From contig JABLXX010000007.1 in assembly GCA_013177825.1 (NCBI GenBank), positions 1 through 64,000 of the forward strand: a stretch of 64,000 nt of DNA. The letters are read 5' to 3'. The first letter of the stretch is position 1. Each line of letters starts with the position of its first letter. The notes below the pieces were generated by a model. The model was not told where the DNA came from. It saw nothing but the letters and a program-made list of their open reading frames with translations, and ran no database searches. Both the position numbers and the translations under genes were made by a program. Positions 1-64,000 of this stretch are shown here, piece by piece. This DNA comes from Syntrophaceae bacterium. Lineage in GTDB: Bacteria > Desulfobacterota > Syntrophia > Syntrophales > PHBD01.

Positions 1-2
1 GC

Positions 3-137
3 CACGGCTACGTCAAGGGGCCCGCCGTGGAGCGCCTGTACCGGGACGCCCGCTTCGCCGAGCTCGCCTACGGCACCTCGGAGATGCAGCGCGCCTTCAT
101 CGCCCGGGACAGCCTGAACCGCTACAAACCTGCCTGA
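3..137 (+). CDS. acyl-CoA dehydrogenase, C-terminal end (partial)
   Basis: The last 44 codons of a gene that starts before the window. The reading frame ends in TGA at 135-137. The translated tail carries the RLYRDAR and YGTSEMQR stretches typical of the last helices of acyl-CoA dehydrogenases, which oxidise acyl-CoA thioesters with FAD and pass electrons to ETF. It lies about 150 bases before an acyl-CoA synthetase, and a second acyl-CoA dehydrogenase follows, so it probably belongs to the same acyl-CoA-degrading gene group. Substrate cannot be told from this fragment. Confidence 0.75.
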   Translation, partial: HGYVKGPAVERLYRDARFAELAYGTSEMQRAFIARDSLNRYKPA

Positions 138-283
138 CCGGCAGTTCCATTCAACCTGTCACACCAGAATGAGGAGGGGCCCCGCCGGGGCCCCTGCCTC
201 CGTTCCTCAACCCCAGATAACGCTTTCCCGGGGGGTGAATGCACCCTGTCCGGGGAAGTTCGGCGAAAAGGAGGTTTTTTTTC

Positions 284-1858
284 ATGAATTCTCTTGCGTC
301 GTATCAGAGGAATGTCATCCGCAGAACCAGCGTCGGCGATATTCTGGTCCGCTCAACGGCACGCCATCCCAACCGCCGGATCCTTCGCTTCCGGGACCGG
401 AGCTACACGTATCGGGAACTGAACGAGGCCGTCAACCGCTGCGCCCACGGCCTGGCAGGGCTCGGCATCAAAAAGGGAGACCGGGCGGCGATCCTGTCCC
501 ACAACTGCGATCATTATGTCATTTACTGGTGGGCTCTCATGAAGCTGGGGGCCATCATCACTCCCCTGAACTTCATGCTCAAGGGAGACGAGATCAAGTA
601 CATCATCAACCACTCGGAACCGAAGGTCTTCTTCGTTGAGGACGCCCTGATCCCCCAGCTCGGCAGCGTGAAGGACGAGTTGAAAAGCGTCGATGTTTTC
701 GGATGCATCAAGTTGGGGGATAAGGACATCCCGACAGGCTGGATGAATATCGAGGACCTCTGGAGCGACTCGAACCCCGTCACGGAACCGGAGGCGGAGA
801 TCGACTACGACGACCCGGCCATTCTCCTGTATACCTCCGGAACGGAAGCGGCGCCCAAGGGCGTCCTCAACTCGCACCTGAACTTCTATATGGTCCTTCT
901 GAGCGCGTTGGCCGACCTGAAGGTCACGGAGAAAGACGTCCTCATCGGCGGCATTCCCCTGTACCACGTGGCGGCCATGTACCTGTGCATCGCCAGCTTC
1001 GCCACGGGCGCCCTCTACGTGATGGAGTACGCCCCGGATCCAGTGGAGATCCTCAAGCTTACCCAGGAGGAAAAGATCACGTACTGGATCTGGCCGCCCG
1101 CCCTGTATCTCTACCTGCCCATGGTGCCGGACTTCGAAAGCTACGACCTGAGCTCCCTCCGGATGTGCATCGTCTTCGGAGCCCTTGCGCCTCCGGCCGT
1201 CCTGGACCGCTGGCGGAAACTTCTCCCCGATACGGAATTCATGAACTACTACGGACAGACCGAAATGAGCCCGCTGGGAGCCTGCCTCCAGCACCGGGAC
1301 ATGGCGAAGCGGCCGGATTCGATCGGCCGGTCCCACCTGCCCCTCGAACTGAAGGTATTCGGTCCCGACAACTGCGAGGTCCCCCGGGGGGAGACGGGGG
1401 AACTGGTGGCCCGGGGCCCCTCCGTCATGCTGGGTTATTACAGGGAAGAGGAAAAAACGGCCCACACCTTCCGGGGTGGCTGGCATCACACGGGCGACAT
1501 GGTCCGGATGGATCACGAGGGGTTCGTCTACTTCGTCGACCGGGCCAAGGACATCATCAAAACGGGCGGAGAAAACGTCTCTTCGCAGGAAGTGGAAGCG
1601 ACCCTGTTCAAGCACGCCAAGGTGGCCGACGTGGCCGTCATCGGCATGCCCGACGACCGCTGGTCCGAAATCGTCACCGCCGTCATCGTCCCGCGTCCGG
1701 GGCAATCCCTGGACGAAAAGGAAGTCGTCGATTTCTGCAAGAATGAGCTGGCGGGTTACAAAGTCCCGAAAAAAATCATCTTCACGGACGCCCTGCCGCG
1801 GAATCCGAGTGGCAAGATCCTGAAGAACATCCTGCGGGAAAAGTTCGCGAAGGCATAA
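284..1858 (+). CDS. AMP-forming acyl-CoA synthetase
   Basis: A 524-residue class I adenylate-forming enzyme that activates a carboxylic acid with ATP and CoA. Visible motifs are the phosphate loop TSGTEAAPKG (from residue 184), NYYGQTEMSP near 322, the TGD motif near 403 and the C-terminal NPSGKILK whose lysine is the usual adenylation lysine. The phosphate loop differs from the common TSGTTGxPKG. The start at 284 is chosen because AAGGAGG lies at 268-274; the frame is open upstream to 239. It is flanked by acyl-CoA dehydrogenases and followed by a terminator-like palindrome at 1874. The substrate (fatty, branched or aromatic acid) is unknown. Confidence 0.88.
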   Translation: MNSLASYQRNVIRRTSVGDILVRSTARHPNRRILRFRDRSYTYRELNEAVNRCAHGLAGLGIKKGDRAAILSHNCDHYVIYWWALMKLGAIITPLNFMLKGDEIKYIINHSEPKVFFVEDALIPQLGSVKDELKSVDVFGCIKLGDKDIPTGWMNIEDLWSDSNPVTEPEAEIDYDDPAILLYTSGTEAAPKGVLNSHLNFYMVLLSALADLKVTEKDVLIGGIPLYHVAAMYLCIASFATGALYVMEYAPDPVEILKLTQEEKITYWIWPPALYLYLPMVPDFESYDLSSLRMCIVFGALAPPAVLDRWRKLLPDTEFMNYYGQTEMSPLGACLQHRDMAKRPDSIGRSHLPLELKVFGPDNCEVPRGETGELVARGPSVMLGYYREEEKTAHTFRGGWHHTGDMVRMDHEGFVYFVDRAKDIIKTGGENVSSQEVEATLFKHAKVADVAVIGMPDDRWSEIVTAVIVPRPGQSLDEKEVVDFCKNELAGYKVPKKIIFTDALPRNPSGKILKNILREKFAKA

Positions 1859-1873
1859 CAACGACACAGGAAA

Positions 1874-1908
1874 GGGGGCGGATTTGAAATCTGTCCCCTT
1901 TCTTTTCC
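1874..1908 (+). terminator. palindrome with T-rich tail after the acyl-CoA synthetase gene
   Basis: A 12-pair stem (two G-T pairs) around the centre at 1886, formed by GGGGCGGATTT and its complement, is followed by a T-rich tract. It sits 15 bases after the stop codon, so it can act as an intrinsic terminator. It is one of six related palindromes in the window. Confidence 0.6.
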
Positions 1909-1946
1909 TTACCGACCGCCATCGACAGCCAAAAGGAGGCTTATTC

Positions 1947-3086
1947 ATGTACCAGGAATATTTCACCGAAGACCACCAGATCTTCCGGGCCACCGTCCGG
2001 AAGTTCGTGGAAAAAGAGATCAAACCCCACATCGAGCACTGGGAGGATGCGGAGATCTTCCCCGTGGAGCTCTACGGCAAGGCCGCCGAGGCGGGCCTGA
2101 TGGGCCTCGACTTCCCGGAGGCCTACGGCGGCATCCCCTGCGACAAGTTCATGCATGTCGCCTACACGGAGGAGATCTGCCGTTGCGGCTCCATCGGCCT
2201 CGTGTCGGGCCTGGGGAGCTATGCCATCGCCTGTCCCCCCATTCTGCACATGGGAACGGAAGAGCAGAAGCAGCGATTCCTGCCGCCCGTATTCAGCGGA
2301 CGGAAGATCGCCGCCCTGGGAATCACGGAACCCGACGCCGGCTCCGACGTGGCGAACATCCGCACCCGGGCCGTCCGGGACGGGGATCACTACATCGTCA
2401 ACGGCGCCAAGACCTTCATTACCAGCGGCTGCCGTGCCAACTTCATCACCACGGCGGTTCGGACCGGCGGGTCCGGTTTCAAGGGGATCAGCCTGCTCGT
2501 CGTCGACTCTTCCACTCCCGGTTTCTCCGTGGCCAAGAAGATCCGCAAGATGGGCTGGAACGCCTCCGACACCGCGGAGCTCTCCTTCGAGGACTGCCGC
2601 GTCCCGGCGGAAAACCTCCTGGGCGGCGAGGGAATGGGATTCTACGGCATCATGGCGAACTTCCAGAACGAGCGCCTCGCCCTGGCGGTGATGGCCCACG
2701 CCACGGCGGAACTGGCCCTGGAGGAATCGATCAAGTACGCCAAGACCCGGGAGGCCTTCGGGAAAACCCTTTCCGGATTCCAGGTGACCCGCCACAAGCT
2801 CGTGGACATGGCGACGAAAGTCTCCGTGGCCAAGGAATACAACTATCGCGTCGCCGCGAAGATGCAGGCGGGAATCGACTGCCTCCGGGATGTCTCCATG
2901 GCGAAGAACTTCGCCTGCGAGGTCTGCGACAAGGTCGTCTTCGACGCCGTCCAGATCCACGGCGGATACGGCTACACGCGGGAGTACCTGGTGGAGCGGC
3001 TCTACCGGGATTCCCGGATCCTGAGCATCGGCGGCGGCACGACGGAGATCATGAAAGAGATCGTCAGCAAGGTCATGCAATTCTAG
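1947..3086 (+). CDS. acyl-CoA dehydrogenase
   Basis: A 379-residue FAD-dependent acyl-CoA dehydrogenase, full length for the family. The signature ITEPDAGSDVAN and the C-terminal GGYGYTREY and RLYRDSRI segments are present. The position of the catalytic Glu used by short/medium-chain enzymes (YEGT) reads GGGT, while NERLALA holds a Glu at residue 242 where isovaleryl-CoA and long-chain enzymes keep their base. The enzyme is therefore probably of the IVD/LCAD type. The start at 1947 follows AAAAGGAGG at 1931-1939. Electrons would go to ETF. Confidence 0.9.
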   Translation: MYQEYFTEDHQIFRATVRKFVEKEIKPHIEHWEDAEIFPVELYGKAAEAGLMGLDFPEAYGGIPCDKFMHVAYTEEICRCGSIGLVSGLGSYAIACPPILHMGTEEQKQRFLPPVFSGRKIAALGITEPDAGSDVANIRTRAVRDGDHYIVNGAKTFITSGCRANFITTAVRTGGSGFKGISLLVVDSSTPGFSVAKKIRKMGWNASDTAELSFEDCRVPAENLLGGEGMGFYGIMANFQNERLALAVMAHATAELALEESIKYAKTREAFGKTLSGFQVTRHKLVDMATKVSVAKEYNYRVAAKMQAGIDCLRDVSMAKNFACEVCDKVVFDAVQIHGGYGYTREYLVERLYRDSRILSIGGGTTEIMKEIVSKVMQF

Positions 3087-3141
3087 CGCGGCTTTATCCC
3101 TATCCTGCTGCGGGCGGCAGGAGGGAAAGGAGCAGGCGTTT

Positions 3142-3180
3142 GCCGTCCCGGCACCCGTCGGGATACCGCGTCGGCTTTTT
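3142..3180 (+). terminator. possible intrinsic terminator after the acyl-CoA dehydrogenase
   Basis: Nested short stems (GCCG with CGGC, and TCCCG with CGGGA) end in a run of five T. It lies about 55 bases after the dehydrogenase stop. The stem is interrupted, so the call is tentative. Confidence 0.35.
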
Positions 3181-3213
3181 GCCGCTCAATCGGCAAAGAA
3201 ACACCCGCTCTTC

Positions 3214-3284
3214 TTGACAACCTGTCTCCTTTTCTAGTATTGCCTTTTCTCGTGAGGTCCCGCCCCATCGGGGCCGGGACCTCA
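3214..3284 (+). promoter_or_regulatory. possible promoter and strong leader hairpin
   Basis: TTGACA at 3214-3219 is followed by TAGTAT at 3235-3240 (spacer 15) or a shifted variant, giving a possible sigma-70 promoter. Just downstream, TGAGGTCCCG (3253-3262) pairs perfectly with CGGGACCTCA (3275-3284), extended by a C4/G4 stem with a small bulge. No T-run follows, so this looks like a leader hairpin for the gene at 3335 rather than a terminator. Confidence 0.4.
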
Positions 3285-3334
3285 TGTTCCATGCCTTTTG
3301 CATTCCCGAGGAAAATACGGAAACCCGGATACTC

Positions 3335-3904
3335 ATGCGTTACCTCGTTGTCTCCGATACTCACGGCAACCGGAAGGATCTCCGGGACGCCATCGGCCGT
3401 TATGGCCCATTCGACGGCCTGATCCATCTCGGTGACGGGGTGCTCGACGGGCAGGCGATTGCCGACGAGATGGGAATCCCGTTTCACGGCATCCACGGAA
3501 ATGAGGATTACGGCAGCAACTACCCCGACATGGAGGTCATGGACCTCGACGGCCGGTCCTACCTGCTCCTCCACGGCTTCCAACTCGACATGAATCCATA
3601 TCATCCGCCGTCCGTCTGGAGGGAAACCCTTGCCGAACTGGCAAAGATGGCCAGGAAGCGCAAAGCCCGGGGGGTTTTCTTCGGCCACACCCACCAGGCC
3701 CTACTGGACATGGCCGGAGACACGCTCATCCTGAACCCGGGAGACCAGTATCGCGGCGCTTCCATTCCGCCTTCCTTTGCAGTAATCGAGACCGTCAACG
3801 GCGAGACCCGCATCGCCCTCTACCGGAAAGGCGGCCCCGACCGCTGGCGTATCATCTCGGAGGCCTACCTCAAGGAAAAGGCTCCGGAGCCTTTTTATCC
3901 CTGA
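3335..3904 (+). CDS. YfcE/MJ0936-type metallophosphodiesterase
   Basis: A 189-residue calcineurin-like phosphoesterase of the small YfcE class. Metal-binding motifs appear in order: SDTHGN, HLGDGV, IHGNEDY, FFGHTH and NPGD. Family members hydrolyse phosphodiester or phosphomonoester bonds with two divalent metals; the natural substrate is usually unknown. The start at 3335 begins the conserved first strand (MRYLVVSDTHG); the frame is open further upstream to the hairpin at 3284, so a longer form cannot be excluded. It stands alone on its strand with a separate leader. Confidence 0.85.
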   Translation: MRYLVVSDTHGNRKDLRDAIGRYGPFDGLIHLGDGVLDGQAIADEMGIPFHGIHGNEDYGSNYPDMEVMDLDGRSYLLLHGFQLDMNPYHPPSVWRETLAELAKMARKRKARGVFFGHTHQALLDMAGDTLILNPGDQYRGASIPPSFAVIETVNGETRIALYRKGGPDRWRIISEAYLKEKAPEPFYP

Positions 3905-4072
3905 GCGGATCCCTCTCTGTTGATCTTCCAGGAAAACCGCTTTATAATGCCGGGCAATCGGCCGCGGCTCCCGTCTTTTTGCGGCTGACCACGGCGAACG
4001 GCCATCCGGCCTTCCGGAGCGTCGTGTGAACCATTGTGATCCGCTGTTTCCCCCGTGACGATGGAGGAAAAC

Positions 4073-5164
4073 GTGAGGAGCACCTGTCCGGTATCGGCCA
4101 TCATGCTTCTCGCCCTGCTCGGGCTCCTGGCGGGGTGCGCCCAGGTCCGCGTCGGGACGATCCCTCCCCCCGCCCCCACGGCAAAACTCCGCGTCTATGT
4201 CCAGCCCGTCACCGTTCATCCCTCCGGCACCGGCACCAGAGGACATTTCAACAAGTCCCAGGAAGAGTTTTCACAAGCCACCTTCCGCAGGGTGCAGAAA
4301 ATCCTGAATGAAACGGGAATTTACGAAGTCGCGCCCTGGCCCCAGGTCCGCGCCGTTCTGGGCGATCAGGAAATCGCCCCTCACCGGTGGCGGCAGAATG
4401 ACTGGGAACTCGCCCGTAAGGTGGGACGGGCGCTTCATGCCGACTACGTTCTCATAACGGAGCGCGGATACGCGGGCATGAAATACTGGCAGATGATCCT
4501 GTTCAACCTGCAGTCGGGGAAGAAGTTCGAATTCATGGACCACGCAGCGCAGCTGGTCAAGGGGGATTTCCGCCAAATCGTCCGCCAATCCTTCCAAAAG
4601 ATTTTCACCCAGGCCAAGGGTGACATGCTGGCTGTGGCTGTCCGCAAAGGTCGCCTGGCGCCGGTGGAACCGCTGCCGCGGGAGCCGGCTCGCGTCGCCC
4701 CTCCCACGGATGAAGAGCCGCCGGAGGAACCGGAAGCTCTGGAACCGGAACCGGAAATATCGGGAAAACCGAGGGTGGTCGTGTACGACCTGGACACGAC
4801 GGAGCGCCTGCGCGTGGCGAGCCTGATCGTCACGGAGGCCCTCCGGGAGGAATTCCACCGGTCCGGCCGATTCACCATCGTCAACCGCCAGGATCTCAAG
4901 CGGGCCATGGACGAGATGAAACTGGGAGAATCCGGCCTTCTGGAGGAAGGCAAGGCCCTGCGTCTCGGGAAGTGGCTGGCCGCGAACCAGAGCGTTTCCG
5001 GCAGGCTTGCACCCCTTGGGAACCTGCTCGTCCTGCAGGCCCGGCGGACGGATCTCGAGACCGCAGGAATCATGGCCGCGGCGTCGCTCCGCTGCCGTGA
5101 GGGGCAAGAGGAAGACCTGCTGGCAGGCCTGCCGGAACTCGTCCAGAATCTATCCGGAAAATAG
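4073..5164 (+). CDS. lipoprotein with CsgG-like C-terminal domain
   Basis: A protein of about 363 residues with a lipoprotein signal peptide ending in LLAGC, so probably anchored in the outer or inner membrane. The middle has an acidic, proline-rich linker (PTDEEPPEEPEALEPEPE). The C-terminal part, with VVVYDLDT and RFTIVNRQDLKRAM, resembles CsgG/FlgO/LpoB-type domains that bind or gate envelope complexes. GTG at 4073 is preferred because GGAGG lies at 4063-4067; GTG 4055 and ATG 4061 are alternatives. No curli or flagellar genes are nearby, so the role is open. Confidence 0.65.
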   Translation: MRSTCPVSAIMLLALLGLLAGCAQVRVGTIPPPAPTAKLRVYVQPVTVHPSGTGTRGHFNKSQEEFSQATFRRVQKILNETGIYEVAPWPQVRAVLGDQEIAPHRWRQNDWELARKVGRALHADYVLITERGYAGMKYWQMILFNLQSGKKFEFMDHAAQLVKGDFRQIVRQSFQKIFTQAKGDMLAVAVRKGRLAPVEPLPREPARVAPPTDEEPPEEPEALEPEPEISGKPRVVVYDLDTTERLRVASLIVTEALREEFHRSGRFTIVNRQDLKRAMDEMKLGESGLLEEGKALRLGKWLAANQSVSGRLAPLGNLLVLQARRTDLETAGIMAAASLRCREGQEEDLLAGLPELVQNLSGK

Positions 5165-5182
5165 CGGGCGGAAGAGGAATTC

Positions 5183-5374
5183 ATGCGGATCGTCATTGAT
5201 CCAAAGTCCTGCAACGGATGTGAACGCTGCATCGAGACGTGTTTCGAAGTCTTCAGCCAGTGGGGTCTTTACCTGAGACCGGTCTTCGAAGTGAAGGAGC
5301 CGGACCGTCATCGGGAGGCCGTCGCGCGTGCCGTGCTGGGTTGTCCACGCCAGGCCATCCGCTGGGAGGAATAG
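5183..5374 (+). CDS. [4Fe-4S] ferredoxin
   Basis: A 63-residue single-cluster ferredoxin. CNGCERC supplies three ligands and the Cys of LGCPRQAI supplies the fourth; an extra Cys in IETC may form a disulfide, as in monocluster thermophile ferredoxins. It starts 18 bases after the lipoprotein stop and has a GAAGAGGAA-like ribosome site. It would act as a soluble low-potential electron carrier, perhaps for the flavin oxidoreductase just downstream; that partnership is inferred. Confidence 0.85.
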   Translation: MRIVIDPKSCNGCERCIETCFEVFSQWGLYLRPVFEVKEPDRHREAVARAVLGCPRQAIRWEE

Positions 5375-5517
5375 ATTTCCTGCGTCCCTCGGACCCTGGG
5401 GAAACGCCCTCCGGACGGAAGCCTCAGGGCCCAGGAAATCCGCTTCCGTCCCTGCAAAGCGCCGCGAACACCACGGGGCATCCCGCCCCGGTTGAACTCA
5501 TCGAAAGGAGATCCACC

Positions 5518-6408
5518 ATGTCCGAACTTCTTGGAATGCTCGGCTGCCGTCATCCCGTCATTCAAGGCCCCATTGCCGCCCTCAACGCCCCGGATTACGT
5601 CGCTGCCGTCAGTGAGGCCGGCGCTTTTGGAATGCTGGCCCTCGGCTTCAGCAACAGGGAAGACGCAAAGCGACTCGTTGCAGGCGTCCGCAGCCTCACG
5701 GACAAGCCGTTTGGGGCAAACCTGATGGTCATGAACCAGGAAAACCCGAAGATCCTGGAGATCCTTGCCGAGGCGGGCGTGAAGACGGTGACCACCTCGG
5801 CGGGGTCGCCGAAGGCCCTCTACCCCCAGATCCACGCCCACGGCATGAAGGGCCTCCATGTACTGCTCTCTCTGAGCACAGCGGTCAAAGCCATCGAGGC
5901 TGGCGCCGACGGCCTCGTCGTCTCCGGCTCCGAATCGGGGGGGCTGCGGTCCACCGGCTCCGAGTCTTCGACGATGGTTCTCGTTCCCCTTATAGCCGAC
6001 GCGGTGAGGGTCCCCATCGTCGCCGCCGGCGGGATCGCCGACCGCCGCGGATACCGGGCGGCCCTGGCCCTGGGCGCCCAGGGGGTGCAGATTGGAACGC
6101 GCCTCATCGCGACACAGGAAAGCCCCGCGCCGGCCGTCTGGAAGGAGGCCATCCTGAAATGCGAGGACGGCGGCACGGTGCTCCTCAACCTGGGGAACAT
6201 GAACATGCGGGTGATTCAGAATCCCAAACTCAAGGAGGAAATGAGCGACCCCAACATCAAGCTCCCGGAGCGCTACAACCTCTTCAACGCCCCGAAGGGG
6301 TGGCTTGCCGGGGACCTTGATCTGTTCCCCGCCGGGGCCGGCCAGGTGGCGGCCCTCATCCGGGACATCAAGACCGTCCGTGAGGTCATTGAGGAACTCG
6401 TCGCCTGA
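5518..6408 (+). CDS. NAD(P)H-dependent flavin oxidoreductase (nitronate monooxygenase / FabK-like)
   Basis: A 296-residue TIM-barrel FMN enzyme of the 2-nitropropane dioxygenase/FabK superfamily. Characteristic segments are HPVIQGPIAA at the N-terminus, SAGSPKAL, GADGLVVSGSESGG, VPIVAAGGIADR and GAQGVQIGTRL. Members act as nitronate monooxygenases, enoyl-ACP reductases or other flavin oxidoreductases; the exact reaction cannot be read from sequence. ATG 5518 is chosen because of GAAAGGAG just upstream; the open frame continues upstream to 5239 but without family similarity. Confidence 0.82.
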   Translation: MSELLGMLGCRHPVIQGPIAALNAPDYVAAVSEAGAFGMLALGFSNREDAKRLVAGVRSLTDKPFGANLMVMNQENPKILEILAEAGVKTVTTSAGSPKALYPQIHAHGMKGLHVLLSLSTAVKAIEAGADGLVVSGSESGGLRSTGSESSTMVLVPLIADAVRVPIVAAGGIADRRGYRAALALGAQGVQIGTRLIATQESPAPAVWKEAILKCEDGGTVLLNLGNMNMRVIQNPKLKEEMSDPNIKLPERYNLFNAPKGWLAGDLDLFPAGAGQVAALIRDIKTVREVIEELVA

Positions 6409-6420
6409 GAAAATGGGAAA

Positions 6421-6446
6421 GGGGGCGGATCTCAAATCCGTCCCCC
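6421..6446 (+). terminator. GGGGGCGGAT palindrome after the flavin oxidoreductase
   Basis: GGGGGCGGAT pairs with ATCCGTCCCC across a short centre with one mismatch. It starts 12 bases after the stop codon. No long T-run follows. It belongs to the dispersed palindrome family also seen at 1874, 8622, 29081, 29508 and 50376. Confidence 0.45.
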
Positions 6447-6592
6447 GCTCCCCGTGTTGACAATCGCCCGGTGAGGACTACCTTGTAACCATCCCTCGGC
6501 GGCGGGACCGGTTGCGCCGAAAGAAAGACGAATCCATACGGCCTTACCCCTGGAAAACGGGGGATGCAAAGGAAAGGCGGCAGGAGGCGGCC

Positions 6593-7348
6593 ATGCTGAA
6601 AATTGAAGATCTGCAGGTGAGCATCGGCGACCGGGAAGTCCTCCGGCACATCGACCTCGAGATCAAGCCCGGCGAAACCCACATCCTATTCGGACCCAAC
6701 GGGTCCGGCAAAACGACGCTCCTCATGACCATTCTCGGCTACCCCCAGTACCGGGTGACCGCCGGGAAGATCGAATTCAAGGGCGTGGACATCACCCACA
6801 TGCCCGTCAACGAGCGGACCCGCCTGGGAATCGGCATGTCCTTCCAGCGGCCGCCCACGATCCACGGGCTCAAGACCCGCCAGATGATCCGGATCTGCGG
6901 CCGCAGCGCCGTGGACGTGGAGGCCCTGGCGGCAAAAGTCAACTTCACGGACTTCCTGGACCGGGACATCAATGCCGGCTTCTCCGGCGGCGAGATCAAG
7001 CGCTCCGAACTGCTGCAGCTGATGGCCCAGGATGCGGACCTCCTCCTCTTCGACGAGCCCGAATCGGGCGTGGACCTGGAAAACATCGCCCTCATCGGCA
7101 ACACCATCAGTACCCTTCTCCAGCGGGACTTCCGGATCGATGACGACCTCTCCCAGAAAGACCGGCGGCGACAGAGGACCAAGATGGGCCTCATCATCAC
7201 CCACACCGGGTTCATTCTCGACTACGTCACGGCGGACAGGGGCCAGGTCCTGTATGACGGCATGATGAGCTGCAAGACCAATCCGCTGGAGATTTTCCAC
7301 TGCATCAAGCAGGCGGGATACGAGGAGTGTGTGCGATGCACGACATAA
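6593..7348 (+). CDS. sufC: SufC-type ABC ATPase (minimal SUF system)
   Basis: A 251-residue soluble ABC ATPase for Fe-S cluster assembly. It has Walker A GPNGSGKTT, the signature FSGGEIKRSE, Walker B LLLFDEPESGVD and the H-loop histidine in IITHTG. The FDEPESG/DVDLEN form is typical of SufC rather than of transporters. An insertion near residues 180-200 (DDLSQKDRRRQRT) departs from E. coli SufC. ATG 6593 follows CAGGAGG. The gene overlaps the SufB-like gene, and no SufD, SufS, SufE or SufU is present, matching the two-gene SufBC layout of many anaerobes and archaea. Confidence 0.88.
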   Translation: MLKIEDLQVSIGDREVLRHIDLEIKPGETHILFGPNGSGKTTLLMTILGYPQYRVTAGKIEFKGVDITHMPVNERTRLGIGMSFQRPPTIHGLKTRQMIRICGRSAVDVEALAAKVNFTDFLDRDINAGFSGGEIKRSELLQLMAQDADLLLFDEPESGVDLENIALIGNTISTLLQRDFRIDDDLSQKDRRRQRTKMGLIITHTGFILDYVTADRGQVLYDGMMSCKTNPLEIFHCIKQAGYEECVRCTT

Positions 7349-8550
7349 TGAACGAAAAGGCCGCGCAGGCCGCGGAGAAGAAGGCCGCCCTCGGTCCCGA
7401 TATCGACCTCTCCGCCTTCTCGGCGGAGCCGACGGACCACGGCTACCTGGAAGACCTGACGAAGCTGCCCATGATCGACCGGCAGCGAATCCTGGAGTCC
7501 GGCGTGGACGCCACGGAGGAGGGCCGCTCCGGTACGTACGTCCAGAAGGACACGAGCGTTCTCCATGCCCATTCCGTCCAGGACGGCCTGGAGGTCCTCC
7601 CCATCAAGCAGGCCCTGAAGGAAAAGGAGTGGATCAAGGATTACTACTGGAAGCTCGTCGCCGTCGACGCCGACAAGTACACCGCCGGCGCCCAGCTGAA
7701 CCTCCACGACGGCTATGTCATCCGGGCGCTCCCCGGGGCGAAGGTCACCCTCCCCGTCCAGGCGTGCCTCTACATCCACAAGGAGGGGCTCAGCCAGTAC
7801 GTCCATAACCTGATCATCGCCGAGGAGGACTCGGAACTGCACGTCATTACCGGCTGCGCCACGTCCCCGACCCTCAAGCGGGGGCTTCACGTGGGCATCT
7901 CGGAATTCTTCGTGAAGAAGAACGCGAAACTCAGCTTCACCATGATCCACAACTGGGCGGAGGAGATGAGCGTCCGGCCCCGGTCCGTGGGCGTCGTCGA
8001 GGAAGGCGGCCTCTTCCTGAACAACTACATCTGCATGAAGCCGGTCCGCTCCCTCCAGATGTATCCAACCACCCACCTGGTGGGAAAGGGCGCCGTTTCC
8101 CGCTTCTACAGCCTCCTGGTGGGAAGCCCCGGCTCGGAACTGGACGTGGGGGGACGGATCTTCCTGAAGGCCCCGGAGACGAGGGCGGAGATCATCGCCC
8201 GTGCCATCTCCAACGGCGGGCGGATCATCAACCGGGGAGACCTGATCGGCGAGGTGACCGGCGTAAAGGCCCACCTGGAGTGCCGGGGCCTGATGCTCCG
8301 GGGAGGCCTGATCCACGCCATCCCGGAACTCCAGGCAAAGGTGGACGGCGTCGAGATGTCCCATGAGGCCGCCGTCGGCAAGATCGCCCAGGAGGAGATC
8401 CTCTACCTGATGTCCCGGGGCCTCACGGAAGACGAGGCCACGGCGACGATCGTCCGGGGCTTTCTCAGCGTCGACATTCCGGGCCTGCCTTCCGCGCTGA
8501 AGGCGGAGATCGACCGGGCCGTGGAGATGAGCGAGAAGGACTACCTGTAA
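7336..8550 (+). CDS. sufB: SufB/SufD-family scaffold of a two-gene SUF system
   Basis: A 404-residue member of the SufB/SufD family, shorter than E. coli SufB (about 495). The C-terminal beta-helix and helical tail hold the family hallmark MSHEAAVGKIAQEE and the Cys-containing HLECRGLML, near where Fe-S ligands lie in SufB. ATG 7336 has AGGAG eight bases upstream and overlaps the sufC stop by 13 bases; ATG 7348 is an alternative. SufC and this protein would form a B2C2 scaffold that builds Fe-S clusters. The cell needs many clusters, given the hydrogenase, ferredoxins and radical SAM enzyme in this window. Confidence 0.85.
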   Translation: MHDIMNEKAAQAAEKKAALGPDIDLSAFSAEPTDHGYLEDLTKLPMIDRQRILESGVDATEEGRSGTYVQKDTSVLHAHSVQDGLEVLPIKQALKEKEWIKDYYWKLVAVDADKYTAGAQLNLHDGYVIRALPGAKVTLPVQACLYIHKEGLSQYVHNLIIAEEDSELHVITGCATSPTLKRGLHVGISEFFVKKNAKLSFTMIHNWAEEMSVRPRSVGVVEEGGLFLNNYICMKPVRSLQMYPTTHLVGKGAVSRFYSLLVGSPGSELDVGGRIFLKAPETRAEIIARAISNGGRIINRGDLIGEVTGVKAHLECRGLMLRGGLIHAIPELQAKVDGVEMSHEAAVGKIAQEEILYLMSRGLTEDEATATIVRGFLSVDIPGLPSALKAEIDRAVEMSEKDYL

Positions 8551-8615
8551 GACGGGAGAGTCTCCCAAAAAAGAGACGGTTTGCCATACATCGGGCAACA
8601 GGCCCGACACATCTT

Positions 8616-8652
8616 GAAAAAGGGGACGGATCGGTACTCCGTCCCCTTTTTC
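8616..8652. terminator. bidirectional terminator-like palindrome after sufB
   Basis: GGGGACGGA (8622-8630) pairs with TCCGTCCCC (8638-8646), with A5 before and T5 after the stem. The flanking A and T tracts make it the most terminator-like copy of the repeat family. Confidence 0.65.
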
Positions 8653-8706
8653 ACGGTCCAAACGGCAAAAAACAGGTCCGGCGCATTCCCGACACCCTTT
8701 ATCTTC

Positions 8707-8787
8707 TTGAAATTCCGATAGATACATATTATACAAAGGCCGTTGTGAATCCTCTGATTCCGCATGCTGCACCGGCTTCGGAATCAG
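8707..8787 (+). promoter_or_regulatory. putative sigma-70 promoter and leader hairpin of the acetate kinase fusion gene
   Basis: TTGAAA (8707-8712) and TATACA (8730-8735) are 17 bases apart. Downstream, CTGATTCCG (8754-8762) pairs perfectly with CGGAATCAG (8779-8787) across a 16-base loop. The leader to the start at 8841 would be about 100 bases. The rest of 8551-8840 holds the sufB palindrome and no gene. Confidence 0.45.
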
Positions 8788-8840
8788 CGCCGTCAGGAAA
8801 CCCCCGACCGATCTCCCGAACCGGGAAAGGAGCGGATGCC

Positions 8841-11171
8841 ATGGACCTTGCCCCGTTTCTCAAGAGTGTCGACATTCTTTCCGATCTGGCCGATACCGAA
8901 ATCGCCCTTCTGGCCGAAAACGCCCAGTACCTGGAATTCACGGACGGCGCCCCGATTATCCGGCTGGGAGAGATCGGCCGCTACCTCTGGATCGTCTACG
9001 AAGGGGAGGTGGAGGTCACCCTCCCCTGCCCCGACGGTACGGAAAAGCCCATCGCCGCCCTGGAGCGGGGGGCCGTCCTCGGGGAGATGTCCATCATGAC
9101 GGGAGAGCCGGCTATGGCCAGCGTCGTTTCCGGCTGGTCGTCGAAGCTCCTCCGCATCCCCCGGGAGATCGTCTCCCGGGTCGTGGCGACCAATCCCAAA
9201 ACCCTGGGGAAGATCACCAAGATCATCACCCGGCGACTTCTCGCGGACGAGCGGATCCTGGCGGAGCGGGAAAAGGCCTGCGTCGCCCTGCGGGAAAACA
9301 CCGACCCTTACGACCTGAATTTCTCTTCCGTTTCCGCACCAATGAAGATCCTGGTCGTGAACAGCGGCAGCTCCTCCCTGAAATACTCGCTTTTCGACAC
9401 GGCCAAACCGGCCCCCCTCCTGGAAGGGGCCGTTGAGAAGATCGGCTCCGGCGAGGCGGTCCATCATTTACGGACCCCGGAGACCCGGAAGGATCTGCCC
9501 GCCGCGGGGATCGCCACGGTCGGAGACGCCCTCGCGGTCATGCTCGGCGCGCTGACGGACCCCGAGATCAAGACCCTGGGATCCCTGAACGGGATCGATG
9601 CGGTGGGACACCGGGTCGTCCATGGGGGAAAACGGTTCTCCAGCTCCACCGTCATCAGCGACGAGGTGAAGGAAGCCATCCGCTCCTACATCCCCATCGC
9701 ACCTCTCCACAACCCGTTCAACATCGAAGGGATCGAGGCCCTGGAGAAGCTGCTGCCGGCAGTCCCCCAGGTGGCCGTTTTCGATACGTCGTTCCATCAG
9801 ACCATGCCCGATACCGCCGCCACCTACGCCATTCCCTTCGCGGTCGGCGAGGAGGAACAGATCCGCCGCTACGGGTTCCATGGAACGAACCACCGCTTCG
9901 TCGCCATGAGCGCTGCGACCTTTCTCAAGCGGCCCGTCGGGGAACTGAAGATCATCTCCTGCCACCTGGGAAGCGGCGCCTCGGTCTGCGCCATCGATCA
10001 CGGCCGGAGCATCGACACGAGCATGGGCATGACGCCGCTGGAGGGGCTCATCATGGGCACCCGGGCCGGGGACCTCGATCCCGGGGCGATCCTTCACCTG
10101 ATGCGGCACCGGGGCATGACCCTCGAAGAGGTGGACCGGATGCTCAACAAGGAGAGCGGCCTCAAGGGAATCAGCGGCAGAAGCAACGACATGCGGGAGG
10201 TCCTGCAGGGGGCGGAGGCGGAGGATCCACACTGCAAGCTTGCTGTCAGCGCCTTCTGCTACCGCCTTCGGAAGTACATCGGATCCTACGTCGCCGCCCT
10301 GGGGGGGCTGGACGTCCTGATCTTCACCGGCGGCATCGGGGAAAACTCGCCGGAGATCCGGGCCCGGGTATGCCAGGGACTGGAAACGTTCGGCATCGAC
10401 CTTTCCGACGAGCTGAACCGTACGGCCAGGGCGGGCCGCGGGCAGCCCGCCGATATCTCCGACCCCGAATCGAAGGTGCGAGTCCTGATCGTACCGGCGG
10501 ACGAGGAGCGGATGATCGCCCGGGAGACCGTCCATGCCCTCGGCCGGGTGGTCTCACAGGAGACCATCGAGAAATTCCGCTCCCGGGGCATCCCCCTGTC
10601 CACATCGGCCCACCACGTCCATCTCTGCCGGGCGGACTTCGATGTTCTCTTCGGCCCCGGCGGGGACCTGACGCCGCGCACGGAGCTGAGCCAGCCGGGC
10701 CAGTTCGCCGCCGTGGAGACGGTGAATCTCGTCGGCCCCAAGGGGCGGATCGAGAAGGTCCGCATTCTGGGCCCCCTGCGCAAGGAATCCCAGGTGGAGG
10801 TCTCCCGGACCGAACAGTTCAAGCTCGGCATCGATGCACCCATCCGCGATTCCGGAGACCTGGAGGGCACGCCGGGGATCGTCATCGAAGGGGAGAAGGG
10901 CACGGTCCGGCTTGAGAAGGGCGTGATTTCAGCAAAGCGCCACATTCACATGTCCCCCGAGGAGGCTCTGAACCTGGGGCTGCGAGACCGGGACGTCGTG
11001 ATGGTGAAGGTCAAGGGCGTCCGGGAACTTATTTTCGGCGACGTCCTCGTCCGCGTTCATCCGACGTACCGGATGGACATGCACCTCGACACGGACGAGG
11101 CCAACGCCGCCCAGATCTCCGCCGGCGCCACGGGCTTCATCGAGGCCATCCAGCACCGGAACTTCATGTAG
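8841..11171 (+). CDS. cNMP-binding-like domain - acetate kinase - PduL phosphotransacetylase fusion
   Basis: One 776-residue protein with three domains. Residues 1-150 form a cyclic-nucleotide-binding-like beta-roll (GEVEVTL, GEMSIMTGEPAMASVV). Residues 168-567 are a full acetate kinase with VNSGSSSLKYS, GHRVVHGG, FDTSFHQTMP, YGFHGTNH, GTRAGDLDPG and TGGIGENSPEIR. Residues 583-776 are a full PduL phosphotransacylase with the His motifs HHVHL and RHIHMSPEEA and the terminal HLDTDEANA. It could turn acetyl-CoA into acetate and ATP within one chain. ATG 8841 has AAAGGAG upstream. No ribosome site precedes Met168 or the PduL part, so separate translation is unlikely. The sensor domain lacks the canonical phosphate-binding Arg. 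Confidence 0.92.
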   Translation: MDLAPFLKSVDILSDLADTEIALLAENAQYLEFTDGAPIIRLGEIGRYLWIVYEGEVEVTLPCPDGTEKPIAALERGAVLGEMSIMTGEPAMASVVSGWSSKLLRIPREIVSRVVATNPKTLGKITKIITRRLLADERILAEREKACVALRENTDPYDLNFSSVSAPMKILVVNSGSSSLKYSLFDTAKPAPLLEGAVEKIGSGEAVHHLRTPETRKDLPAAGIATVGDALAVMLGALTDPEIKTLGSLNGIDAVGHRVVHGGKRFSSSTVISDEVKEAIRSYIPIAPLHNPFNIEGIEALEKLLPAVPQVAVFDTSFHQTMPDTAATYAIPFAVGEEEQIRRYGFHGTNHRFVAMSAATFLKRPVGELKIISCHLGSGASVCAIDHGRSIDTSMGMTPLEGLIMGTRAGDLDPGAILHLMRHRGMTLEEVDRMLNKESGLKGISGRSNDMREVLQGAEAEDPHCKLAVSAFCYRLRKYIGSYVAALGGLDVLIFTGGIGENSPEIRARVCQGLETFGIDLSDELNRTARAGRGQPADISDPESKVRVLIVPADEERMIARETVHALGRVVSQETIEKFRSRGIPLSTSAHHVHLCRADFDVLFGPGGDLTPRTELSQPGQFAAVETVNLVGPKGRIEKVRILGPLRKESQVEVSRTEQFKLGIDAPIRDSGDLEGTPGIVIEGEKGTVRLEKGVISAKRHIHMSPEEALNLGLRDRDVVMVKVKGVRELIFGDVLVRVHPTYRMDMHLDTDEANAAQISAGATGFIEAIQHRNFM

Positions 11172-11178
11172 GGAGCGC

Positions 11179-11952
11179 ATGCCCCGAACAGCCCGTACGA
11201 GAGCCCTGGCAGCACTGCTGATTTTCCTGATCCTGACAGTGGCCGGCGAGTCGGCACCGGATGCGCCCCTCAGTAAAGGCCCTCTCGCCTCTTCTCGCCA
11301 GGCCATCCTCGTGGTGGCGGAAGGCTGGGACAGTCCGCAGGCGGAACTGACGCTCTTCGAGCGTGAAGGACCGGGAGATACCTGGCGGCCCGCCGCAGCG
11401 GCGGCGCCGGCCCTGCTAGGCCGCAGCGGACTTGGCTGGGGCGCGGGCTTCGACGGGGAGGCAAACCCCGCGGACCCGCGAAAACAGGAAGGCGACGGCC
11501 GGGCTCCCGCCGGCGTTTTCCGCATCGGCACCGCCTTCGGCTATGCCGCCGGTGATGAGGCCGCCTTTCTCAAACTTCCCTACATCGCCTCCCGGGAAGG
11601 CTGGGAGTGCGTGGACGATATCCATTCCGCCCACTACAACCGTCTGGCCAGGAAATTTGAAACGGCCCGGCCGGACTGGAACAGCTCCGAACAGATGGTC
11701 CTCCCGGACCACCGCTACCGCTGGGGCGCCCTCATCGAATACAATGCCGACCCACCCCGGCCCGGTCGCGGCTCCTGCATTTTTCTCCACATCTGGCTCG
11801 ACCCGTCCAGCCCGACATCGGGCTGCACGGCCCTCGATGAATCCAGCCTCCTGCAAATCCTCCGCCGCCTCCGGCCGGAGACAAATCCCGTCCTGATCCA
11901 GCTTCCCCGCCACGAATACGAGCGGCACCGGCAGGCCTGGGGCCTCCCCTGA
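11179..11952 (+). CDS. L,D-transpeptidase family protein (YkuD fold)
   Basis: A 257-residue exported protein with an N-terminal signal segment (residues 8-22, ALAALLIFLILTVAG). The segment GDGRAPAGVFRIGTAFGY and the catalytic HIWLDPSSPTSGCTAL, with His and Cys, mark the COG3786-like YkuD family that cross-links or modifies peptidoglycan. It starts 7 bases after the acetate kinase fusion, so the two are probably cotranscribed although functionally unrelated. The gene ends convergently with the SGNH hydrolase gene. Confidence 0.78.
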   Translation: MPRTARTRALAALLIFLILTVAGESAPDAPLSKGPLASSRQAILVVAEGWDSPQAELTLFEREGPGDTWRPAAAAAPALLGRSGLGWGAGFDGEANPADPRKQEGDGRAPAGVFRIGTAFGYAAGDEAAFLKLPYIASREGWECVDDIHSAHYNRLARKFETARPDWNSSEQMVLPDHRYRWGALIEYNADPPRPGRGSCIFLHIWLDPSSPTSGCTALDESSLLQILRRLRPETNPVLIQLPRHEYERHRQAWGLP

Positions 11953-12031
11953 AGCCCGTCCTTCCGGGAATATCGTAAACTGTCCGCCATATCGATCTTT
12001 CCGGCACCTCAAGTCGATGAGGAGAAATGCG

Positions 12032-12727
12032 TCATTGCAGTACGTATCCCTGCGTCGTCACATGACCGGCAACAACGTCATGCCAGATCGAATAGCCACG
12101 CCCGCTCAAATGCACCCCGTCGGTTGTGAGCTCGGAATCGAGAAGGCCGTCGGTTACGAAATGCGAATAGAGATCGATAAACTCCACATGGTAGCGGCTG
12201 CTCAGTTCCATCAGGGATTGATTCAACTGCAGCGCAGATTCGTTGTGATGGCCGTCGGCCGTCGGTAGAATGCTCTGGACAAAGATTTCCGCATGTGGAA
12301 GCCCGCTCTTCAGCCGTTGAATGATCGCCTCGTAGTTGGTGAGCGTTGTTACCGGGGGAACCTCTTCGCGGATGTCGTTGATTCCAATCTCGATGAAAAT
12401 TTTCGAAGGGTTGTGGCGAATCACCTCATCGAGGCGCTGGAGGACGCCGTAACTGAAATCGCCGCAAATCCCGCGATTCAGCACGGCAGGGTTTTGAAAG
12501 ACGGACAAATCGAAGAGCCCGGTCAGGCTGTCGCCCACGAAAATGACAGATCCATTCATTTTCTGGGATTTACTGAAAGAATGATACATGTTCTGCCAGT
12601 AGTTACTGTTGACGGCAGCCCTCACCTTACTTTCCGCCCTGAATGCATCATACTGTTTGCACCCCAGATAGACAAACAGCGGTACAATAATAATCAGGGA
12701 TAGAATCCATATGCGTATTTTTTTCAT
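12032..12727 (-). CDS. SGNH/GDSL hydrolase, membrane-anchored
   Basis: A 231-residue esterase/acyl hydrolase of the SGNH fold. Catalytic blocks are visible: FVGDSLTG (Ser), NRGICGD (Gly), IEIGINDI (Asn) and DGVHLSGRGY (Asp and His). Residues 5-22 are hydrophobic and followed by GC, so it is an anchored or possibly lipid-modified periplasmic protein. Relatives deacetylate or deacylate carbohydrates and lipids. Its codon use and upstream DNA are clearly more AT-rich than the rest of the window, which hints at acquisition from elsewhere. Confidence 0.8.
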   Translation of the reverse strand: MKKIRIWILSLIIIVPLFVYLGCKQYDAFRAESKVRAAVNSNYWQNMYHSFSKSQKMNGSVIFVGDSLTGLFDLSVFQNPAVLNRGICGDFSYGVLQRLDEVIRHNPSKIFIEIGINDIREEVPPVTTLTNYEAIIQRLKSGLPHAEIFVQSILPTADGHHNESALQLNQSLMELSSRYHVEFIDLYSHFVTDGLLDSELTTDGVHLSGRGYSIWHDVVAGHVTTQGYVLQ

Positions 12728-13129
12728 AATATTTTTATTTCAAAATCCTTTTTCAGCTTACTTGTATCTTAAGAGCTGGATAAAAGTTGTTTAAAGCCCT
12801 GTTCTCAATCGGCAGGCGAATGACTGCGAACTTTTTATTCGCATCAATAGTGACAGATTGAATATCCTGCGACGTATTTATTGATTATTTAGTGCAGTGA
12901 GAATTTTCTTAAGGAGGCAGAAGAAGAACAACAGAATTATAAGTACATGTCAAGGAGACAAAACAATAAGAATAGTAAAATTATTGAGATTAATGACCGT
13001 GGTATGTCAAGAATTGTAAAATATATATTCAGGATGAATTCTTTTGTAAATTTTTCTTGGGGAATTGGATGCACGACAACCCGAGCGGTTTAAAAATAGC
13101 GCGCCGGACATTGAATAAAGCCGAAGAAA
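12728..13129. other. AT-rich intergenic stretch
   Basis: About 400 bases with many A/T runs, unlike the GC-rich surroundings, between two minus-strand genes. It should hold the promoter of the SGNH hydrolase. An AAGGAGG at 12911 precedes an open frame without a good start codon. No recognisable gene or RNA was found. Confidence 0.6.
12947..13093 (+). CDS. possible small ORF or gene remnant (48 residues)
   Basis: ATG at 12947 opens 48 codons to TAA at 13093. The product is basic and Asn-rich (starting MSRRQNNKNSK) and I recognise no family. The frame stays open upstream through AAGGAGG at 12911 but lacks a start there. It could be chance in AT-rich DNA or the tail of a decayed gene. Confidence 0.15.
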   Translation: MSRRQNNKNSKIIEINDRGMSRIVKYIFRMNSFVNFSWGIGCTTTRAV

Positions 13130-14383
13130 TCAGATCGAACGGTCGTCTGCCAGAAAATCCATGCAGAGGATATATCGATGTCCGTTACTGCCCTGAAACA
13201 GATGGCTCAAGGTGATGCACAGGTTGCCCGTGGCGAAGGAGATGTAGTGGTCCGTTGTATATCTTTTCAGATCGGTGTTGATCAGCTGGAAATAGTATTC
13301 CTTGTAGGAAAGGTCCTCATGCTTCCTGGCCGCCTGAAACAGAGGATTGACATTCCTGTTGATGGATCCCTTCATGACCGTATCCGTCTGCTGAATCCCC
13401 CCGTCGTCCACGACATAAAGCGCATCGATGAAGTCGAATTGCGACATGGCTTCCCTGAGTTCACCTTCAAATGCCGCCGGCGGCTTTCCCTCCAGCCTCC
13501 GAATGACGCTCCGGGCCGCTTTCTGATAAAGCTTGTTCTGCAGACGGCGGGCCTTTACCATATCGATGCACTTGATTTTATAGTCGTTCGCGACATCCGT
13601 GAGTTTCTGTTCCGCCTCGTCCGGAACGAGAATGGTGCGGTCCCGGGGCCGGGCAAAGTAGTAGCCCTGAAACAGATCCGCACCGTACTCAAGGCAACGG
13701 ATGGCCTCCTCTCTCGTTTCCACTCCTTCGGCCAGGATCAGGGAACCGATGCTCTGCGACAGGTTGGCGAGGGATCGGAAGATCTCCTGTTTGAAGTAGT
13801 CAGCGGCGACCCCGCTGATGATGGAGCGGTCGACCTTGATGATATTGGGCCGCAGGAGGGAAATACGGTCGAAGTTGGAGTGTCCGGCTCCCACGTCATC
13901 CAGGGCGATGTTGAATCCGCATTCACCGTATGCTTTCACGAACCACAGCAGGGCGCCGGTGTCGGCTGTCCGGGATTCCACGAATTCGATCACGATATTG
14001 GCGGGCGGGATTCCGTTCCGAATGACCTGATTGAGAAAGTATCCCGATCCCACGGTCTCGGACGACAAAAACGATGTTTCCAGGTTGAGGAAAAGCAGAT
14101 AATTCTTTTTGTAATCAAGGAGTTTGCGGAAGGAGGCCAGGACCTTTTCCCTGCAGAGACGGTCAAACTCCAAAGTGAGACCGTGGCGCCGTGCGGCGTC
14201 GAACAGGGACAGAGGCGGCAGGATGCGGCCGTCCGGGGACAGGCCGCGGATCAGTCCCTCGCATCCGATGACGGAATGATTGCGGGTCGACAGGATCTGC
14301 TGAAAATGGACGATGATCCCCTCGGCGGCGATGATCTCCTTCAGCTCTGACAGGGAAAGGGGCGCACTAGAGCAATTGGTCAA
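13130..14383 (-). CDS. EAL-domain cyclic-di-GMP phosphodiesterase with YkuI-like C-terminal domain
   Basis: A 417-residue cytosolic protein. Residues 15-260 form an EAL domain with EGLIRG in place of EAL, LNLE, IEFVES, ALDDVGAG, KVDRSI, AEGVE and LFQGYYFARP, so the metal and catalytic residues are largely kept and activity is plausible. Residues 290-417 resemble the PAS-like C-terminal domain of YkuI (LYVVDDGGIQQTDTV), a likely ligand sensor. No GGDEF domain is attached. It would lower c-di-GMP in response to an unknown signal. Confidence 0.82.
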   Translation of the reverse strand: MTNCSSAPLSLSELKEIIAAEGIIVHFQQILSTRNHSVIGCEGLIRGLSPDGRILPPLSLFDAARRHGLTLEFDRLCREKVLASFRKLLDYKKNYLLFLNLETSFLSSETVGSGYFLNQVIRNGIPPANIVIEFVESRTADTGALLWFVKAYGECGFNIALDDVGAGHSNFDRISLLRPNIIKVDRSIISGVAADYFKQEIFRSLANLSQSIGSLILAEGVETREEAIRCLEYGADLFQGYYFARPRDRTILVPDEAEQKLTDVANDYKIKCIDMVKARRLQNKLYQKAARSVIRRLEGKPPAAFEGELREAMSQFDFIDALYVVDDGGIQQTDTVMKGSINRNVNPLFQAARKHEDLSYKEYYFQLINTDLKRYTTDHYISFATGNLCITLSHLFQGSNGHRYILCMDFLADDRSI

Positions 14384-15055
14384 TGGAGCTCCTCGCAGTC
14401 AGCATGCCTTCTCGGGAGCATCCCCTCTCCGGTAGGACAACCCCTGAATTTTGTTTTATCGCAAGTTGAATACCAATCCGACACGCTGAACAATCATCCC
14501 GTATTCATTATAAAATTACAATATTTCTAGCCGGAGGGGAGGGAAGAAACGGGACAATTCCGGCCGATAGAAGGGTGGAAGGACAAATATGTGGAAACGG
14601 AGTCCGCCGGAGGTTCGTCCCGGACTGCCACCAAATAGCTCACTCTATTTCCTTCGCCTGAACCTCAGCGGTCTGCCCCATCGTTCCGCATGGAACATGA
14701 TCATCCCGATATCATGGGGCCGCATTTGGATCCTCCTCCCGCTGCCCCGTTTTCATTCTTGCCCGAGGCTGACGGCGTCCGGCGGCACTCACGGGGTGAC
14801 TCACGGCATGAAGCTGGCTGGCGGAGCCATGGCAAGCACCGGTCCGGTGCAGTGTTCCGTAAACAACCAGCGTAGCGGGACAGCGAATACATCCAACGTC
14901 GGTTCGAGCGGCCATCCCTCCTTGACTTTTGATTTACCGGGCATTTAAAGTCTTCCGGACCGCGGAAGCAAAACAATGTGAACAGAGCGGGCATGGAGCA
15001 GCATCCCCGGCTATATCCGGGACACACATCGCAGAAACGGATAAGGGAGTATCCT
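14384..15055. other. 670-base divergent intergenic region
   Basis: The region separates the EAL gene (minus) from the sigma-54 activator gene (plus). A TATAAT hexamer reads leftward at 14507-14512, and TTGTAA with GATGAT (spacer 17) is another leftward candidate. The open frame at 14589-14948 has no recognisable protein and lacks a ribosome site, so I read it as noncoding. Confidence 0.5.
14922..14949 (+). promoter_or_regulatory. putative sigma-70 promoter of the sigma-54 activator gene
   Basis: TTGACT (14922-14927) and TTTAAA (14944-14949) are separated by 16 bases. The leader to ATG 15056 would be about 100 bases. Confidence 0.4.
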
Positions 15056-16699
15056 ATGTATGTAACAGCTCGGGACAGCGCGCTGTACCTCAGAAGCATG
15101 TTTCGCCGGCAGATCGATTATTCCCTGGAGAGAAGCTGCGCCGTCGGCATCAATCAGAACATAAAAAAAGCCCCTGTAACATTCAGCAAAGAGTACATCA
15201 ACGACCGGTCCGAACAGGTGAGGAGACTCGTCGATGCGGCAACGCCCGTCCTGGAGCAATTCCACTCCATGCTCGAGCTGTCGCGCTTCGTGGTGGCCGT
15301 GGCCGACGAGAAAGCCGTCATCATCGCCGGCACGGGAAACAGCAGGTGGTCCGAGAGCGGGATGCGTTGCGGCTTCAATATCGGAACGAGCTGCAGCGAG
15401 GAATACATCGGGACCAACGCGATCGGGACCTCTCTTGCCACCGGCCAGCCCATGTGTGTCATCGGGGAGGAGAATTACATCAAGCAGTGGCAGGATTCGG
15501 CCAATGCGGCAACGGTGATCCGGGACCCCTTCACGGGGGAAGTTGCCGGTGCCGTGTGCCTGACCTGCTTCATCAAGCATTTTCACATATTTGCACTGGG
15601 CATCGTGCAGTCCATCGCCGGCATGATCGAAGAAAGACTGAGATACGCCCCGGCACCGGCCGTTCGAATGAACTGGACATCAAGGTCTTCCATCCCCTCC
15701 GTACCCCGAGCGGGCGCGAGAACCGCCGCAGGCGTTCGCTTTCCCGAAGGAGAAGACCCGTCCGCATGGACCCGGTTGCATCGCGAGTTCATATTCGGCT
15801 CCGCCGGCATCGGCAGGCTCCTCGGGAAGGCCCGGAAGGCCGCGCAATACGATTCGACCAAGCTGATCCTGGGAGAAAGCGGCGTGGGAAAGGAGATCCT
15901 AGCGGGTTATATTCATGAACACAGCCGGCGCAGGGATCTTCCGTTCGTGGCCGTCAACTGTGCGGCCATCCCGCCCGACCTGATGGCGAGCGAATTTTTC
16001 GGCTATGAGGCGGGAGCATTTACCGGGGCCAGGCGGGGAGGGAGCCCCGGCCGGTTCGAGCAGGCGGCGGGAGGATCCATCTATCTTGATGAAATCAGCG
16101 AAATGAGCATGAACCTTCAAGCTTACCTGCTGCGCGTCATCGAGGACAAGACGGTGACCCCCCTCGGCGGCGGCCGGCCGAAGCGGGTCGACGTCCAGAT
16201 CATCACCTCGACGAATCGGGACCTGAGGGAGATGGTGAAAGAAAAAAGCTTTCGGGGCGACCTGTACCATCGCCTCAACGTGATTTCGTTCCACATCCCG
16301 CCCCTGCGGGAGCGCCGGGAGGACATCCCCCGGCTGGTGAACCATTTCCTCCGGAAAATGAGCGACAGGCACGGAGGGGACATGAAGGAGATGTCGGGCC
16401 GGGCCATGGGAGCGCTGCTCGACTATCCCTGGCCCGGCAACGTGCGGGAACTGGAAAATGTGATCGAGACGGCCTGCATCTTCTCGGAAGGGCGGGTGAT
16501 CGAAGCCTGTGACCTCAGGGAGGACATCGCCGGCGGCCGCCACGCGGAATCGCCGGACTCCCTGGAGCTGCGCCGCATCCGGACCGCCCTCGGGACATGC
16601 CGGTGGAACCTCTCCCGCGCTTCCCGTTCGCTGGGAATGGCCCGCTCAACGCTGTACCGGAAGATGGCAAAGTACCGCCTTTCCAGGGAGAATGCGTAA
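15056..16699 (+). CDS. sigma-54-dependent activator with GAF-like sensor (AcoR type)
   Basis: A 547-residue enhancer-binding protein. Residues 60-210 form a GAF-like sensor as in AcoR/DhaR regulators (NIGTSCSEEYIGTNAIGT). The AAA+ domain has Walker A GESGVGKE, the sigma-54 contact loop EAGAFTGA, Walker B SIYLDEISEM and LYHRLNVISF with PPLRERREDI. The C-terminal Fis-type helix-turn-helix reads RASRSLGMARSTLYRKM. ATG 15056 follows AAGGGAG. Such proteins switch on sigma-54 promoters; rpoN is at 33890. The targets are unknown; the downstream convergent operon or hydrogen/acyl metabolism genes are candidates only by proximity. Confidence 0.88.
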   Translation: MYVTARDSALYLRSMFRRQIDYSLERSCAVGINQNIKKAPVTFSKEYINDRSEQVRRLVDAATPVLEQFHSMLELSRFVVAVADEKAVIIAGTGNSRWSESGMRCGFNIGTSCSEEYIGTNAIGTSLATGQPMCVIGEENYIKQWQDSANAATVIRDPFTGEVAGAVCLTCFIKHFHIFALGIVQSIAGMIEERLRYAPAPAVRMNWTSRSSIPSVPRAGARTAAGVRFPEGEDPSAWTRLHREFIFGSAGIGRLLGKARKAAQYDSTKLILGESGVGKEILAGYIHEHSRRRDLPFVAVNCAAIPPDLMASEFFGYEAGAFTGARRGGSPGRFEQAAGGSIYLDEISEMSMNLQAYLLRVIEDKTVTPLGGGRPKRVDVQIITSTNRDLREMVKEKSFRGDLYHRLNVISFHIPPLRERREDIPRLVNHFLRKMSDRHGGDMKEMSGRAMGALLDYPWPGNVRELENVIETACIFSEGRVIEACDLREDIAGGRHAESPDSLELRRIRTALGTCRWNLSRASRSLGMARSTLYRKMAKYRLSRENA

Positions 16700-16722
16700 C
16701 GGGGGAAAGGGACCCCGTTTTT
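16699..16722. terminator. intrinsic terminator between convergent genes
   Basis: ACGGGG (16699-16704) pairs with CCCCGT (16713-16718), followed by TTTT. It overlaps the stop of the activator gene and reaches the stop of the convergent DUF6285-like gene. Confidence 0.65.
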
Positions 16723-17114
16723 CAGCCTCCCGCGCCCACCGATTCCTCCAGGGCCTTCCGGTACCCGGAATACTCGGGATTGTCGATGGACAGCTGTGCC
16801 ATCGTCGTCTCGAACAGGTGTCGGAAAAGATCTCCTTCGCGGTCGTCCAGTTCGCCGTTCCGCAGGCGGCGGCACAATTCGTCATTCAGCTCCGGGACCC
16901 CGCCTTCGATACCGAGCAGCGAGCGGAGCCGCCCCTGTTCCTCGCTTGCGAATCCCGGGCCCAGCTGGAGTTCCCTCCGCACCAGCGCCAGGACGTTGAT
17001 GGCGACCCGCGTGTGAAAGGCCCGGTGCGAATCGACAACCTTCACGATTCTCTTTTCCAGAAATTCCTGAACGGCCTCCAGCAGCTCTAAAACGGTCGGT
17101 CGTGATGGAGCCAT
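16722..17114 (-). CDS. DUF6285-like small protein, LvaB-like partner of an APH-type kinase
   Basis: A 130-residue, largely helical protein beginning with RPTVLELLEAVQEFLE and containing HTRVAINVLALVRREL, a pattern I associate with DUF6285 proteins encoded next to aminoglycoside-phosphotransferase-like genes. It starts 2 bases from the end of such a kinase gene. In Pseudomonas putida levulinate breakdown, the 4-hydroxyacyl-CoA kinase LvaA needs the small partner LvaB, and this pair recalls that arrangement. No catalytic motif is visible, so a structural or accessory role is inferred. Confidence 0.6.
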   Translation of the reverse strand: MAPSRPTVLELLEAVQEFLEKRIVKVVDSHRAFHTRVAINVLALVRRELQLGPGFASEEQGRLRSLLGIEGGVPELNDELCRRLRNGELDDREGDLFRHLFETTMAQLSIDNPEYSGYRKALEESVGAGG

Positions 17115-17115
17115 G

Positions 17116-18108
17116 TCACTTTCCCTCTCTCAGCAGTCGCAGCAGATCGATCTCCGTTTCCGAGGTCCGCCGTCCGATGGCGGCCAGCTCGACGGAGCGC
17201 TTCATTCCCATCAGATGGGTGAAAGCCTGGACAATGCAGATGATTCCCCACTTCAGCGTTCCGAACACCTCCCAGAAATGGACCGCGGCGGGATCGACGG
17301 GAACGCCTCCCGCTCCCTCGTACCCGGCGAACAGGTCCTCCCGGGTGCCGAAGCCGCCGACGGGGTGGTCGATGTGGCCGAAGCGCCAGGAATTGACACA
17401 TATCCAGCCGAGGTCCTCCATGGGATCGCCGAGATGGGCAAGCTCCCAGTCGAGGACGGCCCGGACACCCTCGGGGCCGACAATGAAATTCCCGTTCCGG
17501 AAATCGCCGTGCACCAGACGCAGATCCCCCGGCTCCGGAAGGTGGTCCTGAAGCCAGCGCAGGGCGAACTCGAAAACGGGGTGCCTGGCGCCGAAGGCGT
17601 CGTAGAACGCGTACAGCTGTTTCAGCCCCGCCTCTGCTGGCTGCTTCTTCAGGGGTGGGAGAAGGCCTGCATCGACGGCGTGGATGCCGGCGAGAATTTT
17701 TCCGCATTGCCGGGCCATGACGCCCCGCGCCTCCGCATACTCGTCGTCTCGCAGGATCTTCCGCGCGATGGTCTCGCCCGGTATGCGCTGCATGGCATAC
17801 CCGGGACCGATCCCGTCCTCGTCATCGAGAACGAAATGGACGGGAGGAACGGGAACGCCCGCCTTCTGCACGTTTGCCAGCACCTGTGCCTCCGTTCCCC
17901 GGTCGAGGCGGTTCTTGTCTTTCTTCCCTCCCGGGGGCGACAGCCTGAGGATCAGCTCATGGCGGACAGCGTCGCAGAGGGCGTCGAAATGCCACGTCTC
18001 CGCGGAAGCGCCGCCGGAGAGAGGCCGTAGATCTTCGATCACCACCGGTTTCCCCAGATGCCGCGAGGCGGCGCGGGTGAGGCAGCCGGCGAGTTCTTCC
18101 TGCTTCAT
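17116..18108 (-). CDS. APH-like phosphotransferase (ACAD10/11 and LvaA-type kinase)
   Basis: A 330-residue kinase of the aminoglycoside-phosphotransferase fold. LRPLSGGASAETW begins the nucleotide loop, LVHGDFRNGN is the Brenner motif with catalytic Asp, and VLDWELAHLGDP holds the metal-binding Asp. This subclass sits with acyl-CoA enzymes, and characterised relatives (LvaA, ACAD10/11) phosphorylate the 4-hydroxyl of hydroxyacyl-CoAs. The start at 18108 has AAGGAGAAGG upstream; the frame is open to 18174 inside the upstream gene. It lies one base from the upstream stop, within a five-gene operon. Antibiotic modification is unlikely in this setting. Confidence 0.72.
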   Translation of the reverse strand: MKQEELAGCLTRAASRHLGKPVVIEDLRPLSGGASAETWHFDALCDAVRHELILRLSPPGGKKDKNRLDRGTEAQVLANVQKAGVPVPPVHFVLDDEDGIGPGYAMQRIPGETIARKILRDDEYAEARGVMARQCGKILAGIHAVDAGLLPPLKKQPAEAGLKQLYAFYDAFGARHPVFEFALRWLQDHLPEPGDLRLVHGDFRNGNFIVGPEGVRAVLDWELAHLGDPMEDLGWICVNSWRFGHIDHPVGGFGTREDLFAGYEGAGGVPVDPAAVHFWEVFGTLKWGIICIVQAFTHLMGMKRSVELAAIGRRTSETEIDLLRLLREGK

Positions 18109-18109
18109 G

Positions 18110-19144
18110 TCATACCTTCTCCTTTCCCGCCGGTTCGCCGTGGATAATCTGGTCGAGGTATTCCGACATCCCATATCCTACCCTGCCCCGGTACCGGTAT
18201 TCTGTCATCCCCTCGGTGATACGGGTTTCGAGCACGTCGCCCGCCTCGTTCTTTCTCCGGTTGCGGAGCGGGATGAGGGACAGGACCCGCCCCTCAATCT
18301 CATGCACGCCGTCGTCGGTCCCGGCCTTCACCTTGAGGGCGGTCTGATAGTAGTTTTCGTCCCACTCTGTCTGCAGCTCCACGTCCCGGAAGGGAACGTA
18401 CAGGCCGTTCTCCAGCATGATCCCCATCATCTGGTGGTTTCCGTCTTCCTTGCCCATGATCATGAACATGAACCCGAGATCGGGGCCGAAATTCATCGGC
18501 AGCCACCGGTACCAGTAGATGTTCTGCCAGTACCGCGGGCCCCAGGAGTGGTCCCGCAGTCCGAAACCATCGATCTTCCATTCCCGCTCCTGGACACGGA
18601 TGGTTCCCGAGCCGCTCATGTGCTGCTCGTAATGCGCCTTCGCAAACGCCTCCTCCGGAGGCTCCTGGAAAGGGCTGCCGTCCCTGTTGACCATCTCGCC
18701 GCCGAAGACCGGTCCGACCGCATGGAAGTCCAGGGCCACCGAACAATCGACAATGGGATTCTCCGCGAAGGCTTTCATCGGTTTCGCCATCTCGTGCGGA
18801 TTCTTCAGGAGGCACACCGGTCCGCTGTAGGTGACCCGGATCCGCTTCAGCGGCTCCGGGACCTCGAATTTCAGCCCCGCCGCGTCGAGGGACTCGTTCG
18901 ACGAAATGTTCGGACGGCTGAAGATGAATCCCACGCTTCCGTCGGGGAGATACAGGCAGCAGGTGACCTCCGCGTTCCCCTCATTCGGACGGTTTCCCAC
19001 GCGAAACCATCCGCCCATGGCCTGGTTGAAGTCGAATATGTTGATGTACATGCTTTCATTGAAGTTCTTCGCATCATCAACGGGATGATTGTACTCGTCC
19101 TCCGGGGAAACCCGGAAGGACAGGGTGTCGAGCATATTCCTCAT
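18110..19144 (-). CDS. RDHSWG-motif protein (DUF7064/7065 or AttH-like fold)
   Basis: A 344-residue protein with the hallmark GFGLRDHSWGPRYW near residue 200, seen in AttH/CrtC-like double beta-barrel proteins and DUF7064/DUF7065 families that occur beside APH-like kinases. The start at 19144 overlaps the ligase stop as ATGA, so the two are translationally coupled. The conserved Arg, Asp, His and Trp suggest ligand binding or a hydration/isomerisation step on a hydrophobic substrate. The reaction is unknown. In this operon it might bind or modify the hydroxyacyl intermediate. Confidence 0.6.
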   Translation of the reverse strand: MRNMLDTLSFRVSPEDEYNHPVDDAKNFNESMYINIFDFNQAMGGWFRVGNRPNEGNAEVTCCLYLPDGSVGFIFSRPNISSNESLDAAGLKFEVPEPLKRIRVTYSGPVCLLKNPHEMAKPMKAFAENPIVDCSVALDFHAVGPVFGGEMVNRDGSPFQEPPEEAFAKAHYEQHMSGSGTIRVQEREWKIDGFGLRDHSWGPRYWQNIYWYRWLPMNFGPDLGFMFMIMGKEDGNHQMMGIMLENGLYVPFRDVELQTEWDENYYQTALKVKAGTDDGVHEIEGRVLSLIPLRNRRKNEAGDVLETRITEGMTEYRYRGRVGYGMSEYLDQIIHGEPAGKEKV

Positions 19145-20793
19145 GAAACGGCGTCCTCCCTTTTCTTCATGTATTCGTCTCGCAGCATGAACCGCATCAC
19201 CTTCCCGAGCTCGAACCGCCGCGGAAGCTGGTCGATGTACCAGATCGCCGACGGGGCCTTGTAGCTTGCCATCTGCTCCTTGCAGAAACCGATGAGTTCC
19301 TCCGCAGGAACCGCCTCCGCTGTCTGCCCCGGCGCCAAGACGACGGCCGCGACGACGCGGGCTCCCCAGGCCGGGTCGGGAACACCGAAGACAGCCGCTT
19401 CCAATACCTTGGGGTGCTGATTGAGCCGGCGCTCGACCTCGGCGGGGAAGATGTTCTCGCCGCCCCGGTTGATCATGTCCTTTGCCCGGTCGGCGAAGTA
19501 CACATACCCGTCTTCGTCCATCCATCCGGCGTCGCCGGTGTGGAACCATCCGTTCCTGTCGATCGTCCGTGCCGTCTCTTCCGTATTGCGCCAGTATCCG
19601 ACGGTCACTTTCTCGCCCCGGGAGGCAATCTCCCCCACGACCCCGGGAGGAACCTCCTTGCCGAAAGGATCCAGAATCGTGCTCTCGATACCGTAACGGA
19701 AAGGACGGCCGATGCTCTTCAGGCGGGCGATTTTCTTCTCGACCTCCTCGGGGGTACCCGTCAGATCGTGATCCTCGGGAAGCTTGGCGATGTTGATGCA
19801 CACTTCCGTCGAGCCGAAGGCGTCCATGTAGCGAATGCCCGGAGGAAATTTCTTCAGGATGTCCTGGAGGAGAGCGGGGTCCATCGGCATCGCGCCATAG
19901 GGGACAAAACGCAAGCTGCTGAGATCGTACTTCCCGAAGGACGGATCGTGGAGAATGAAGAAGAACATGATCGGCACCAGGTAGCACAGGGAGACCTGCT
20001 CCCTCTCCACCGTCTGCATGAATCCTTCGGGCACAAAATCCGACGATACGACGATGTTGCAGCCGAATTTCATGCCCGCGTAGAGCGTCATGATGCCTGC
20101 GATGTGGTACACGGGAATGATCATCATGACGACATGATATCCCCGGTCCGGATGCATGGTGCTCTCGATGAGGTTCCCCATCTCACCATAGAAGTTCGTC
20201 ATGATCTGCCGGTGCGTCGCCATGGAACCCTTGGGAAGGCCCGTGGTGCCGCTGGTGTAGCAGATGGCCAGGATGTCGTCCAGAGTCATGTGCGGCGTCT
20301 CGATCGCTTCTTCCGTCTCCCCGGCCAGCGCCGTCTCATAATCGACCGCCCATTCGGGGGCCTCTCCGTTGGTGCAGAGATAGTGCTTCACCCCCAGTTG
20401 ATACGTGAGGGTCGGCTCGAAAACGGCGGCATACCGGCTTTCCAGGATCAGCGCCTTGGCCCCCGATTCCGTCAGGATGAACAGAGCCTCTGGGCTCTTC
20501 AGGCGGAAGTTCATGGGAACGCAGATCGCACCGAGCTTGAGGATCGCCAGATACTGCTCCGGGTACTGCCAGCCGTTGTTCTGGAAGATGGCGACACGGT
20601 CGCCCTTGCCGACGCCGAGCCGCGCAAGATAATGCGCCAGCCGGTTCGACCGACGGTCGATCTCCCCGTAGGTCTTCCGGACCGTGCCGTCTGCAGTCAC
20701 GACGGCTGTCCGTTCCGGATGCTCCCTGATGACCTGCGTCAGGTGTTCGAGCATGTTGTTTTTCTCAAACGTGATCGGCACGTATTCGGGCAT
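19141..20793 (-). CDS. AMP-forming acyl-CoA synthetase
   Basis: A 550-residue acyl-CoA synthetase with the phosphate loop YTSGTTGLPKGS, the DAFGSTEVC motif, HTGDAGWMDEDGY and the hinge YFADRAKDMINRGGENI. The C-terminus has FELGKVMRF in place of the usual NPxGKxxR, but the lysine is kept. AAGGAGGGAAC precedes the start. It is coupled by ATGA overlap to the next gene. Within this operon it is the expected activating enzyme for a hydroxy acid released by the upstream hydrolase; the substrate is inferred. Confidence 0.88.
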   Translation of the reverse strand: MPEYVPITFEKNNMLEHLTQVIREHPERTAVVTADGTVRKTYGEIDRRSNRLAHYLARLGVGKGDRVAIFQNNGWQYPEQYLAILKLGAICVPMNFRLKSPEALFILTESGAKALILESRYAAVFEPTLTYQLGVKHYLCTNGEAPEWAVDYETALAGETEEAIETPHMTLDDILAICYTSGTTGLPKGSMATHRQIMTNFYGEMGNLIESTMHPDRGYHVVMMIIPVYHIAGIMTLYAGMKFGCNIVVSSDFVPEGFMQTVEREQVSLCYLVPIMFFFILHDPSFGKYDLSSLRFVPYGAMPMDPALLQDILKKFPPGIRYMDAFGSTEVCINIAKLPEDHDLTGTPEEVEKKIARLKSIGRPFRYGIESTILDPFGKEVPPGVVGEIASRGEKVTVGYWRNTEETARTIDRNGWFHTGDAGWMDEDGYVYFADRAKDMINRGGENIFPAEVERRLNQHPKVLEAAVFGVPDPAWGARVVAAVVLAPGQTAEAVPAEELIGFCKEQMASYKAPSAIWYIDQLPRRFELGKVMRFMLRDEYMKKREDAVS

Positions 20794-20853
20794 GTTCCCT
20801 CCTTCTGTGAAATGTCGATGTTCTCCTTCTGTCCCGGATGGTTCGCGAGCTCC

Positions 20854-21828
20854 TCAGACTCCCTCAAAGAACCGCCGCGGATTGGCCATCAGCATCGTCT
20901 CGATCTGCCCGCTGCTGACGGCGGCCTTCTTCAGTGCCGGGATGATGTCCTGGAAAATGTGGGTGATGTTGTAATTCGGCATGACCAGGCTCACGATCTC
21001 CGAAACCCCCTGCCGGCCCAGCCAGTAGTTCACGTAATCGTTCGAGATCATGATTTTATCTACCCAGCCAAGACCGAGAAGGCCGATGAGGCAGGCGACC
21101 CGGCGGGAATCCGGCGGCGCTCCGCCGACGTTTTCCACGCCGAAACGGTCAAAGGCGATGTATACGCCCTTTTCGAGGACCCGGAGGAGGTAGTCCATGT
21201 CCGTCGATCCGTCGATATGGCCGATCATGATCCGCTTCGGGTCGGCCCCCTCGGCGATGAGCAGATCGGCCTGTTCGGGTCCGAGCCTGCCCTCCTGCGT
21301 GTGCGTGATGATCGGGATGCCGTTTTCCTTCGAGACCCGCGCGGCCGCCCGGAAGAATATCGCTTCATAATCCGTGATGGCCTCTTTACTGGAGGCGACC
21401 TTGAAAACGGCGGGCCGGATGCCGGTGGTCCCGACGCCCTTCTCCACCTCCGTCTTGAACATCTCGTACACCTGCTCCACGCCCTGCCCGAACTGGCTGC
21501 GCAGCTTGAAATAGGCCGGCGCCCCTTCGCCCTCGAAGTAGTATCCGCTGGAGCAGAGAATGTTGAGGCCGCTCTTTTCCGAGATCTCCCGCAGCAGCTC
21601 CACATCCCTGCCGCACTCGTTCGGCGTGACGTCGACAACGGTTTTCACGCCTTGCTCCATGACTTTTTCAGCCATTCTCAAACCGTCTTCCACACAGGCC
21701 TGCCGGTCGAGGGGACCCAGGGTGACGTCGCCCTGCCAGCCGGGAAATCCGAACAGAAAGTGTTCGTGCATCAGGGTCATGCCCAGGTGCTCGGAAGGAA
21801 CGAATCCGGAAACGGTGCTGACGTTCAT
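20854..21828 (-). CDS. phosphotriesterase-family hydrolase (possible lactonase)
   Basis: A 324-residue amidohydrolase-fold protein of the phosphotriesterase family. It has the metal motif MHEHFLF near residue 20, the carboxylated-lysine candidate in RPAVFKVASS, metal His in IITHTQEG and IGHIDGS, and the catalytic Asp in ISNDYVNYW, where relatives usually read SHD. Many relatives are lactonases that open gamma- or delta-lactones to hydroxy acids, others are esterases. It is the first gene of a minus-strand operon with an acyl-CoA ligase and an APH-like kinase, which fits opening a lactone to a 4-hydroxy acid. CAGGAGGGC precedes the start. Confidence 0.75.
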   Translation of the reverse strand: MNVSTVSGFVPSEHLGMTLMHEHFLFGFPGWQGDVTLGPLDRQACVEDGLRMAEKVMEQGVKTVVDVTPNECGRDVELLREISEKSGLNILCSSGYYFEGEGAPAYFKLRSQFGQGVEQVYEMFKTEVEKGVGTTGIRPAVFKVASSKEAITDYEAIFFRAAARVSKENGIPIITHTQEGRLGPEQADLLIAEGADPKRIMIGHIDGSTDMDYLLRVLEKGVYIAFDRFGVENVGGAPPDSRRVACLIGLLGLGWVDKIMISNDYVNYWLGRQGVSEIVSLVMPNYNITHIFQDIIPALKKAAVSSGQIETMLMANPRRFFEGV

Positions 21829-22348
21829 GGCTGCCCTCCTGAAAAGAGTTCATATTCTTTTGAACAGTGGCGCTTTCCCATAGAGCAATAGATGTACCAT
21901 GTATGCTCCCGCAGGCTAGCTTGCCGCAACATACTGTTTTGCTTATTTATTAAATGAATGCAGAGGACGGCGGCCATCTTCCCGGCACGCCGGGTTGTAC
22001 CGCAAAAGGGAGACACTCTGTCTCATTGTGTCCGACGGGGATCCGTCACGAGGAAATGGAGAAAAAGTCCGCGCTGGAAAGGGGGAGAAACGACTCACTC
22101 CGGTCAGAAAGAAAGGAAGGAAGGGGCCTGTCTTGGAATCATCAAACCGCGCGCGACCCTCCGTGGTTTTTCCACCATGGATTTCCCCTTCCCGCCAATC
22201 CGTTCGGACCGCAATCCTGCATGCTGACCGCAGGATTCTCACCACCTGATCGAGGAGGAAAAAGAATTGTCCAGGAAACGGGCAGATTATTCGCTTCCTG
22301 TCTCGGCGGGAGCGGATACCCGGATATTGCCGCCCGTGGACTGGCCGG
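21829..22348. other. 520-base intergenic region upstream of the lactonase operon
   Basis: No convincing gene is present; open frames on both strands here lack ribosome sites and recognisable domains. A near-palindrome GCAGGCTAGCTTGC at 21911-21924, upstream of the lactonase gene, could be a repressor operator. Promoter elements for the leftward operon should lie between 21840 and 21960 but no clear hexamer pair stands out. Confidence 0.4.
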
Positions 22349-23341
22349 CTATTTCCGGCCGGCGATGAGGCCCGAGTCGTTGGGAGCTTGAAAGGGCAGG
22401 CGGCGGATGTCCCGGAGGCCCGCAGCGGCAAGCATGTCCCGAATCTCCGCTTCCGAGTAGGAGCGCCCCTCGGGGGTCCCCAGGAGCATGTTGAGGGAAA
22501 ACAGGGCCGGGTGAAGAGGCCCGTCCTTGGCGTCATTCAGGATGAACTCGTGGACGATCAGGATGCCTCCCGGCTCCAGGGCCGCCGCTGCCCCGGCCAC
22601 GATCTTCCGGCAGTCCTCCGGCCCTTCCCCGTGCAGGATATGCGACAGCCAGGCGGCGTCATACCCCTCTCCCAGATCGTCTTCCAGGTAGTTTCCCGCC
22701 CGGAAGGCGATGCGGTCCTCCAGGCCGAAACGGCGGATCGTTTTCATCGCGAAGGGCCGGGTGGTCTTGAGGTCGAAGACGGTAGCCCTGAGTCCCGCAT
22801 AGCGCCGGCAGAAATGAATCGCATAGGTCCCCGGACCGCCGCCCAGGTCCAGGAGATGCCTCCGGCCCGTCAGGTCGACATCCCGGACGATTCGGGGCGC
22901 CAGGCGGCTGGCCAGGTTGAACATCCCCATGAGGAAGCTCTCCCGGATTTCCCGGTTCCGGAACGTTGAGCGCTTCCGGATCGGTCTGCCCCCCTTTACG
23001 GCCACGGGCAGCTTTGCCCAGGACTCCATCAGGTGATGATGGTGGAGGATCATGTGTCCGATATACACCTCCGATCCGCCATCGAGATGCATCCGGGACT
23101 CGTGGGTGTTTCGGTAGTGGTCGTCCTCCCGCATCAGGAGCCCCATGGCGGTGAGGGCGTTCAGAAGCGCCGTCGTTCCCCGCAGGCTGGACGAGGTTTC
23201 CCTCGCCACGTCCTCCGCAGAGAGCGAACTCCCCCCGAGGGCGGTGAAGATTCCCTGCTTCACCCCGGCATGGAGCGCACAGGTCTGCCAGTAAGAGCCG
23301 GACACCTCGAGGAGGCGTCCGGCCGTCCAGGTTTCCTTCAT
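22349..23341 (-). CDS. SAM-dependent O-methyltransferase-like protein
   Basis: A 330-residue methyltransferase with an N-terminal winged-helix dimerisation-like domain (residues 10-90) and a Rossmann core. The SAM motif is LLDLGGGPGTYA near residue 165, with the acidic residue in TVFDLKTT and the later DAAWLSHILHGEGP. The layout resembles bacterial acetylserotonin-type and polyketide O-methyltransferases (Methyltransf_2). Its start codon overlaps the stop of the Lys-rich gene as TAATG, so translation is coupled. The acceptor is unknown; the gene ends an eight-gene minus-strand series. Confidence 0.8.
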   Translation of the reverse strand: MKETWTAGRLLEVSGSYWQTCALHAGVKQGIFTALGGSSLSAEDVARETSSSLRGTTALLNALTAMGLLMREDDHYRNTHESRMHLDGGSEVYIGHMILHHHHLMESWAKLPVAVKGGRPIRKRSTFRNREIRESFLMGMFNLASRLAPRIVRDVDLTGRRHLLDLGGGPGTYAIHFCRRYAGLRATVFDLKTTRPFAMKTIRRFGLEDRIAFRAGNYLEDDLGEGYDAAWLSHILHGEGPEDCRKIVAGAAAALEPGGILIVHEFILNDAKDGPLHPALFSLNMLLGTPEGRSYSEAEIRDMLAAAGLRDIRRLPFQAPNDSGLIAGRK

Positions 23342-23718
23342 TATTCCTTTGCCTTGGGTTTCTTTTCCTTGGCAGCGCCTTCCTTCTTCTCCGCCTTTTC
23401 CTCTTTCTTCTTCTTGCTCTTGGAGGTTTTCTCCTCCACCGGGGGCGGCGCCTCACCCTTCTTCTTCTCCGTCTTGGCCTCCGCCAGCTTCCGGGCCTTC
23501 GTCTCCTTTTTGTCGGCGGTCTTCTTGTCTTTGGCGTCAATGGCGGCCAGACGTCCGTTGGCCTCCCGGACTCTCGCTTTCAGGGCCCGCACGACGGCGT
23601 CCCGGGCCGCGGCGGTGCCTTCAATTCCCTTGGCGGCCAGTTCGGCCAGTCGCTTTTCCAGTTTCTTCTGCCAGATTTCCTTCTGGCTGAGGCGGATCCC
23701 CTTCGCATTCGAAGCCAT
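23341..23718 (-). CDS. Lys/Glu/Ala-rich basic-tailed protein
   Basis: A 125-residue protein with two parts. Residues 1-60 look like a helical hairpin or coiled coil (WQKKLEKRLAELAAKGIEG). Residues 65-125 are a low-complexity tail rich in Lys, Glu, Ala and Pro (EKTSKSKKKKEEKAEKK), similar in composition to histone H1-like or TolA-like tails. I recognise no family. It follows the HAD phosphatase gene by 6 bases, has GGGAGGTAATG upstream and overlaps the methyltransferase start. Nucleic-acid binding is possible but unproven. Confidence 0.65.
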   Translation of the reverse strand: MASNAKGIRLSQKEIWQKKLEKRLAELAAKGIEGTAAARDAVVRALKARVREANGRLAAIDAKDKKTADKKETKARKLAEAKTEKKKGEAPPPVEEKTSKSKKKKEEKAEKKEGAAKEKKPKAKE

Positions 23719-23724
23719 GAAACA

Positions 23725-24471
23725 TTACCTCCCTGTTGAATTTTCTTCGATTCGGTCCGAGGCGCAGGCGCCGCGGAGGCATTCGTGTCCCGCCCCGGAG
23801 GACCGGGACGGATTGCTGTTCAGAAAATCAAGCACGTCGCTGAAATTCTCAAATGGCACGCAGGAGCGGTGGCGCTCCTGGCAGATCTGCAGGAGAACCC
23901 CTTTGGCAAAAACGAGATCCGCCTCCGCAGAAGGACATACGTCCGAATGGCCGTTCCCGACATAGACGATGACGTCATAGCGGCCCCGCCGGGACCGAAG
24001 GATTCCCCGTTTGCAGGTCCCGCAGCGCCCGCAGTCTTCGCTTGCCCAGGGGAACTCGATGGACGGCGGCTTCCCGGCGCGAAACAACGTCCGGTTCGCG
24101 TGGATGGGGATATCTTCCAGGCCGTGTTTCCGGAGCACTGCATTGATGTAGAAGTCGAGGCCATCGGAGACGATGATCAGGTCCAGGCCCGTCTCCCGGC
24201 AAAACCGCCGGAAGGCGGGGAAATGCCCGTCCAGTTCCGCCTCCCTGAGGACGAAGGCGAGCATCCGCTCCCGGTCTCCCTCCAGGATGGCCGCCACCCT
24301 CGTGTAGGCCTCCCGGGAGCCGATCTCGCCCCGGCAGTAGGCCTCGTCGATCTCCTGCCAGCCGCGGCCGGTAAACCGGTTGAAGAGCCTGTTCCCGACG
24401 TCCGTCCGGGAAATGGTGCCGTCAAAATCGCAGAGGACGAGGACCTTCCCGTCCCCGGGGGGCTCCCTCAT
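23725..24471 (-). CDS. HAD-IB phosphatase, MtnX/SerB-like
   Basis: A 248-residue haloacid-dehalogenase phosphatase. Motif I is LCDFDGTISRTD (nucleophile Asp), motif II IIVSDG and motif III VYVGNGHSD. A CGRCGTCKRG cluster near residue 150 resembles the Cys motif of MtnX-like enzymes. Relatives dephosphorylate phosphoserine or methionine-salvage intermediates; no other salvage gene is near. The start at 24471 overlaps the upstream membrane-protein stop as ATGA. Substrate unknown. Confidence 0.78.
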   Translation of the reverse strand: MREPPGDGKVLVLCDFDGTISRTDVGNRLFNRFTGRGWQEIDEAYCRGEIGSREAYTRVAAILEGDRERMLAFVLREAELDGHFPAFRRFCRETGLDLIIVSDGLDFYINAVLRKHGLEDIPIHANRTLFRAGKPPSIEFPWASEDCGRCGTCKRGILRSRRGRYDVIVYVGNGHSDVCPSAEADLVFAKGVLLQICQERHRSCVPFENFSDVLDFLNSNPSRSSGAGHECLRGACASDRIEENSTGR

Positions 24472-24797
24472 GGATCCGGGCCGTCTTTCTTTTTCTTCTT
24501 CAAGAGCATGCTGACGCCGAGAGCAACCAGCAGGAGCGGCAGGACGTACTGCCCCAGCACCTGCATGTCGACTTTCAGCGTTCCCGTAAGCAGGAACACG
24601 ATTCCGACGGCCATCAGGATCCAGCCGCCGAGATCCTTCACCCGCTGGATCAGCGTCGTCGCGGCGACAACGATCAGCAGAAGCGGCCAACTCTCGCCGA
24701 AGCGCCACAGCCCGGTATTGTGCAGGAAAATCAACACGCCGAGTGCGATGAGGATGACGCCCCCCGTCAGGATGTGTTTCTTCTCTTTCTTTTCCAA
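24468..24797 (-). CDS. small LiaF/DUF5668-like membrane protein
   Basis: A protein of about 109 residues with three or four hydrophobic segments (ILTGGVILIALGVLIFL, WPLLLIVVAATTLI, GWILMAVGIVFLLTG, YVLPLLLVALGVSML) and a Lys-rich C-terminus. It resembles the LiaI/LiaF N-terminal membrane domain. TTG 24797 is preferred because AAAGGAGG lies about ten bases upstream; GTG 24848 would give 126 residues. It is coupled by ATGA to the HAD gene and follows the slipin gene, suggesting a membrane-stress role. Confidence 0.6.
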   Translation of the reverse strand: MEKKEKKHILTGGVILIALGVLIFLHNTGLWRFGESWPLLLIVVAATTLIQRVKDLGGWILMAVGIVFLLTGTLKVDMQVLGQYVLPLLLVALGVSMLLKKKKKDGPDP

Positions 24798-24908
24798 GAA
24801 ATCCCTTCCTCCTTTCCGGTACCGCGGTTTATTCCCGGCTTTCCTCACCCTCCGCCCATTTCCGGGACCGGGCGGGCGAAACGGAAACTCCGCAGGATCA
24901 GCGAGCGC

Positions 24909-25655
24909 CTATGCCTTCTTCAGAAACGGCGTGAGCAGATCGATGGGAATGGGGAACAGCGTCGTCGAGTTGTTCTCCGAGGCGATCTGGTTCAACGTCT
25001 GCAGGTACCGGAGTTGCAGCGACATCGGCTGGGTCTCCATGAGGGCCGCTGCCTCGATGAGCTTCTGGGCCGCCTGGAACTCTCCCTCGGCGTTGATGAC
25101 CTTGGCCCGCCGTTCCCGCTCGGCCTCGGCCTGCTTGGCCATGGCCCGCTTCATCTCTTCCGGCAGGTCGATGTGCTTGACCTCCACCAGGGAGACCTTG
25201 ATTCCCCAGGGATCGGTGCTCCGGTCGAGAATCTCCTGGAGATGGAGGTTGATCTTCTCCCGCTCCGAAAGGATCTCGTCCAGTTCCGCCTGGCCGCAGA
25301 TACTACGGAGAGTCGTCTGGGCAAGCTGGGAGGTGGCGTACAGGAAGTTTTCCACCTCCGTCACCGCGGACGTGGCGTCGACGACGCGGAAATAGATCAC
25401 CGCGTTCACCTTGATGGAGACGTTGTCCCGGGTGATGACGTCCTGGGGCGGGACGTCCATGGTGATGGTCCGCATGTCCACCTTCACCATCCGGTCGACC
25501 ACGGGAATCAGGATGATGAGGCCCGGCCCCTTCTGGTCGATGATCCGCCCCAGGCGGAAGACGACGGCCCGCTCGTACTCGTTGAGAACCCGCAGGGCCG
25601 ACGCAAGAAACATGATGACGAGAATGACAATGGTCGTAATGATGGTCAGCGACAT
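24909..25655 (-). CDS. slipin (SPFH/stomatin-like membrane protein)
   Basis: A 248-residue stomatin-like protein with one N-terminal membrane segment (residues 3-22), the SPFH domain ([38 protein letters not shown]) and a charged coiled coil ([21 protein letters not shown], roughly residues 165-190). It ends with [17 protein letters not shown] precedes the start. Slipins form membrane microdomain oligomers and pair with NfeD proteases, here encoded directly upstream, 18 bases away, as in archaeal PH1510-PH1511. Confidence 0.92.
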
Positions 25656-25673
25656 GGATCAATCCTCCTTTTT

Positions 25674-26978
25674 TTAAAGCCCTTCCACTTTGAGCCGGAG
25701 TCCCTGCACCTCCAGGACCCGTATTTTCCGGTCCTTCCCGATCGGCTGATCGCTGCAGGCGTTCCAGTATTCCCCCTTCACGAAGACCTTGCCCTCTTCA
25801 AGGACATCCGTCACCGCATACCCTTCCGCACCCACCATGCCCTCGCTTCCCGTCCGCTTCTGCCGGAGCTGGGCCTTTACCGCCAGGCTGATGACACCGG
25901 CAAAGAACAGCGATATGAGGATTACCGCCGGTATGAGGACACCCCATGAGACCCGGAGGGCCGGCTCGGGAGACTCGAACAGGAGCAGCGAGCCCAGGAC
26001 CAGCGAAATGACGCCACCGATGGTCAGAACCCCGTGGCTGATGACCTTGATCTCGGCGATGAAGAATACGATCCCCAGGAGGATGAGCGCCACACCCGCG
26101 TAATTCACCGGCAGGGTCTGAAGCGCAAAGAAGGCCAGGATGAGCGATATTCCCCCCATCACACCCGGGAGGATGACTCCCGGATTGGCGAATTCGAAAT
26201 ACAGTCCCGCCAGGCCGACCAGGAGCAGGATGTAGGCGATGTTCGGATCGCTGAGGGCGGTGAGGATCTTCTGGCGGGTCCCCATTTTCTTTTCCCGGAC
26301 GGAGGCGCCCTGGGTCCGGAGAACCTTTTTGGCGGAAAGCACGTCCACTTCGCGGCCGTCCATCTGGGCCAAGAGCTGGTTCACATTGGCAGCGACGATG
26401 TCGATCACTTTCAGCTTCAGGGCTTCTTCCGCCGTAACGGACTCGCTCTTCCGGACGGACCGTTCCACCCAGTCCTCATTGCGGTTCCGCTGCTTGGCGA
26501 TACCCCGCACATAGGCGACGGCATCGTTCTCAACTTTCTGCATCATGGTCTTGTCGCCGCCGCCGCCGAATCCCAGGGCCACCGGGTGGGCCGCCCCGAT
26601 GTTCGTGCCGGGCGCCATGGCGGCGATATGCGCGGAGACGGTGATGATGACCCCCGCCGAGGCCGCCCGGGCTCCTGCTGGAGCGACGTAGACAATGACC
26701 GGCAGGGGGGCGTTCAGGATTGCCTTGGCGATGTCCCGCATGGCCAGGTCGAGGCCGCCGGGCGTATCGAGCTGGATGATCAGGCCGTCGGCTCCCGATT
26801 TCCCGGCCTCGGCGACGCTCTGAACGATGTACTCGGCGATCGGCGGGGTGATGGCGGCGCTCACCGTGACCAGGTCTAAAACGGGTGCTTTTTCTCCCGC
26901 CGCCGCATGCGACGGGCCGGACAGAAGCAGGAGCGCCAGGATGCAGATACCCAGGATCCGGATCGATTTCTTCATCAT
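25674..26978 (-). CDS. NfeD/ClpP-class membrane serine protease
   Basis: A 434-residue membrane protein. A signal peptide (residues 1-25) leads to a ClpP-like domain with LDTPGGL, the nucleophile Ser in ARAASAGV near residue 104 and a downstream Lys. Four or more membrane helices follow (residues 240-370) and an OB-like NfeD domain ends the chain (GYAVTDVLEEGKVFVKGEYW). Relatives cleave the C-terminus of their slipin partner. The start overlaps the uracil-DNA glycosylase stop; ATG 26975 is an alternative. Confidence 0.9.
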   Translation of the reverse strand: MMKKSIRILGICILALLLLSGPSHAAAGEKAPVLDLVTVSAAITPPIAEYIVQSVAEAGKSGADGLIIQLDTPGGLDLAMRDIAKAILNAPLPVIVYVAPAGARAASAGVIITVSAHIAAMAPGTNIGAAHPVALGFGGGGDKTMMQKVENDAVAYVRGIAKQRNRNEDWVERSVRKSESVTAEEALKLKVIDIVAANVNQLLAQMDGREVDVLSAKKVLRTQGASVREKKMGTRQKILTALSDPNIAYILLLVGLAGLYFEFANPGVILPGVMGGISLILAFFALQTLPVNYAGVALILLGIVFFIAEIKVISHGVLTIGGVISLVLGSLLLFESPEPALRVSWGVLIPAVILISLFFAGVISLAVKAQLRQKRTGSEGMVGAEGYAVTDVLEEGKVFVKGEYWNACSDQPIGKDRKIRVLEVQGLRLKVEGL

Positions 26979-27715
26979 AAAGTCCCCAATTCCTGCATGA
27001 TCATCTGGACGTCCTCCCAGACCATCTTCTTCGCTCCGGGATTCCGAAGCAGGTAGGCCGGGTGATAGGTCGGCATGAGCCGGATCCCCTGATAGTCGTG
27101 GAAACGGCCCCGGAGGACCGTGATCGGCGACTCCGTCTTCAGCAGGGTCTTGGCCGCGAACGTTCCCAGGGCACAGATGACACGCGGCCCGATGGCCTCG
27201 AGCTGCTTCCGGAGAAAAGGCTCGCAGGCCCCGATCTCCCCCGGTTCGGGATTGCGGTTCCCCGGAGGGCGGCACTTCAGGATGTTGCAGATGTACACGT
27301 CGGACCGCTGGAGCTTCATAGCCTCGATGATGCGTGTCAGGAGCTGACCCGCCCTTCCTACGAACGGACGTCCCTGGGCATCCTCGTCGGCTCCCGGCGC
27401 CTCTCCCACGAAGACCAGTTCCGCCCGCGGATTCCCCTCGCCAAAGACCAGGTTCTTCCGGGAAGCCGCAAGAGGACAGCGTCGGCAATCCCCCATCTCC
27501 GCGCGTACGTCCTCCAGGGTGCCTTTCACCGGAAGACTCTCCATGATCTGCCCAACCGGCGTCGTCCCGGCCGTTCCGGACTCCGCCGGCAGAGCCCCTG
27601 CCTCGCAGAAGAACGACATGCGTCGTCGGGATTCCCGCTCCCACTCTGCGTATTCCCGGAGAGATGAAACGATCCGGTGGAGTTCGCTGCGCGGATCGGT
27701 CGGGATTGCGCTCAT
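26975..27715 (-). CDS. family 4 uracil-DNA glycosylase (Fe-S)
   Basis: A 246-residue uracil-DNA glycosylase of the Fe-S class common in anaerobes and thermophiles. CRRCPLA begins the cluster site and later Cys residues in LKCRPPGNRNP and GACEPFL complete it. The active-site motif is GEAPGADEDAQGRPFVG and the intercalation motif PTYHPAYLLRNP. The first 70 residues are a charged extension. It overlaps coaBC upstream (ATGA) and nfeD downstream, so it is in the same operon. It removes uracil from DNA after cytosine deamination. Confidence 0.92.
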   Translation of the reverse strand: MSAIPTDPRSELHRIVSSLREYAEWERESRRRMSFFCEAGALPAESGTAGTTPVGQIMESLPVKGTLEDVRAEMGDCRRCPLAASRKNLVFGEGNPRAELVFVGEAPGADEDAQGRPFVGRAGQLLTRIIEAMKLQRSDVYICNILKCRPPGNRNPEPGEIGACEPFLRKQLEAIGPRVICALGTFAAKTLLKTESPITVLRGRFHDYQGIRLMPTYHPAYLLRNPGAKKMVWEDVQMIMQELGTL

Positions 27716-28929
27716 CCGCGCCGCCTTCTTCTTCCGCTATGGCTGAGGAGTTCGCGGATCCGGTCGAGGATGCGGCCGGCCGCTTCGGATTTGTCCATCA
27801 GCGGCAGGGCCTCGACATCCCCCCTGCGATCCATGATCTTAATGATGTTGGTGTCGCACTGAAATCCGGCACCCGCCTCGCGGAGATCGTTGGCCACGAT
27901 CAGGTCCATGTTCTTCTCGACCATCTTAGCCTTGGCGTTTTCCAGCAGGTTCTCCGACTCCATGGCGAAGCCGACGACGACCCGCCTCCCCTTCTTCATT
28001 CCGATTTCCCGAATGATGTCCGGATTCCGCTCCAATTCCAGCGTCAGCGCTCCGCCTTTCTTTTTGATCTTCTGCTCCTGCAGCACCGCCGGCCGGTAAT
28101 CCGCCACGGCGGCCGCCTTGATGACCACGGTGACACCTGTCAGACGGGACAGGACGGCGTCGCGCATCTCCACGGCGCTCCCGACGTTCACCACTTCCAC
28201 GCCGGCGGGCGGCGGGAGGGACGTCGGACCGCTGACAAGGGTGACCCGGGCGCCGCGGCGTCGCGCCTGAAGAGCGAGGGCATAGCCCATTTTCCCCGAG
28301 GAATAGTTGGTGATGAAGCGGACCGGGTCGAAAGGCTCCCGGGTGGGTCCGGCGGTGACAAGAACGTGTTCCCCTGCCAGGTCCTTCGGCGTCATCAGGG
28401 AGACCGCCGCCTCGACGATCTCGGGGACCTCCGGGAGGCGGCCCTCCCCCTCGGCCTTGCAGGCCAGGGGACCCGACGCCGGAGGCAGGACGTGATAGCC
28501 CCAGGATTCGAGTTTCCGCAGGTTTTCCTGAAGGGCCGGGCTGGCGTACATCTGAGTATTCATGGCGGGGCAGAAGAGAACCGGCGCCTTCATGGCCATG
28601 AAGACCGTCGTCAGGAGGTCGTCGGCGATGCCGGCGGCGGCCTTGCCGATGATGTTGGCCGTGGCGGGGGCGATGATCATCAACTCCGCAAACTCCGCCA
28701 GGGCGATGTGGGCGATGTCCTGCTCCCGGATGAGGGTGAAAAGCTCTGTGTAAACGGGGTTTCCCGAAAGGGTCTGAAGGGTCAATGGGGTCACGAATTC
28801 CCGGGCGCTTTCGGTCATGATGACCTTCACCTGGGCTCCCTGCCGGATCAGTTCCCGGGTCAGCTCGGCGCACTTGTAGGCCGCGATCCCCCCCGTCACT
28901 CCCAGCACCACACGCCGCCCCTTGAGCAT
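27712..28929 (-). CDS. coaBC: bifunctional phosphopantothenoylcysteine decarboxylase/synthetase
   Basis: A 405-residue CoaBC enzyme for two steps of coenzyme A synthesis. The N-terminal decarboxylase has GVTGGIAAYK, the active-site His in DIAHIALAE, PATANIIGK and the substrate-clamp PAMNTQMY. The C-terminal synthetase has VTAGPTREPFDPVRFITN and KAAAVADYRP with the usual Lys residues near KIKKK. The start at 28929 has GGAGGGAATC upstream. It heads the operon containing UDG, NfeD and slipin. CoA supply suits a cell rich in acyl-CoA chemistry. Confidence 0.95.
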   Translation of the reverse strand: MLKGRRVVLGVTGGIAAYKCAELTRELIRQGAQVKVIMTESAREFVTPLTLQTLSGNPVYTELFTLIREQDIAHIALAEFAELMIIAPATANIIGKAAAGIADDLLTTVFMAMKAPVLFCPAMNTQMYASPALQENLRKLESWGYHVLPPASGPLACKAEGEGRLPEVPEIVEAAVSLMTPKDLAGEHVLVTAGPTREPFDPVRFITNYSSGKMGYALALQARRRGARVTLVSGPTSLPPPAGVEVVNVGSAVEMRDAVLSRLTGVTVVIKAAAVADYRPAVLQEQKIKKKGGALTLELERNPDIIREIGMKKGRRVVVGFAMESENLLENAKAKMVEKNMDLIVANDLREAGAGFQCDTNIIKIMDRRGDVEALPLMDKSEAAGRILDRIRELLSHSGRRRRRG

Positions 28930-28984
28930 CTTCAGATTCCCTCCCCCGTTTCCCGATCCCGGCAAGATGTCATATCGGTGCAAT

Positions 28985-29013
28985 TTTATAGCAATTGCGG
29001 ATGGGAAGATCAA
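28985..29013 (-). promoter_or_regulatory. coaBC: putative sigma-70 promoter of coaBC
   Basis: Reading on the minus strand, TTGATC (29013-29008) and TATAAA (28990-28985) are 17 bases apart, placing transcription start about 50 bases before the coaBC start. Confidence 0.5.
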
Positions 29014-29080
29014 GGAATTCCTGTCAGGATGCGGCCTGCAGAACTCGGACACGGTGACTGGAACACGGCGCCGGCGATCA

Positions 29081-29524
29081 ACGGATTTCAAATCCGTCCA
29101 CCTCTTTTTTATTCACATAGTGGCGCGGGGGCTGTCACGGGGGCTCCCGCCGTCGCGGAGAATTTCCCGCGGAGCGCATTGCCCGCCTGAGCGGCCGTCC
29201 GGGAGGAAAATTCTCCTAATCGCTCCTCTGGGAACCCCCGGCCGCGCCCCCGCGGATGGCGGGGAGTGGGGCTTCCCGGAGCGCGAATAGAGGCTTTTTC
29301 GGGGCACCCTGCCGTCGCAGCGCAGCGCCCGCAAAGTCATCTGTCTGAGCGCCGCCAGGCGCGAGTTATGACTTTGCAGCGGAGCGAGACGCTGCAGGAT
29401 CGAAAAAACTCTTCTGAGCGCGAGGGAAGCCTCTCTCCCTTGCGAGTCGGCCTCTCATCCGCGGACGACCTCGCTTCCAGAAAAAAAAGAGAAAAAAGGA
29501 AGGGTGGACGGATTTGAAATCCGT
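29081..29524. mobile_element. MITE-like nested inverted repeat (444 bp)
   Basis: The ends carry inverted copies of ACGGATTTNAAATCCGT followed by CCACC (22 matching bases). Further inside, pairing blocks recur symmetrically: CCGCGGATG-type blocks (29249-29258 and 29455-29464), GGCTTCC (29270-29276) with GGAAGCC (29425-29431), CCTGC/GCAGCG (29308-29322) with CGCTGCAGG (29390-29398), and a core stem GCAAAGTCAT (29331-29340) with ATGACTTTGC (29368-29377). No protein is encoded. The stepwise symmetry and terminal repeats suggest a miniature transposable element or a very large RNA hairpin. It fills the gap between coaBC and the M23 peptidase gene. Confidence 0.55.
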
Positions 29525-29657
29525 TACTCCCTCCATGAACCGGAAACCCGTTTCCCTTGAAAAGGCCGGGCAAAGCCTTTATAGAAAGACCACGCCGGAC
29601 GCCGGGGAACGGGCATGAGCATGCTCGCCGGCGCCAATTCTGGCGGGGAGGTTGGTC

Positions 29658-30986
29658 GTGAAGGCAAACAAGTGGATGATCATCGGGATTGCTGCGGTCC
29701 TGGTGATCGGAGGTCTGGTGTGGTTCTTTCTGACCATGGGAGAATTCCAGAAGCCCCGGATTGCTCTGGATCAGGATGTCAGCATCGTGGGGCGGCAGAA
29801 GGTCCTGGGAATCACATTCCGCGATTCCGGAAGCGGTCTCAAAAAAGTTATCGTGACGCTTTCCCAGGGGACAAGAACCCAGGTCGTATCGGCCGAGGAT
29901 TTCCCCCAGCGGGGAGTCCGGGAAAAGACCGTATCCCTTCCCCTCGATCCATGGCACTGGAAACTCCAGGAAGGCCCGGCAACCCTGACCGTCACCGCCA
30001 CCGACCACTCCCTCTGGGCGAACACGACGACCATCGCGAAATCCATCACCGTCGACATCATCCCGCCGCAGATCCTTCTTACCGGTTCCATGAATCACAT
30101 CAGCCCCGGCGGAACCTGTCTTGTGACGTACCGGATCTCCAAGCCGGTGATCATGAGCGGGGTCATGGTGGACCAGCGGTTCTTCCCCTCCTTTCCGACG
30201 GACATCGGCGGGAGGCCTTCCCAGGTCGTCTACTTCGCCCTTCCCATCGGAGCGGCGACCGCCAAGCCGCGCATCCAGGTCGTGGCCCGGGACGCCGCCG
30301 GCAACGAGGCCGTGGTCGCCCTGCCGGCCCTGATCCTGGAAAAGAAGTTCCGGAGCGACGAGATGTCCCTGGGCGACGGCTTCTTCCAGCAGAAGATGCC
30401 CGAATTCCAGGCGACCCTCCCGGAACTCAGAGGAAAAACGCCCATCGAGACTTTTGTTTACGTAAACTCAAAACTGCGCGAGGAAAACGCCCGTACGATC
30501 TTCTCCGTCTGCCAGCGGTCCGTACCAAAACAGCTCTGGGAAGGCACCTTCCTGCGCATGAAGGACGCGGCGCCGATGGCCCTCTTCGGCGACCACCGGT
30601 ACTATCGATACAACGGCCAGTCCCTCGGTGAAAGCACCCACATGGGCGTGGACCTGGCATCCACATCCCAGGCCCCGATCGAGGCCGCCAATAACGGTCT
30701 GGTCGTTTTCGCCGGCCCCCTCGGGATCTACGGGAACGCGGTGATTCTCGACCACGGGCAGGGGCTGTTCAGCCTGTACGCCCACCTGTCCGGCATCCAG
30801 GTGAAAAACGGTCAGGAAGTGAAAAAGGGAGGGGTCCTCGGAACGAGCGGCCTGACGGGTCTCGCCGGGGGAGACCATCTCCACTTCTCCATCCTCGTGG
30901 CGGGGGAGTTCGTGAATCCGACGGAATGGTGGGATCCCCACTGGATCAAGGACAACGTGACGGCAAAGCTGTCGACTGCCCCATAG
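29658..30986 (+). CDS. M23-family membrane-anchored metallopeptidase
   Basis: A protein of about 442 residues with an N-terminal membrane anchor (residues 5-26) and a long periplasmic region. The C-terminal LytM/M23 domain, about residues 325-425, has HMGVDLAS, LDHGQGLFSLYAHLS and GDHLHFSI with the zinc-binding His and Asp. It should cut or help cut peptidoglycan peptide bonds. GTG 29658 follows GGGGAGG; TTG 29652 is possible. The gene ends 8 bases from the convergent rapZ gene. Confidence 0.85.
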   Translation: MKANKWMIIGIAAVLVIGGLVWFFLTMGEFQKPRIALDQDVSIVGRQKVLGITFRDSGSGLKKVIVTLSQGTRTQVVSAEDFPQRGVREKTVSLPLDPWHWKLQEGPATLTVTATDHSLWANTTTIAKSITVDIIPPQILLTGSMNHISPGGTCLVTYRISKPVIMSGVMVDQRFFPSFPTDIGGRPSQVVYFALPIGAATAKPRIQVVARDAAGNEAVVALPALILEKKFRSDEMSLGDGFFQQKMPEFQATLPELRGKTPIETFVYVNSKLREENARTIFSVCQRSVPKQLWEGTFLRMKDAAPMALFGDHRYYRYNGQSLGESTHMGVDLASTSQAPIEAANNGLVVFAGPLGIYGNAVILDHGQGLFSLYAHLSGIQVKNGQEVKKGGVLGTSGLTGLAGGDHLHFSILVAGEFVNPTEWWDPHWIKDNVTAKLSTAP

Positions 30987-30994
30987 GTTGAGGA

Positions 30995-31864
30995 TCAGCC
31001 GCTCTTGTTGATGTCCCGGTGGGTCGTACCGGCCAGATAGCCCTGGTCGGAAAAATGGGCCGCCAGCTCGTTGGCCATTACCACGGAGCGGTGTCGGCCT
31101 CCCGTGCAGCCCATGGCGACGTTGATGCGGGGCTTTCCCTCCTTCTCGTAAAGGGGCAGGAGAAAGGAGAGGAGCGACAGGAGCTGATCGAGGAAAATCC
31201 GGCTTTCTTCGGAGGCCAGGACGTACTCCCGCACCGCCGGCTCATGGCCGTCCAGGCGCTTGAGCGATTCCACAAAGTATGGATTCTGCAGGAACCGCAC
31301 GTCCAGGACGATATCGGCGTCGGCCGGGATCCCGTAGCGGTACCCGAAGGACTGGACGTGGAGAATGATGCGGCGGGTCGTCGTGGGCGGAAGAAAGGCC
31401 CGCTGGACCGCGTCCTTGAGCTGGTGGACATTCAGGAACGTCGTGTCGATGACCGTGTCGGCCATGTCCTTGAGGGAAGCCATCTTCCTGCGCTCTTCCT
31501 GGATCCCCTCCATGACGGACCCCTTCATCGCCAGCGGATGCATCCGGCGGGTCTCGCTGAACCGGTGCAGGAGCGCCTCGTCGCCGGCGTCGAGAAACAG
31601 CACCTCGATCCGGTATCCCTTTTCCTTCAGAAGCTCGAAGATCTCCGGATACCGATCCAGGAAGCCCGCTTCCCGCAGGTCCATGACAAGTGCCACCTGG
31701 GATATCTCTTTCTCCTCGTCCGCCTGGATCTCCAGGAAATCGGGCAACAGGACCACCGGCAGGTTGTCGACGCAGAAGAAGCCGATGTCCTCCAGCGCCC
31801 TCAAGGCCGTGCTTTTTCCCGAGCCGGACAGACCGGTCACGATGACTACCCGGGGACATTTCAT
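30995..31864 (-). CDS. rapZ: RNase adapter / nucleotide-binding protein RapZ
   Basis: A 289-residue RapZ/YvcJ protein. The P-loop reads [18 protein letters not shown], followed by GFFCVDNLP, and the C-terminal domain contains [10 protein letters not shown], typical of the family. In enterobacteria RapZ guides RNase E to the small RNA GlmZ; in other bacteria its role is less clear. It overlaps hprK by 4 bases (ATGA) and ends the rpoN-hpf-ptsN-hprK-rapZ series. No HPr gene follows; a convergent peptidase lies next. Confidence 0.95.
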
Positions 31865-32742
31865 GATCCCATCCCTCCCGAATTGATCGAAGCCGCCCAG
31901 CCGGCGATCCGGCTGTGCATCGGTTCACCGTCCGCCAAGGGCAGTATGCGAAACGGTCTCTCGACCCCCAGAACCCGACACTTCTCTCCCTGTATTTCAA
32001 TTCCGGCCCAGCCGGCGTCCGGCTCCTCCGCCGGGCGGATCAGGCGGACCACGCCGTCGACCGGCGCTTCCTTCCGGATGTGCGACCGGGGAATCAATCC
32101 GGAAGCGGCTACGATTCCCAGTCCCGGGACCGCCACGAGGCCGCGGATGCTCCCGGGGGCTCGGCCGCGGATTGAGGCTCCGTGGCGCGAGAGGTCCACG
32201 GCGTCGTCGGCCACCCAGGATCCGCCTTTCTCTTCTGCAAGGTGCAGGGCCGCCGTCGTCTTTCCCGTCCCGCTTTCTCCCGTGATCAGGATCCCGGTTC
32301 CGGAAACGACCACAAGACAGCCGTGAACCCTTTTGATCCCCTGCCGGTGCTCCCGAACAAGGCCCGTAAAACGGCTTTCAAGATGGACCCCCGCCAGGGA
32401 GGAAGCCATCACGGGCAGGTGAAACCGCCGGGAAAGGCCGGCCAGATAAGGGGGAATCGAGAAGGCTGAAGCGAGGAAAAGACAGGACGCCCCCGAACGG
32501 ACAAGGGATTGAAACAGGGCATTCCGGAGGGAGTCAGGCAGGCGGGACAGTTGAATCAGCCCCTCCGGCTGGAGGAAGGGGATGGATCCCGAGCGGTGCG
32601 ATCGCCCCCGAAACAGGGGATCGACCATTTGCAGGCGGTTTGTCCGGACCGGCCGGTTCCGGCGGCCGATTCCGCCGGCATCCTCGATTCCGAGGCGGCC
32701 GCGGTATCGCTCCGCGAGATCCTGTATGGTCAATACCGCCAT
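31861..32742 (-). CDS. hprK: HPr kinase/phosphorylase-like protein
   Basis: A 293-residue protein whose C-terminal half matches the HPr kinase fold: P-loop [10 protein letters not shown], then [27 protein letters not shown] with the catalytic Asp pair. The N-terminal half ([13 protein letters not shown] onwards) is weakly conserved. It likely phosphorylates and dephosphorylates HPr-Ser in the nitrogen-type PTS regulatory system. The start at 32742 begins the conserved N-terminus; the frame is open upstream into ptsN DNA. It overlaps rapZ by 4 bases. Confidence 0.82.
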
Positions 32743-32770
32743 GACCGTCCAATTTTCTTGATGCGATCGG

Positions 32771-33229
32771 CTAGGGAATTTCGTCCTTTTCCATGATGGC
32801 CGCCAGAAGTTCCTGCCGGGAAGATGCATCCAGGAGGCGTTTCCGGAACGCCCCGTCCTTGAGCATCCGGGATATCTTGGCAAGCGCTTTCAAATGAATG
32901 CCCGCCGAATTTTCCGGCGCCATCAGGAGAAAAAACAGGTGAACGGGCTTGCCGTCCATGGCGTTGAAATCGATCCCCTTCCGGCTTCGTCCGAAGGCAA
33001 CGACGAGATCCTTCATGGTGCTCATCTTCCCGTGAGGAATCGCGATGCCGTCGCCGATGCCGGTGCTCCCCAGTTTCTCCCGTTCCAGGAGGATCGACAC
33101 CATTTCTTCCGGGTCGCCCTGGAGATCCAGCAGAAAAAGTGATGACAACTCCGCCAGCACGTCTCGCTTCGTTTTGGCCTGGAGCTCCTCGATGACGTAC
33201 CCGGGCTTCATCATATCGATGATTTTCAT
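32771..33229 (-). CDS. ptsN: PTS IIA-type regulatory protein PtsN
   Basis: A 152-residue EIIA(Ntr)/fructose-type IIA domain. The phosphorylated His lies in GDGIAIPHGKM and the family core GRSRKGIDFNAMDGKPVHLFFLL follows (shown here only by its ends). No sugar transporter is present, so it is regulatory rather than transport-linked. It sits between hpf and hprK as in many proteobacteria with rpoN. Confidence 0.93.
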   Translation of the reverse strand: MKIIDMMKPGYVIEELQAKTKRDVLAELSSLFLLDLQGDPEEMVSILLEREKLGSTGIGDGIAIPHGKMSTMKDLVVAFGRSRKGIDFNAMDGKPVHLFFLLMAPENSAGIHLKALAKISRMLKDGAFRKRLLDASSRQELLAAIMEKDEIP

Positions 33230-33246
33230 GCCGTCTTCCCCGAGCG

Positions 33247-33780
33247 CTAGCTGTTCGATTCGATCAGAATGAAATTGTCGTCGTCCCGACGATAGAGGAC
33301 GCAGACGTTTTCCGTGGCAATATCACGGTAGATGAGAAAACGGTTTTTCACGGTGTCCATCTCCAGGACCGCGTCGTCCAGGGACATGGGACTGAGCACG
33401 ACTTTCCGGGTCTCCACGACCCGCGAGCGGGCCTCTTCCTCGTCCGCCTGCTCAACCCGAAGGGTCCTGTCTTCACCGCGCATCGCGCCGGATTTGTGGG
33501 TTCGGATCTTTGACTTGTGCTTCTTGAGCTGTCGCTCCACCTTCTCGACGGCGTTGTCGATCGCTGTGTTCATGTCTTTCGCCTCTTCCTTGGCGATCAC
33601 GTTCGCCCCATCGGCGGAAAGGCTGATTTCCGCAACATGGCGGAATTTTTCGACGGACAGAACAACGTGGGCCTCCGCCGGATGGTCCAGGTATTTCTGG
33701 AGCTTGCTCAGCCGCTCGTCGACGACCTGCTTGAACCAGTCCTCCCCGCCCGTGTTTCTGAAGGTAAGCGATATTTTCAT
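33247..33780 (-). CDS. hpf: ribosome hibernation promoting factor, long form
   Basis: A 177-residue long-type HPF. The N-terminal RaiA/HPF domain spans residues 1-100 (VEKFRHVAEISLSADG, KDMNTAIDNAVEKVERQLKKHK). The C-terminal dimerisation domain spans residues 120-177 (SLDDAVLEMDTVKNRFLIYRD). Long HPF joins two 70S ribosomes into inactive 100S dimers. A strong promoter lies just upstream, so it can be expressed apart from rpoN. Confidence 0.95.
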   Translation of the reverse strand: MKISLTFRNTGGEDWFKQVVDERLSKLQKYLDHPAEAHVVLSVEKFRHVAEISLSADGANVIAKEEAKDMNTAIDNAVEKVERQLKKHKSKIRTHKSGAMRGEDRTLRVEQADEEEARSRVVETRKVVLSPMSLDDAVLEMDTVKNRFLIYRDIATENVCVLYRRDDDNFILIESNS

Positions 33781-33853
33781 GGTTCCATCCTCCTACGATC
33801 CTTCTCAGGGAGTTCGCCACGGGAGGGATCGCCCCCCTTCGGCAAAGATGCGC

Positions 33854-33882
33854 TTTATAGAAATGAGGTTCTGAAATGTCAA
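33854..33882 (-). promoter_or_regulatory. hpf: sigma-70 promoter of hpf
   Basis: On the minus strand, TTGACA (33882-33877) and TATAAA (33859-33854) are exactly 17 bases apart in the gap between rpoN and hpf. The leader to the hpf start is about 65 bases. Confidence 0.72.
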
Positions 33883-33889
33883 TCTATTT

Positions 33890-35356
33890 TTATGTCTTGA
33901 TGAGTCTTTTCCGCCGGGAAGACGGAAGGATGCCCATCATCTCCCGGTATTTGGCAACGGTCCGCCGGGCGATGGCAATGCCCCCGGACTCCAGACGCTG
34001 GACGATTTCCTGGTCGCTCATCGGCCGTCGGGGATCCTCTCCCTGGACGAGCTTCCGGATTTCTTCCTTGACGCTCTTGGAAGCGATGTTTTCGCCGGAG
34101 GTCCGATGGATGCCGCTGGAAAAGAAATATTTCAGGAGGAAGATCCCCCGGGGGGTATGAACGTATTTGTTGGATACGACCCGGCTGATGGTGGACTCGT
34201 GCATTCCCACGTCATCGGCCACGTCCCGGAGAACGAGGGGCTTCAGGAAGGACACCCCCTGTTCGAAGAAATCGAGCTGAAACCGGAGGATGCTTTCGGT
34301 CACCTTGTAGATGGTGTTCTGCCGCTGCTGGATGCTTTTGATGAGCCACGTGGCGGACTGGATCTTCTCGCGGATGTAGCGCCGGTTCCCTTCGGAATTC
34401 GTGCTGCCGCTGAGTCCCGCCATGACCTCACGGTAGAAGTTGGAGATCCGGAGCCGCGGCAGGCCGTCGTCGTTCAGGACAATCTTGTATTCATCCCCGG
34501 CCTTGAAGACAAACACGTCCGGGATGACCGGCTGGGCCTTCTCCTCGTTGTAGAGAGCGCCCGGTTTGGGGTTCATGTTCATGATAACCAGGATCGCCGT
34601 TTCCACATCCTCGGCGGAGGCCTTCAGTTTCCGGCAGATCTGGCTGTAATTCTTGATTTCCAGCTCTTTGAGATGATCCCGGATGATCGCCTGCACCAGG
34701 GGACCGGCGCGGAGAACCCGGGCCTGGATCAACAGGCATTCCTTCAGGTCGCGGGCCGCAACGCCGGGAGGATCGAAATCGTGAACCTTGCGAAGGACGC
34801 CTTCGACACAGGCCGGTTCGACGCCGGACTGGGCGGCGATCTCTTCGACCGTCGCCTTCAGATAGCCGTTCGTATCCAGATTGCCCACAATCTGCTCCGC
34901 CACGACCATTTCGCCTTCGGACATCCGGGAAAGCTTGACCTGCCACATCAGGTGATCCGTCAGCGAGGACTGGGCGGTGAGAAAATTATCCCAGGCGGGC
35001 CCGTCTTCCTGGGAACGGTCATAGGTGACGCCCACAGAGCCATAGTCTTCCAGGTAATTGTCCCAGTCGAAATCGGTCTTGCCGTCTCCTTCCCCGGTGA
35101 GTTCCTGCGTGTGCTCGGTCAGCTTGATCTCTTCCCCTTCGATCGTTTTGAGATCGTCCGACTCGGCCGGGGTTTCCGGTTCGCTGTATTCCTCTCCGGT
35201 CAACTCTTCCAGGAGCGGGTTCTCCTGCATCTCCTGGTTGATCGCGTCCACCAGCTCGAGCCGCGACACCTGCAGCAGCTTGATGGCCTGCTGAAGCTGG
35301 GGTGTCATGACCAGTTGCTGGGTCAGCTTCAGATTTTGTTTGAGTTCCAGAGCCAT
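33890..35356 (-). CDS. rpoN: RNA polymerase sigma-54 factor
   Basis: A 488-residue sigma-54. Region I is Gln/Leu-rich (LKLTQQLVMTPQLQQAIKLL), an acidic region follows near residues 60-100, and the C-terminal RpoN box reads ARRTVAKYREMMGI. It directs polymerase to -24/-12 promoters, opened by activators such as the one at 15056. It lies between lptB and hpf, the usual proteobacterial order. Confidence 0.97.
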   Translation of the reverse strand: MALELKQNLKLTQQLVMTPQLQQAIKLLQVSRLELVDAINQEMQENPLLEELTGEEYSEPETPAESDDLKTIEGEEIKLTEHTQELTGEGDGKTDFDWDNYLEDYGSVGVTYDRSQEDGPAWDNFLTAQSSLTDHLMWQVKLSRMSEGEMVVAEQIVGNLDTNGYLKATVEEIAAQSGVEPACVEGVLRKVHDFDPPGVAARDLKECLLIQARVLRAGPLVQAIIRDHLKELEIKNYSQICRKLKASAEDVETAILVIMNMNPKPGALYNEEKAQPVIPDVFVFKAGDEYKIVLNDDGLPRLRISNFYREVMAGLSGSTNSEGNRRYIREKIQSATWLIKSIQQRQNTIYKVTESILRFQLDFFEQGVSFLKPLVLRDVADDVGMHESTISRVVSNKYVHTPRGIFLLKYFFSSGIHRTSGENIASKSVKEEIRKLVQGEDPRRPMSDQEIVQRLESGGIAIARRTVAKYREMMGILPSSRRKRLIKT

Positions 35357-35413
35357 AACCTTCGCCTTTGGTCCGCGGCGTGAGGAGTGCCCCTCTTGCC
35401 GTACGAACTGCTC

Positions 35414-36136
35414 TTACAGGCTGAATCCTTCCCCGAGGTAGATCTTCCGGGCAATCTCGCAGGAAGCGATGGCATCGGGATCGCCTTCTACCAGCACCAT
35501 CCCCTCGTTGACAATGTAGGCCCGGTCGCAGACGGAGAGCGTCTCCCGGACGTTGTGATCGGAAATGACCACCCCGATTCCCTTCTCTTTCAACTGACCG
35601 ATAATCTTCTGGATATCCGCGACTGCCAGAGGATCGATCCCTGCGAAGGGCTCGTCCAGAAGAATATACTTCGGTGATGTGACCAGGGCCCGCGTGATTT
35701 CCACCCGCCTCCGCTCACCCCCGGAGAGGGAATAGGCCCGATGGGTCCGGAGCGGCGTCAGATCCAATTCTTCCAGGAGATCCCGTAGCCGGTCCATTCG
35801 CTCCCCCTGTTCCATCTCCAGGGTCTCCAGGATGGCCAGGATGTTCTCCTCCACCGTCAGCTTCCGGAAAACCGAGGGCTCCTGGGGAAGATAACTGATC
35901 CCCTTCCGGGCACGGACATACATGGGCCGGCCGGTCAGATCCTCGCCGTTGAGGAGGATCCGGCCGCCGTCCGGCCGGATAAGCCCGACGACCATGTAAA
36001 ACGTCGTTGTCTTCCCCGCCCCGTTCGGACCCAGCAGGCCGACCACCTCTCCGGGCTGGATTTCCAGGTGGATGCCGTCGACGACCCGCCGGCCGCCATA
36101 GACCTTGACGAGACCCTCCGCCGTCAGCCGCTCCAT
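35414..36136 (-). CDS. lptB: LPS export ABC transporter ATPase LptB
   Basis: A 240-residue ABC ATPase with Walker [10 protein letters not shown], the Q-loop in [11 protein letters not shown], signature [10 protein letters not shown] and Walker [14 protein letters not shown]. It powers extraction of lipopolysaccharide from the inner membrane with LptFG, which are not in the window. The start at 36136 lies one base after the lptA stop; the frame is open upstream within lptA. Confidence 0.96.
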
Positions 36137-36137
36137 G

Positions 36138-36713
36138 TCAGGGCTTCTTCTTGCCCGGTGCGGACCGGTCGGAGGGATAGATGGTCGCCATGACCCGCTT
36201 GGACGTTCCACTTTCCACGAAGCCCCGTCCCTCATCCAGGAGAACGACGACCTTATCGCCGCGGATTGTGCTGCGACCTTCCTTCAGGACGGCGTTTCCC
36301 GTCATTTCGATCTTCTGGGCGTCCTGAAAATAGACGGCAAAGTCCCCCGTAACCGTCTTCGGTCCCTGGGTGATGATCACGTGTCCCTTCGCCTCCACCC
36401 GCTCCAGGTCGCCCCCGCCCATGTCAGTCCCCTTGGACACCTTCTGCTTGGCGGGCTGGTCTCCCTGCTTGTAGAAAAGCGATATGCTGTCGGCCCGGAT
36501 GGACTTGTCACCCTGAACGGCCACGGCATGTCCGGAAAAAATCACCATTTTCTTTTCATCGTACGCATCCAGGCGGTCGGAGACGATCTGGATCGGCTCG
36601 CTGCGGCTCACCGGCAATTTTCCCTGTCCCCAGGCTTGGCCGGCGAAAAGGCAAATCATGGCCAGAATCGCCGCGGCAGTTCGGATCCTTGAGCTGTCAG
36701 CGTTTTTTGACAT
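36138..36713 (-). CDS. lptA: LPS periplasmic bridge protein LptA (OstA-like)
   Basis: A 191-residue exported protein with a signal peptide ending near AGQAWGQG and an OstA/LptA beta-jellyroll ([36 protein letters not shown]). It would polymerise into a periplasmic bridge carrying LPS between LptC and LptD. It overlaps lptC by 17 bases. Confidence 0.9.
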
Positions 36714-37305
36714 CGTTTCCCCCCGTTGCTCCGACAGGCTTTGTCTCCGCCTCGACCCGCGAGGAGAGCTTCAGATCCCGGCTGTCCAGCCGCAGGGTCA
36801 GGCCGACGCCGCGGATTTTCATCCGGTCGTTCTCCATTGTAACCGGAGAGCGGGTAAAGATCTTCTTCTCCCCATGGACGTAACTGAGCCGGTCCGTCGT
36901 GAACCGGTCCCCCCGATCGGAAAGGATCACCACGTTGCCCGTGATTTCCATGTCCTTCAGGTCCGTCTTGAGCCGGCCCTGGTCGCCCGTCAGGTGAAAC
37001 GTCTGGCCGTCGGCCAGGATCAGCTTGATCGCCACTTTGTCGAAGAGGGCGATTTTCTCCTGACGCATATACCGGGCGCTGTCCGCCTTCACCTCCCACT
37101 TCTCTCCCGAACTGCCCACGTCGGTATACGTGACGTTCCGGACCTGGAGGTCCACGTTCTCCGCCATGATCTGCAGGGCCTGCTTCGGGATCGACCCGCG
37201 GTTCTGGACAAACCACCAGATTCCGGCGGCGGCGAGAACCAGGAGAACCCCGGAGACAAGGAGTATCCTCTTCTTCACTTTTGAGGCGAACAGTCCCTTC
37301 AGCAT
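36697..37305 (-). CDS. lptC: LPS export membrane protein LptC
   Basis: A 202-residue protein with one N-terminal membrane helix (residues 13-33, ILLVSGVLLVLAAAGIWWF) and a periplasmic jellyroll domain. It would receive LPS from LptBFG and hand it to LptA. The gene overlaps lptA, whose start lies inside its last codons. A promoter lies upstream at 37368-37397. Confidence 0.88.
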   Translation of the reverse strand: MLKGLFASKVKKRILLVSGVLLVLAAAGIWWFVQNRGSIPKQALQIMAENVDLQVRNVTYTDVGSSGEKWEVKADSARYMRQEKIALFDKVAIKLILADGQTFHLTGDQGRLKTDLKDMEITGNVVILSDRGDRFTTDRLSYVHGEKKIFTRSPVTMENDRMKIRGVGLTLRLDSRDLKLSSRVEAETKPVGATGGNDVKKR

Positions 37306-37367
37306 CCTGCGCGGTCGGTTAACAACCCGAACGGGATATGGATATGGGGCGGCAATACCTGGGAAAA

Positions 37368-37397
37368 TTTATACCACCCATAGGCAGGCCCTGTAAA
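37368..37397 (-). promoter_or_regulatory. putative sigma-70 promoter of lptCAB
   Basis: On the minus strand, TTTACA (37397-37392) and TATAAA (37373-37368) are 18 bases apart in the 109-base gap between kdsC and lptC. Confidence 0.55.
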
Positions 37398-37414
37398 GCT
37401 CAAACAAAATACCA

Positions 37415-37972
37415 TTATGTCTCCAGTAGTTGAACAAATTCGTACCGCCGGGCGACCTCATCCCAGAGCCCCCGCCCGCGGAGAATCAACTCGCAGACTT
37501 CCCGCACCGCGCCCCGGCCCCCGGGCCGTCGGGAAACGAAATCCACGGAACGCCGGACCACCTCCTCGGCATCGGCCGGAGCCGCAGAGAATCCGACCCT
37601 TCTCTGCAGGGGAATGTCGACCACATCGTCTCCCATGAAGGCCACCTGATCGGCCGTCAGGCCGCGCCGCTGGAGAATCCCCTCATAGGCGGCGACCTTG
37701 TCCCAGACCTGCTGGTGCACTTCCTGCACGCCGAGGTCCCGGGCCCGGTGTTCCACGACGGACGACTTGCGTCCCGTCAGGAAGACCACATCTATGTCAT
37801 AGCGCTGGAGGATCTTGATGCCGTGTCCGTCCCGGACATCGAAATGCTTGATCTCCCGGCCGTCGTCGTCCATGATGATCCGGCCGTCCGTCAGTACGCC
37901 GTCCACATCCAGGATCAGGAGCTTGACCTTCGCCAGTTTATCCTTCCAGGGCGCTTCCCTAAGCGTTTCCAT
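37415..37972 (-). CDS. kdsC: 3-deoxy-D-manno-octulosonate 8-phosphate phosphatase KdsC
   Basis: A 185-residue HAD phosphatase with LILDVDGVLTDGR (nucleophile Asp), FLTGRKS and VAFMGDDVVD. The GRIIMDDDGREIKHFDVRDG segment is typical of KdsC. It removes phosphate from KDO-8-P for lipopolysaccharide core synthesis. It overlaps kdsA by 14 bases, so the two consecutive enzymes of the pathway are coupled. Confidence 0.93.
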   Translation of the reverse strand: METLREAPWKDKLAKVKLLILDVDGVLTDGRIIMDDDGREIKHFDVRDGHGIKILQRYDIDVVFLTGRKSSVVEHRARDLGVQEVHQQVWDKVAAYEGILQRRGLTADQVAFMGDDVVDIPLQRRVGFSAAPADAEEVVRRSVDFVSRRPGGRGAVREVCELILRGRGLWDEVARRYEFVQLLET

Positions 37973-38804
37973 CCTCGGTACCCATGCTCCTTTTCACGAT
38001 GTGATCGATCTCCCTGAGGACCGCCAGCAGGGATTGAAGCCTCCCCAGTGCCAGCGAGTTCGGCCCGTCGCAAAGCGCCCGGTCCGGATCGGGATGAACC
38101 TCCATGAAGATGCCGTCCAGCCCGGCCCCGGCAGCAGCCCGGGCCAGAAAGGGAACCATCTCCCGCTGCCCGCCCGACGCGGTCCCCAGCCCTCCGGGGA
38201 GCTGAACGCTGTGAGTGGCGTCGAAAATCACCGGGTATCCCAGGGCGCGGATCAACGGCAGGGCACGAAAGTCCGCTACCAGGTTGTTGTATCCGAAACT
38301 GGCCCCCCGTTCCGTGACGAGAATCCGCTCGTTGCCCGCCGCCTGCACTTTCTCCACGACATTGGCCACATCCCAGGGGGCCAGGAACTGCCCCTTCTTG
38401 ATGTTCACGACCCGGGCCTTCCGGGCGATCTCCATGACGAAATCGGTCTGCCGGCACAGGAAGGCTGGGATCTGCATGATGTCCAGCACAGCCGCCGCCT
38501 CGTCGATCTCCTCGAACCGATGGACGTCCGACAGGACGGGACAGCCGAAATCCCTGCGGATCGCGGCCAGGATGCGGAGTCCTTCCGTGAGGCCGGGTCC
38601 GCGGTAGGACCCGCGGGCACTCCGGTTCGCCTTGTCGTAGGAGGCTTTGAAAACGAACGGGATGCCCAGTTCGCCCGTCAGATCCCTGAGGAATCGGGCG
38701 ATGTCTCTTGTCCTCTTTTCCTCTTCGATGACACAGGGACCGGCGATCAGAACAAAGGGCGCCCCGCCGCCGAACCGGATTCCATTCACGTCCACAGGCT
38801 TCAT
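37959..38804 (-). CDS. kdsA: KDO-8-phosphate synthase KdsA
   Basis: A 281-residue DAHP-synthase-class enzyme that condenses phosphoenolpyruvate and arabinose-5-phosphate. Motifs include LIAGPCVIEEE, FKASYDKANRSA, SDVHRFEEIDEAA, QIPAFLCRQTD and DATHSVQLPGG. The Cys in AGPCVIE suggests a metal-dependent form. It lies downstream of the TPR gene and upstream of kdsC. Confidence 0.95.
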   Translation of the reverse strand: MKPVDVNGIRFGGGAPFVLIAGPCVIEEEKRTRDIARFLRDLTGELGIPFVFKASYDKANRSARGSYRGPGLTEGLRILAAIRRDFGCPVLSDVHRFEEIDEAAAVLDIMQIPAFLCRQTDFVMEIARKARVVNIKKGQFLAPWDVANVVEKVQAAGNERILVTERGASFGYNNLVADFRALPLIRALGYPVIFDATHSVQLPGGLGTASGGQREMVPFLARAAAGAGLDGIFMEVHPDPDRALCDGPNSLALGRLQSLLAVLREIDHIVKRSMGTEDGNA

Positions 38805-38839
38805 GCCGTTTTATCTCCGTTTCGCGTCCGGGGGATCCT

Positions 38840-40840
38840 CTATCCCTGCTTTTTTTCCAGCAGGCGTACGCGGATCTCCCGGGCTTTCCGGGCCGCCTGG
38901 CCCAGGTCCGGATTGAGTTCCCACGCCTTCTGATAAGCCTTCAGGGCCTCTTCCAGGTTGCCCTTCCGTTCGTATGCCGCCCCCAGGCCCAGGTAAGCCT
39001 TGTCTTCCTCCGGATCCTGCCGGACGGCCTTCCTGTAGGCGTCGATGGCTCCGTCCAGGTCGCCCTTGAGGGACAGGGCGTCCCCGAGACCGGCGTAGGA
39101 CCGCCCCTTGCCGGGGAACCGGCGGACCATCTCCCGGTAGACACCGGCGGCCCGGTCATAGCGCTTTTCCTGCATATGGACGGCGGCCACCCGGGCCAGG
39201 ACATCCCGTGATGCCCCGGAGGCGGTCACCTTGTTGAAGGCAGCCTCGGCTTCCTTCCTCTTTCCCAGCTTCTGATAAGCCGTGGCCATTCCCAGAAGCA
39301 GTTCCGGATCCCGGACTCCGTTTCGGTAGGCCTTTTCATAATGCTCCACAGCTTTCCCGTACTGCTTCATCTCTCCGTAGGAAGCGGCAGCGGCGGCATG
39401 CAGCGGCCCCTTCTGGGCGCTTCCCTTCAGGGCCGCTTCAAAATAGGAAGCCGCCTCCCGATACCGCTTCTCCCGGAGGGCCAGTTCCCCGAGCCTCGAT
39501 GCCGCGCCGGGATCGCCCGGGCGGATCTTCAGGACCTTCCGCCAGGCATCGGCGGCCTCCCGGGGCTGCTTCGCCTTTTCATACGCCAGGGCCATGTTGG
39601 AGAGGATGACGGCGTTATTCGGCTCCAGGGCGAGGGCCTTCCGATAACTGCCGATTTCCTCCTTACCCTGCCCCTTGCCGCCATAGGCCAGTCCCAGGTT
39701 CGCCCAGGCGGCAGCGCTTTTCGGATTCTGTTTCAGGTAGGCCTTGTACCAGTAGATGGCCTCGTCGTGGTCGCCGGCTTTCAGCTTGGCCAGGGCCAGG
39801 GCCAGGACGGCTTCCGGATCTCTGGGCGACTGGTTCAGAACCCGACGGTACTGCTCCCCCGCCTTGCCGGGCTTTTTCATCCGTTCATAGACTTCCCCGA
39901 GGCGAAACCGAACCGCCGTATTGTTCGGATCCAGCTGGAGCGCCGCCTCGTAATGCCGGGCCGCCTCTTCGTACTTCCCCAGCATCTGGCTGGCAAAGGC
40001 GAGGGCCGCCCGGGCGGCGGCGCTTTTCGGATTTGCCTTGACGGCCCGGGCCGATACGTCGGCGGCCTGAACAAAATCCTTACGGGCAAGATGGATCCTG
40101 GCCAGGGCCAGCAGAGCCCCTTCGTCGTCGGGTTTGACCTTCAGGATTTCCTCGAAGGCCGAAGCCGCTTCGTCAACCTGTCCCGCCCTTTCGTACTCCG
40201 CGGCCAGCTCACGCCGAACATCCGCATCGGATGGTGTCAGGGCCAGGGCCTGCTTCAGGTAATGGATCTTCTCCGTTCTGTCCCGGGTCGCCCGGGCGTA
40301 ACGGAGGAAATCCTGCGAGGTCAGAGAAGCGCGGAGGGGAAACGAAGCCACCGTTCTTCCGTCGTAAATGACCGATATAATTGCTATTTCTCCGGGCTTG
40401 AGCCCTGCGGACTCCCTTTGTCCCGCCGTCAGCCGGTCCACAAAGGAAACCCCTTTGAACAGCACGCCCAGGGCCGTCTTTTCCTCGAGTCCCTCGATGC
40501 GGACGTCGATGCCCCGCCCCGCCAGGGAATCGCTCGAGACCCCCCGGAGGATGAACTCGTCCCGGTAGGTAACATCCAGGGGGTCACCGGGGCGGATCGT
40601 AAAAAAGGATCCGTTCTTTTCTCCCTCCAGCCCGTACACACGGGGAGGATGTCCCAGCAGATAGAAGGAAACCAAGCCGTTGAACCGCTCGAGGGGCGAC
40701 GCGGCTCCGGCCCCGGAAACGGCCAGGGAGAGCACGCCGGCAAGGAGGAGTCCCAGAACCAGGATCCCCGCCGCAACCAGGGCAATCCGCCGCCCCGAAA
40801 GGGGAGATCGGCTACCGCTTTCTCTTCCCGGTTTTCTCAT
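38840..40840 (-). CDS. large TPR-repeat protein with membrane anchor
   Basis: A 666-residue protein with an N-terminal membrane segment (residues 18-46) and about a dozen tetratricopeptide repeats from residue 190 to the end (for example AWANLGLAYGGKGQGKEEIG). Residues 50-180 form a separate domain before the repeats. It probably lies mainly in the periplasm as a protein-interaction scaffold. It starts 3 bases after xerD and precedes kdsA, so it may serve envelope assembly; no specific partner can be named. Confidence 0.8.
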   Translation of the reverse strand: MRKPGRESGSRSPLSGRRIALVAAGILVLGLLLAGVLSLAVSGAGAASPLERFNGLVSFYLLGHPPRVYGLEGEKNGSFFTIRPGDPLDVTYRDEFILRGVSSDSLAGRGIDVRIEGLEEKTALGVLFKGVSFVDRLTAGQRESAGLKPGEIAIISVIYDGRTVASFPLRASLTSQDFLRYARATRDRTEKIHYLKQALALTPSDADVRRELAAEYERAGQVDEAASAFEEILKVKPDDEGALLALARIHLARKDFVQAADVSARAVKANPKSAAARAALAFASQMLGKYEEAARHYEAALQLDPNNTAVRFRLGEVYERMKKPGKAGEQYRRVLNQSPRDPEAVLALALAKLKAGDHDEAIYWYKAYLKQNPKSAAAWANLGLAYGGKGQGKEEIGSYRKALALEPNNAVILSNMALAYEKAKQPREAADAWRKVLKIRPGDPGAASRLGELALREKRYREAASYFEAALKGSAQKGPLHAAAAASYGEMKQYGKAVEHYEKAYRNGVRDPELLLGMATAYQKLGKRKEAEAAFNKVTASGASRDVLARVAAVHMQEKRYDRAAGVYREMVRRFPGKGRSYAGLGDALSLKGDLDGAIDAYRKAVRQDPEEDKAYLGLGAAYERKGNLEEALKAYQKAWELNPDLGQAARKAREIRVRLLEKKQG

Positions 40841-40843
40841 CGT

Positions 40844-41734
40844 TCATTTCCCCCGCGGGTGAAACCGGCTGTGAACATCTTTGAGGCGTTCCCGGGTAAC
40901 ATGGGTGTATATCTGTGTCGTCGCTATGTCTGCATGTCCCAGCATGAGCTGCACGGAACGGAGATCCGCCCCGCCCTCCAGGAGATGTGTGGCGAAGGAA
41001 TGGCGGAACGTGTGGGGATGGACCCGCTTCCGTATTCCAGCCCGGTCGGCATACCGCCGGACAAGCTTCCAGAGCCCCTGGCGGCTCAGGCCCCGTCCCT
41101 GCCGGTTCAGGAAGAGCACGTCCGTGTTGCCTCCCTTCAGCAGGCCCGGCCGGACGTCCTCCACGTAGCGCCTCAGGACCGACAGGGCGACTCGCCCGAT
41201 GGGCACGACCCGTTCCTTCCCCCCCTTGCCGAAGGTCACCAGGTATCCCACATGCCAGTTGATGCTGCCCAGCGTCAGGGACGCCAGTTCGGAAACCCGG
41301 AGTCCCGAGGCGTAAAACATCTCCAGCATGGCAGTGTCCCGGACGGCTTCCGGCCTGTCCATGCCCGGCTGGCGGAGAAGGTGCTCCATTTCCTGCCGGG
41401 ATACCGTATCGGGAAGGTGCATCCAGATCTTCCCGTGGTGAATGTCCGCCAGGGGGTTTTCTTCCCGAGCGCCTTCCCGCAGGAGAAACCGGTAGAAGCC
41501 CCGCATGGCCGCCAGGGTCCGGTTGGCGGAACGGGCCTTCATTCCCTCTTCCCGCAGATGGGAAAGAAAGGCAAGGATATCGTCCGTTGTAACTTGTACC
41601 CATTCAGCCCTGCCATGGGAGCGCAGAAAGTCGACATGGCGGTTCAAATCACGGCTGTAGGCATCCAGGGTGTGAAGGGACGCGCCCTTCTCGACCGACA
41701 GAAAAGTCATGTAGCGGTCCACCCAGTTTTCCAT
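40844..41734 (-). CDS. xerD: tyrosine recombinase XerC/XerD
   Basis: A 296-residue tyrosine recombinase of Xer length. The SAM-like N-terminal domain spans residues 1-90; catalytic residues appear in ASGLRVSELA (Arg), FGKGGKERVVP (Lys), HTFRHSFATHL (His-x-x-Arg), GHADIATTQIYTHV (His and Tyr). It resolves chromosome dimers at dif. The start at 41734 gives the standard N-terminus. XerC and XerD are hard to separate by eye; the FMTFLSVEKGAS-type start suggests XerD. Confidence 0.85.
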   Translation of the reverse strand: MENWVDRYMTFLSVEKGASLHTLDAYSRDLNRHVDFLRSHGRAEWVQVTTDDILAFLSHLREEGMKARSANRTLAAMRGFYRFLLREGAREENPLADIHHGKIWMHLPDTVSRQEMEHLLRQPGMDRPEAVRDTAMLEMFYASGLRVSELASLTLGSINWHVGYLVTFGKGGKERVVPIGRVALSVLRRYVEDVRPGLLKGGNTDVLFLNRQGRGLSRQGLWKLVRRYADRAGIRKRVHPHTFRHSFATHLLEGGADLRSVQLMLGHADIATTQIYTHVTRERLKDVHSRFHPRGK

Positions 41735-41816
41735 GGCCCCCCTTCTAACGGAATTGCCCGGGGGACGCAAAAAGTTTTTTCGCCGAAACGCCGCATTTCT
41801 GAATGCCTTAAACAAG

Positions 41817-41845
41817 TTGACATCATATAAGGCCTATGGTAATCG
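41817..41845 (+). promoter_or_regulatory. possible promoter of the hydrogenase locus
   Basis: TTGACA (41817-41822) is followed after 17 bases by TAATCG (41840-41845), a weak -10. It lies in the divergent gap between xerD and the first DRTGG gene. Confidence 0.35.
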
Positions 41846-41932
41846 GTCTTGTCCCATCGGTTTGGACCCTATTTCCGCAGGTTTTCGGATCCCTGTCCGC
41901 GGAAACGGAATAACACTCCCAAGGAGAGCATT

Positions 41933-42307
41933 GTGACCCTGCGCGAGGTAAAAGACATCCTGGATGCCGAAGTGCTCGTCGGACAGGAACAACTGGACAA
42001 GGACGTCCGAACGGCCTTCGGGGCAGACCTGATGAGCGACGTCCTTGCCTTTGCCAAGGCCGGCAGCCTTCTCCTGACGGGCCTGACGAATCCCCAGGTG
42101 GTCCGGACGTCCGATGTGCTGGACATCGCCGCCATTATTCTCGTTCGAGGGAAGAAACCCTCCCCGGAGACATTGACGCTGGCCGAGGAGTTGAAGATTC
42201 CCATCCTGACGACCAAATTCATCCTCTTCGAAACGGCAGGCCGCCTGTATCAGAGGGGAATCGTCGGATGCATGGAAAGGGTTGACGAAGAACGTGTTCG
42301 CTCATGA
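41933..42307 (+). CDS. DRTGG-domain protein, first copy
   Basis: A 124-residue DRTGG-domain protein (VTLREVKDILDAEVLVG, GADLMSDVLAF, IPILTTKFILFETAGRLY). GTG 41933 follows AAGGAG. DRTGG domains resemble CBS-domain nucleotide binders and often occur beside NuoEF-type [FeFe]-hydrogenases. It overlaps the ATPase-like gene that follows. The likely job is sensing a nucleotide or redox state for the hydrogenase locus; that role is inferred from context. Confidence 0.75.
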   Translation: MTLREVKDILDAEVLVGQEQLDKDVRTAFGADLMSDVLAFAKAGSLLLTGLTNPQVVRTSDVLDIAAIILVRGKKPSPETLTLAEELKIPILTTKFILFETAGRLYQRGIVGCMERVDEERVRS

Positions 42308-42749
42308 GACGACCCTGTACGAAAACAAGTTCCCCGTCGAGGGTGGGAATTTCGACAAGGCCGGGCAGGTATCGAGTCAGATAAAGGCCATTCTGAAGCG
42401 GATGAAGCTCTCCAGCGAGATCATCCGCCGGGTGGCTCTCGTATCCTACGAATCTGAAATCAATATCGTTTCATACGCCCGGAAAGGGTTTATTTACCTC
42501 CAGGTAAAGCCGGACTACGTCCTGATCGAGGCCATCGACGAAGGGGATGGCATCCCGGACATCGAACTGGCCATGCAGCAGGGCTGGTCAACGGCGAGCC
42601 AGCGGATCCGAGAAATGGGATTCGGCGCCGGGATGGGATTGTGCAACATCAAGAACTTCTCTGATTTTTTCCGCATTTCCTCCGACGTGGGAAAAGGCAC
42701 GCAGTTGAAAATGGTCATCAAGCTCGACAAGATCTTCGACGGAATATAA
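42294..42749 (+). CDS. HATPase_c anti-sigma/serine kinase-like protein
   Basis: A protein of about 151 residues with a GHKL ATPase fold of the SpoIIAB/RsbW type. The N-box is ESEINIV, the G1 box DEGDGIPD and the G2 box FGAGMGLCNIKNF. TTG 42282 is an alternative start. It overlaps the first DRTGG gene and is followed by a second. Together with these it could form a partner-switching module controlling the hydrogenase, but no sigma factor or anti-anti-sigma gene is present. Confidence 0.75.
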   Translation: MFAHETTLYENKFPVEGGNFDKAGQVSSQIKAILKRMKLSSEIIRRVALVSYESEINIVSYARKGFIYLQVKPDYVLIEAIDEGDGIPDIELAMQQGWSTASQRIREMGFGAGMGLCNIKNFSDFFRISSDVGKGTQLKMVIKLDKIFDGI

Positions 42750-42764
42750 GAAGGACCGAATATC

Positions 42765-43109
42765 GTGGATTTGGCAACCATCGTAAAGGCTCTGGGTTTG
42801 AAGGTCCGCCACGGAGCCGACCTGCTGGACAGAGAGGTGACGGGAGGATTCACAGGGGATCTGCTGAGCGATGTCATGGCCCACAGCAGTGAAGGCAACC
42901 TCTGGATCACCCGCCAGGTTCACCAGAACATCATCGCCGTCGCCAGTCTCAAGGATCACGCCGGCATCGTCCTGGTACAGGGGAATGAACCGGCCCGGGA
43001 CACCCTGGACAAAGCCGTCCGGGAAGGCGTACCGATTCTCGTTTCGGACCTGTCCGGATTCGAGACGGCCGGCAAGATTTACGAAATCCTGAAGGTACGG
43101 GGAGGGTAA
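42765..43109 (+). CDS. DRTGG-domain protein, second copy
   Basis: A 114-residue DRTGG-domain protein (VTGGFTGDLLSDVMAHS, GVPILVSDLSGFETAGKIY), paralogous to the protein at 41933. GTG 42765 is the start. It is followed by a terminator-like hairpin at 43120-43151, making it the last gene of the first half of the locus. Confidence 0.75.
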   Translation: MDLATIVKALGLKVRHGADLLDREVTGGFTGDLLSDVMAHSSEGNLWITRQVHQNIIAVASLKDHAGIVLVQGNEPARDTLDKAVREGVPILVSDLSGFETAGKIYEILKVRGG

Positions 43110-43119
43110 TCCCCGGTGA

Positions 43120-43151
43120 GGCCATGGAGTTTCCCCATGGTCTTTTTTTTT
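43120..43151 (+). terminator. intrinsic terminator or attenuator inside the hydrogenase locus
   Basis: GGCCATGG (43120-43127) pairs with CCATGGTC (43135-43142), followed by a run of eight T interrupted once upstream. It lies between the second DRTGG gene and the PHP gene, and includes ATG 43124, which is therefore unlikely to be the PHP start. Confidence 0.6.
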
Positions 43152-43174
43152 GCCGGAGATTCGGGGATCCGGGC

Positions 43175-43912
43175 ATGCTGAAAGCTTTCCGCTGCGACCT
43201 GCACGTTCACACCTGCCTGTCGCCCTGCGCGGAACTGGACATGTACCCCCGAAAGCTGGTCGAGCGCTGCCTGTCCGTCGGGCTGGACGCGGTGGCCATC
43301 TGCGATCACAACGCCTCGGAAAACATCGTCCATGTCCGGCGATGCGCAGAGGGTACGCCGCTCACCGTGCTGGCGGGAATGGAGGTCGCAAGCCGGGAGG
43401 AGGTCCATCTCCTGGCCCTCTTTGACATGGTGGAGGAGCTGCTTCCGCTCCAGGAATGGATCAACCGCCACCTTCCCGGCCGGAACGACGAGCGGCTCTT
43501 CGGTTGTCAGGCCATCGTCAACGACCGGGACGAGGTGGAAGGGTTCTGCGAACGGCTTCTCATCGGGGCCACGGAACTCCCGCTTCAGGCGATTGTAGAG
43601 AAAATCCATGACCTGGGGGGGCTGGCCGTGGCGTCCCACATCGACCGGGAAAGCTTCAGCATCCTGAGCCAGCTTGGTTTCGTGGTCCCGGGTCCCCCTT
43701 TCGACGCACTGGAAATATCGCCGGAAACGGGCATCCGTGAAGGGCGGCTTCGCTATCCGGAACTGGAGCAATTCTCCTTCATCACCTCCTCGGATGCCCA
43801 TTATATCCGGGACATCGGGAGGGCCTGGACGGATGTGAAGATGAATGCCGTTACGGTGAAGGAGTTGTCGATGGCCTTCCGGAAACGGGAAGGACGAACC
43901 ATCGAGGAATAG
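43175..43912 (+). CDS. PHP-domain metallophosphoesterase
   Basis: A 245-residue PHP-domain protein. Metal-binding motifs are DLHVHTCLSPCAE, AICDHNA, GMEVASREEVHLL, ASHIDRE and TSSDAHY. PHP enzymes remove phosphate from small molecules or DNA ends. The start at 43175 begins directly before the first metal motif; ATG 43124 lies in the terminator-like hairpin. The gene belongs to the putative regulatory set that precedes NuoEF-type hydrogenase genes in several anaerobes; its substrate is unknown. Confidence 0.8.
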   Translation: MLKAFRCDLHVHTCLSPCAELDMYPRKLVERCLSVGLDAVAICDHNASENIVHVRRCAEGTPLTVLAGMEVASREEVHLLALFDMVEELLPLQEWINRHLPGRNDERLFGCQAIVNDRDEVEGFCERLLIGATELPLQAIVEKIHDLGGLAVASHIDRESFSILSQLGFVVPGPPFDALEISPETGIREGRLRYPELEQFSFITSSDAHYIRDIGRAWTDVKMNAVTVKELSMAFRKREGRTIEE

Positions 43913-43917
43913 GCCGG

Positions 43918-44466
43918 ATGCTGGAGCTTTCCCTGCACGTGCTGGACATCGCGGAAAATTCCACCCGGGCGGAGGCGAAGCATATCCTGATCGCCGTCCG
44001 GGAAGATTCGGAGCAGGACCGCTTGACGCTGGAGATCCGGGATGACGGGGCCGGGATGACGGAAGAAGCCCTCGCAAAAGCCCTGGATCCGTTCTATACG
44101 ACCAAAAAAGTCCGCCGGGTCGGCCTGGGGCTTCCCATGCTGGCGGAGGCGGCCGGGAAGAGCGGGGGCGAACTGACCCTGGAGTCGCGACCCGGCGAGG
44201 GAACGAGGGTTCGGGTTACATTCGGACTGACCCACATTGACCGCCAACCCCTGGGCGACATTGCCGGAACCCTGGTGACCCTCCTTACGGGTCACCCGCA
44301 GACGGAACTGGTTTACCGTCATGAACGGGACGGCCGACATTTTGTCCTGGACACCCGGGAGATCCGGGAAGAAATCGGGGACATCCCCCTCAACCACCCG
44401 GAGATCCTGTCCTGGGTCCGCCTGCAGGTGGAGGAGGGGTTAACGGAAATCGAAGCAGGGGCGTGA
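43918..44466 (+). CDS. histidine-kinase-like ATPase (HATPase_c)
   Basis: A 182-residue protein with a GHKL ATPase domain: N-box LDIAENSTRA, G1 RDDGAGMTEE, F-box PFYTTKKVRRVGLGLPML, G2-like GEGTRVRV. It lacks a DHp phosphorylation domain, so it is not a normal sensor kinase. The C-terminal 60 residues are unassigned. It starts 5 bases after the PHP gene and precedes the nuoE-like gene by 31 bases. It probably regulates the hydrogenase; its partner is unknown. Confidence 0.78.
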   Translation: MLELSLHVLDIAENSTRAEAKHILIAVREDSEQDRLTLEIRDDGAGMTEEALAKALDPFYTTKKVRRVGLGLPMLAEAAGKSGGELTLESRPGEGTRVRVTFGLTHIDRQPLGDIAGTLVTLLTGHPQTELVYRHERDGRHFVLDTREIREEIGDIPLNHPEILSWVRLQVEEGLTEIEAGA

Positions 44467-44497
44467 CCCTGTTTACGGGAAGGAGGATAACACATCA

Positions 44498-44992
44498 ATG
44501 AAACTTGGTAACGAAGAACTGTTGAAGGAGTTTTCCCAGGAACAGATCGCGAAACTCGATGCGATCATCGAGAAGTACAGGGGCAAACCGGGGGGGTTGA
44601 TTCCTGTACTGGAAGAGGCCCAGATGGTCCTGGAATACCTGCCCATCGGGATCCAGAAACGAATCGCCGAAGGCCTCAACCTGCCGCTCAGCCGTGTATA
44701 CGGCGTCGTGACGTTCTACTCCTTCTTCACCATGACGCCCAAGGGACGCCATACCATCCGGGTCTGTCTCGGCACCGCCTGCTACGTCCGGGGCGGGAAG
44801 GCCATTGCGGAGGCCATCGAGAAGGCCTTCAACGTCAAGGAAGGGGAAACGACCCCCGACCGGCGGTTCACCTATGAATCCGTCCGCTGTCTCGGCGCCT
44901 GCGGCCTGGGACCGGTGGTGGTCGTGGACGAGGAAGTCCACGGGCGCGTCAAGCCCGGCAAAGTGAAGGAACTTCTCAGCCACTACGAATAA
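44498..44992 (+). CDS. hydC: NuoE/HydC-type [2Fe-2S] subunit
   Basis: A 164-residue NuoE-like thioredoxin-fold [2Fe-2S] protein. The four Cys ligands lie in CLGTACYVRGG and SVRCLGACGLGP. It is the small subunit that passes electrons between the NuoF-like flavoprotein and the hydrogenase. GGAAGGAGG precedes the start. Downstream follow a second ferredoxin, the fused HydB and HydA. Confidence 0.93.
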   Translation: MKLGNEELLKEFSQEQIAKLDAIIEKYRGKPGGLIPVLEEAQMVLEYLPIGIQKRIAEGLNLPLSRVYGVVTFYSFFTMTPKGRHTIRVCLGTACYVRGGKAIAEAIEKAFNVKEGETTPDRRFTYESVRCLGACGLGPVVVVDEEVHGRVKPGKVKELLSHYE

Positions 44993-45022
44993 AAGACTCT
45001 TGCAAAGGCGAGGAACGGCAAA

Positions 45023-45406
45023 ATGGCAAAGCTGAAGATCGAAGATCTCAAGAAGATCAAGGAGAGGGTGCACGCCGAGACGGCCCTCCGGGACGGAGAG
45101 CGCCGCGCGAAGATCACCGTGCACATGGGAACCTGCGGCATCGCCTCGGGGGCGCGGGACGTCATGGACGCCCTGATGAAGGCCATCGAAGAGGCGGGCG
45201 CCATCGACGTGGCCGTTACCACCTCGGGCTGCATGGGTCTCTGCAGCCGCGAACCCCTGGTCACGGTGGAGCTGATCGGCCAGGAACCGATCAAATACGA
45301 GTATATGAACGCCAACAAAATGCGGCAGGTATTCAAGAAACACGTCCTGGAGGGAGAGATCCAGACACCCTTCGTGCTGGCCCGGGGCGCGGAAATCGTG
45401 AAATAG
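45023..45406 (+). CDS. thioredoxin-like [2Fe-2S] ferredoxin with three cysteines
   Basis: A 127-residue protein with the thioredoxin-like ferredoxin pattern MGTCGIASGARDV and TTSGCMGLCSREP. Only three Cys residues occur in the whole chain, one fewer than the usual four-ligand set, so cluster binding is uncertain. The first 30 residues are a charged helix. It is tightly placed between the NuoE and HydB genes and is probably an accessory electron-transfer or structural subunit. Confidence 0.72.
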   Translation: MAKLKIEDLKKIKERVHAETALRDGERRAKITVHMGTCGIASGARDVMDALMKAIEEAGAIDVAVTTSGCMGLCSREPLVTVELIGQEPIKYEYMNANKMRQVFKKHVLEGEIQTPFVLARGAEIVK

Positions 45407-45445
45407 CGGGATGGAATCTCTGACGTGAAGGAGGATGGAAACCCA

Positions 45446-48400
45446 ATGAAAGTATTTCGTTCACATTTGTTGCTCTGCGGAGGAACAGGCTGCCACGCCT
45501 CGGGAAGCCTTGCAGTCAAGAAGGCCCTGGTGGCCGAATTGATGAAGCGCAATCTGGCCGAGGAGATCAAGGTGGTGGAGACGGGCTGCAACGGTTTCTG
45601 CGCCCAGGGCCCCATCATGGTGGTCTACCCCGAGGGCATAATCTATATGATGATCAAAGCGGAGGACGTGCCGGAGCTGGTGGAGGAGCACCTGGTGAAG
45701 GGCCGCGTCCTGGAGCGCCTGCTGTACCGGGAGCCGACCACGGAAGCGGTCATCCCGACGATGCAGGAAATCCCCTTCTTCGCCCTGCAGGAGCTGCGGG
45801 TCCTCCGTAACCGGGGCCTCATCGACCCGGAGCGGATCGAGGAGTACATCGCCCGGGACGGTTACGCCGGCATGGCGAAGGCCCTGACCGAGATGACCTC
45901 CGCGGACATCGTCCAGGTCATGCTGGACTCAGGCCTCCGGGGCCGCGGCGGTGCCGGGTTCCCCACGGGCCTGAAATGGAAGTTCTGCTCCACGTCCCCC
46001 GGCGACATCAAATATGTCCTCTGCAACGCCGACGAGGGCGATCCCGGTGCCTTCATGGACCGCAGCGTCCTGGAGGCGGATCCCCATGCGGTTCTCGAGG
46101 GCATGGTCATCGCCGCCAAGGCCATCGGCGCCCATCACGGATACATCTACTGCCGGGCCGAATACCCCCTGGCCATCCACCGCCTGAACATCGCCATCGG
46201 CCAGGCCACGGAAATGGGTCTCCTGGGACAGGACATTCTCGGCACGGGCTTTGACTTTAACCTGGAGATCTACCAGGGCGCCGGCGCCTTCGTCTGCGGC
46301 GAGGAAACGGCACTGATGACCTCCATCGAAGGGAAGCGGGGCATGCCCCGTCCGCGGCCGCCCTTCCCCGCCATCGCGGGACTGTGGCAGCGGCCGTCCG
46401 TTCTGAACAACGTCGAGACCTTTGCCAACGTTGCCCAGATCATCCTGAAGGGCGCCGCCTGGTACGCCGGCGTTGGTTCCGAGAAGAGCAAAGGGACCAA
46501 GGTCTTCGCGCTGACGGGCGATGTGAACAACGTGGGCCTCGTGGAGGTCCCCATGGGAACGCCACTGGGAACGATCGTTTTCGACATCGGCGGCGGTATT
46601 CCCAAGAACAAGAAGTACAAGGCCGCCCAGCTCGGCGGGCCTTCCGGGGGCTGTATTCCCATCCAGCACCTGAACGCCCCGGTGGACTATGAAAAGGTAG
46701 CCGAACTGGGCGCGATCATGGGCTCCGGCGGACTCATCGTCATGAATGAAGACAACTGCGCCGTCGACATGGCCCGGTTCTTCATGGATTTCTGCCAGGA
46801 CGAGTCCTGCGGAAAGTGCACCCCCTGCCGCGAGGGAACCAAGCGGATGCTGGAGATCCTCACGAACATCACCCGGGGCAAGGGCAAGGAAGGCGACATC
46901 GAACTCCTGGAGGAGATGGCCGGCATCATCAAGGATGCGTCCCTCTGCGGTCTCGGCCAGACGGCGCCGAATCCGGTGCTCAGCACCATCCGCTACTTCC
47001 GGGATGAATACGAGGAACACATCCGCGACGGGCACTGCCGGGCGGCCGTCTGTTCGGCCCTCTTCAAGTCCCCGTGCCAGAACACCTGCCCCATCGGGAT
47101 GGACGTTCCGGCCTACATCGGCCTGATCCGGGCGGAGCGCTTCGAGGACGCCTACAAGGTCCTACTGAAGACGAACCCCTTCCCCTCCGTCTGCGGCCGG
47201 GTCTGCGACCACAAATGCCAGTCCAAGTGCCGCCGCGGCAAGATGGACGAGCCCATCGCCATCAAGTTCCTCAAGCGGTTCATCACCGACAACGCCCCGC
47301 GGCCCAAGGTCAGCCTCGTCCCGGTCACCCGGAAGGAGAGGATCGCCGTGGTCGGCGCCGGACCTGCAGGCCTCACGGCCGCCCGGGACCTGGCGCTCCG
47401 GGGCTACTCCGTGACGGTCTTCGAGGAGCTTCCCGAGGCGGGCGGCATGCTGCGCTGGGCCATCCCCTCCTACCGGCTGCCCCGGAACATCCTGAACGGC
47501 GAGATCGACAACATCCGCCAGCTAGGCATCGAGATCCGATGCAATGTCCGGGTGGGGAAAGACCTGTCCTTCGACAAGCTGGGCAAGGACTTCGATTACG
47601 TCTACCTGGCAACGGGAGCCCACCGGAGCACGAAGATGGACGTCCAGGGAGAGGATCTCCAGGGCGTCTGGGGCGGTGTGGAATTCCTGCGGGCCTTCAA
47701 CCTCGATGAAGATGCCTGGATGAAGGGCGCCAAGACCCTCGGGGCGAAGGTGGCCGTCATCGGCGGCGGAAACTCCGCCATCGACGCCGCGCGCTGCGCC
47801 AAGCGCATGGGCGCCGACGTAACCATCCTCTACCGGCGCGAGCGGAAGGACATGCCCGCCGCGGAGGAGGAAGTGACGGCTGCCCTGGACGAGGACATCA
47901 AGATCGAGTACCTCGTCGCCCCCCTGAAAATCGAGGGGAAGGACGGCAAAGTGAGCGGGATCACCTGCGAGCGCATGAAGCTGGGCGACTTCGACCGGAG
48001 CGGCCGCAAGCGCCCTGTCGCCATAAAAGATTCCCAGTTCACCCTCACAGTGGATGCCGTCGTGGCGGCCATCGGCCAGGTGCCCGACATGACCTTCGTT
48101 CCCAAGGACAGCGGCGTCGTCATCAACAAGTGGGACTGCTACGACCTGGCCAAGGACAGCAAGTCCCGGACGACGAATTCGAAGTTCTACGCCGGCGGCG
48201 ACGCCGTCACGGGGCCCGATACGGTTATCGGCGCCATCGCGGCGGGCCACCAGGCGGCGGCGGATATCGACGCCGACATCCGGACCGCGGCGGGCGAACC
48301 CGCCTGGGAAGCGCCGGAGGAGGAGAAGATCGACATTCCCCTCATCATCGACGAGGAGACCGATGAAGCGCCGCAGACGAAGATGCCGGAGCTTCACGGG

Positions 48401-48502
48401 GCTCAGCGGAATACGTCTTTCGCCGAGGTCGAACTCGGGTTCACCCGGGAGCTGGCCATCGCGGAAGCCTGCCGCTGCCTGCGCTGCGACGCGGAAATAT
48501 AG
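45446..48502 (+). CDS. hydB: HydB (NuoF-like) fused to a GltD/NfnB-type flavoprotein
   Basis: A 1018-residue fusion. Residues 1-95 form a thioredoxin-like [2Fe-2S] domain (CGGTGCHASG, TGCNGFCAQGP). Residues 110-520 are NuoF-like, with GRGGAGFPTGLKW for FMN/NADH and CGKCTPCREG (from Cys455) for a [4Fe-4S] cluster. From about 529, CQNTCPIG and CGRVCDHKCQSKC open a GltD/NfnB-type module with FAD motif AVVGAGPAGLTAA near 633 and NAD(P)H motif VIGGGNSAIDAARC near 769. The usual C-terminal 2x[4Fe-4S] domain of HydB is replaced. ATG 45446 follows AAGGAGG. A link between NAD(P)H, ferredoxin and H2, possibly by bifurcation, is expected. Confidence 0.9.
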   Translation: MKVFRSHLLLCGGTGCHASGSLAVKKALVAELMKRNLAEEIKVVETGCNGFCAQGPIMVVYPEGIIYMMIKAEDVPELVEEHLVKGRVLERLLYREPTTEAVIPTMQEIPFFALQELRVLRNRGLIDPERIEEYIARDGYAGMAKALTEMTSADIVQVMLDSGLRGRGGAGFPTGLKWKFCSTSPGDIKYVLCNADEGDPGAFMDRSVLEADPHAVLEGMVIAAKAIGAHHGYIYCRAEYPLAIHRLNIAIGQATEMGLLGQDILGTGFDFNLEIYQGAGAFVCGEETALMTSIEGKRGMPRPRPPFPAIAGLWQRPSVLNNVETFANVAQIILKGAAWYAGVGSEKSKGTKVFALTGDVNNVGLVEVPMGTPLGTIVFDIGGGIPKNKKYKAAQLGGPSGGCIPIQHLNAPVDYEKVAELGAIMGSGGLIVMNEDNCAVDMARFFMDFCQDESCGKCTPCREGTKRMLEILTNITRGKGKEGDIELLEEMAGIIKDASLCGLGQTAPNPVLSTIRYFRDEYEEHIRDGHCRAAVCSALFKSPCQNTCPIGMDVPAYIGLIRAERFEDAYKVLLKTNPFPSVCGRVCDHKCQSKCRRGKMDEPIAIKFLKRFITDNAPRPKVSLVPVTRKERIAVVGAGPAGLTAARDLALRGYSVTVFEELPEAGGMLRWAIPSYRLPRNILNGEIDNIRQLGIEIRCNVRVGKDLSFDKLGKDFDYVYLATGAHRSTKMDVQGEDLQGVWGGVEFLRAFNLDEDAWMKGAKTLGAKVAVIGGGNSAIDAARCAKRMGADVTILYRRERKDMPAAEEEVTAALDEDIKIEYLVAPLKIEGKDGKVSGITCERMKLGDFDRSGRKRPVAIKDSQFTLTVDAVVAAIGQVPDMTFVPKDSGVVINKWDCYDLAKDSKSRTTNSKFYAGGDAVTGPDTVIGAIAAGHQAAADIDADIRTAAGEPAWEAPEEEKIDIPLIIDEETDEAPQTKMPELHGAQRNTSFAEVELGFTRELAIAEACRCLRCDAEI

Positions 48503-48550
48503 GAATTCTTTCACCGGAGTCAGTATTCAGATCATCACGGAGGACATTTC

Positions 48551-50347
48551 ATGTCACAAGTAACTCTGACCATAGATAATCAAAAAGTCAGCGTGGAGCC
48601 GGGAACGACGATCCTGAACGCCGCCATGAAGGCGGGCGTCCGGATCCCCACGCTCTGCGCCTGGCAGGAGATCGGCCATACCCCCGGCGCCTGCCGGGTC
48701 TGCATGGTGGAAGTGGAGAACCAGCGGAGCCTGATCGCCTCCTGCGTGTATCCCGTCAGCGAGGGGATGGTCGTCAAGACGACGACCGACCGCGTCCGGA
48801 ACGCCCGGAGGCTGGTCGTGGAGCTTCTCCTGTCCAATCATCCCCAGGAGTGCAACTTCTGCGTCCGCAACGGCAACTGCGAGCTCCAGAGGGTCGCGGA
48901 AATGGTGGGCGTCCGCTCGATGCGGTTCGACGTCCCCGAGTCTTTCCCGGAAAGCATGATCGACCGGTCCAGCCCGTCCATCGTCCGGGACAACCGCAAG
49001 TGCATCAACTGCCACCGGTGCATCACCGTCTGCGAAACCATCCAGTCGGTGAGCGTTCTGACGCCGTCCTACCGGGGCAGCGACGTCCGGGTAACACCGG
49101 CCTTCAACCTGCCCCTGATCGAGTCCACCTGCGTCGCCTGCGGCCAGTGCATCCTCGCCTGCCCCGTGGGAGCTCTCTATGAAAAGGACGACGTGGACGA
49201 CGTCTGGAAGGCCCTCCAGGATCCGACGAAGCACGTCGTCGTCCAGGAGGCCCCGGCCATCCGGGCTGCCCTGGGCGAGGAATTCGGCCTCCCCCCGGGA
49301 TCCCTCGTGACGGGCAAGATGATCGCCGCACTCAGGCGCTTGGGCTTCGACAAGGTCTTTGACACGAACTTCACAGCCGACCTGACGATCATCGAAGAAG
49401 GCAACGAACTCCTGAAACGGGTCAAGGAAGGGGGCACGCTGCCCATGATCACCTCCTGCAGCCCCGGTTGGATCAAGTTCTGCGAGCACTTTTATCCGGA
49501 CCTGCTGGACAACCTTTCCACCTGCAAGTCGCCCCAGCAGATGTTCGGCGCCCTGGCGAAGACGTATTACGCCGGGATCGCCGGCATCGACCCGAAAGAC
49601 ATCGTCGTCGTCTCCATCATGCCCTGCACCGCCAAGAAGTTCGAGGCCTCCCGCCCGGAGATGAACTCCAGCGGCTTCCGGGACGTGGACTACGTCCTCA
49701 CGACCCGGGAACTGGGCCGGATGATCAAGGAGGCGGGCGTCGACTTCCTCAACCTTCCGGAAGAGGACTACGATGCTCCCATGGGCGAGTACACCGGTGC
49801 GGGAACGATCTTCGGCGCCACCGGCGGCGTCATGGAGGCGGCCCTCCGGACGGTCTACGCGGTGGTGACCGGTGAGAACCTGCCGAGCCTCGACATCACC
49901 CCGGTCCGCGGTCTGGAAGGGGTCAAGGAGGCGGCGCTCACGGTCGGCCCCCTGGGCGAGGTGAAGGTGGCCGTCGCCCATGGCCTCAGCAATGCGCGCA
50001 AACTGATGGACCTGATCCGGGCGGGAAAGGCGAATTATGCCTTCATCGAGGTGATGTGCTGCCCCGGCGGCTGCATCGCCGGCGGCGGCGAGCCGATCCC
50101 GACGAACAACGAGATCCGCATCCTCCGCTCCTCGGCCCTCTACCGGGACGACAAGGACGTCCAGAAACTCCGGCAGTCTCATGAGAACCCGTCGATCACG
50201 AAGATCTACGAGGTCTTCCTGAAGGAGCCCCTGGGCCACAAGTCCCACGAGCTCCTGCATACCCACTACACGAAGCGGGGTACCGACGTGCCTCACCGGG
50301 CCTACGAAGGGTCGTGGGAGGATCCCCACCACCCGGCGAAAAGCTGA
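48551..50347 (+). CDS. hydA: [FeFe]-hydrogenase catalytic subunit HydA
   Basis: A 598-residue M3-type [FeFe]-hydrogenase. The N-terminus has a [2Fe-2S] domain (GACRVCMVEVEN), a His/Cys cluster (HPQECNFCVRNGNC) and two [4Fe-4S] motifs (CINCHRCITVC, CVACGQCILACP). H-cluster motifs are TSCSPGW (Cys303), MPCTAKKFE (Cys359) and EVMCCPGGC (Cys504 and Cys508). Residue 304, at the position of the proton-transfer Cys of CpI, is Ser. With the fused HydB and NuoE it should reduce protons or oxidise H2 in the cytoplasm. Maturases HydEFG are not recognised nearby. Confidence 0.95.
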   Translation: MSQVTLTIDNQKVSVEPGTTILNAAMKAGVRIPTLCAWQEIGHTPGACRVCMVEVENQRSLIASCVYPVSEGMVVKTTTDRVRNARRLVVELLLSNHPQECNFCVRNGNCELQRVAEMVGVRSMRFDVPESFPESMIDRSSPSIVRDNRKCINCHRCITVCETIQSVSVLTPSYRGSDVRVTPAFNLPLIESTCVACGQCILACPVGALYEKDDVDDVWKALQDPTKHVVVQEAPAIRAALGEEFGLPPGSLVTGKMIAALRRLGFDKVFDTNFTADLTIIEEGNELLKRVKEGGTLPMITSCSPGWIKFCEHFYPDLLDNLSTCKSPQQMFGALAKTYYAGIAGIDPKDIVVVSIMPCTAKKFEASRPEMNSSGFRDVDYVLTTRELGRMIKEAGVDFLNLPEEDYDAPMGEYTGAGTIFGATGGVMEAALRTVYAVVTGENLPSLDITPVRGLEGVKEAALTVGPLGEVKVAVAHGLSNARKLMDLIRAGKANYAFIEVMCCPGGCIAGGGEPIPTNNEIRILRSSALYRDDKDVQKLRQSHENPSITKIYEVFLKEPLGHKSHELLHTHYTKRGTDVPHRAYEGSWEDPHHPAKS

Positions 50348-50375
50348 TCGGCCGGATAAAAAATAACCTCGAGAA

Positions 50376-50407
50376 GGGGGACAGACTTCAGTCTGTCCCC
50401 CTTTCTA
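50376..50407. terminator. perfect 12-bp palindrome between hydA and tctA
   Basis: GGGGGACAGACT (50376-50387) pairs perfectly with AGTCTGTCCCCC (50390-50401), followed by TTTCT. It ends the hydA side and contains the tctA stop codon (50390-50388, TGA) at its apex. It is a member of the dispersed palindrome family. Confidence 0.6.
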
Positions 50408-51902
50408 TTGCGCGGCGGCGCGGCGGAACCCCTTTCCGCACCCGGAAGAAGGATAGCCCCAGCAGGAGCGCGCAGGCGATCATGGCCCCCAGGGCGATCG
50501 GCCGGGTGAAGAAGATGGAGAAGTCGCCCCCCGAAATCAGCAGCGACCGGCGCAGGTTCACCTCCAGCATGGGTCCGAGAACGAACGCCAGGATCAGCGG
50601 AGCCGCCTCGTAGCCTCCCCGTTTCAGAAAGAATCCGGCAACGCCGAAGGCCACCATCACGCCGATGTCGAAGACGCTGTTGTTGATGGAATAGGCGCCG
50701 ACGACGCACAGCAGGAGAATCAGCGGATACAGGATCCGGTCCGGAATCCGGAGGACCTGGACCCACAGGGGGATGAGGGGCAGATTCAGGACGAGCAGCA
50801 TGACGTTGCCGATGTACATGCTGCCCACGACACCCCAGAAGATGTCCGGATGATCGCGGATCAGCAGGGGGCCCGGCTGGATGCCATGAACAAGGAAGGC
50901 CCCGAACAGGACCGCCAGGACGACATTCGGCGGGATGCCCAGGGTGAAAAGCGGGATGAAGGACGTGGAGGCGGCGGCGTTGTTCGCCGCCTCGGGGGCG
51001 GCCACCCCTTCGATGGCCCCCCGGCCGAATCGTTCCGGGTCCTTTGCGATTCTCTTTTCCACGCCATAGGAAACGAACGTCGAGAGAACGGGGCCCCCGC
51101 CGGGAAGGATGCCCAGGAAGAACCCGATCAGGGTTCCCCGGACGATGGCCCACCGGGCCTGCAGCCAGTCCTTCCGGTCCGGAAAGAGGCTCCGGATCTT
51201 CACCTGCAGGATTCTGCCGAAGGACGCCTGCTCCAGGCGGTTCAGCACTTCCGCCACGCCGAAGAGCCCCATGGCCAGGGGGGCCACCCCGATTCCCTCG
51301 AACAGGTCGAGGATCCCGAAGGTCATCCGCTGCTCCGACGTGATCGGATCCAGGCCGACGCCGCTCAGGACCAGGCCGAGAACGGCCATGATCCCGGCCT
51401 TGAGGGGCGATCCCGGGGCCAGGTACGTGACGAAGGTGAACCCCATGAGGATGATGGCGAAATATTCCGGCGGACCGAACTTCAGGGCGACGGAGGAAAG
51501 GGGGCCGGCGATCAGCTGCAGGCCGACGATGCCGGCCGTACCGGCGATGAAGGAGCCGAAGGCGGCGATCCCCAGGGCAGGTCCCGCCCGGCCCTGGCGG
51601 GCCATTTGATAGCCGTCCAGGCAGGTCACGACGGAGGCCGTCTCTCCGGGAACGTTCACCAGGATCGAGGTGGTGGAGCCGCCGTACATCACCCCGTAGT
51701 AGATCCCGGCCAGCATGATGATCGCCCCGGCCGGCGGAAGCTGAAACGTCAGGGGCAGAAGAATGGAAATCGCCGCCACCGGTCCGAGACCCGGAAGAAT
51801 GCCGACCAGCGTCCCCAGGAGACAGCCGGAGAAAACCAGGGCGAGGTGGCCGGGCTGGGTGGCGATGGAAAAGCCGTAAAGGAGACCGTTCAGAATGTCC
51901 AA
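50388..51902 (-). CDS. tctA: tripartite carboxylate transporter large membrane subunit TctA
   Basis: A 504-residue TctA protein with about twelve hydrophobic segments. The GILPGLGPVAAISILLPLTF segment, the YGGSTTSILVNVPGE motif near residue 70 and GILPGGGPVLSTFVSY are family hallmarks. With TctB and TctC it imports citrate, tartrate or another carboxylate using the proton or sodium gradient. The last codons (ERGTD and stop) lie inside a palindromic repeat, so the native C-terminus may have been changed. It is third in the tctC-tctB-tctA operon. Confidence 0.95.
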   Translation of the reverse strand: MDILNGLLYGFSIATQPGHLALVFSGCLLGTLVGILPGLGPVAAISILLPLTFQLPPAGAIIMLAGIYYGVMYGGSTTSILVNVPGETASVVTCLDGYQMARQGRAGPALGIAAFGSFIAGTAGIVGLQLIAGPLSSVALKFGPPEYFAIILMGFTFVTYLAPGSPLKAGIMAVLGLVLSGVGLDPITSEQRMTFGILDLFEGIGVAPLAMGLFGVAEVLNRLEQASFGRILQVKIRSLFPDRKDWLQARWAIVRGTLIGFFLGILPGGGPVLSTFVSYGVEKRIAKDPERFGRGAIEGVAAPEAANNAAASTSFIPLFTLGIPPNVVLAVLFGAFLVHGIQPGPLLIRDHPDIFWGVVGSMYIGNVMLLVLNLPLIPLWVQVLRIPDRILYPLILLLCVVGAYSINNSVFDIGVMVAFGVAGFFLKRGGYEAAPLILAFVLGPMLEVNLRRSLLISGGDFSIFFTRPIALGAMIACALLLGLSFFRVRKGVPPRRRAIERGTD

Positions 51903-51926
51903 CGATGCAACTCCGCGGCTCCGCGA

Positions 51927-52394
51927 TCAGAAGGAAAGAATCCCCCGGGGAAGGGGAACCTTCAGAACGTGGAGAAAAAGGACGTAGCTCAGGAAGACCG
52001 CCAGCAGGGAACCGAGGACGACCGTGCGGATTCTAATGTGCCCGAGACCGAACAGGACGAGCATCAGTCCCGTCGTCGCGACGAGATAGCCCAGCCAGGG
52101 CAGCAGCCAGCAGTACAGGGCCAGGGCCGTGACAACGACCATGCCGGTCCTCCCCGGCAGAGTCATCGGCCGCTTCTCCGCCGGCCCCCGGTCCCAGAGG
52201 CTCAGGACAAGCAGAACGACGGCCAGCAGGGCCAGGACAAGGCCCGACCAGAAGGGAAGAAACCCGGGGCCGGGATCGTCGTACGCCCCGATTCCGAGGT
52301 TCACGCCCGACGCAGCGACAAAACCGGCCGCGAGCAGCCAGAGTACGCCGCTGATCCGATCCCGGGTGCCCATGTTCCCGCTCCCGTCGCTCAA
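51927..52394 (-). CDS. tctB: tripartite carboxylate transporter small membrane subunit TctB
   Basis: A 155-residue membrane protein with four hydrophobic segments (ISGVLWLLAAGFVAASG, FWSGLVLALLAVVLLVLSL, VVVTALALYCWLLPWLGYLV, LGSLLAVFLSYVLFLHVL). The DPGPGFLPFW stretch near residue 38 is typical of TctB. An ATG at codon 8 is an alternative start. It lies between tctC and tctA. Confidence 0.85.
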   Translation of the reverse strand: MSDGSGNMGTRDRISGVLWLLAAGFVAASGVNLGIGAYDDPGPGFLPFWSGLVLALLAVVLLVLSLWDRGPAEKRPMTLPGRTGMVVVTALALYCWLLPWLGYLVATTGLMLVLFGLGHIRIRTVVLGSLLAVFLSYVLFLHVLKVPLPRGILSF

Positions 52395-52425
52395 ATCGCC
52401 TCCCGCCGCCTGGCCCGACGGCTTC

Positions 52426-53421
52426 CTATTCCGGAGGAGTAGCCGCCTGCCGGATGAGGCCCGCCGCGGTCAGATGCCGGTTGATGATCTTCCACTGAAC
52501 CCGCAGGAATTCCTGGAACGCCTTCGCGTCGTAATACGCCGGAACCAGGTCGATCCGGTCGAGGGCCTCCAGGAATTCCCGGTCCCGAACGGCCCGGGCG
52601 AAGGCCTCCTCGATCTTCTTCGCGACCTCCGGCGGCAGACCGGCCGGCGCGACGACGGCATAGACTGCGTCGTTCGTGAAGTCATATCCGGCTTCCTTCA
52701 TTGTCGGCACGCGCGGGAACTTGGGCGACCGCTTCTCCCCCATGGTGACCAGCAGGCGGGCCTGGCCGCCCTTCACGGAGGGGATGAATTCGGAGGTCAC
52801 GGAGGCGAAGTCGACGTGTCCGCCCAGAAGGGCCGTCAATGCCTCGATGCTGCCCTTGTAGGGGATATGGATCATCCGCACCTTCTCCCGCGCGGCGATC
52901 TCCTCCACCGCGGCGTGGGTGGTGCTTCCCACACCGGTGGTGGCGTACTTGACCCCGCCGGGATGCTTCTTCGCATAGGCGATCAGCTCCGCCAGGGATT
53001 TCCACGGTGCATCCTGCTTCACCACGATCCCCAGCTGCGGGGTCGTGAAACCGAGGATGGGCCGGAAACTGGCCAGCGGCTTGAAGGGAACCCTCTGCAT
53101 CTGGGAAACGCGGATCAGGACCGAGCTGGGCGTGGCGCAGAGGGTATAGCCGTCGGCCTTCTGGGCAAGCAGGGCCGCGAGGGCCACGGTTCCCGTTCCG
53201 CCGGTCTTGTTCTCGACCACCACCGGCTTCCCCAGGACCTTCTCCGCCGCCCGGGCGAGAGCTCTGGCGCTCAGATCCATGGTACCGCCGGGAGCGAAGC
53301 CGACCAGCAGGGTCACGGGCCGTTCCGGCCAGGCCGCCCCGGCCGGGACGGCAGCGGCCAGTCCCGTGAAAACAAGGAATGAGACCAGAATGGCTTCCAG
53401 AAACCGAATCTTTCCCTTCAT
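52426..53421 (-). CDS. tctC: tripartite carboxylate transporter solute receptor TctC
   Basis: A 331-residue periplasmic binding protein with a signal peptide (residues 1-29, cleavage near AGAAWP). WPERPVTLLVGFAPGG, VVVENKTGG, YKGSIEALTALLGGHVD and the C-terminal AFQEFLRVQW identify the Bug/TctC family. It captures a small carboxylate and hands it to TctAB. The ligand cannot be assigned. It is the first gene of its operon, with AAAGGTGGG upstream. Confidence 0.95.
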   Translation of the reverse strand: MKGKIRFLEAILVSFLVFTGLAAAVPAGAAWPERPVTLLVGFAPGGTMDLSARALARAAEKVLGKPVVVENKTGGTGTVALAALLAQKADGYTLCATPSSVLIRVSQMQRVPFKPLASFRPILGFTTPQLGIVVKQDAPWKSLAELIAYAKKHPGGVKYATTGVGSTTHAAVEEIAAREKVRMIHIPYKGSIEALTALLGGHVDFASVTSEFIPSVKGGQARLLVTMGEKRSPKFPRVPTMKEAGYDFTNDAVYAVVAPAGLPPEVAKKIEEAFARAVRDREFLEALDRIDLVPAYYDAKAFQEFLRVQWKIINRHLTAAGLIRQAATPPE

Positions 53422-53460
53422 CTTGACCCACCTTTCCTTTCCCTGTTTTCGTCGAGACCT

Positions 53461-54462
53461 TCAGGCGGTTCCGTTCATATAGCGCGAGACGCCGTCAAGG
53501 ACACCCCAGCCGCATTCATGGAACAGTTTCCGACAGTCCGGAACCGACAGGCCCCGGCCTTTCTCCGTCGCCTCCTCGGTGTCCCGGGGGTTTGCCCCCG
53601 ACTCGGCCCAGAAGAGATTCGCCCCGCCGAGACCGCCCAGCGTGCAGGGCTCGTGGGTGCAGTTGCCCAGAACCGACCGGGGAACGCCAAGCCTTGTTAC
53701 AGCGACGATCTGAGCCATCCTGAGTTCATTGATCATGCCACGCCGGGCGATTTCCGTCCCCGGGATGGCGATGCGCCGCGCCGCGCCGCTGTAAGCGGGT
53801 TTGACGGACGCGGTGAAGAGAATGGCCTCCGCGATCTCCTCGTTCGTGTGCTCGGGTCCCAGGGGCTCCACGCAGGTTCCCACGGCAAGCCCTGCCTCCC
53901 GGAACGCGCGGATGCTCTCCTTCCGCCTGGCTGGTGGAATCAGGGTGTCTGCTCCCTCCCGCAGCCGGAGGGCGTGATAGACGCCGGCGTATCCCGCCTC
54001 CCGGATCTGCATGGCCCGTTCCGGAGGCTGGTCGCCCACGTTAGCCACCAGGATCGTTTCGGGCTTCAGGCTCCGGCGGATCTCCCGGGACACCTCGAGA
54101 AACAGACCGAAGGGATACCGGGCCGTCGTCATGACGTAAACCGCGTTGGCCCCGTCGGCCTCGAACCGCCGGGCATAGGCCACCGCCTCTTCGGCGCTCA
54201 GCCGGGTTTCTTCCGTGAAGACGCCGTTGACCTGGGCAAAGGAGCAGAAGAGGCAGTCACAGGGACAGGGGGCCAGGTTCAGGGCCAGCTGGGCGTGCAC
54301 CTCGGCCCGGTTCCCCGTGATCTCCCTGGAGACGCGGTTTCCTTCCGCCAGCACCCGGTACGCGTCGGCCGAATCGGGCGGAAGGCCCAGGAGGAAAACC
54401 AGATCCTCTCCGGACAGGGTTGCGCCGTCGCGGGTTTTTTTGAGCAGATCGTCAACATCCAT
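53461..54462 (-). CDS. BioB/HydE-like radical SAM enzyme
   Basis: A 333-residue radical SAM protein. The [4Fe-4S] motif CPCDCLFC fits Cys-x3-Cys-x2-Cys with one extra Cys. Later segments GYAGVYHALRLREG, VGTCVEPLGPEHT and THEPCTLGGLGGANLFWAE resemble the biotin-synthase/BATS-type group that also holds HydE, PylB and HmdB. The start at 54462 has AAGGAGG 16 bases upstream, a long spacing. It is not a standard biotin synthase and no biotin gene is near. HydE-like work for the hydrogenase is possible but unproven. Confidence 0.7.
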   Translation of the reverse strand: MDVDDLLKKTRDGATLSGEDLVFLLGLPPDSADAYRVLAEGNRVSREITGNRAEVHAQLALNLAPCPCDCLFCSFAQVNGVFTEETRLSAEEAVAYARRFEADGANAVYVMTTARYPFGLFLEVSREIRRSLKPETILVANVGDQPPERAMQIREAGYAGVYHALRLREGADTLIPPARRKESIRAFREAGLAVGTCVEPLGPEHTNEEIAEAILFTASVKPAYSGAARRIAIPGTEIARRGMINELRMAQIVAVTRLGVPRSVLGNCTHEPCTLGGLGGANLFWAESGANPRDTEEATEKGRGLSVPDCRKLFHECGWGVLDGVSRYMNGTA

Positions 54463-54496
54463 GATGAAAGATCGAGTACCTCCTTTGGATATTCTC

Positions 54497-55045
54497 TTAG
54501 AGACCGGCCAGCAGATCTTCCGCGGCGGCGGCCTGGCAAAAGATTCCGTGCAGCGCCGCGACATGGGAGGCATGGACCAGCTCTGCAGGCACTGCGACGT
54601 TCCCGAAGGACAGGCTCCGCGTGGCGCAGGCGTCGTGGGCCAGGCTGCAGGCAAAGCCCAGGTCGAAGGCGGCCCGCACGGTGGAATCGACGCACATGTG
54701 GGTCATCATTCCGGCGACGATGAGCCGATCGGTCCCGATCCGGCGCAGATGCTCCGACAGGGGGGTCTCCCGGAAGCTGTTGGGATAATGCTTCTGAAAG
54801 AGCGTCTCTCCCTCCCGTGGTCGGACGGAGGCATGAACCTGCACACCTTCCGTGTCGGGCAGAAAAAACGATGCCCCCGGACGGATCGACACATGCTGGA
54901 TGTGGACTATCGGGAGGTCCCGGCTCCGGAAAGCCGCAAGAAGAAGCCCGGCTTTTTCTCCGGCCTCGACGCTCCCGGCCAGCTCCATCCTGCCGCCGGG
55001 AAAGTAATCGTTCTGAATGTCGATCAACAGCAGGACTCTTTTCAT
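54497..55045 (-). CDS. isochorismatase-family cysteine hydrolase
   Basis: A 182-residue isochorismatase-like hydrolase. The catalytic triad is visible: Asp in LLLIDIQNDYF, Lys in LFQKHYPNSF and Cys in MMTHMCVDSTVRA. Relatives hydrolyse nicotinamide, isochorismate, N-carbamoyl compounds or ureas. The start at 55045 lies opposite the bacterioferritin gene, with a shared divergent control region. Substrate unknown. Confidence 0.85.
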   Translation of the reverse strand: MKRVLLLIDIQNDYFPGGRMELAGSVEAGEKAGLLLAAFRSRDLPIVHIQHVSIRPGASFFLPDTEGVQVHASVRPREGETLFQKHYPNSFRETPLSEHLRRIGTDRLIVAGMMTHMCVDSTVRAAFDLGFACSLAHDACATRSLSFGNVAVPAELVHASHVAALHGIFCQAAAAEDLLAGL

Positions 55046-55059
55046 TTGCACCCCCTTTT

Positions 55060-55068
55060 TGGTATAGT
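55060..55068 (+). promoter_or_regulatory. extended -10 promoter of the bacterioferritin gene
   Basis: TGGTATAGT at 55060-55068 is an exact extended -10 element (TGN before TATAGT). No good -35 is seen. The leader to the start at 55202 would be about 125 bases. Confidence 0.45.
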
Positions 55069-55201
55069 GGGCATCGCTTCGTTCTGGATCTCCAGGGAAC
55101 CGCCGGTTCCCTCCGCGTTCGGGGGAACTGCATACCACGAATGGCGGTTCTTGTCTCCAACAACGGAAGATCATCCAACACAGTCTGGAAAGGAGGCTTT
55201 T

Positions 55202-55738
55202 ATGGCACAGGGCAGCAAGGAACAGCGCAGGAAGAAGGTCATCGAAGTCCTGAACAAGGCACGGTCCATGGAGCTGATGGCCATCCACCAGTATATGAAC
55301 CAGCACTATAACCTGGACGACATGGACTACGGGGAACTGGCGGCCAAGATCAAGCTGATCGCCATCGACGAGATGCGCCACGCCGAGATGTTCGCGGAGC
55401 GGATCAAGGAACTGGGCGGGGAGCCGACGACAGATCTTGCCGCCAAGGTGCAGAAAGGCCAGAAGGTGGAGGCTGTGTTCCCGTTCAACTCCAACCTGGA
55501 GGACGACACGATCGACGCCTACAACCAGTTCATCCTGGTATGCCGGGAAAACGGGGACAGCATCAGCATGAAGCTCTTCGAGACCATCAACGACGAAGAG
55601 CAGATTCATTTCAACTATTTCGACAATGTCAGCGATCACTTGAAGAAGCTCGGCGCTGCCTACCTCGCCCAGATCGCGGGAACACCGGCCGACACAGGCC
55701 CCCCGTCCAAGGGCTTTGCAACCGGTCCGGCCGCATAA
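55202..55738 (+). CDS. bfr: bacterioferritin-like diiron protein
   Basis: A 178-residue four-helix ferritin-like protein. Diiron ligands are in ARSMELMAIHQYM, DEMRHAEMFAERI and TINDEEQIHFNYF. The spacing matches bacterioferritin; a Met near residue 60 (HAEMFA) may be near the heme site. The last 18 residues (TPADTGPPSKGF) are a loose tail. ATG 55202 follows AAAGGAGGC. It stores iron and protects against oxygen or peroxide. Confidence 0.88.
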   Translation: MAQGSKEQRRKKVIEVLNKARSMELMAIHQYMNQHYNLDDMDYGELAAKIKLIAIDEMRHAEMFAERIKELGGEPTTDLAAKVQKGQKVEAVFPFNSNLEDDTIDAYNQFILVCRENGDSISMKLFETINDEEQIHFNYFDNVSDHLKKLGAAYLAQIAGTPADTGPPSKGFATGPAA

Positions 55739-55748
55739 CGCGGCGATT

Positions 55749-55804
55749 GCGGGAGAACGGAGCATCCCTGCTGCCGGCAATGGACGGGACGCCCGTTCTC
55801 CCGC
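55749..55804. terminator. 12-bp inverted repeat between convergent genes
   Basis: GCGGGAGAACGG (55749-55760) and CCGTTCTCCCGC (55793-55804) pair perfectly over a 32-base loop. It lies between the ends of the bacterioferritin and thioesterase genes. There is no T-run, so factor-independent termination is uncertain. Confidence 0.4.
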
Positions 55805-55824
55805 CCGGCATGCAGCCTCCCCCC

Positions 55825-56229
55825 TCAGTCCGGGACAACCATCTGCGACTGGGAAACCAGGGCCAACAGGTTTCCTTCCGGGTCCCGCACCTCCGTCTGC
55901 CAGAGCACGAGGGTCCGTCCCTTGTGGACCAGCCGGCTCGTCGCCGTCACCTTCGTCCCGATCTTCGCGGCCCGGACGAAGTTCGTCTTGGATTCCACCG
56001 TCGAGGTCCGTGTCCCGGGGGGAAGGTTCAGGAAGGCCCCGACGCCGCCCAGCGTATCCGCCAGGGCCATGACGGAGCCGCCGTGGAGGATGCCGCCATA
56101 CGTGCACAGTTGTTCCTCGACGGCTAGCGAACCCACCACTTCCTCTGTTGAGGCTTTCTCGATCCGGATGCCGAGATGGCCCGGCAGGAGCTCCGCCAGA
56201 ACCTGGTTGATCTGTTCTTCCAGTGTCAT
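55825..56229 (-). CDS. PaaI-family hotdog thioesterase
   Basis: A 134-residue hotdog-fold thioesterase. The active-site region TYGGILHGGSVMALADTLGG, with the HGG motif and Asp, is clear, followed by TVESKTNFVRAAKIG. Such enzymes release acids from acyl-CoAs or phenylacetyl-CoA-type thioesters in the cytoplasm. It may keep CoA free in this acyl-CoA-rich organism. The substrate is not defined by sequence. Confidence 0.9.
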   Translation of the reverse strand: MTLEEQINQVLAELLPGHLGIRIEKASTEEVVGSLAVEEQLCTYGGILHGGSVMALADTLGGVGAFLNLPPGTRTSTVESKTNFVRAAKIGTKVTATSRLVHKGRTLVLWQTEVRDPEGNLLALVSQSQMVVPD

Positions 56230-56356
56230 GCTTCGATTCCTTCACGGATTATTTTTTCATCACACCGCCTGGAGCAGGATCCGACGGGGACCCATTCACG
56301 GGTACCTGACGGTTCTGACCCCGCTCCTGGCCGTGGCCCTTTCCATTTCCCAGGCA

Positions 56357-57217
56357 TCAGGTCCCGCCACTCCGACATGATTCGTACAGAGCCTCCGTGA
56401 TCCGTCCCTTCCAATACACCTGCCGCCCTTCCGGAAGCAGCCAGGCCACTTCCCCGCGAACGGGCACGCGCATCTCCCCCAGGATTCCGTATTCCAGCCA
56501 GCGGCCCTCCCAGGGCGTGGGAACTTCCCGGCCGCCGACGCTGCGCGGCCGATCCGGGGCATAAGCGCTCCGGATCAGGCCGTCGTCACCGAAGCGGAAG
56601 ACAAGAGAAACCTTGACACCGGATGTATCCAGGGTTGCCCTCGCACTCGAGGCGTCGATGGCCGTCCAGGAGACACCCTGGGAAGGAAGGAGAGCGGTCG
56701 GAAACCAGGCGGCCTCGGCCAGGTAGCGCTGCAGGGCTCCGACGGCGATGCCCGGCGTACCCTCCGCGGTAACCAGGGGTATCAGAGCCAGGATGCTCGC
56801 GTGCATGGACCCGTGTCCGGCGGCAAAGGCGTCCCGTACCCGGATATCGATTCCCGGAACCATGGCCATGCGGGCGTCCCACACGAAGACCGCGGGGTTC
56901 ACACCCACTGTCTGTTCGGCCCGGAAGGGAATCCACCGGTTCGATTCGGGCCGGACGAGGAATTCGCCATCCTGCTTCAGCCGTGCACGGCGGATCACAG
57001 GCCGGCCCTCCGGGAGGACGGCCCGGAAGTAGCGCTGCACAGGCTCGGGCAGGCCTTCGAGCTCGGATATGTTGAAGAAGGCCGGGGCCCCGGCGAGCGA
57101 GGCGCCGGCCCGCGCAGCCAGATCCTCCGTCTTGGCCTGCCATCGCACATTGGCGATCACAAGGACAGCGGTAAAAACGACCACGAATACCGTCAGGATA
57201 ATCCATGCCATGCGCAC
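56357..57217 (-). CDS. DUF6544/DUF6920-like membrane-anchored protein
   Basis: A 286-residue protein with an N-terminal membrane segment (residues 4-24, AWIILTVFVVVFTAVLVI). Conserved stretches LPEPVQRYFRAVLPEG, IRRARLKQDGEFLV and WEGRWLEYGILGEMRVP match a family I know as DUF6544 or DUF6920. No enzyme motif is visible. GTG 57217 or ATG 57211 can be the start. The role is unknown. Confidence 0.65.
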   Translation of the reverse strand: MRMAWIILTVFVVVFTAVLVIANVRWQAKTEDLAARAGASLAGAPAFFNISELEGLPEPVQRYFRAVLPEGRPVIRRARLKQDGEFLVRPESNRWIPFRAEQTVGVNPAVFVWDARMAMVPGIDIRVRDAFAAGHGSMHASILALIPLVTAEGTPGIAVGALQRYLAEAAWFPTALLPSQGVSWTAIDASSARATLDTSGVKVSLVFRFGDDGLIRSAYAPDRPRSVGGREVPTPWEGRWLEYGILGEMRVPVRGEVAWLLPEGRQVYWKGRITEALYESCRSGGT

Positions 57218-57265
57218 GGCTGTATCTCCCGCAAGCCGCCGGAACGCCCGCGGTCCCCGAACCCG

Positions 57266-59743
57266 TCATCCCTCGTCGAGGACCCGGCGGACCGCCTCGG
57301 AGAGAGCCTGGATCGAAAACGGTTTCTGGACAAAGTGAATGCCCTCTTCCAGAATTCCATGGTGGGCGATGACATCGGCCGGATAGCCCGACATGAACAG
57401 GCACTTCAGGCCGGGACGGAGGGAAACCAGGCGCTCGGCCAGGTCTCTTCCATTCATCCCCGGCATGACCACATCGGTCAGGAGCAAATGGATGGTTTCC
57501 TCGGACTCCCCGACCACCTGGATCGCCCGGTCCGGCGAACCGGCCGTTATGACCCGATAGCCCAGGGCCTCGAGCACGCTCCGGGTCAGTGTGAGAACGG
57601 CCTCGTCGTCTTCCGCGAGCAGGATCGTCTCCTCGCCCCGCCGTGGTATCACGGCCTCACCCGGCTGAGACTGCTCGGGCCGGGCGGACGCAACCCGGGG
57701 CAGATAGATCCGGAAGGTCGTGCCCTGCCGCGGTTCGCTGTAGGCGTGGATGAATCCCTCGTTCTGCCGGACGATCCCGAAAACCATGGCCAGCCCCAAG
57801 CCCGTTCCCTTTCCGACCTCCTTGGTCGTAAAAAACGGCTCGAAGACGTGCTCCAGAGTCTCCCGGTCGATACCGCACCCGGTATCACTGACGGAAAGAA
57901 GCACGTAGTCGCCGGGGGAAAACTCTCCATGGCGGGCAATAAAGCCCTCGTCCACTTCCACATTGCGCGTCTCGATGGTTACCCGGCCCGCCCCGGAGAT
58001 GGCATCCCGGGCATTGACCAGCAGGTTGGCCAGCATCTGATCGACCTGGGAAGCGTCGATCTTCACACTCCAGAGATCGTGGCCCGGAATCCAGGCCAGA
58101 TCGATGTCCTCTCCGATGAGACGTCGAAGCATCTTCAGCATGCCGCCGACGGTGTCGTTCAGGTTCAACACCTTCGGGCTCGTCACCTGCCGGCGGGCGA
58201 AGGCCAGGAGCTGTCCGGTAAGATCCGCCGACCGTCCGGCGGCCTTGAGGATCTCCTGCAGGTTCTGGTGCACCTTCGTTCCCGGCGTGGCCAAGAGCAG
58301 GGACATCTCCGCGTACCCCATGATCGCGGCAAGGATGTTGTTGAAGTCGTGGGCCACCCCTCCCGCCAGGCGGCCCACCGATTCCATTTTCTGCGCCTGG
58401 AGAAGCTGCATCTGGAGCCGGTCCCGCTCCTCCTCAGCCCGCTTGCGGTCCGTGATGTCACGGACCACGCTGATGAAGGCCTGCGGCTCCCCGGAGGCGT
58501 CCCGGACCAGGGATGAGTTGATCTCCGCGTCGATCTGGCTCCCGTCGCGGAGCCGGATGCGGTACTCGTTTTTCTCCGAATGCCCCTTTGCCAGCGTACG
58601 GCTGAAGTTTGCCGCTGCCTTCTCACGGCCTTCATCCGTCAGGAGATCGAAGACCGTCCTGACTTCTTTCATAAATTGCGCTGTGCTCGACGCACCATAC
58701 ATTGCAGCAGTCTGGCCGCTTGCAGTGAGGATCTCTCCGGTCAACGAATACAGGAGGATGGAATCGGGCGACGTCTCGACCAGGGTGCGGTAGCGTTCCT
58801 CGCTGTCCCGAAGGGCCTGCTCCGCCTGCCTCCGTTCCGTGATGTCGTGGACGATCACCGTGGAGACGACGGGTTTCCCCCCTTCATGAAAGAAGCTGTT
58901 GTGAAGCAGGACCCAGAATTCCCGGCCGTTCTTGCCCCGGACCTTGTATTCCACCTTATCGGAGATCGGGATTCCCGCCATGATGTCGGCTGCCCTTTTC
59001 AGGAAGAGTTCCAGGGAATCCTCGGCTATGATCTGGAGCGGGTCCAGGGCGAGAAATTCTTCCCTCGTATAACCCGTGTAATGGCACATGACGTCATTGA
59101 CATCGATGAACCGTCGCGACTGGAAATCAACCTGATAGATCCCGGCCGGTGCAAATTGAACCAGGCGGCGGTATCTATCCTCACTTTCCCGGAGCCGCTC
59201 ATCGGCTCTCTTTTTTTCCGTAATGTCACGAAGATAACCCAGGAATGCCTTTTCTCCCCGGTAGACAACCTCGATGACGTTGATGTCCACGTGCACCAGC
59301 GTCCCGTCCGGCTTGATGATCCGAAGCCCGTAGTTGGACGGGGCCGGTTCCCCGACCCGCCGCCTCCGGGTATAATCGGCAAGCCTTTCCCGGTCGTCGG
59401 GGTGGACGAAAGCCCCCAGGGTCTTGTCGAGGAGATCCTCCATGCGACGGCCGACGGTCCGGAGAAAGGGCTGATTGACGAAAACATAGCGGCCGTTCTG
59501 GGTAATGACGATGCCGTCATTCGATTGTTCGAAGGCCCGGCGGTACAGCTCCTCGCTCTCCCGGAGCGCATTCTCGGCACGCCTTCGCTCGGCGATCTCC
59601 TGCTCCAGCCTGTGAACGAGCGCCTGCAGGTCGGACGAGGCCACATCCGCAGCTTTCCCGGAATTCGCGGTCTTTTTACGAGTCGTCTCGTCGGAATGCC
59701 CGTCAACGGAATCGTCCAATGCCCTGGTACCTTTCTCATCCAC
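57266..59743 (-). CDS. hybrid sensor histidine kinase with three PAS domains and a receiver
   Basis: An 825-residue soluble sensor. An N-terminal coiled coil leads to three PAS domains (about residues 68-180, 190-305 and 315-425), each ending in an RDITE/HDITE-type PAC motif. The HisKA His lies in GGVAHDFNNILAAIMGY near residue 450, the ATPase has DTGCGIDRETLEHVF and GTGLGLAMV, and the receiver (about 690-805) has LLAEDDEAV, LTDVVMPGMNG and the Lys in FVQKPFS. There is no membrane segment, so the signal is cytosolic. No separate output regulator is adjacent. Confidence 0.93.
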   Translation of the reverse strand: MDEKGTRALDDSVDGHSDETTRKKTANSGKAADVASSDLQALVHRLEQEIAERRRAENALRESEELYRRAFEQSNDGIVITQNGRYVFVNQPFLRTVGRRMEDLLDKTLGAFVHPDDRERLADYTRRRRVGEPAPSNYGLRIIKPDGTLVHVDINVIEVVYRGEKAFLGYLRDITEKKRADERLRESEDRYRRLVQFAPAGIYQVDFQSRRFIDVNDVMCHYTGYTREEFLALDPLQIIAEDSLELFLKRAADIMAGIPISDKVEYKVRGKNGREFWVLLHNSFFHEGGKPVVSTVIVHDITERRQAEQALRDSEERYRTLVETSPDSILLYSLTGEILTASGQTAAMYGASSTAQFMKEVRTVFDLLTDEGREKAAANFSRTLAKGHSEKNEYRIRLRDGSQIDAEINSSLVRDASGEPQAFISVVRDITDRKRAEEERDRLQMQLLQAQKMESVGRLAGGVAHDFNNILAAIMGYAEMSLLLATPGTKVHQNLQEILKAAGRSADLTGQLLAFARRQVTSPKVLNLNDTVGGMLKMLRRLIGEDIDLAWIPGHDLWSVKIDASQVDQMLANLLVNARDAISGAGRVTIETRNVEVDEGFIARHGEFSPGDYVLLSVSDTGCGIDRETLEHVFEPFFTTKEVGKGTGLGLAMVFGIVRQNEGFIHAYSEPRQGTTFRIYLPRVASARPEQSQPGEAVIPRRGEETILLAEDDEAVLTLTRSVLEALGYRVITAGSPDRAIQVVGESEETIHLLLTDVVMPGMNGRDLAERLVSLRPGLKCLFMSGYPADVIAHHGILEEGIHFVQKPFSIQALSEAVRRVLDEG

Positions 59744-59932
59744 TTCTTTGTTTATCAGGATTGCCTGATTTGACGCAGAGTCCGTGGTTCAAACCGTCGT
59801 CCATCCACGATGATCCGCTCCGGTTTGCCTCTCCCGTAACGTCCCGGCCCACGGCTCAAGCCCTTAGCCGTCATAAACCGGGTGATGCGGTCACAGGTGG
59901 CCGCCGGGACCGGGAAGGAGAAACCGGAGGAT

Positions 59933-60331
59933 TCAGGGATTGAACCGGGTAAAAACGCGGCCGGCCCCGATTTTCCCGTCCTCGTCTAACTCGTAGAAAT
60001 CGGCGCAGGAAAAGTCCAGCGTCTCCCCTTTCCGGTAAGACTTCCCGAAAAAAAGACCGTCCGCCAGGAAATCCAGGCGAATTTTTACCTGAAGATAAAC
60101 CGTCCGATCACCGAATACAACCTTTTCCGGCATGCCCAGGGTTTCCCGGAAGGAGACATGGTCCCGCGTCCAGTAAGCAATCATGTCTTGCCTGCCTTCC
60201 AGGCGCTTTTCCGACGCCTCCCAGACGCAGTCGTCACGGACGAACTGAAACACCGTTTCCCAGTCTCGTCCGTTAAAGGCCTTGAAAAATTTCTCGATGT
60301 CGGCCACCGACCCGATTGCGGGCTTCTTCAT
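59933..60331 (-). CDS. NTF2-like/SnoaL-type protein
   Basis: A 132-residue NTF2-fold protein (IEKFFKAFNGRDWETVFQFV, DMIAYWTRDHVSF, DFYELDEDGKI). This fold serves as small-molecule enzymes such as limonene epoxide hydrolase or ketosteroid isomerase, or as binding domains. Its start overlaps the MmgE/PrpD stop by 4 bases (ATGA), so it is probably cotranslated and shares a pathway with it. No specific reaction can be assigned. Confidence 0.7.
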   Translation of the reverse strand: MKKPAIGSVADIEKFFKAFNGRDWETVFQFVRDDCVWEASEKRLEGRQDMIAYWTRDHVSFRETLGMPEKVVFGDRTVYLQVKIRLDFLADGLFFGKSYRKGETLDFSCADFYELDEDGKIGAGRVFTRFNP

Positions 60332-61710
60332 GGATCCTCCCTCCCGTCTGTTTTCAGAATACGCTGTTTCAGGGGCGCCACCAGCCAGTCGACGGAGTCC
60401 TCCCTCTCCAGTTCCCAGACCCGTCCGATGATGGAGCGGACTTCATCCCGGCTCGCGAGGTGGGACATGCTCCTTTCCACCTTCTCCTCGATCTCCCGGT
60501 CCGTCAACGGCTCGTGGGGATCCCCGCGGGGGAAATCGCGGCTGAGGCGGATCGTCTCCCCGTTTTTCAGCGTCACCGCAATCCGGCAGGGCGAGCCATC
60601 GGGATAGGTCCGGGTCATGTGGGCGTCTTCGGCCACGGCGATCTTCGGGATCAGACGGGCCACAGCCTTTTCCTTTTCGAGGAAGTCGTCATTGAAATAT
60701 TCATACTCGATGGTTTTCTTCACGAGCGCCGCCGCCACGCAATAGGGAAGCGAATGGGTACGGCCGGCCCGGCTCACAGGCCGATAGGCGGTTTCGCCGT
60801 CCGCCTCCTCGATCGCTTTTTTGTATGTGTGGACCAGAACCCGGTCGATCGCCTCCGGATCGTCGATCCGTCCGGCGATTTCAACGGCCGCGTCGATGGG
60901 CGTCTGGCAGAAAACGAGCGCCGGCCAGCGCTTGAAGACAATGGATTCCAGGTCGGGCGTAGGATCCAGGATGGACCCAGAATGGGGAAGGAACCGGTTG
61001 ATCCCCGCCTCGCCCTCGTAGATGTTTCTCGGCCCCTCGAAGCCGGCGTAGGCCATCTTGACGGCATGGAGTGCGCGCATGGCGCAGGATGCGTACGTGC
61101 AGTGCTTCCAGTCCGTGACCTCACCCATGGCGGCCTGGTTGATGTCCAGCCCCAGCATGCCGGCGATCCGCTGCGCCTCCGTCAGTTGGGCGACGGACAG
61201 GCCCATGGCGCATCCGATGGTCAGGGAAAGGTAAAAGAGCGACGGGGCGTCGTGATCGTAGCTGTTTTCCTCGGGGTGATAATAATCCGTGAAGGAGCAC
61301 GACAGAAGATAGGCGACATGCGTCAGGGAGAGGACTTCCTTCCCGCTCTTCTTCAGCCAGTCCGCCATGGAGAGGACAAGCGACACGTTGTCCGACGGGT
61401 GGCACCCCCCCATTCCGTTCGGAGGAAGATACGTATTGACCAGGTCGCTGCGGCGCCCCAGGATCGTATTCATGAAAACGGCATTCGACGTGTTCGCCTT
61501 GCGGTGAAGTCCCCAGACGGCCAGCCCTTTCTCCGTAGGGGTCAGGGAGGTCATGGTGTCGAATTTTTTGAGCATGTCGACATCCTTGAGGGACAGGCAG
61601 ATTCCCGCATAGGAATCGAGAATGTTCCGCTTGAGGATATGGACCCTTTGTTCGTCCATTTCTGAAAATGCGGTCTTTGCGACATGGGCGGCAAGCTTCT
61701 CCTCCAGCAT
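60328..61710 (-). CDS. MmgE/PrpD-family protein
   Basis: A 460-residue protein of the MmgE/PrpD superfamily, full length. Typical segments are NTSNAVFMNTILGR, LPPNGMGGCHPSDNVSLVLS and GCAMGLSVAQLTEAQRIAGM. Members include 2-methylcitrate dehydratase, cis-aconitate decarboxylase and iminodisuccinate epimerase. No other methylcitrate-cycle gene is near, so the substrate is open. It is coupled with the NTF2-like gene. Confidence 0.82.
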   Translation of the reverse strand: MLEEKLAAHVAKTAFSEMDEQRVHILKRNILDSYAGICLSLKDVDMLKKFDTMTSLTPTEKGLAVWGLHRKANTSNAVFMNTILGRRSDLVNTYLPPNGMGGCHPSDNVSLVLSMADWLKKSGKEVLSLTHVAYLLSCSFTDYYHPEENSYDHDAPSLFYLSLTIGCAMGLSVAQLTEAQRIAGMLGLDINQAAMGEVTDWKHCTYASCAMRALHAVKMAYAGFEGPRNIYEGEAGINRFLPHSGSILDPTPDLESIVFKRWPALVFCQTPIDAAVEIAGRIDDPEAIDRVLVHTYKKAIEEADGETAYRPVSRAGRTHSLPYCVAAALVKKTIEYEYFNDDFLEKEKAVARLIPKIAVAEDAHMTRTYPDGSPCRIAVTLKNGETIRLSRDFPRGDPHEPLTDREIEEKVERSMSHLASRDEVRSIIGRVWELEREDSVDWLVAPLKQRILKTDGREDP

Positions 61711-61817
61711 GTTTCCTCCTCGTTTTTTTCGACGATTCTATCTCACCCTCCGGTTCCGGAACATACCTGATTCCCTTTTAGATCGAACAGGTACCCGCGC
61801 CTCCGGCGCCGGATCGT

Positions 61818-62894
61818 TCAGTCCCTGTGGCCGAAAAACAGCTTTCCCGCCCCGGCCAGGGACGGCCGCCGGCGAAGTGCGGCGAACCCGTGCGACAGGA
61901 GCCACACGCAGAGGAAAAGAATGGGAATCTTCACCGCCAGGGCCTTCGGCAGGCCGAGACCCGTCCACGCGGCCACGAGCAGGAGCAGGAACAGGTAATG
62001 CACGATGTAGATCTCGAAGGTGTCCACGCCGCTCCGGATCAGATAGTTCAGGATGCGCCCTTTCCGGAACGACCGCTCGACGTTCCGGAACAGCCCGATC
62101 ATGAAGAGGGCGCCCGCCAGATGGAAGGGAAAGCCGGAGAGGAGAAAATATCCCCGGCCGTAGACGTGAAAAACCTCCAGCTGCCGGGACGTTTCATAAT
62201 AATACGGCACCAGGAGAACCGAACCGAGAACGAAGAGCGAGAGCGTATGCCCGGCCAGAAGCTCGACCCGGTCCGGCCGGGCTCCCAGCCAGACGCCGGT
62301 CATGAAGAAGGCGCTCCACCCGAAAAAAAGTTTTCCGTAATGCCACTCGAAGGTCGGCTCGGAGATGCCGGACACCCAGAGGGCGTACTCCGAAACCGCA
62401 TAAAACCCCAGGGACAGGACGATGGAGACCATGAGGGCCCGGTTCAGGCCTCGGCCCTGGAGATGCCGGTGCAGGAGCGGATACAGAAGGAAAAACTGGA
62501 ACAGGACAAAGACGAAATACAGGTGGACGAAACCAGTCAGGAAGGCAAACAGCGCGCTCCCCGAGAACAGGGGCCAGCCCATGAGCACCCTGGCAAAGAC
62601 CAGGTAAATCGCATTCCAGACAAAAAACGGCGCCAGGACCGTGGCAACCTTGTGCCGGAGAAATTCGCCGTACCGGACCGGCCCCGGAGAGCGATCGAAC
62701 TCGATCCGGAGCAGGAAGCCGGAAATGATGAAGAACAGGGGCACCGCAAAGCGCGAGAAACAGAGGAAGGCCAGTTCCCGTGGCTGTGCCGCTTCACCGC
62801 CGTGGAAGAGAAAAATGTCCAGTACATGACTGAGGACGACAAGCAGCATGCAGCCGGTTCTGGCGATTTCAATCCACTCGATCCGCCTGTTCAA
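61818..62894 (-). CDS. acyltransferase 3 family membrane protein
   Basis: A protein of about 358 residues with ten predicted membrane segments. The N-terminal RIEWIEIARTGCMLLVVLSH contains the conserved His of Acyl_transf_3 proteins, followed by RFAVPLFFIISGFLLR. Such proteins acetylate or acylate cell-surface glycans. TTG 62894 is preferred because GGAG lies six bases upstream; TTG 62963 would add 23 residues. Glycan substrate unknown. Confidence 0.8.
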   Translation of the reverse strand: MNRRIEWIEIARTGCMLLVVLSHVLDIFLFHGGEAAQPRELAFLCFSRFAVPLFFIISGFLLRIEFDRSPGPVRYGEFLRHKVATVLAPFFVWNAIYLVFARVLMGWPLFSGSALFAFLTGFVHLYFVFVLFQFFLLYPLLHRHLQGRGLNRALMVSIVLSLGFYAVSEYALWVSGISEPTFEWHYGKLFFGWSAFFMTGVWLGARPDRVELLAGHTLSLFVLGSVLLVPYYYETSRQLEVFHVYGRGYFLLSGFPFHLAGALFMIGLFRNVERSFRKGRILNYLIRSGVDTFEIYIVHYLFLLLLVAAWTGLGLPKALAVKIPILFLCVWLLSHGFAALRRRPSLAGAGKLFFGHRD

Positions 62895-63014
62895 GTCTCT
62901 CTCCGGTGAAATCAAATCATCGGTTTGACCGTTGCCCGTCTGCGGGCTCGGCCCTGACGGCAAGGCACCGATGCCTTGTTCCTCGCATCACCCCGGGGTG
63001 AGCGCTCGCAAGAA

Positions 63015-63656
63015 TCAGCCCTTCCGCCGGGCCTCCCCGTCAACCTCCTGTTCCAGAAAGCCGATCTGCCGGTCGTGGAAAGAGGACAGGGTGAGCATTG
63101 CCATGGTCGAGCCGATCAGCGCGAAAAACATGTCCGACTGGGTATCCCAGGGGTCGCCCTGGGTCCCCAGGAACTCATCAGCCCCCTGCCCCAGGGCGAG
63201 GGCCGCCCACCACTCGATCAGCTCATAGACGGCGCTGAAAGCCAGGGCGACACAGACCGACAGGAACGCAGCCATGCCCTTTCCCCTCACGAACCGGCCC
63301 CGGAGCAGGACCTCCCTCACCAGGAGCGCGGGAACGAATCCCTGCATGAAATGGCCGAGCTTGTCGTAAGGGTTTCTGTTCAAGTCTAAGAACTCCTGGA
63401 ACCAGGCCCCCAGGGGAACCCGCGCGTATGTGTACGCGCCGCCCAGGATCAGGACCAGCGCATGGGCGCAGAGCAGGAAGAAAAGCAGGGAGGTCAGGGG
63501 AAAGCGGCGGTGCGTTGCGAGCAGAATCGGCGCCGCCATCAGAACGGGGGCGACTTCCATGAGCCAGGTGGCGCGGTCGTAGGGATCGAGCCCGGAGACA
63601 ATCAGCGCGGCGAAGACGAACAGCCCGGCGGCAACACGCAGTTTCAGATCGCTCAT
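63015..63656 (-). CDS. DUF2238/YjdF-like membrane protein
   Basis: A 213-residue protein with about six membrane segments. Conserved polar motifs are DLNRNPYDKLGHFMQGFVPALLVRE (shown by its ends), VYELIEWWAA and GTQGDPWDTQSDMFFALIGS, characteristic of the YjdF/DUF2238 inner-membrane family. ATG 63656 follows AAAGGAATTC; the frame is open upstream. Function unknown. Confidence 0.8.
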   Translation of the reverse strand: MSDLKLRVAAGLFVFAALIVSGLDPYDRATWLMEVAPVLMAAPILLATHRRFPLTSLLFFLLCAHALVLILGGAYTYARVPLGAWFQEFLDLNRNPYDKLGHFMQGFVPALLVREVLLRGRFVRGKGMAAFLSVCVALAFSAVYELIEWWAALALGQGADEFLGTQGDPWDTQSDMFFALIGSTMAMLTLSSFHDRQIGFLEQEVDGEARRKG

Positions 63657-63745
63657 GAATTCCTTTCCCCGTCTTCCAGACGTTTTCATCCCGGATGCAC
63701 CCACCCCGGTCCTGGAATCGCACGTGACGCCGCCGCCGTTCGGCT

Positions 63746-64000
63746 TTATTCGCCCTCCCGGAAGACGCGGCGGCAAATCGTCTTCGCCTCCTCCAGCCAG
63801 GCCCGCCTCTCATCGAGCGTGCTCGTGACCACGACGCGGAACGTTCTCCGGTGGAAATTCCGGATGCCGCAGAGGTCGAAGATGCAGCGCCTCCACAGGG
63901 CCTCCAGGGGATCGCCGAAGACGGCCCGCTCCCGGTCCTCGACCGTATTCGAGGTGTTGAACACGACGGCTGCCTTCGCCTTCAACAGGCCCACGGGGAC
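63746..64000 (-). CDS. flavodoxin-fold NAD(P)H oxidoreductase, C-terminal part (partial)
   Basis: The C-terminal 84 residues of a gene that starts beyond the window end. AAVVFNTSNT and DPLEALWRRCIFDLCGIRNFHR match the flavodoxin_2/KefF-MdaB family of FMN quinone reductases. The frame runs to the window edge without a forced start; GTG 63994 exists but would cut the fold. It likely reduces quinones with NAD(P)H. Confidence 0.7.
   Translation of the reverse strand, partial: VPVGLLKAKAAVVFNTSNTVEDRERAVFGDPLEALWRRCIFDLCGIRNFHRRTFRVVVTSTLDERRAWLEEAKTICRRVFREGE

Follow-up and report, generated by a model that had tools for sequence, protein, structure and literature searches.

A single protein of an uncultured syntrophic-type bacterium holds both of the enzymes that lead from acetyl-CoA to acetate and ATP. 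The gene lies in a 64,000-nucleotide stretch of contig JABLXX010000007.1 from a Syntrophaceae bacterium (here called the window), in which direct reading of the sequence reveals an uninterrupted frame of 776 codons running from ATG 8841 to the stop codon at 11169–11171. Its product joins a front domain with the fold of a cyclic-nucleotide-binding domain (CNBD), an acetate kinase (Ack) and a PduL-type phosphotransacylase (Pfam domain PTAC). The best explanation for the whole, which we regard as likely, is a bifunctional PduL and Ack enzyme that is probably dimeric and whose CNBD, lacking the characteristic arginine, most likely adjusts activity or assembly.

A three-domain fusion protein

Matches to all three Pfam domains exceed the curated cut-offs. 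The front domain matches cNMP_binding (E = 2.7e-14; 53.3 bits versus a cut-off of 27.5), the central domain matches Acetate_kinase over positions 1–392 of the 392-position profile (E = 5.6e-143; 476.8 bits versus 22) and the C-terminal domain matches PTAC (E = 1.4e-74; 250 bits versus 25). The NCBIfam models ackA and phosphate propanoyltransferase are also above their cut-offs. An AlphaFold model of the whole protein (mean pLDDT 82, pTM 0.82) resembles acetate kinases and the PduL structure 5CUO, with the Ack part poorly modelled in short stretches within residues 325–343 and 396–413.

Table 1. Features of the fusion gene and its upstream region in the window.
Feature	Positions	Strand	Details and basis
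Terminator-like hairpin	8622–8646	+	9 G+C-rich pairs extended by A-U pairs; T run 8647–8651
AAGGAG, ribosome-binding-site-like	8827–8832	+	8 nucleotides 5′ of ATG 8841; direct reading
CNBD-like, acetate kinase and PduL fusion gene	8841–11171	+	776 amino acids plus stop
Front domain, residues 1–152 (CNBD β-roll and C-terminal helices)	8841–9296	+	Pfam core residues 32–118 = 8934–9194; AlphaFold, Foldseek
Phosphate-binding-cassette position GEMSIMTGEPAMAS	9081–9122	+	Glu82 kept, Arg replaced by Ala91
DPYDL linker motif, residues 155–159	9303–9317	+	Alignment
Acetate kinase domain, residues 169–561	9345–10523	+	Pfam, alignment
PduL/PTAC phosphotransacylase domain, residues 586–759	10596–11117	+	Pfam, alignment

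The original prediction, made from the sequence, had placed a cNMP-binding-like domain, a full acetate kinase and a full PduL in one frame and had called for a search of this architecture. That search yielded 46 homologue rows in which a single frame encodes all three domains, from Syntrophales, other Desulfobacterota, Nitrospirota and Myxococcota, which together with the Pfam and NCBIfam matches bears out the description. The underlying scan of genome contigs gave 64 loci, with more added later; an apparent CAP-Ack frame (L126) and an apparent Ack-PTAC frame (L026) were set aside because contig ends cut both. Linker residues D155, P156 and Y157 are invariant in 27 aligned fusions.

The closest homologue (L006, 92% identical) derives from an independent MAG, and comparison with it gives dN/dS values of 0.10 for the front domain, 0.10 for Ack and 0.09 for PTAC, which indicate purifying selection on all three domains. 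Because the same frame recurs in dozens of genomes and dN/dS is low in every domain, the architecture is not the product of an assembly error or frameshift.

Gene start and surroundings

An alternative upstream start at GTG 8745 was considered less likely than ATG 8841 because homologues begin at the Met aligned with the latter. Farther upstream, the terminator-like hairpin (minimum free energy of −27.4 kcal/mol; z = −6.0 versus shuffled sequences) is located after sufB and closes the sufC-sufB-like genes, setting them apart from the fusion gene, which therefore probably has its own promoter. A scan for a sigma-70 promoter upstream of the gene gave none.

Downstream, a 257-amino-acid frame (window positions 11179–11952) begins 8 bases past the fusion stop codon; it has no Pfam match at E 1e-5 and does not recur next to the fusion in as many as three relatives. 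Positions 14978–16699 encode a sigma-54-dependent regulator with AAA and Fis-type HTH domains, relatives of which lie close to the fusion at five further loci. A conserved operon was dropped as a functional clue, since gene neighbours are common to close relatives only.

Both catalytic domains retain their active-site residues

The seven catalytic and binding residues N7, R91, H123, D148, H180, R241 and E384 (numbering of M. thermophila acetate kinase) are all present in the window protein; among 34 fusion rows, each is likewise present in every row that covers its position. The match to the M. thermophila structures (PDB 1TUU/1G99) is full-length with the catalytic residues kept; the window protein differs in being fused on both sides and in carrying Ser at N211, as do 20 of the 34 fusions. 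The possibility that this Ser marks a degenerate kinase is weakened by the stand-alone kinases, which also show Ser, Ala or Asp at that position.

The zinc ligands of the PduL domain are H592, H594, E653, H701, H703 and H748 in the window protein. Across the family, H48, H50, E109, H157, H159 and H204 (R. palustris numbering) are kept in 35–36 of 36 rows, one row being cut short, and R103 is Arg in the window protein, Arg in 32 rows and Lys in three; the roles of these residues are those given in passages of PMC4784909. Compared with R. palustris PduL (PDB 5CUO), the domain shares the fold (TM 0.96 over the target, rmsd 1.0 Å, 49% identity), the zinc ligands and R103. It differs in lying C-terminal to Ack, in not being associated with a microcompartment and in family-wide changes at three positions (N46 to A, R47 to H and K70 mostly to S or T). 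A search of the host genome for the microcompartment shell protein family PF00936 gave no match, with positive controls, in agreement with the earlier claim that PduL occurs here without microcompartments. That both enzymes are complete, as had also been proposed, is upheld by the full Pfam profiles and by the conservation of active-site residues.

The front domain lacks the phosphate-binding arginine

An AlphaFold model of the front domain (mean pLDDT 88) matches the CNBDs of CRP, PKA and PKG in Foldseek comparisons, with trypanosome PKAR structures (6h4g, 6flo and 6hyq) among the closest folds. However, none of the 41 fusion members whose cassette could be read has Arg or Lys at E+9 or E+10, the cassette position, where the residue is mostly Ala, Thr or Ser. 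In a profile alignment to PKG CNBDs, the PKG Arg falls opposite the Ala of the front domain. The cassette Glu82 is Glu in 37 of the 41 members and Asp in four, and in seven members an Arg or Lys stands at E+8, just before the cassette position.

Because the phosphate-binding arginine is missing in all 41 members checked, a cyclic-nucleotide response is not supported, and the domain is unlikely, judging from these alignments, to be a canonical cyclic-nucleotide receptor. The original prediction of a cyclic-nucleotide sensor is not supported in this respect, and 'sensor' is the one term of the original description that the sequence itself does not show. A sensor domain through which cAMP or cGMP turns the enzyme on or off would be consistent with the CNBD fold seen by Pfam, the model and fold matches, with the retained Glu82, which canonical CNBDs use on the ribose 2′-OH, and perhaps with a shifted contact in the seven members that have Arg or Lys at E+8. 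Furthermore, the host genome encodes eight class III cyclase domains and 13 PF00027 matches, of which at least four are read as Arg-bearing (L093, L094, L096 and L099), and so cyclic-nucleotide signalling may exist in this organism. Given the arginine-less cassette, we nevertheless judge such a sensor very unlikely. Mycobacterial CNBD-linked acyltransferases are cAMP-regulated. They too place a CNBD ahead of an acetyl-CoA-using enzyme (PDB 4AVA and 4ORF; a weak fold match), whereas their catalytic domain is a different one and 4ORF is titled as cAMP-binding. Binding of a neutral nucleoside also seems quite improbable. The trypanosomatid PKA CNBDs likewise lack the phosphate-binding Arg, their structures are among the closest folds, the cassette Glu is kept here, and CNBDs are able to switch to purine nucleosides (PMC10959531), but the Glu at E+2 that holds the ribose in trypanosome PKA (TbPKAR E311, opposite PKA A202; PMC10959531) is Ser in the window protein (S84, at least 90% conserved). 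The role we favour for the front domain is adjustment of activity or assembly, which might be exerted through dimerization or through a ligand other than a cyclic nucleotide bound in the canonical way.

Metabolic setting

The host genome contains a single PduL domain and no canonical phosphotransacetylase (Pta) over the cut-off. In the Desulfobacterota sample, canonical Pta (TIGR00651, E ≤ 1e-50) occurs in none of the 10 fusion genomes but in 77 of the 122 other genomes with Ack (Fisher p = 9e-5). Kinship confounds this comparison, in that four Ack genomes from the same order likewise lack Pta although they have no fusion. Among 24 fusion genomes searched by locus, Pta exceeds the cut-off in three, and another three show a full-length match of lower strength; nearly every PduL domain in these 24 genomes forms part of a long fused frame, apart from one 274-amino-acid frame and one 62-amino-acid fragment. 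The fusion probably stands in for the missing canonical Pta in most host lineages.

To conclude from the lack of Pta that the fusion is the sole route would be too strong, as the host genome encodes Ptb-type proteins that pass the NCBI 'phosphate acetyltransferase' model PRK11890. A stand-alone acetate kinase gene (L002; G000:C14, from about 26731) is positioned directly upstream of xsc, which exceeds the NCBI cut-off for sulfoacetaldehyde acetyltransferase. Sulfoacetaldehyde acetyltransferase makes acetyl-phosphate, and for this reason the stand-alone kinase may serve sulfonate degradation. At another locus (L081/L003; G000:C1, about 996800–999300), two phosphate-butyryltransferase-like genes are followed by a butyrate kinase gene, an arrangement (Ptb-Ptb-Buk) that resembles clusters reported for S. 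aciditrophicus. With the stand-alone AckA, the Ptb-type proteins and the Ptb-Ptb-Buk cluster also encoded in the genome, acetate need not pass mainly through the fusion. S. aciditrophicus itself has no homologue of Ack or Pta and uses Acs instead (PMC4992975); the order is therefore mixed in this trait.

Distribution and history of the fusion

About ten of 395 Desulfobacterota genomes carry the fusion, two of them (G130 and G366) as an Ack-PTAC form without the front domain. In Nitrospirota, the fusion occurs in 10 of 246 genomes, each with a second match that is either another fusion or a form without PTAC or the front domain. Strong matches are found in 83 of 284 Myxococcota genomes and amount to about 80 fusions, of which four are three-domain; most of the others align over Ack-PTAC only, and the ten sequences examined are two-domain.

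Some genomes have two diverged full three-domain copies, as seen in Nitrospirota (G405, G407, G413, G415, G588 and G652) and in Syntrophaceae (the pairs L007/L037 and L009/L020). Forms without PTAC include a 575-amino-acid CNBD-Ack frame (L127; G658:C20) and a 446-amino-acid Ack with a longer N-terminus (L036).

In a tree of Ack domains, 62 fused-type rows fall on one side of a branch with support of 97/92 and constitute one clade, with three of these rows being without PTAC (L036, L127 and L126, the last cut by a contig end). The three-domain forms are nested in this clade (92/79, not a starred branch). This pattern suggests that an Ack-PTAC fusion is older and that the front domain was probably added to it once, with some losses, an order of events that we infer from a tree with a midpoint root only. 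The Myxococcota labels of several 'Deltaproteobacteria bacterium' MAGs in the tree look unreliable.

Proposed function

Because both enzymes retain their catalytic residues, the best reading of the fusion, and one for which the sequence gives good support, is a bifunctional enzyme that probably converts acetyl-CoA, phosphate and ADP to acetate, CoA and ATP, or carries out the reverse reaction. On its two-zinc site, the PduL domain would turn acetyl-CoA and phosphate into acetyl-phosphate and CoA, and the Ack domain would then transfer the phosphoryl group of acetyl-phosphate to ADP to yield acetate and ATP. In principle, each step can run in either direction, and we infer the one that operates in vivo. 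The protein probably dimerizes through its Ack domain, like ordinary acetate kinases, and acetyl-phosphate might be transferred within the protein.

The enzyme could instead run mainly backwards, from acetate to acetyl-CoA, or set the level of acetyl-phosphate rather than make ATP. The reversibility of both reactions and the further acyl-CoA and acyl-phosphate enzymes in the genome agree with this, but the gene surroundings offer no pointer to it, and we consider it doubtful. Propionyl-CoA, or some other short acyl-CoA, is unlikely to be the real substrate. The name of the PduL family refers to propanoyl transfer and the kinase belongs to the acetate/propionate kinase subfamily, yet the best kinase matches of the Ack domain are the acetate kinases of T. 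maritima and M. thermophila, and the genome has no shell gene. A more elaborate form of the bifunctional enzyme, which we put forward only tentatively, would be a self-contained, ligand-regulated enzyme of substrate-level phosphorylation, in which acetyl-phosphate passes between the active sites. Its arginine-less CNBD would respond to some ligand that is not a cyclic nucleotide and thereby set how much flux runs between acetyl-CoA and ATP in anaerobes that are limited for energy.

Relation to known fusions and implications

Erbilgin et al. (2016; PMC4784909) state in the relevant passages that PduL domains are found within multidomain proteins, most of them annotated as Ack, and that PduL may replace Pta in Ack fusions, where fusion may aid channelling. 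Those proteins and the present family share PF06130 in Ack-annotated multidomain proteins and the lack of an encapsulation peptide; the CNBD-like front domain and the biochemistry of the fusion are absent from those passages. The literature searched, which covers few subscription journals, gave no description of the three-domain form. Thus, the original view that no three-domain example had been characterized stands as far as that search goes, whereas the Ack-PduL fusion itself was already noted in 2016, in the passages cited, and is common in Myxococcota. What is new seems to be the addition of an arginine-less CNBD to this known fusion, in a three-domain form that appears undescribed.

A plain 'acetate kinase' annotation conceals the phosphotransacetylase of these proteins. 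Many relatives in the same order carry a fused Ack-PduL, and so the acetate-to-ATP step differs between closely related syntrophic-type lineages. The family also offers a CNBD for ligand searches and is a direct test case for the channelling of acetyl-phosphate by fused Ack and PduL.
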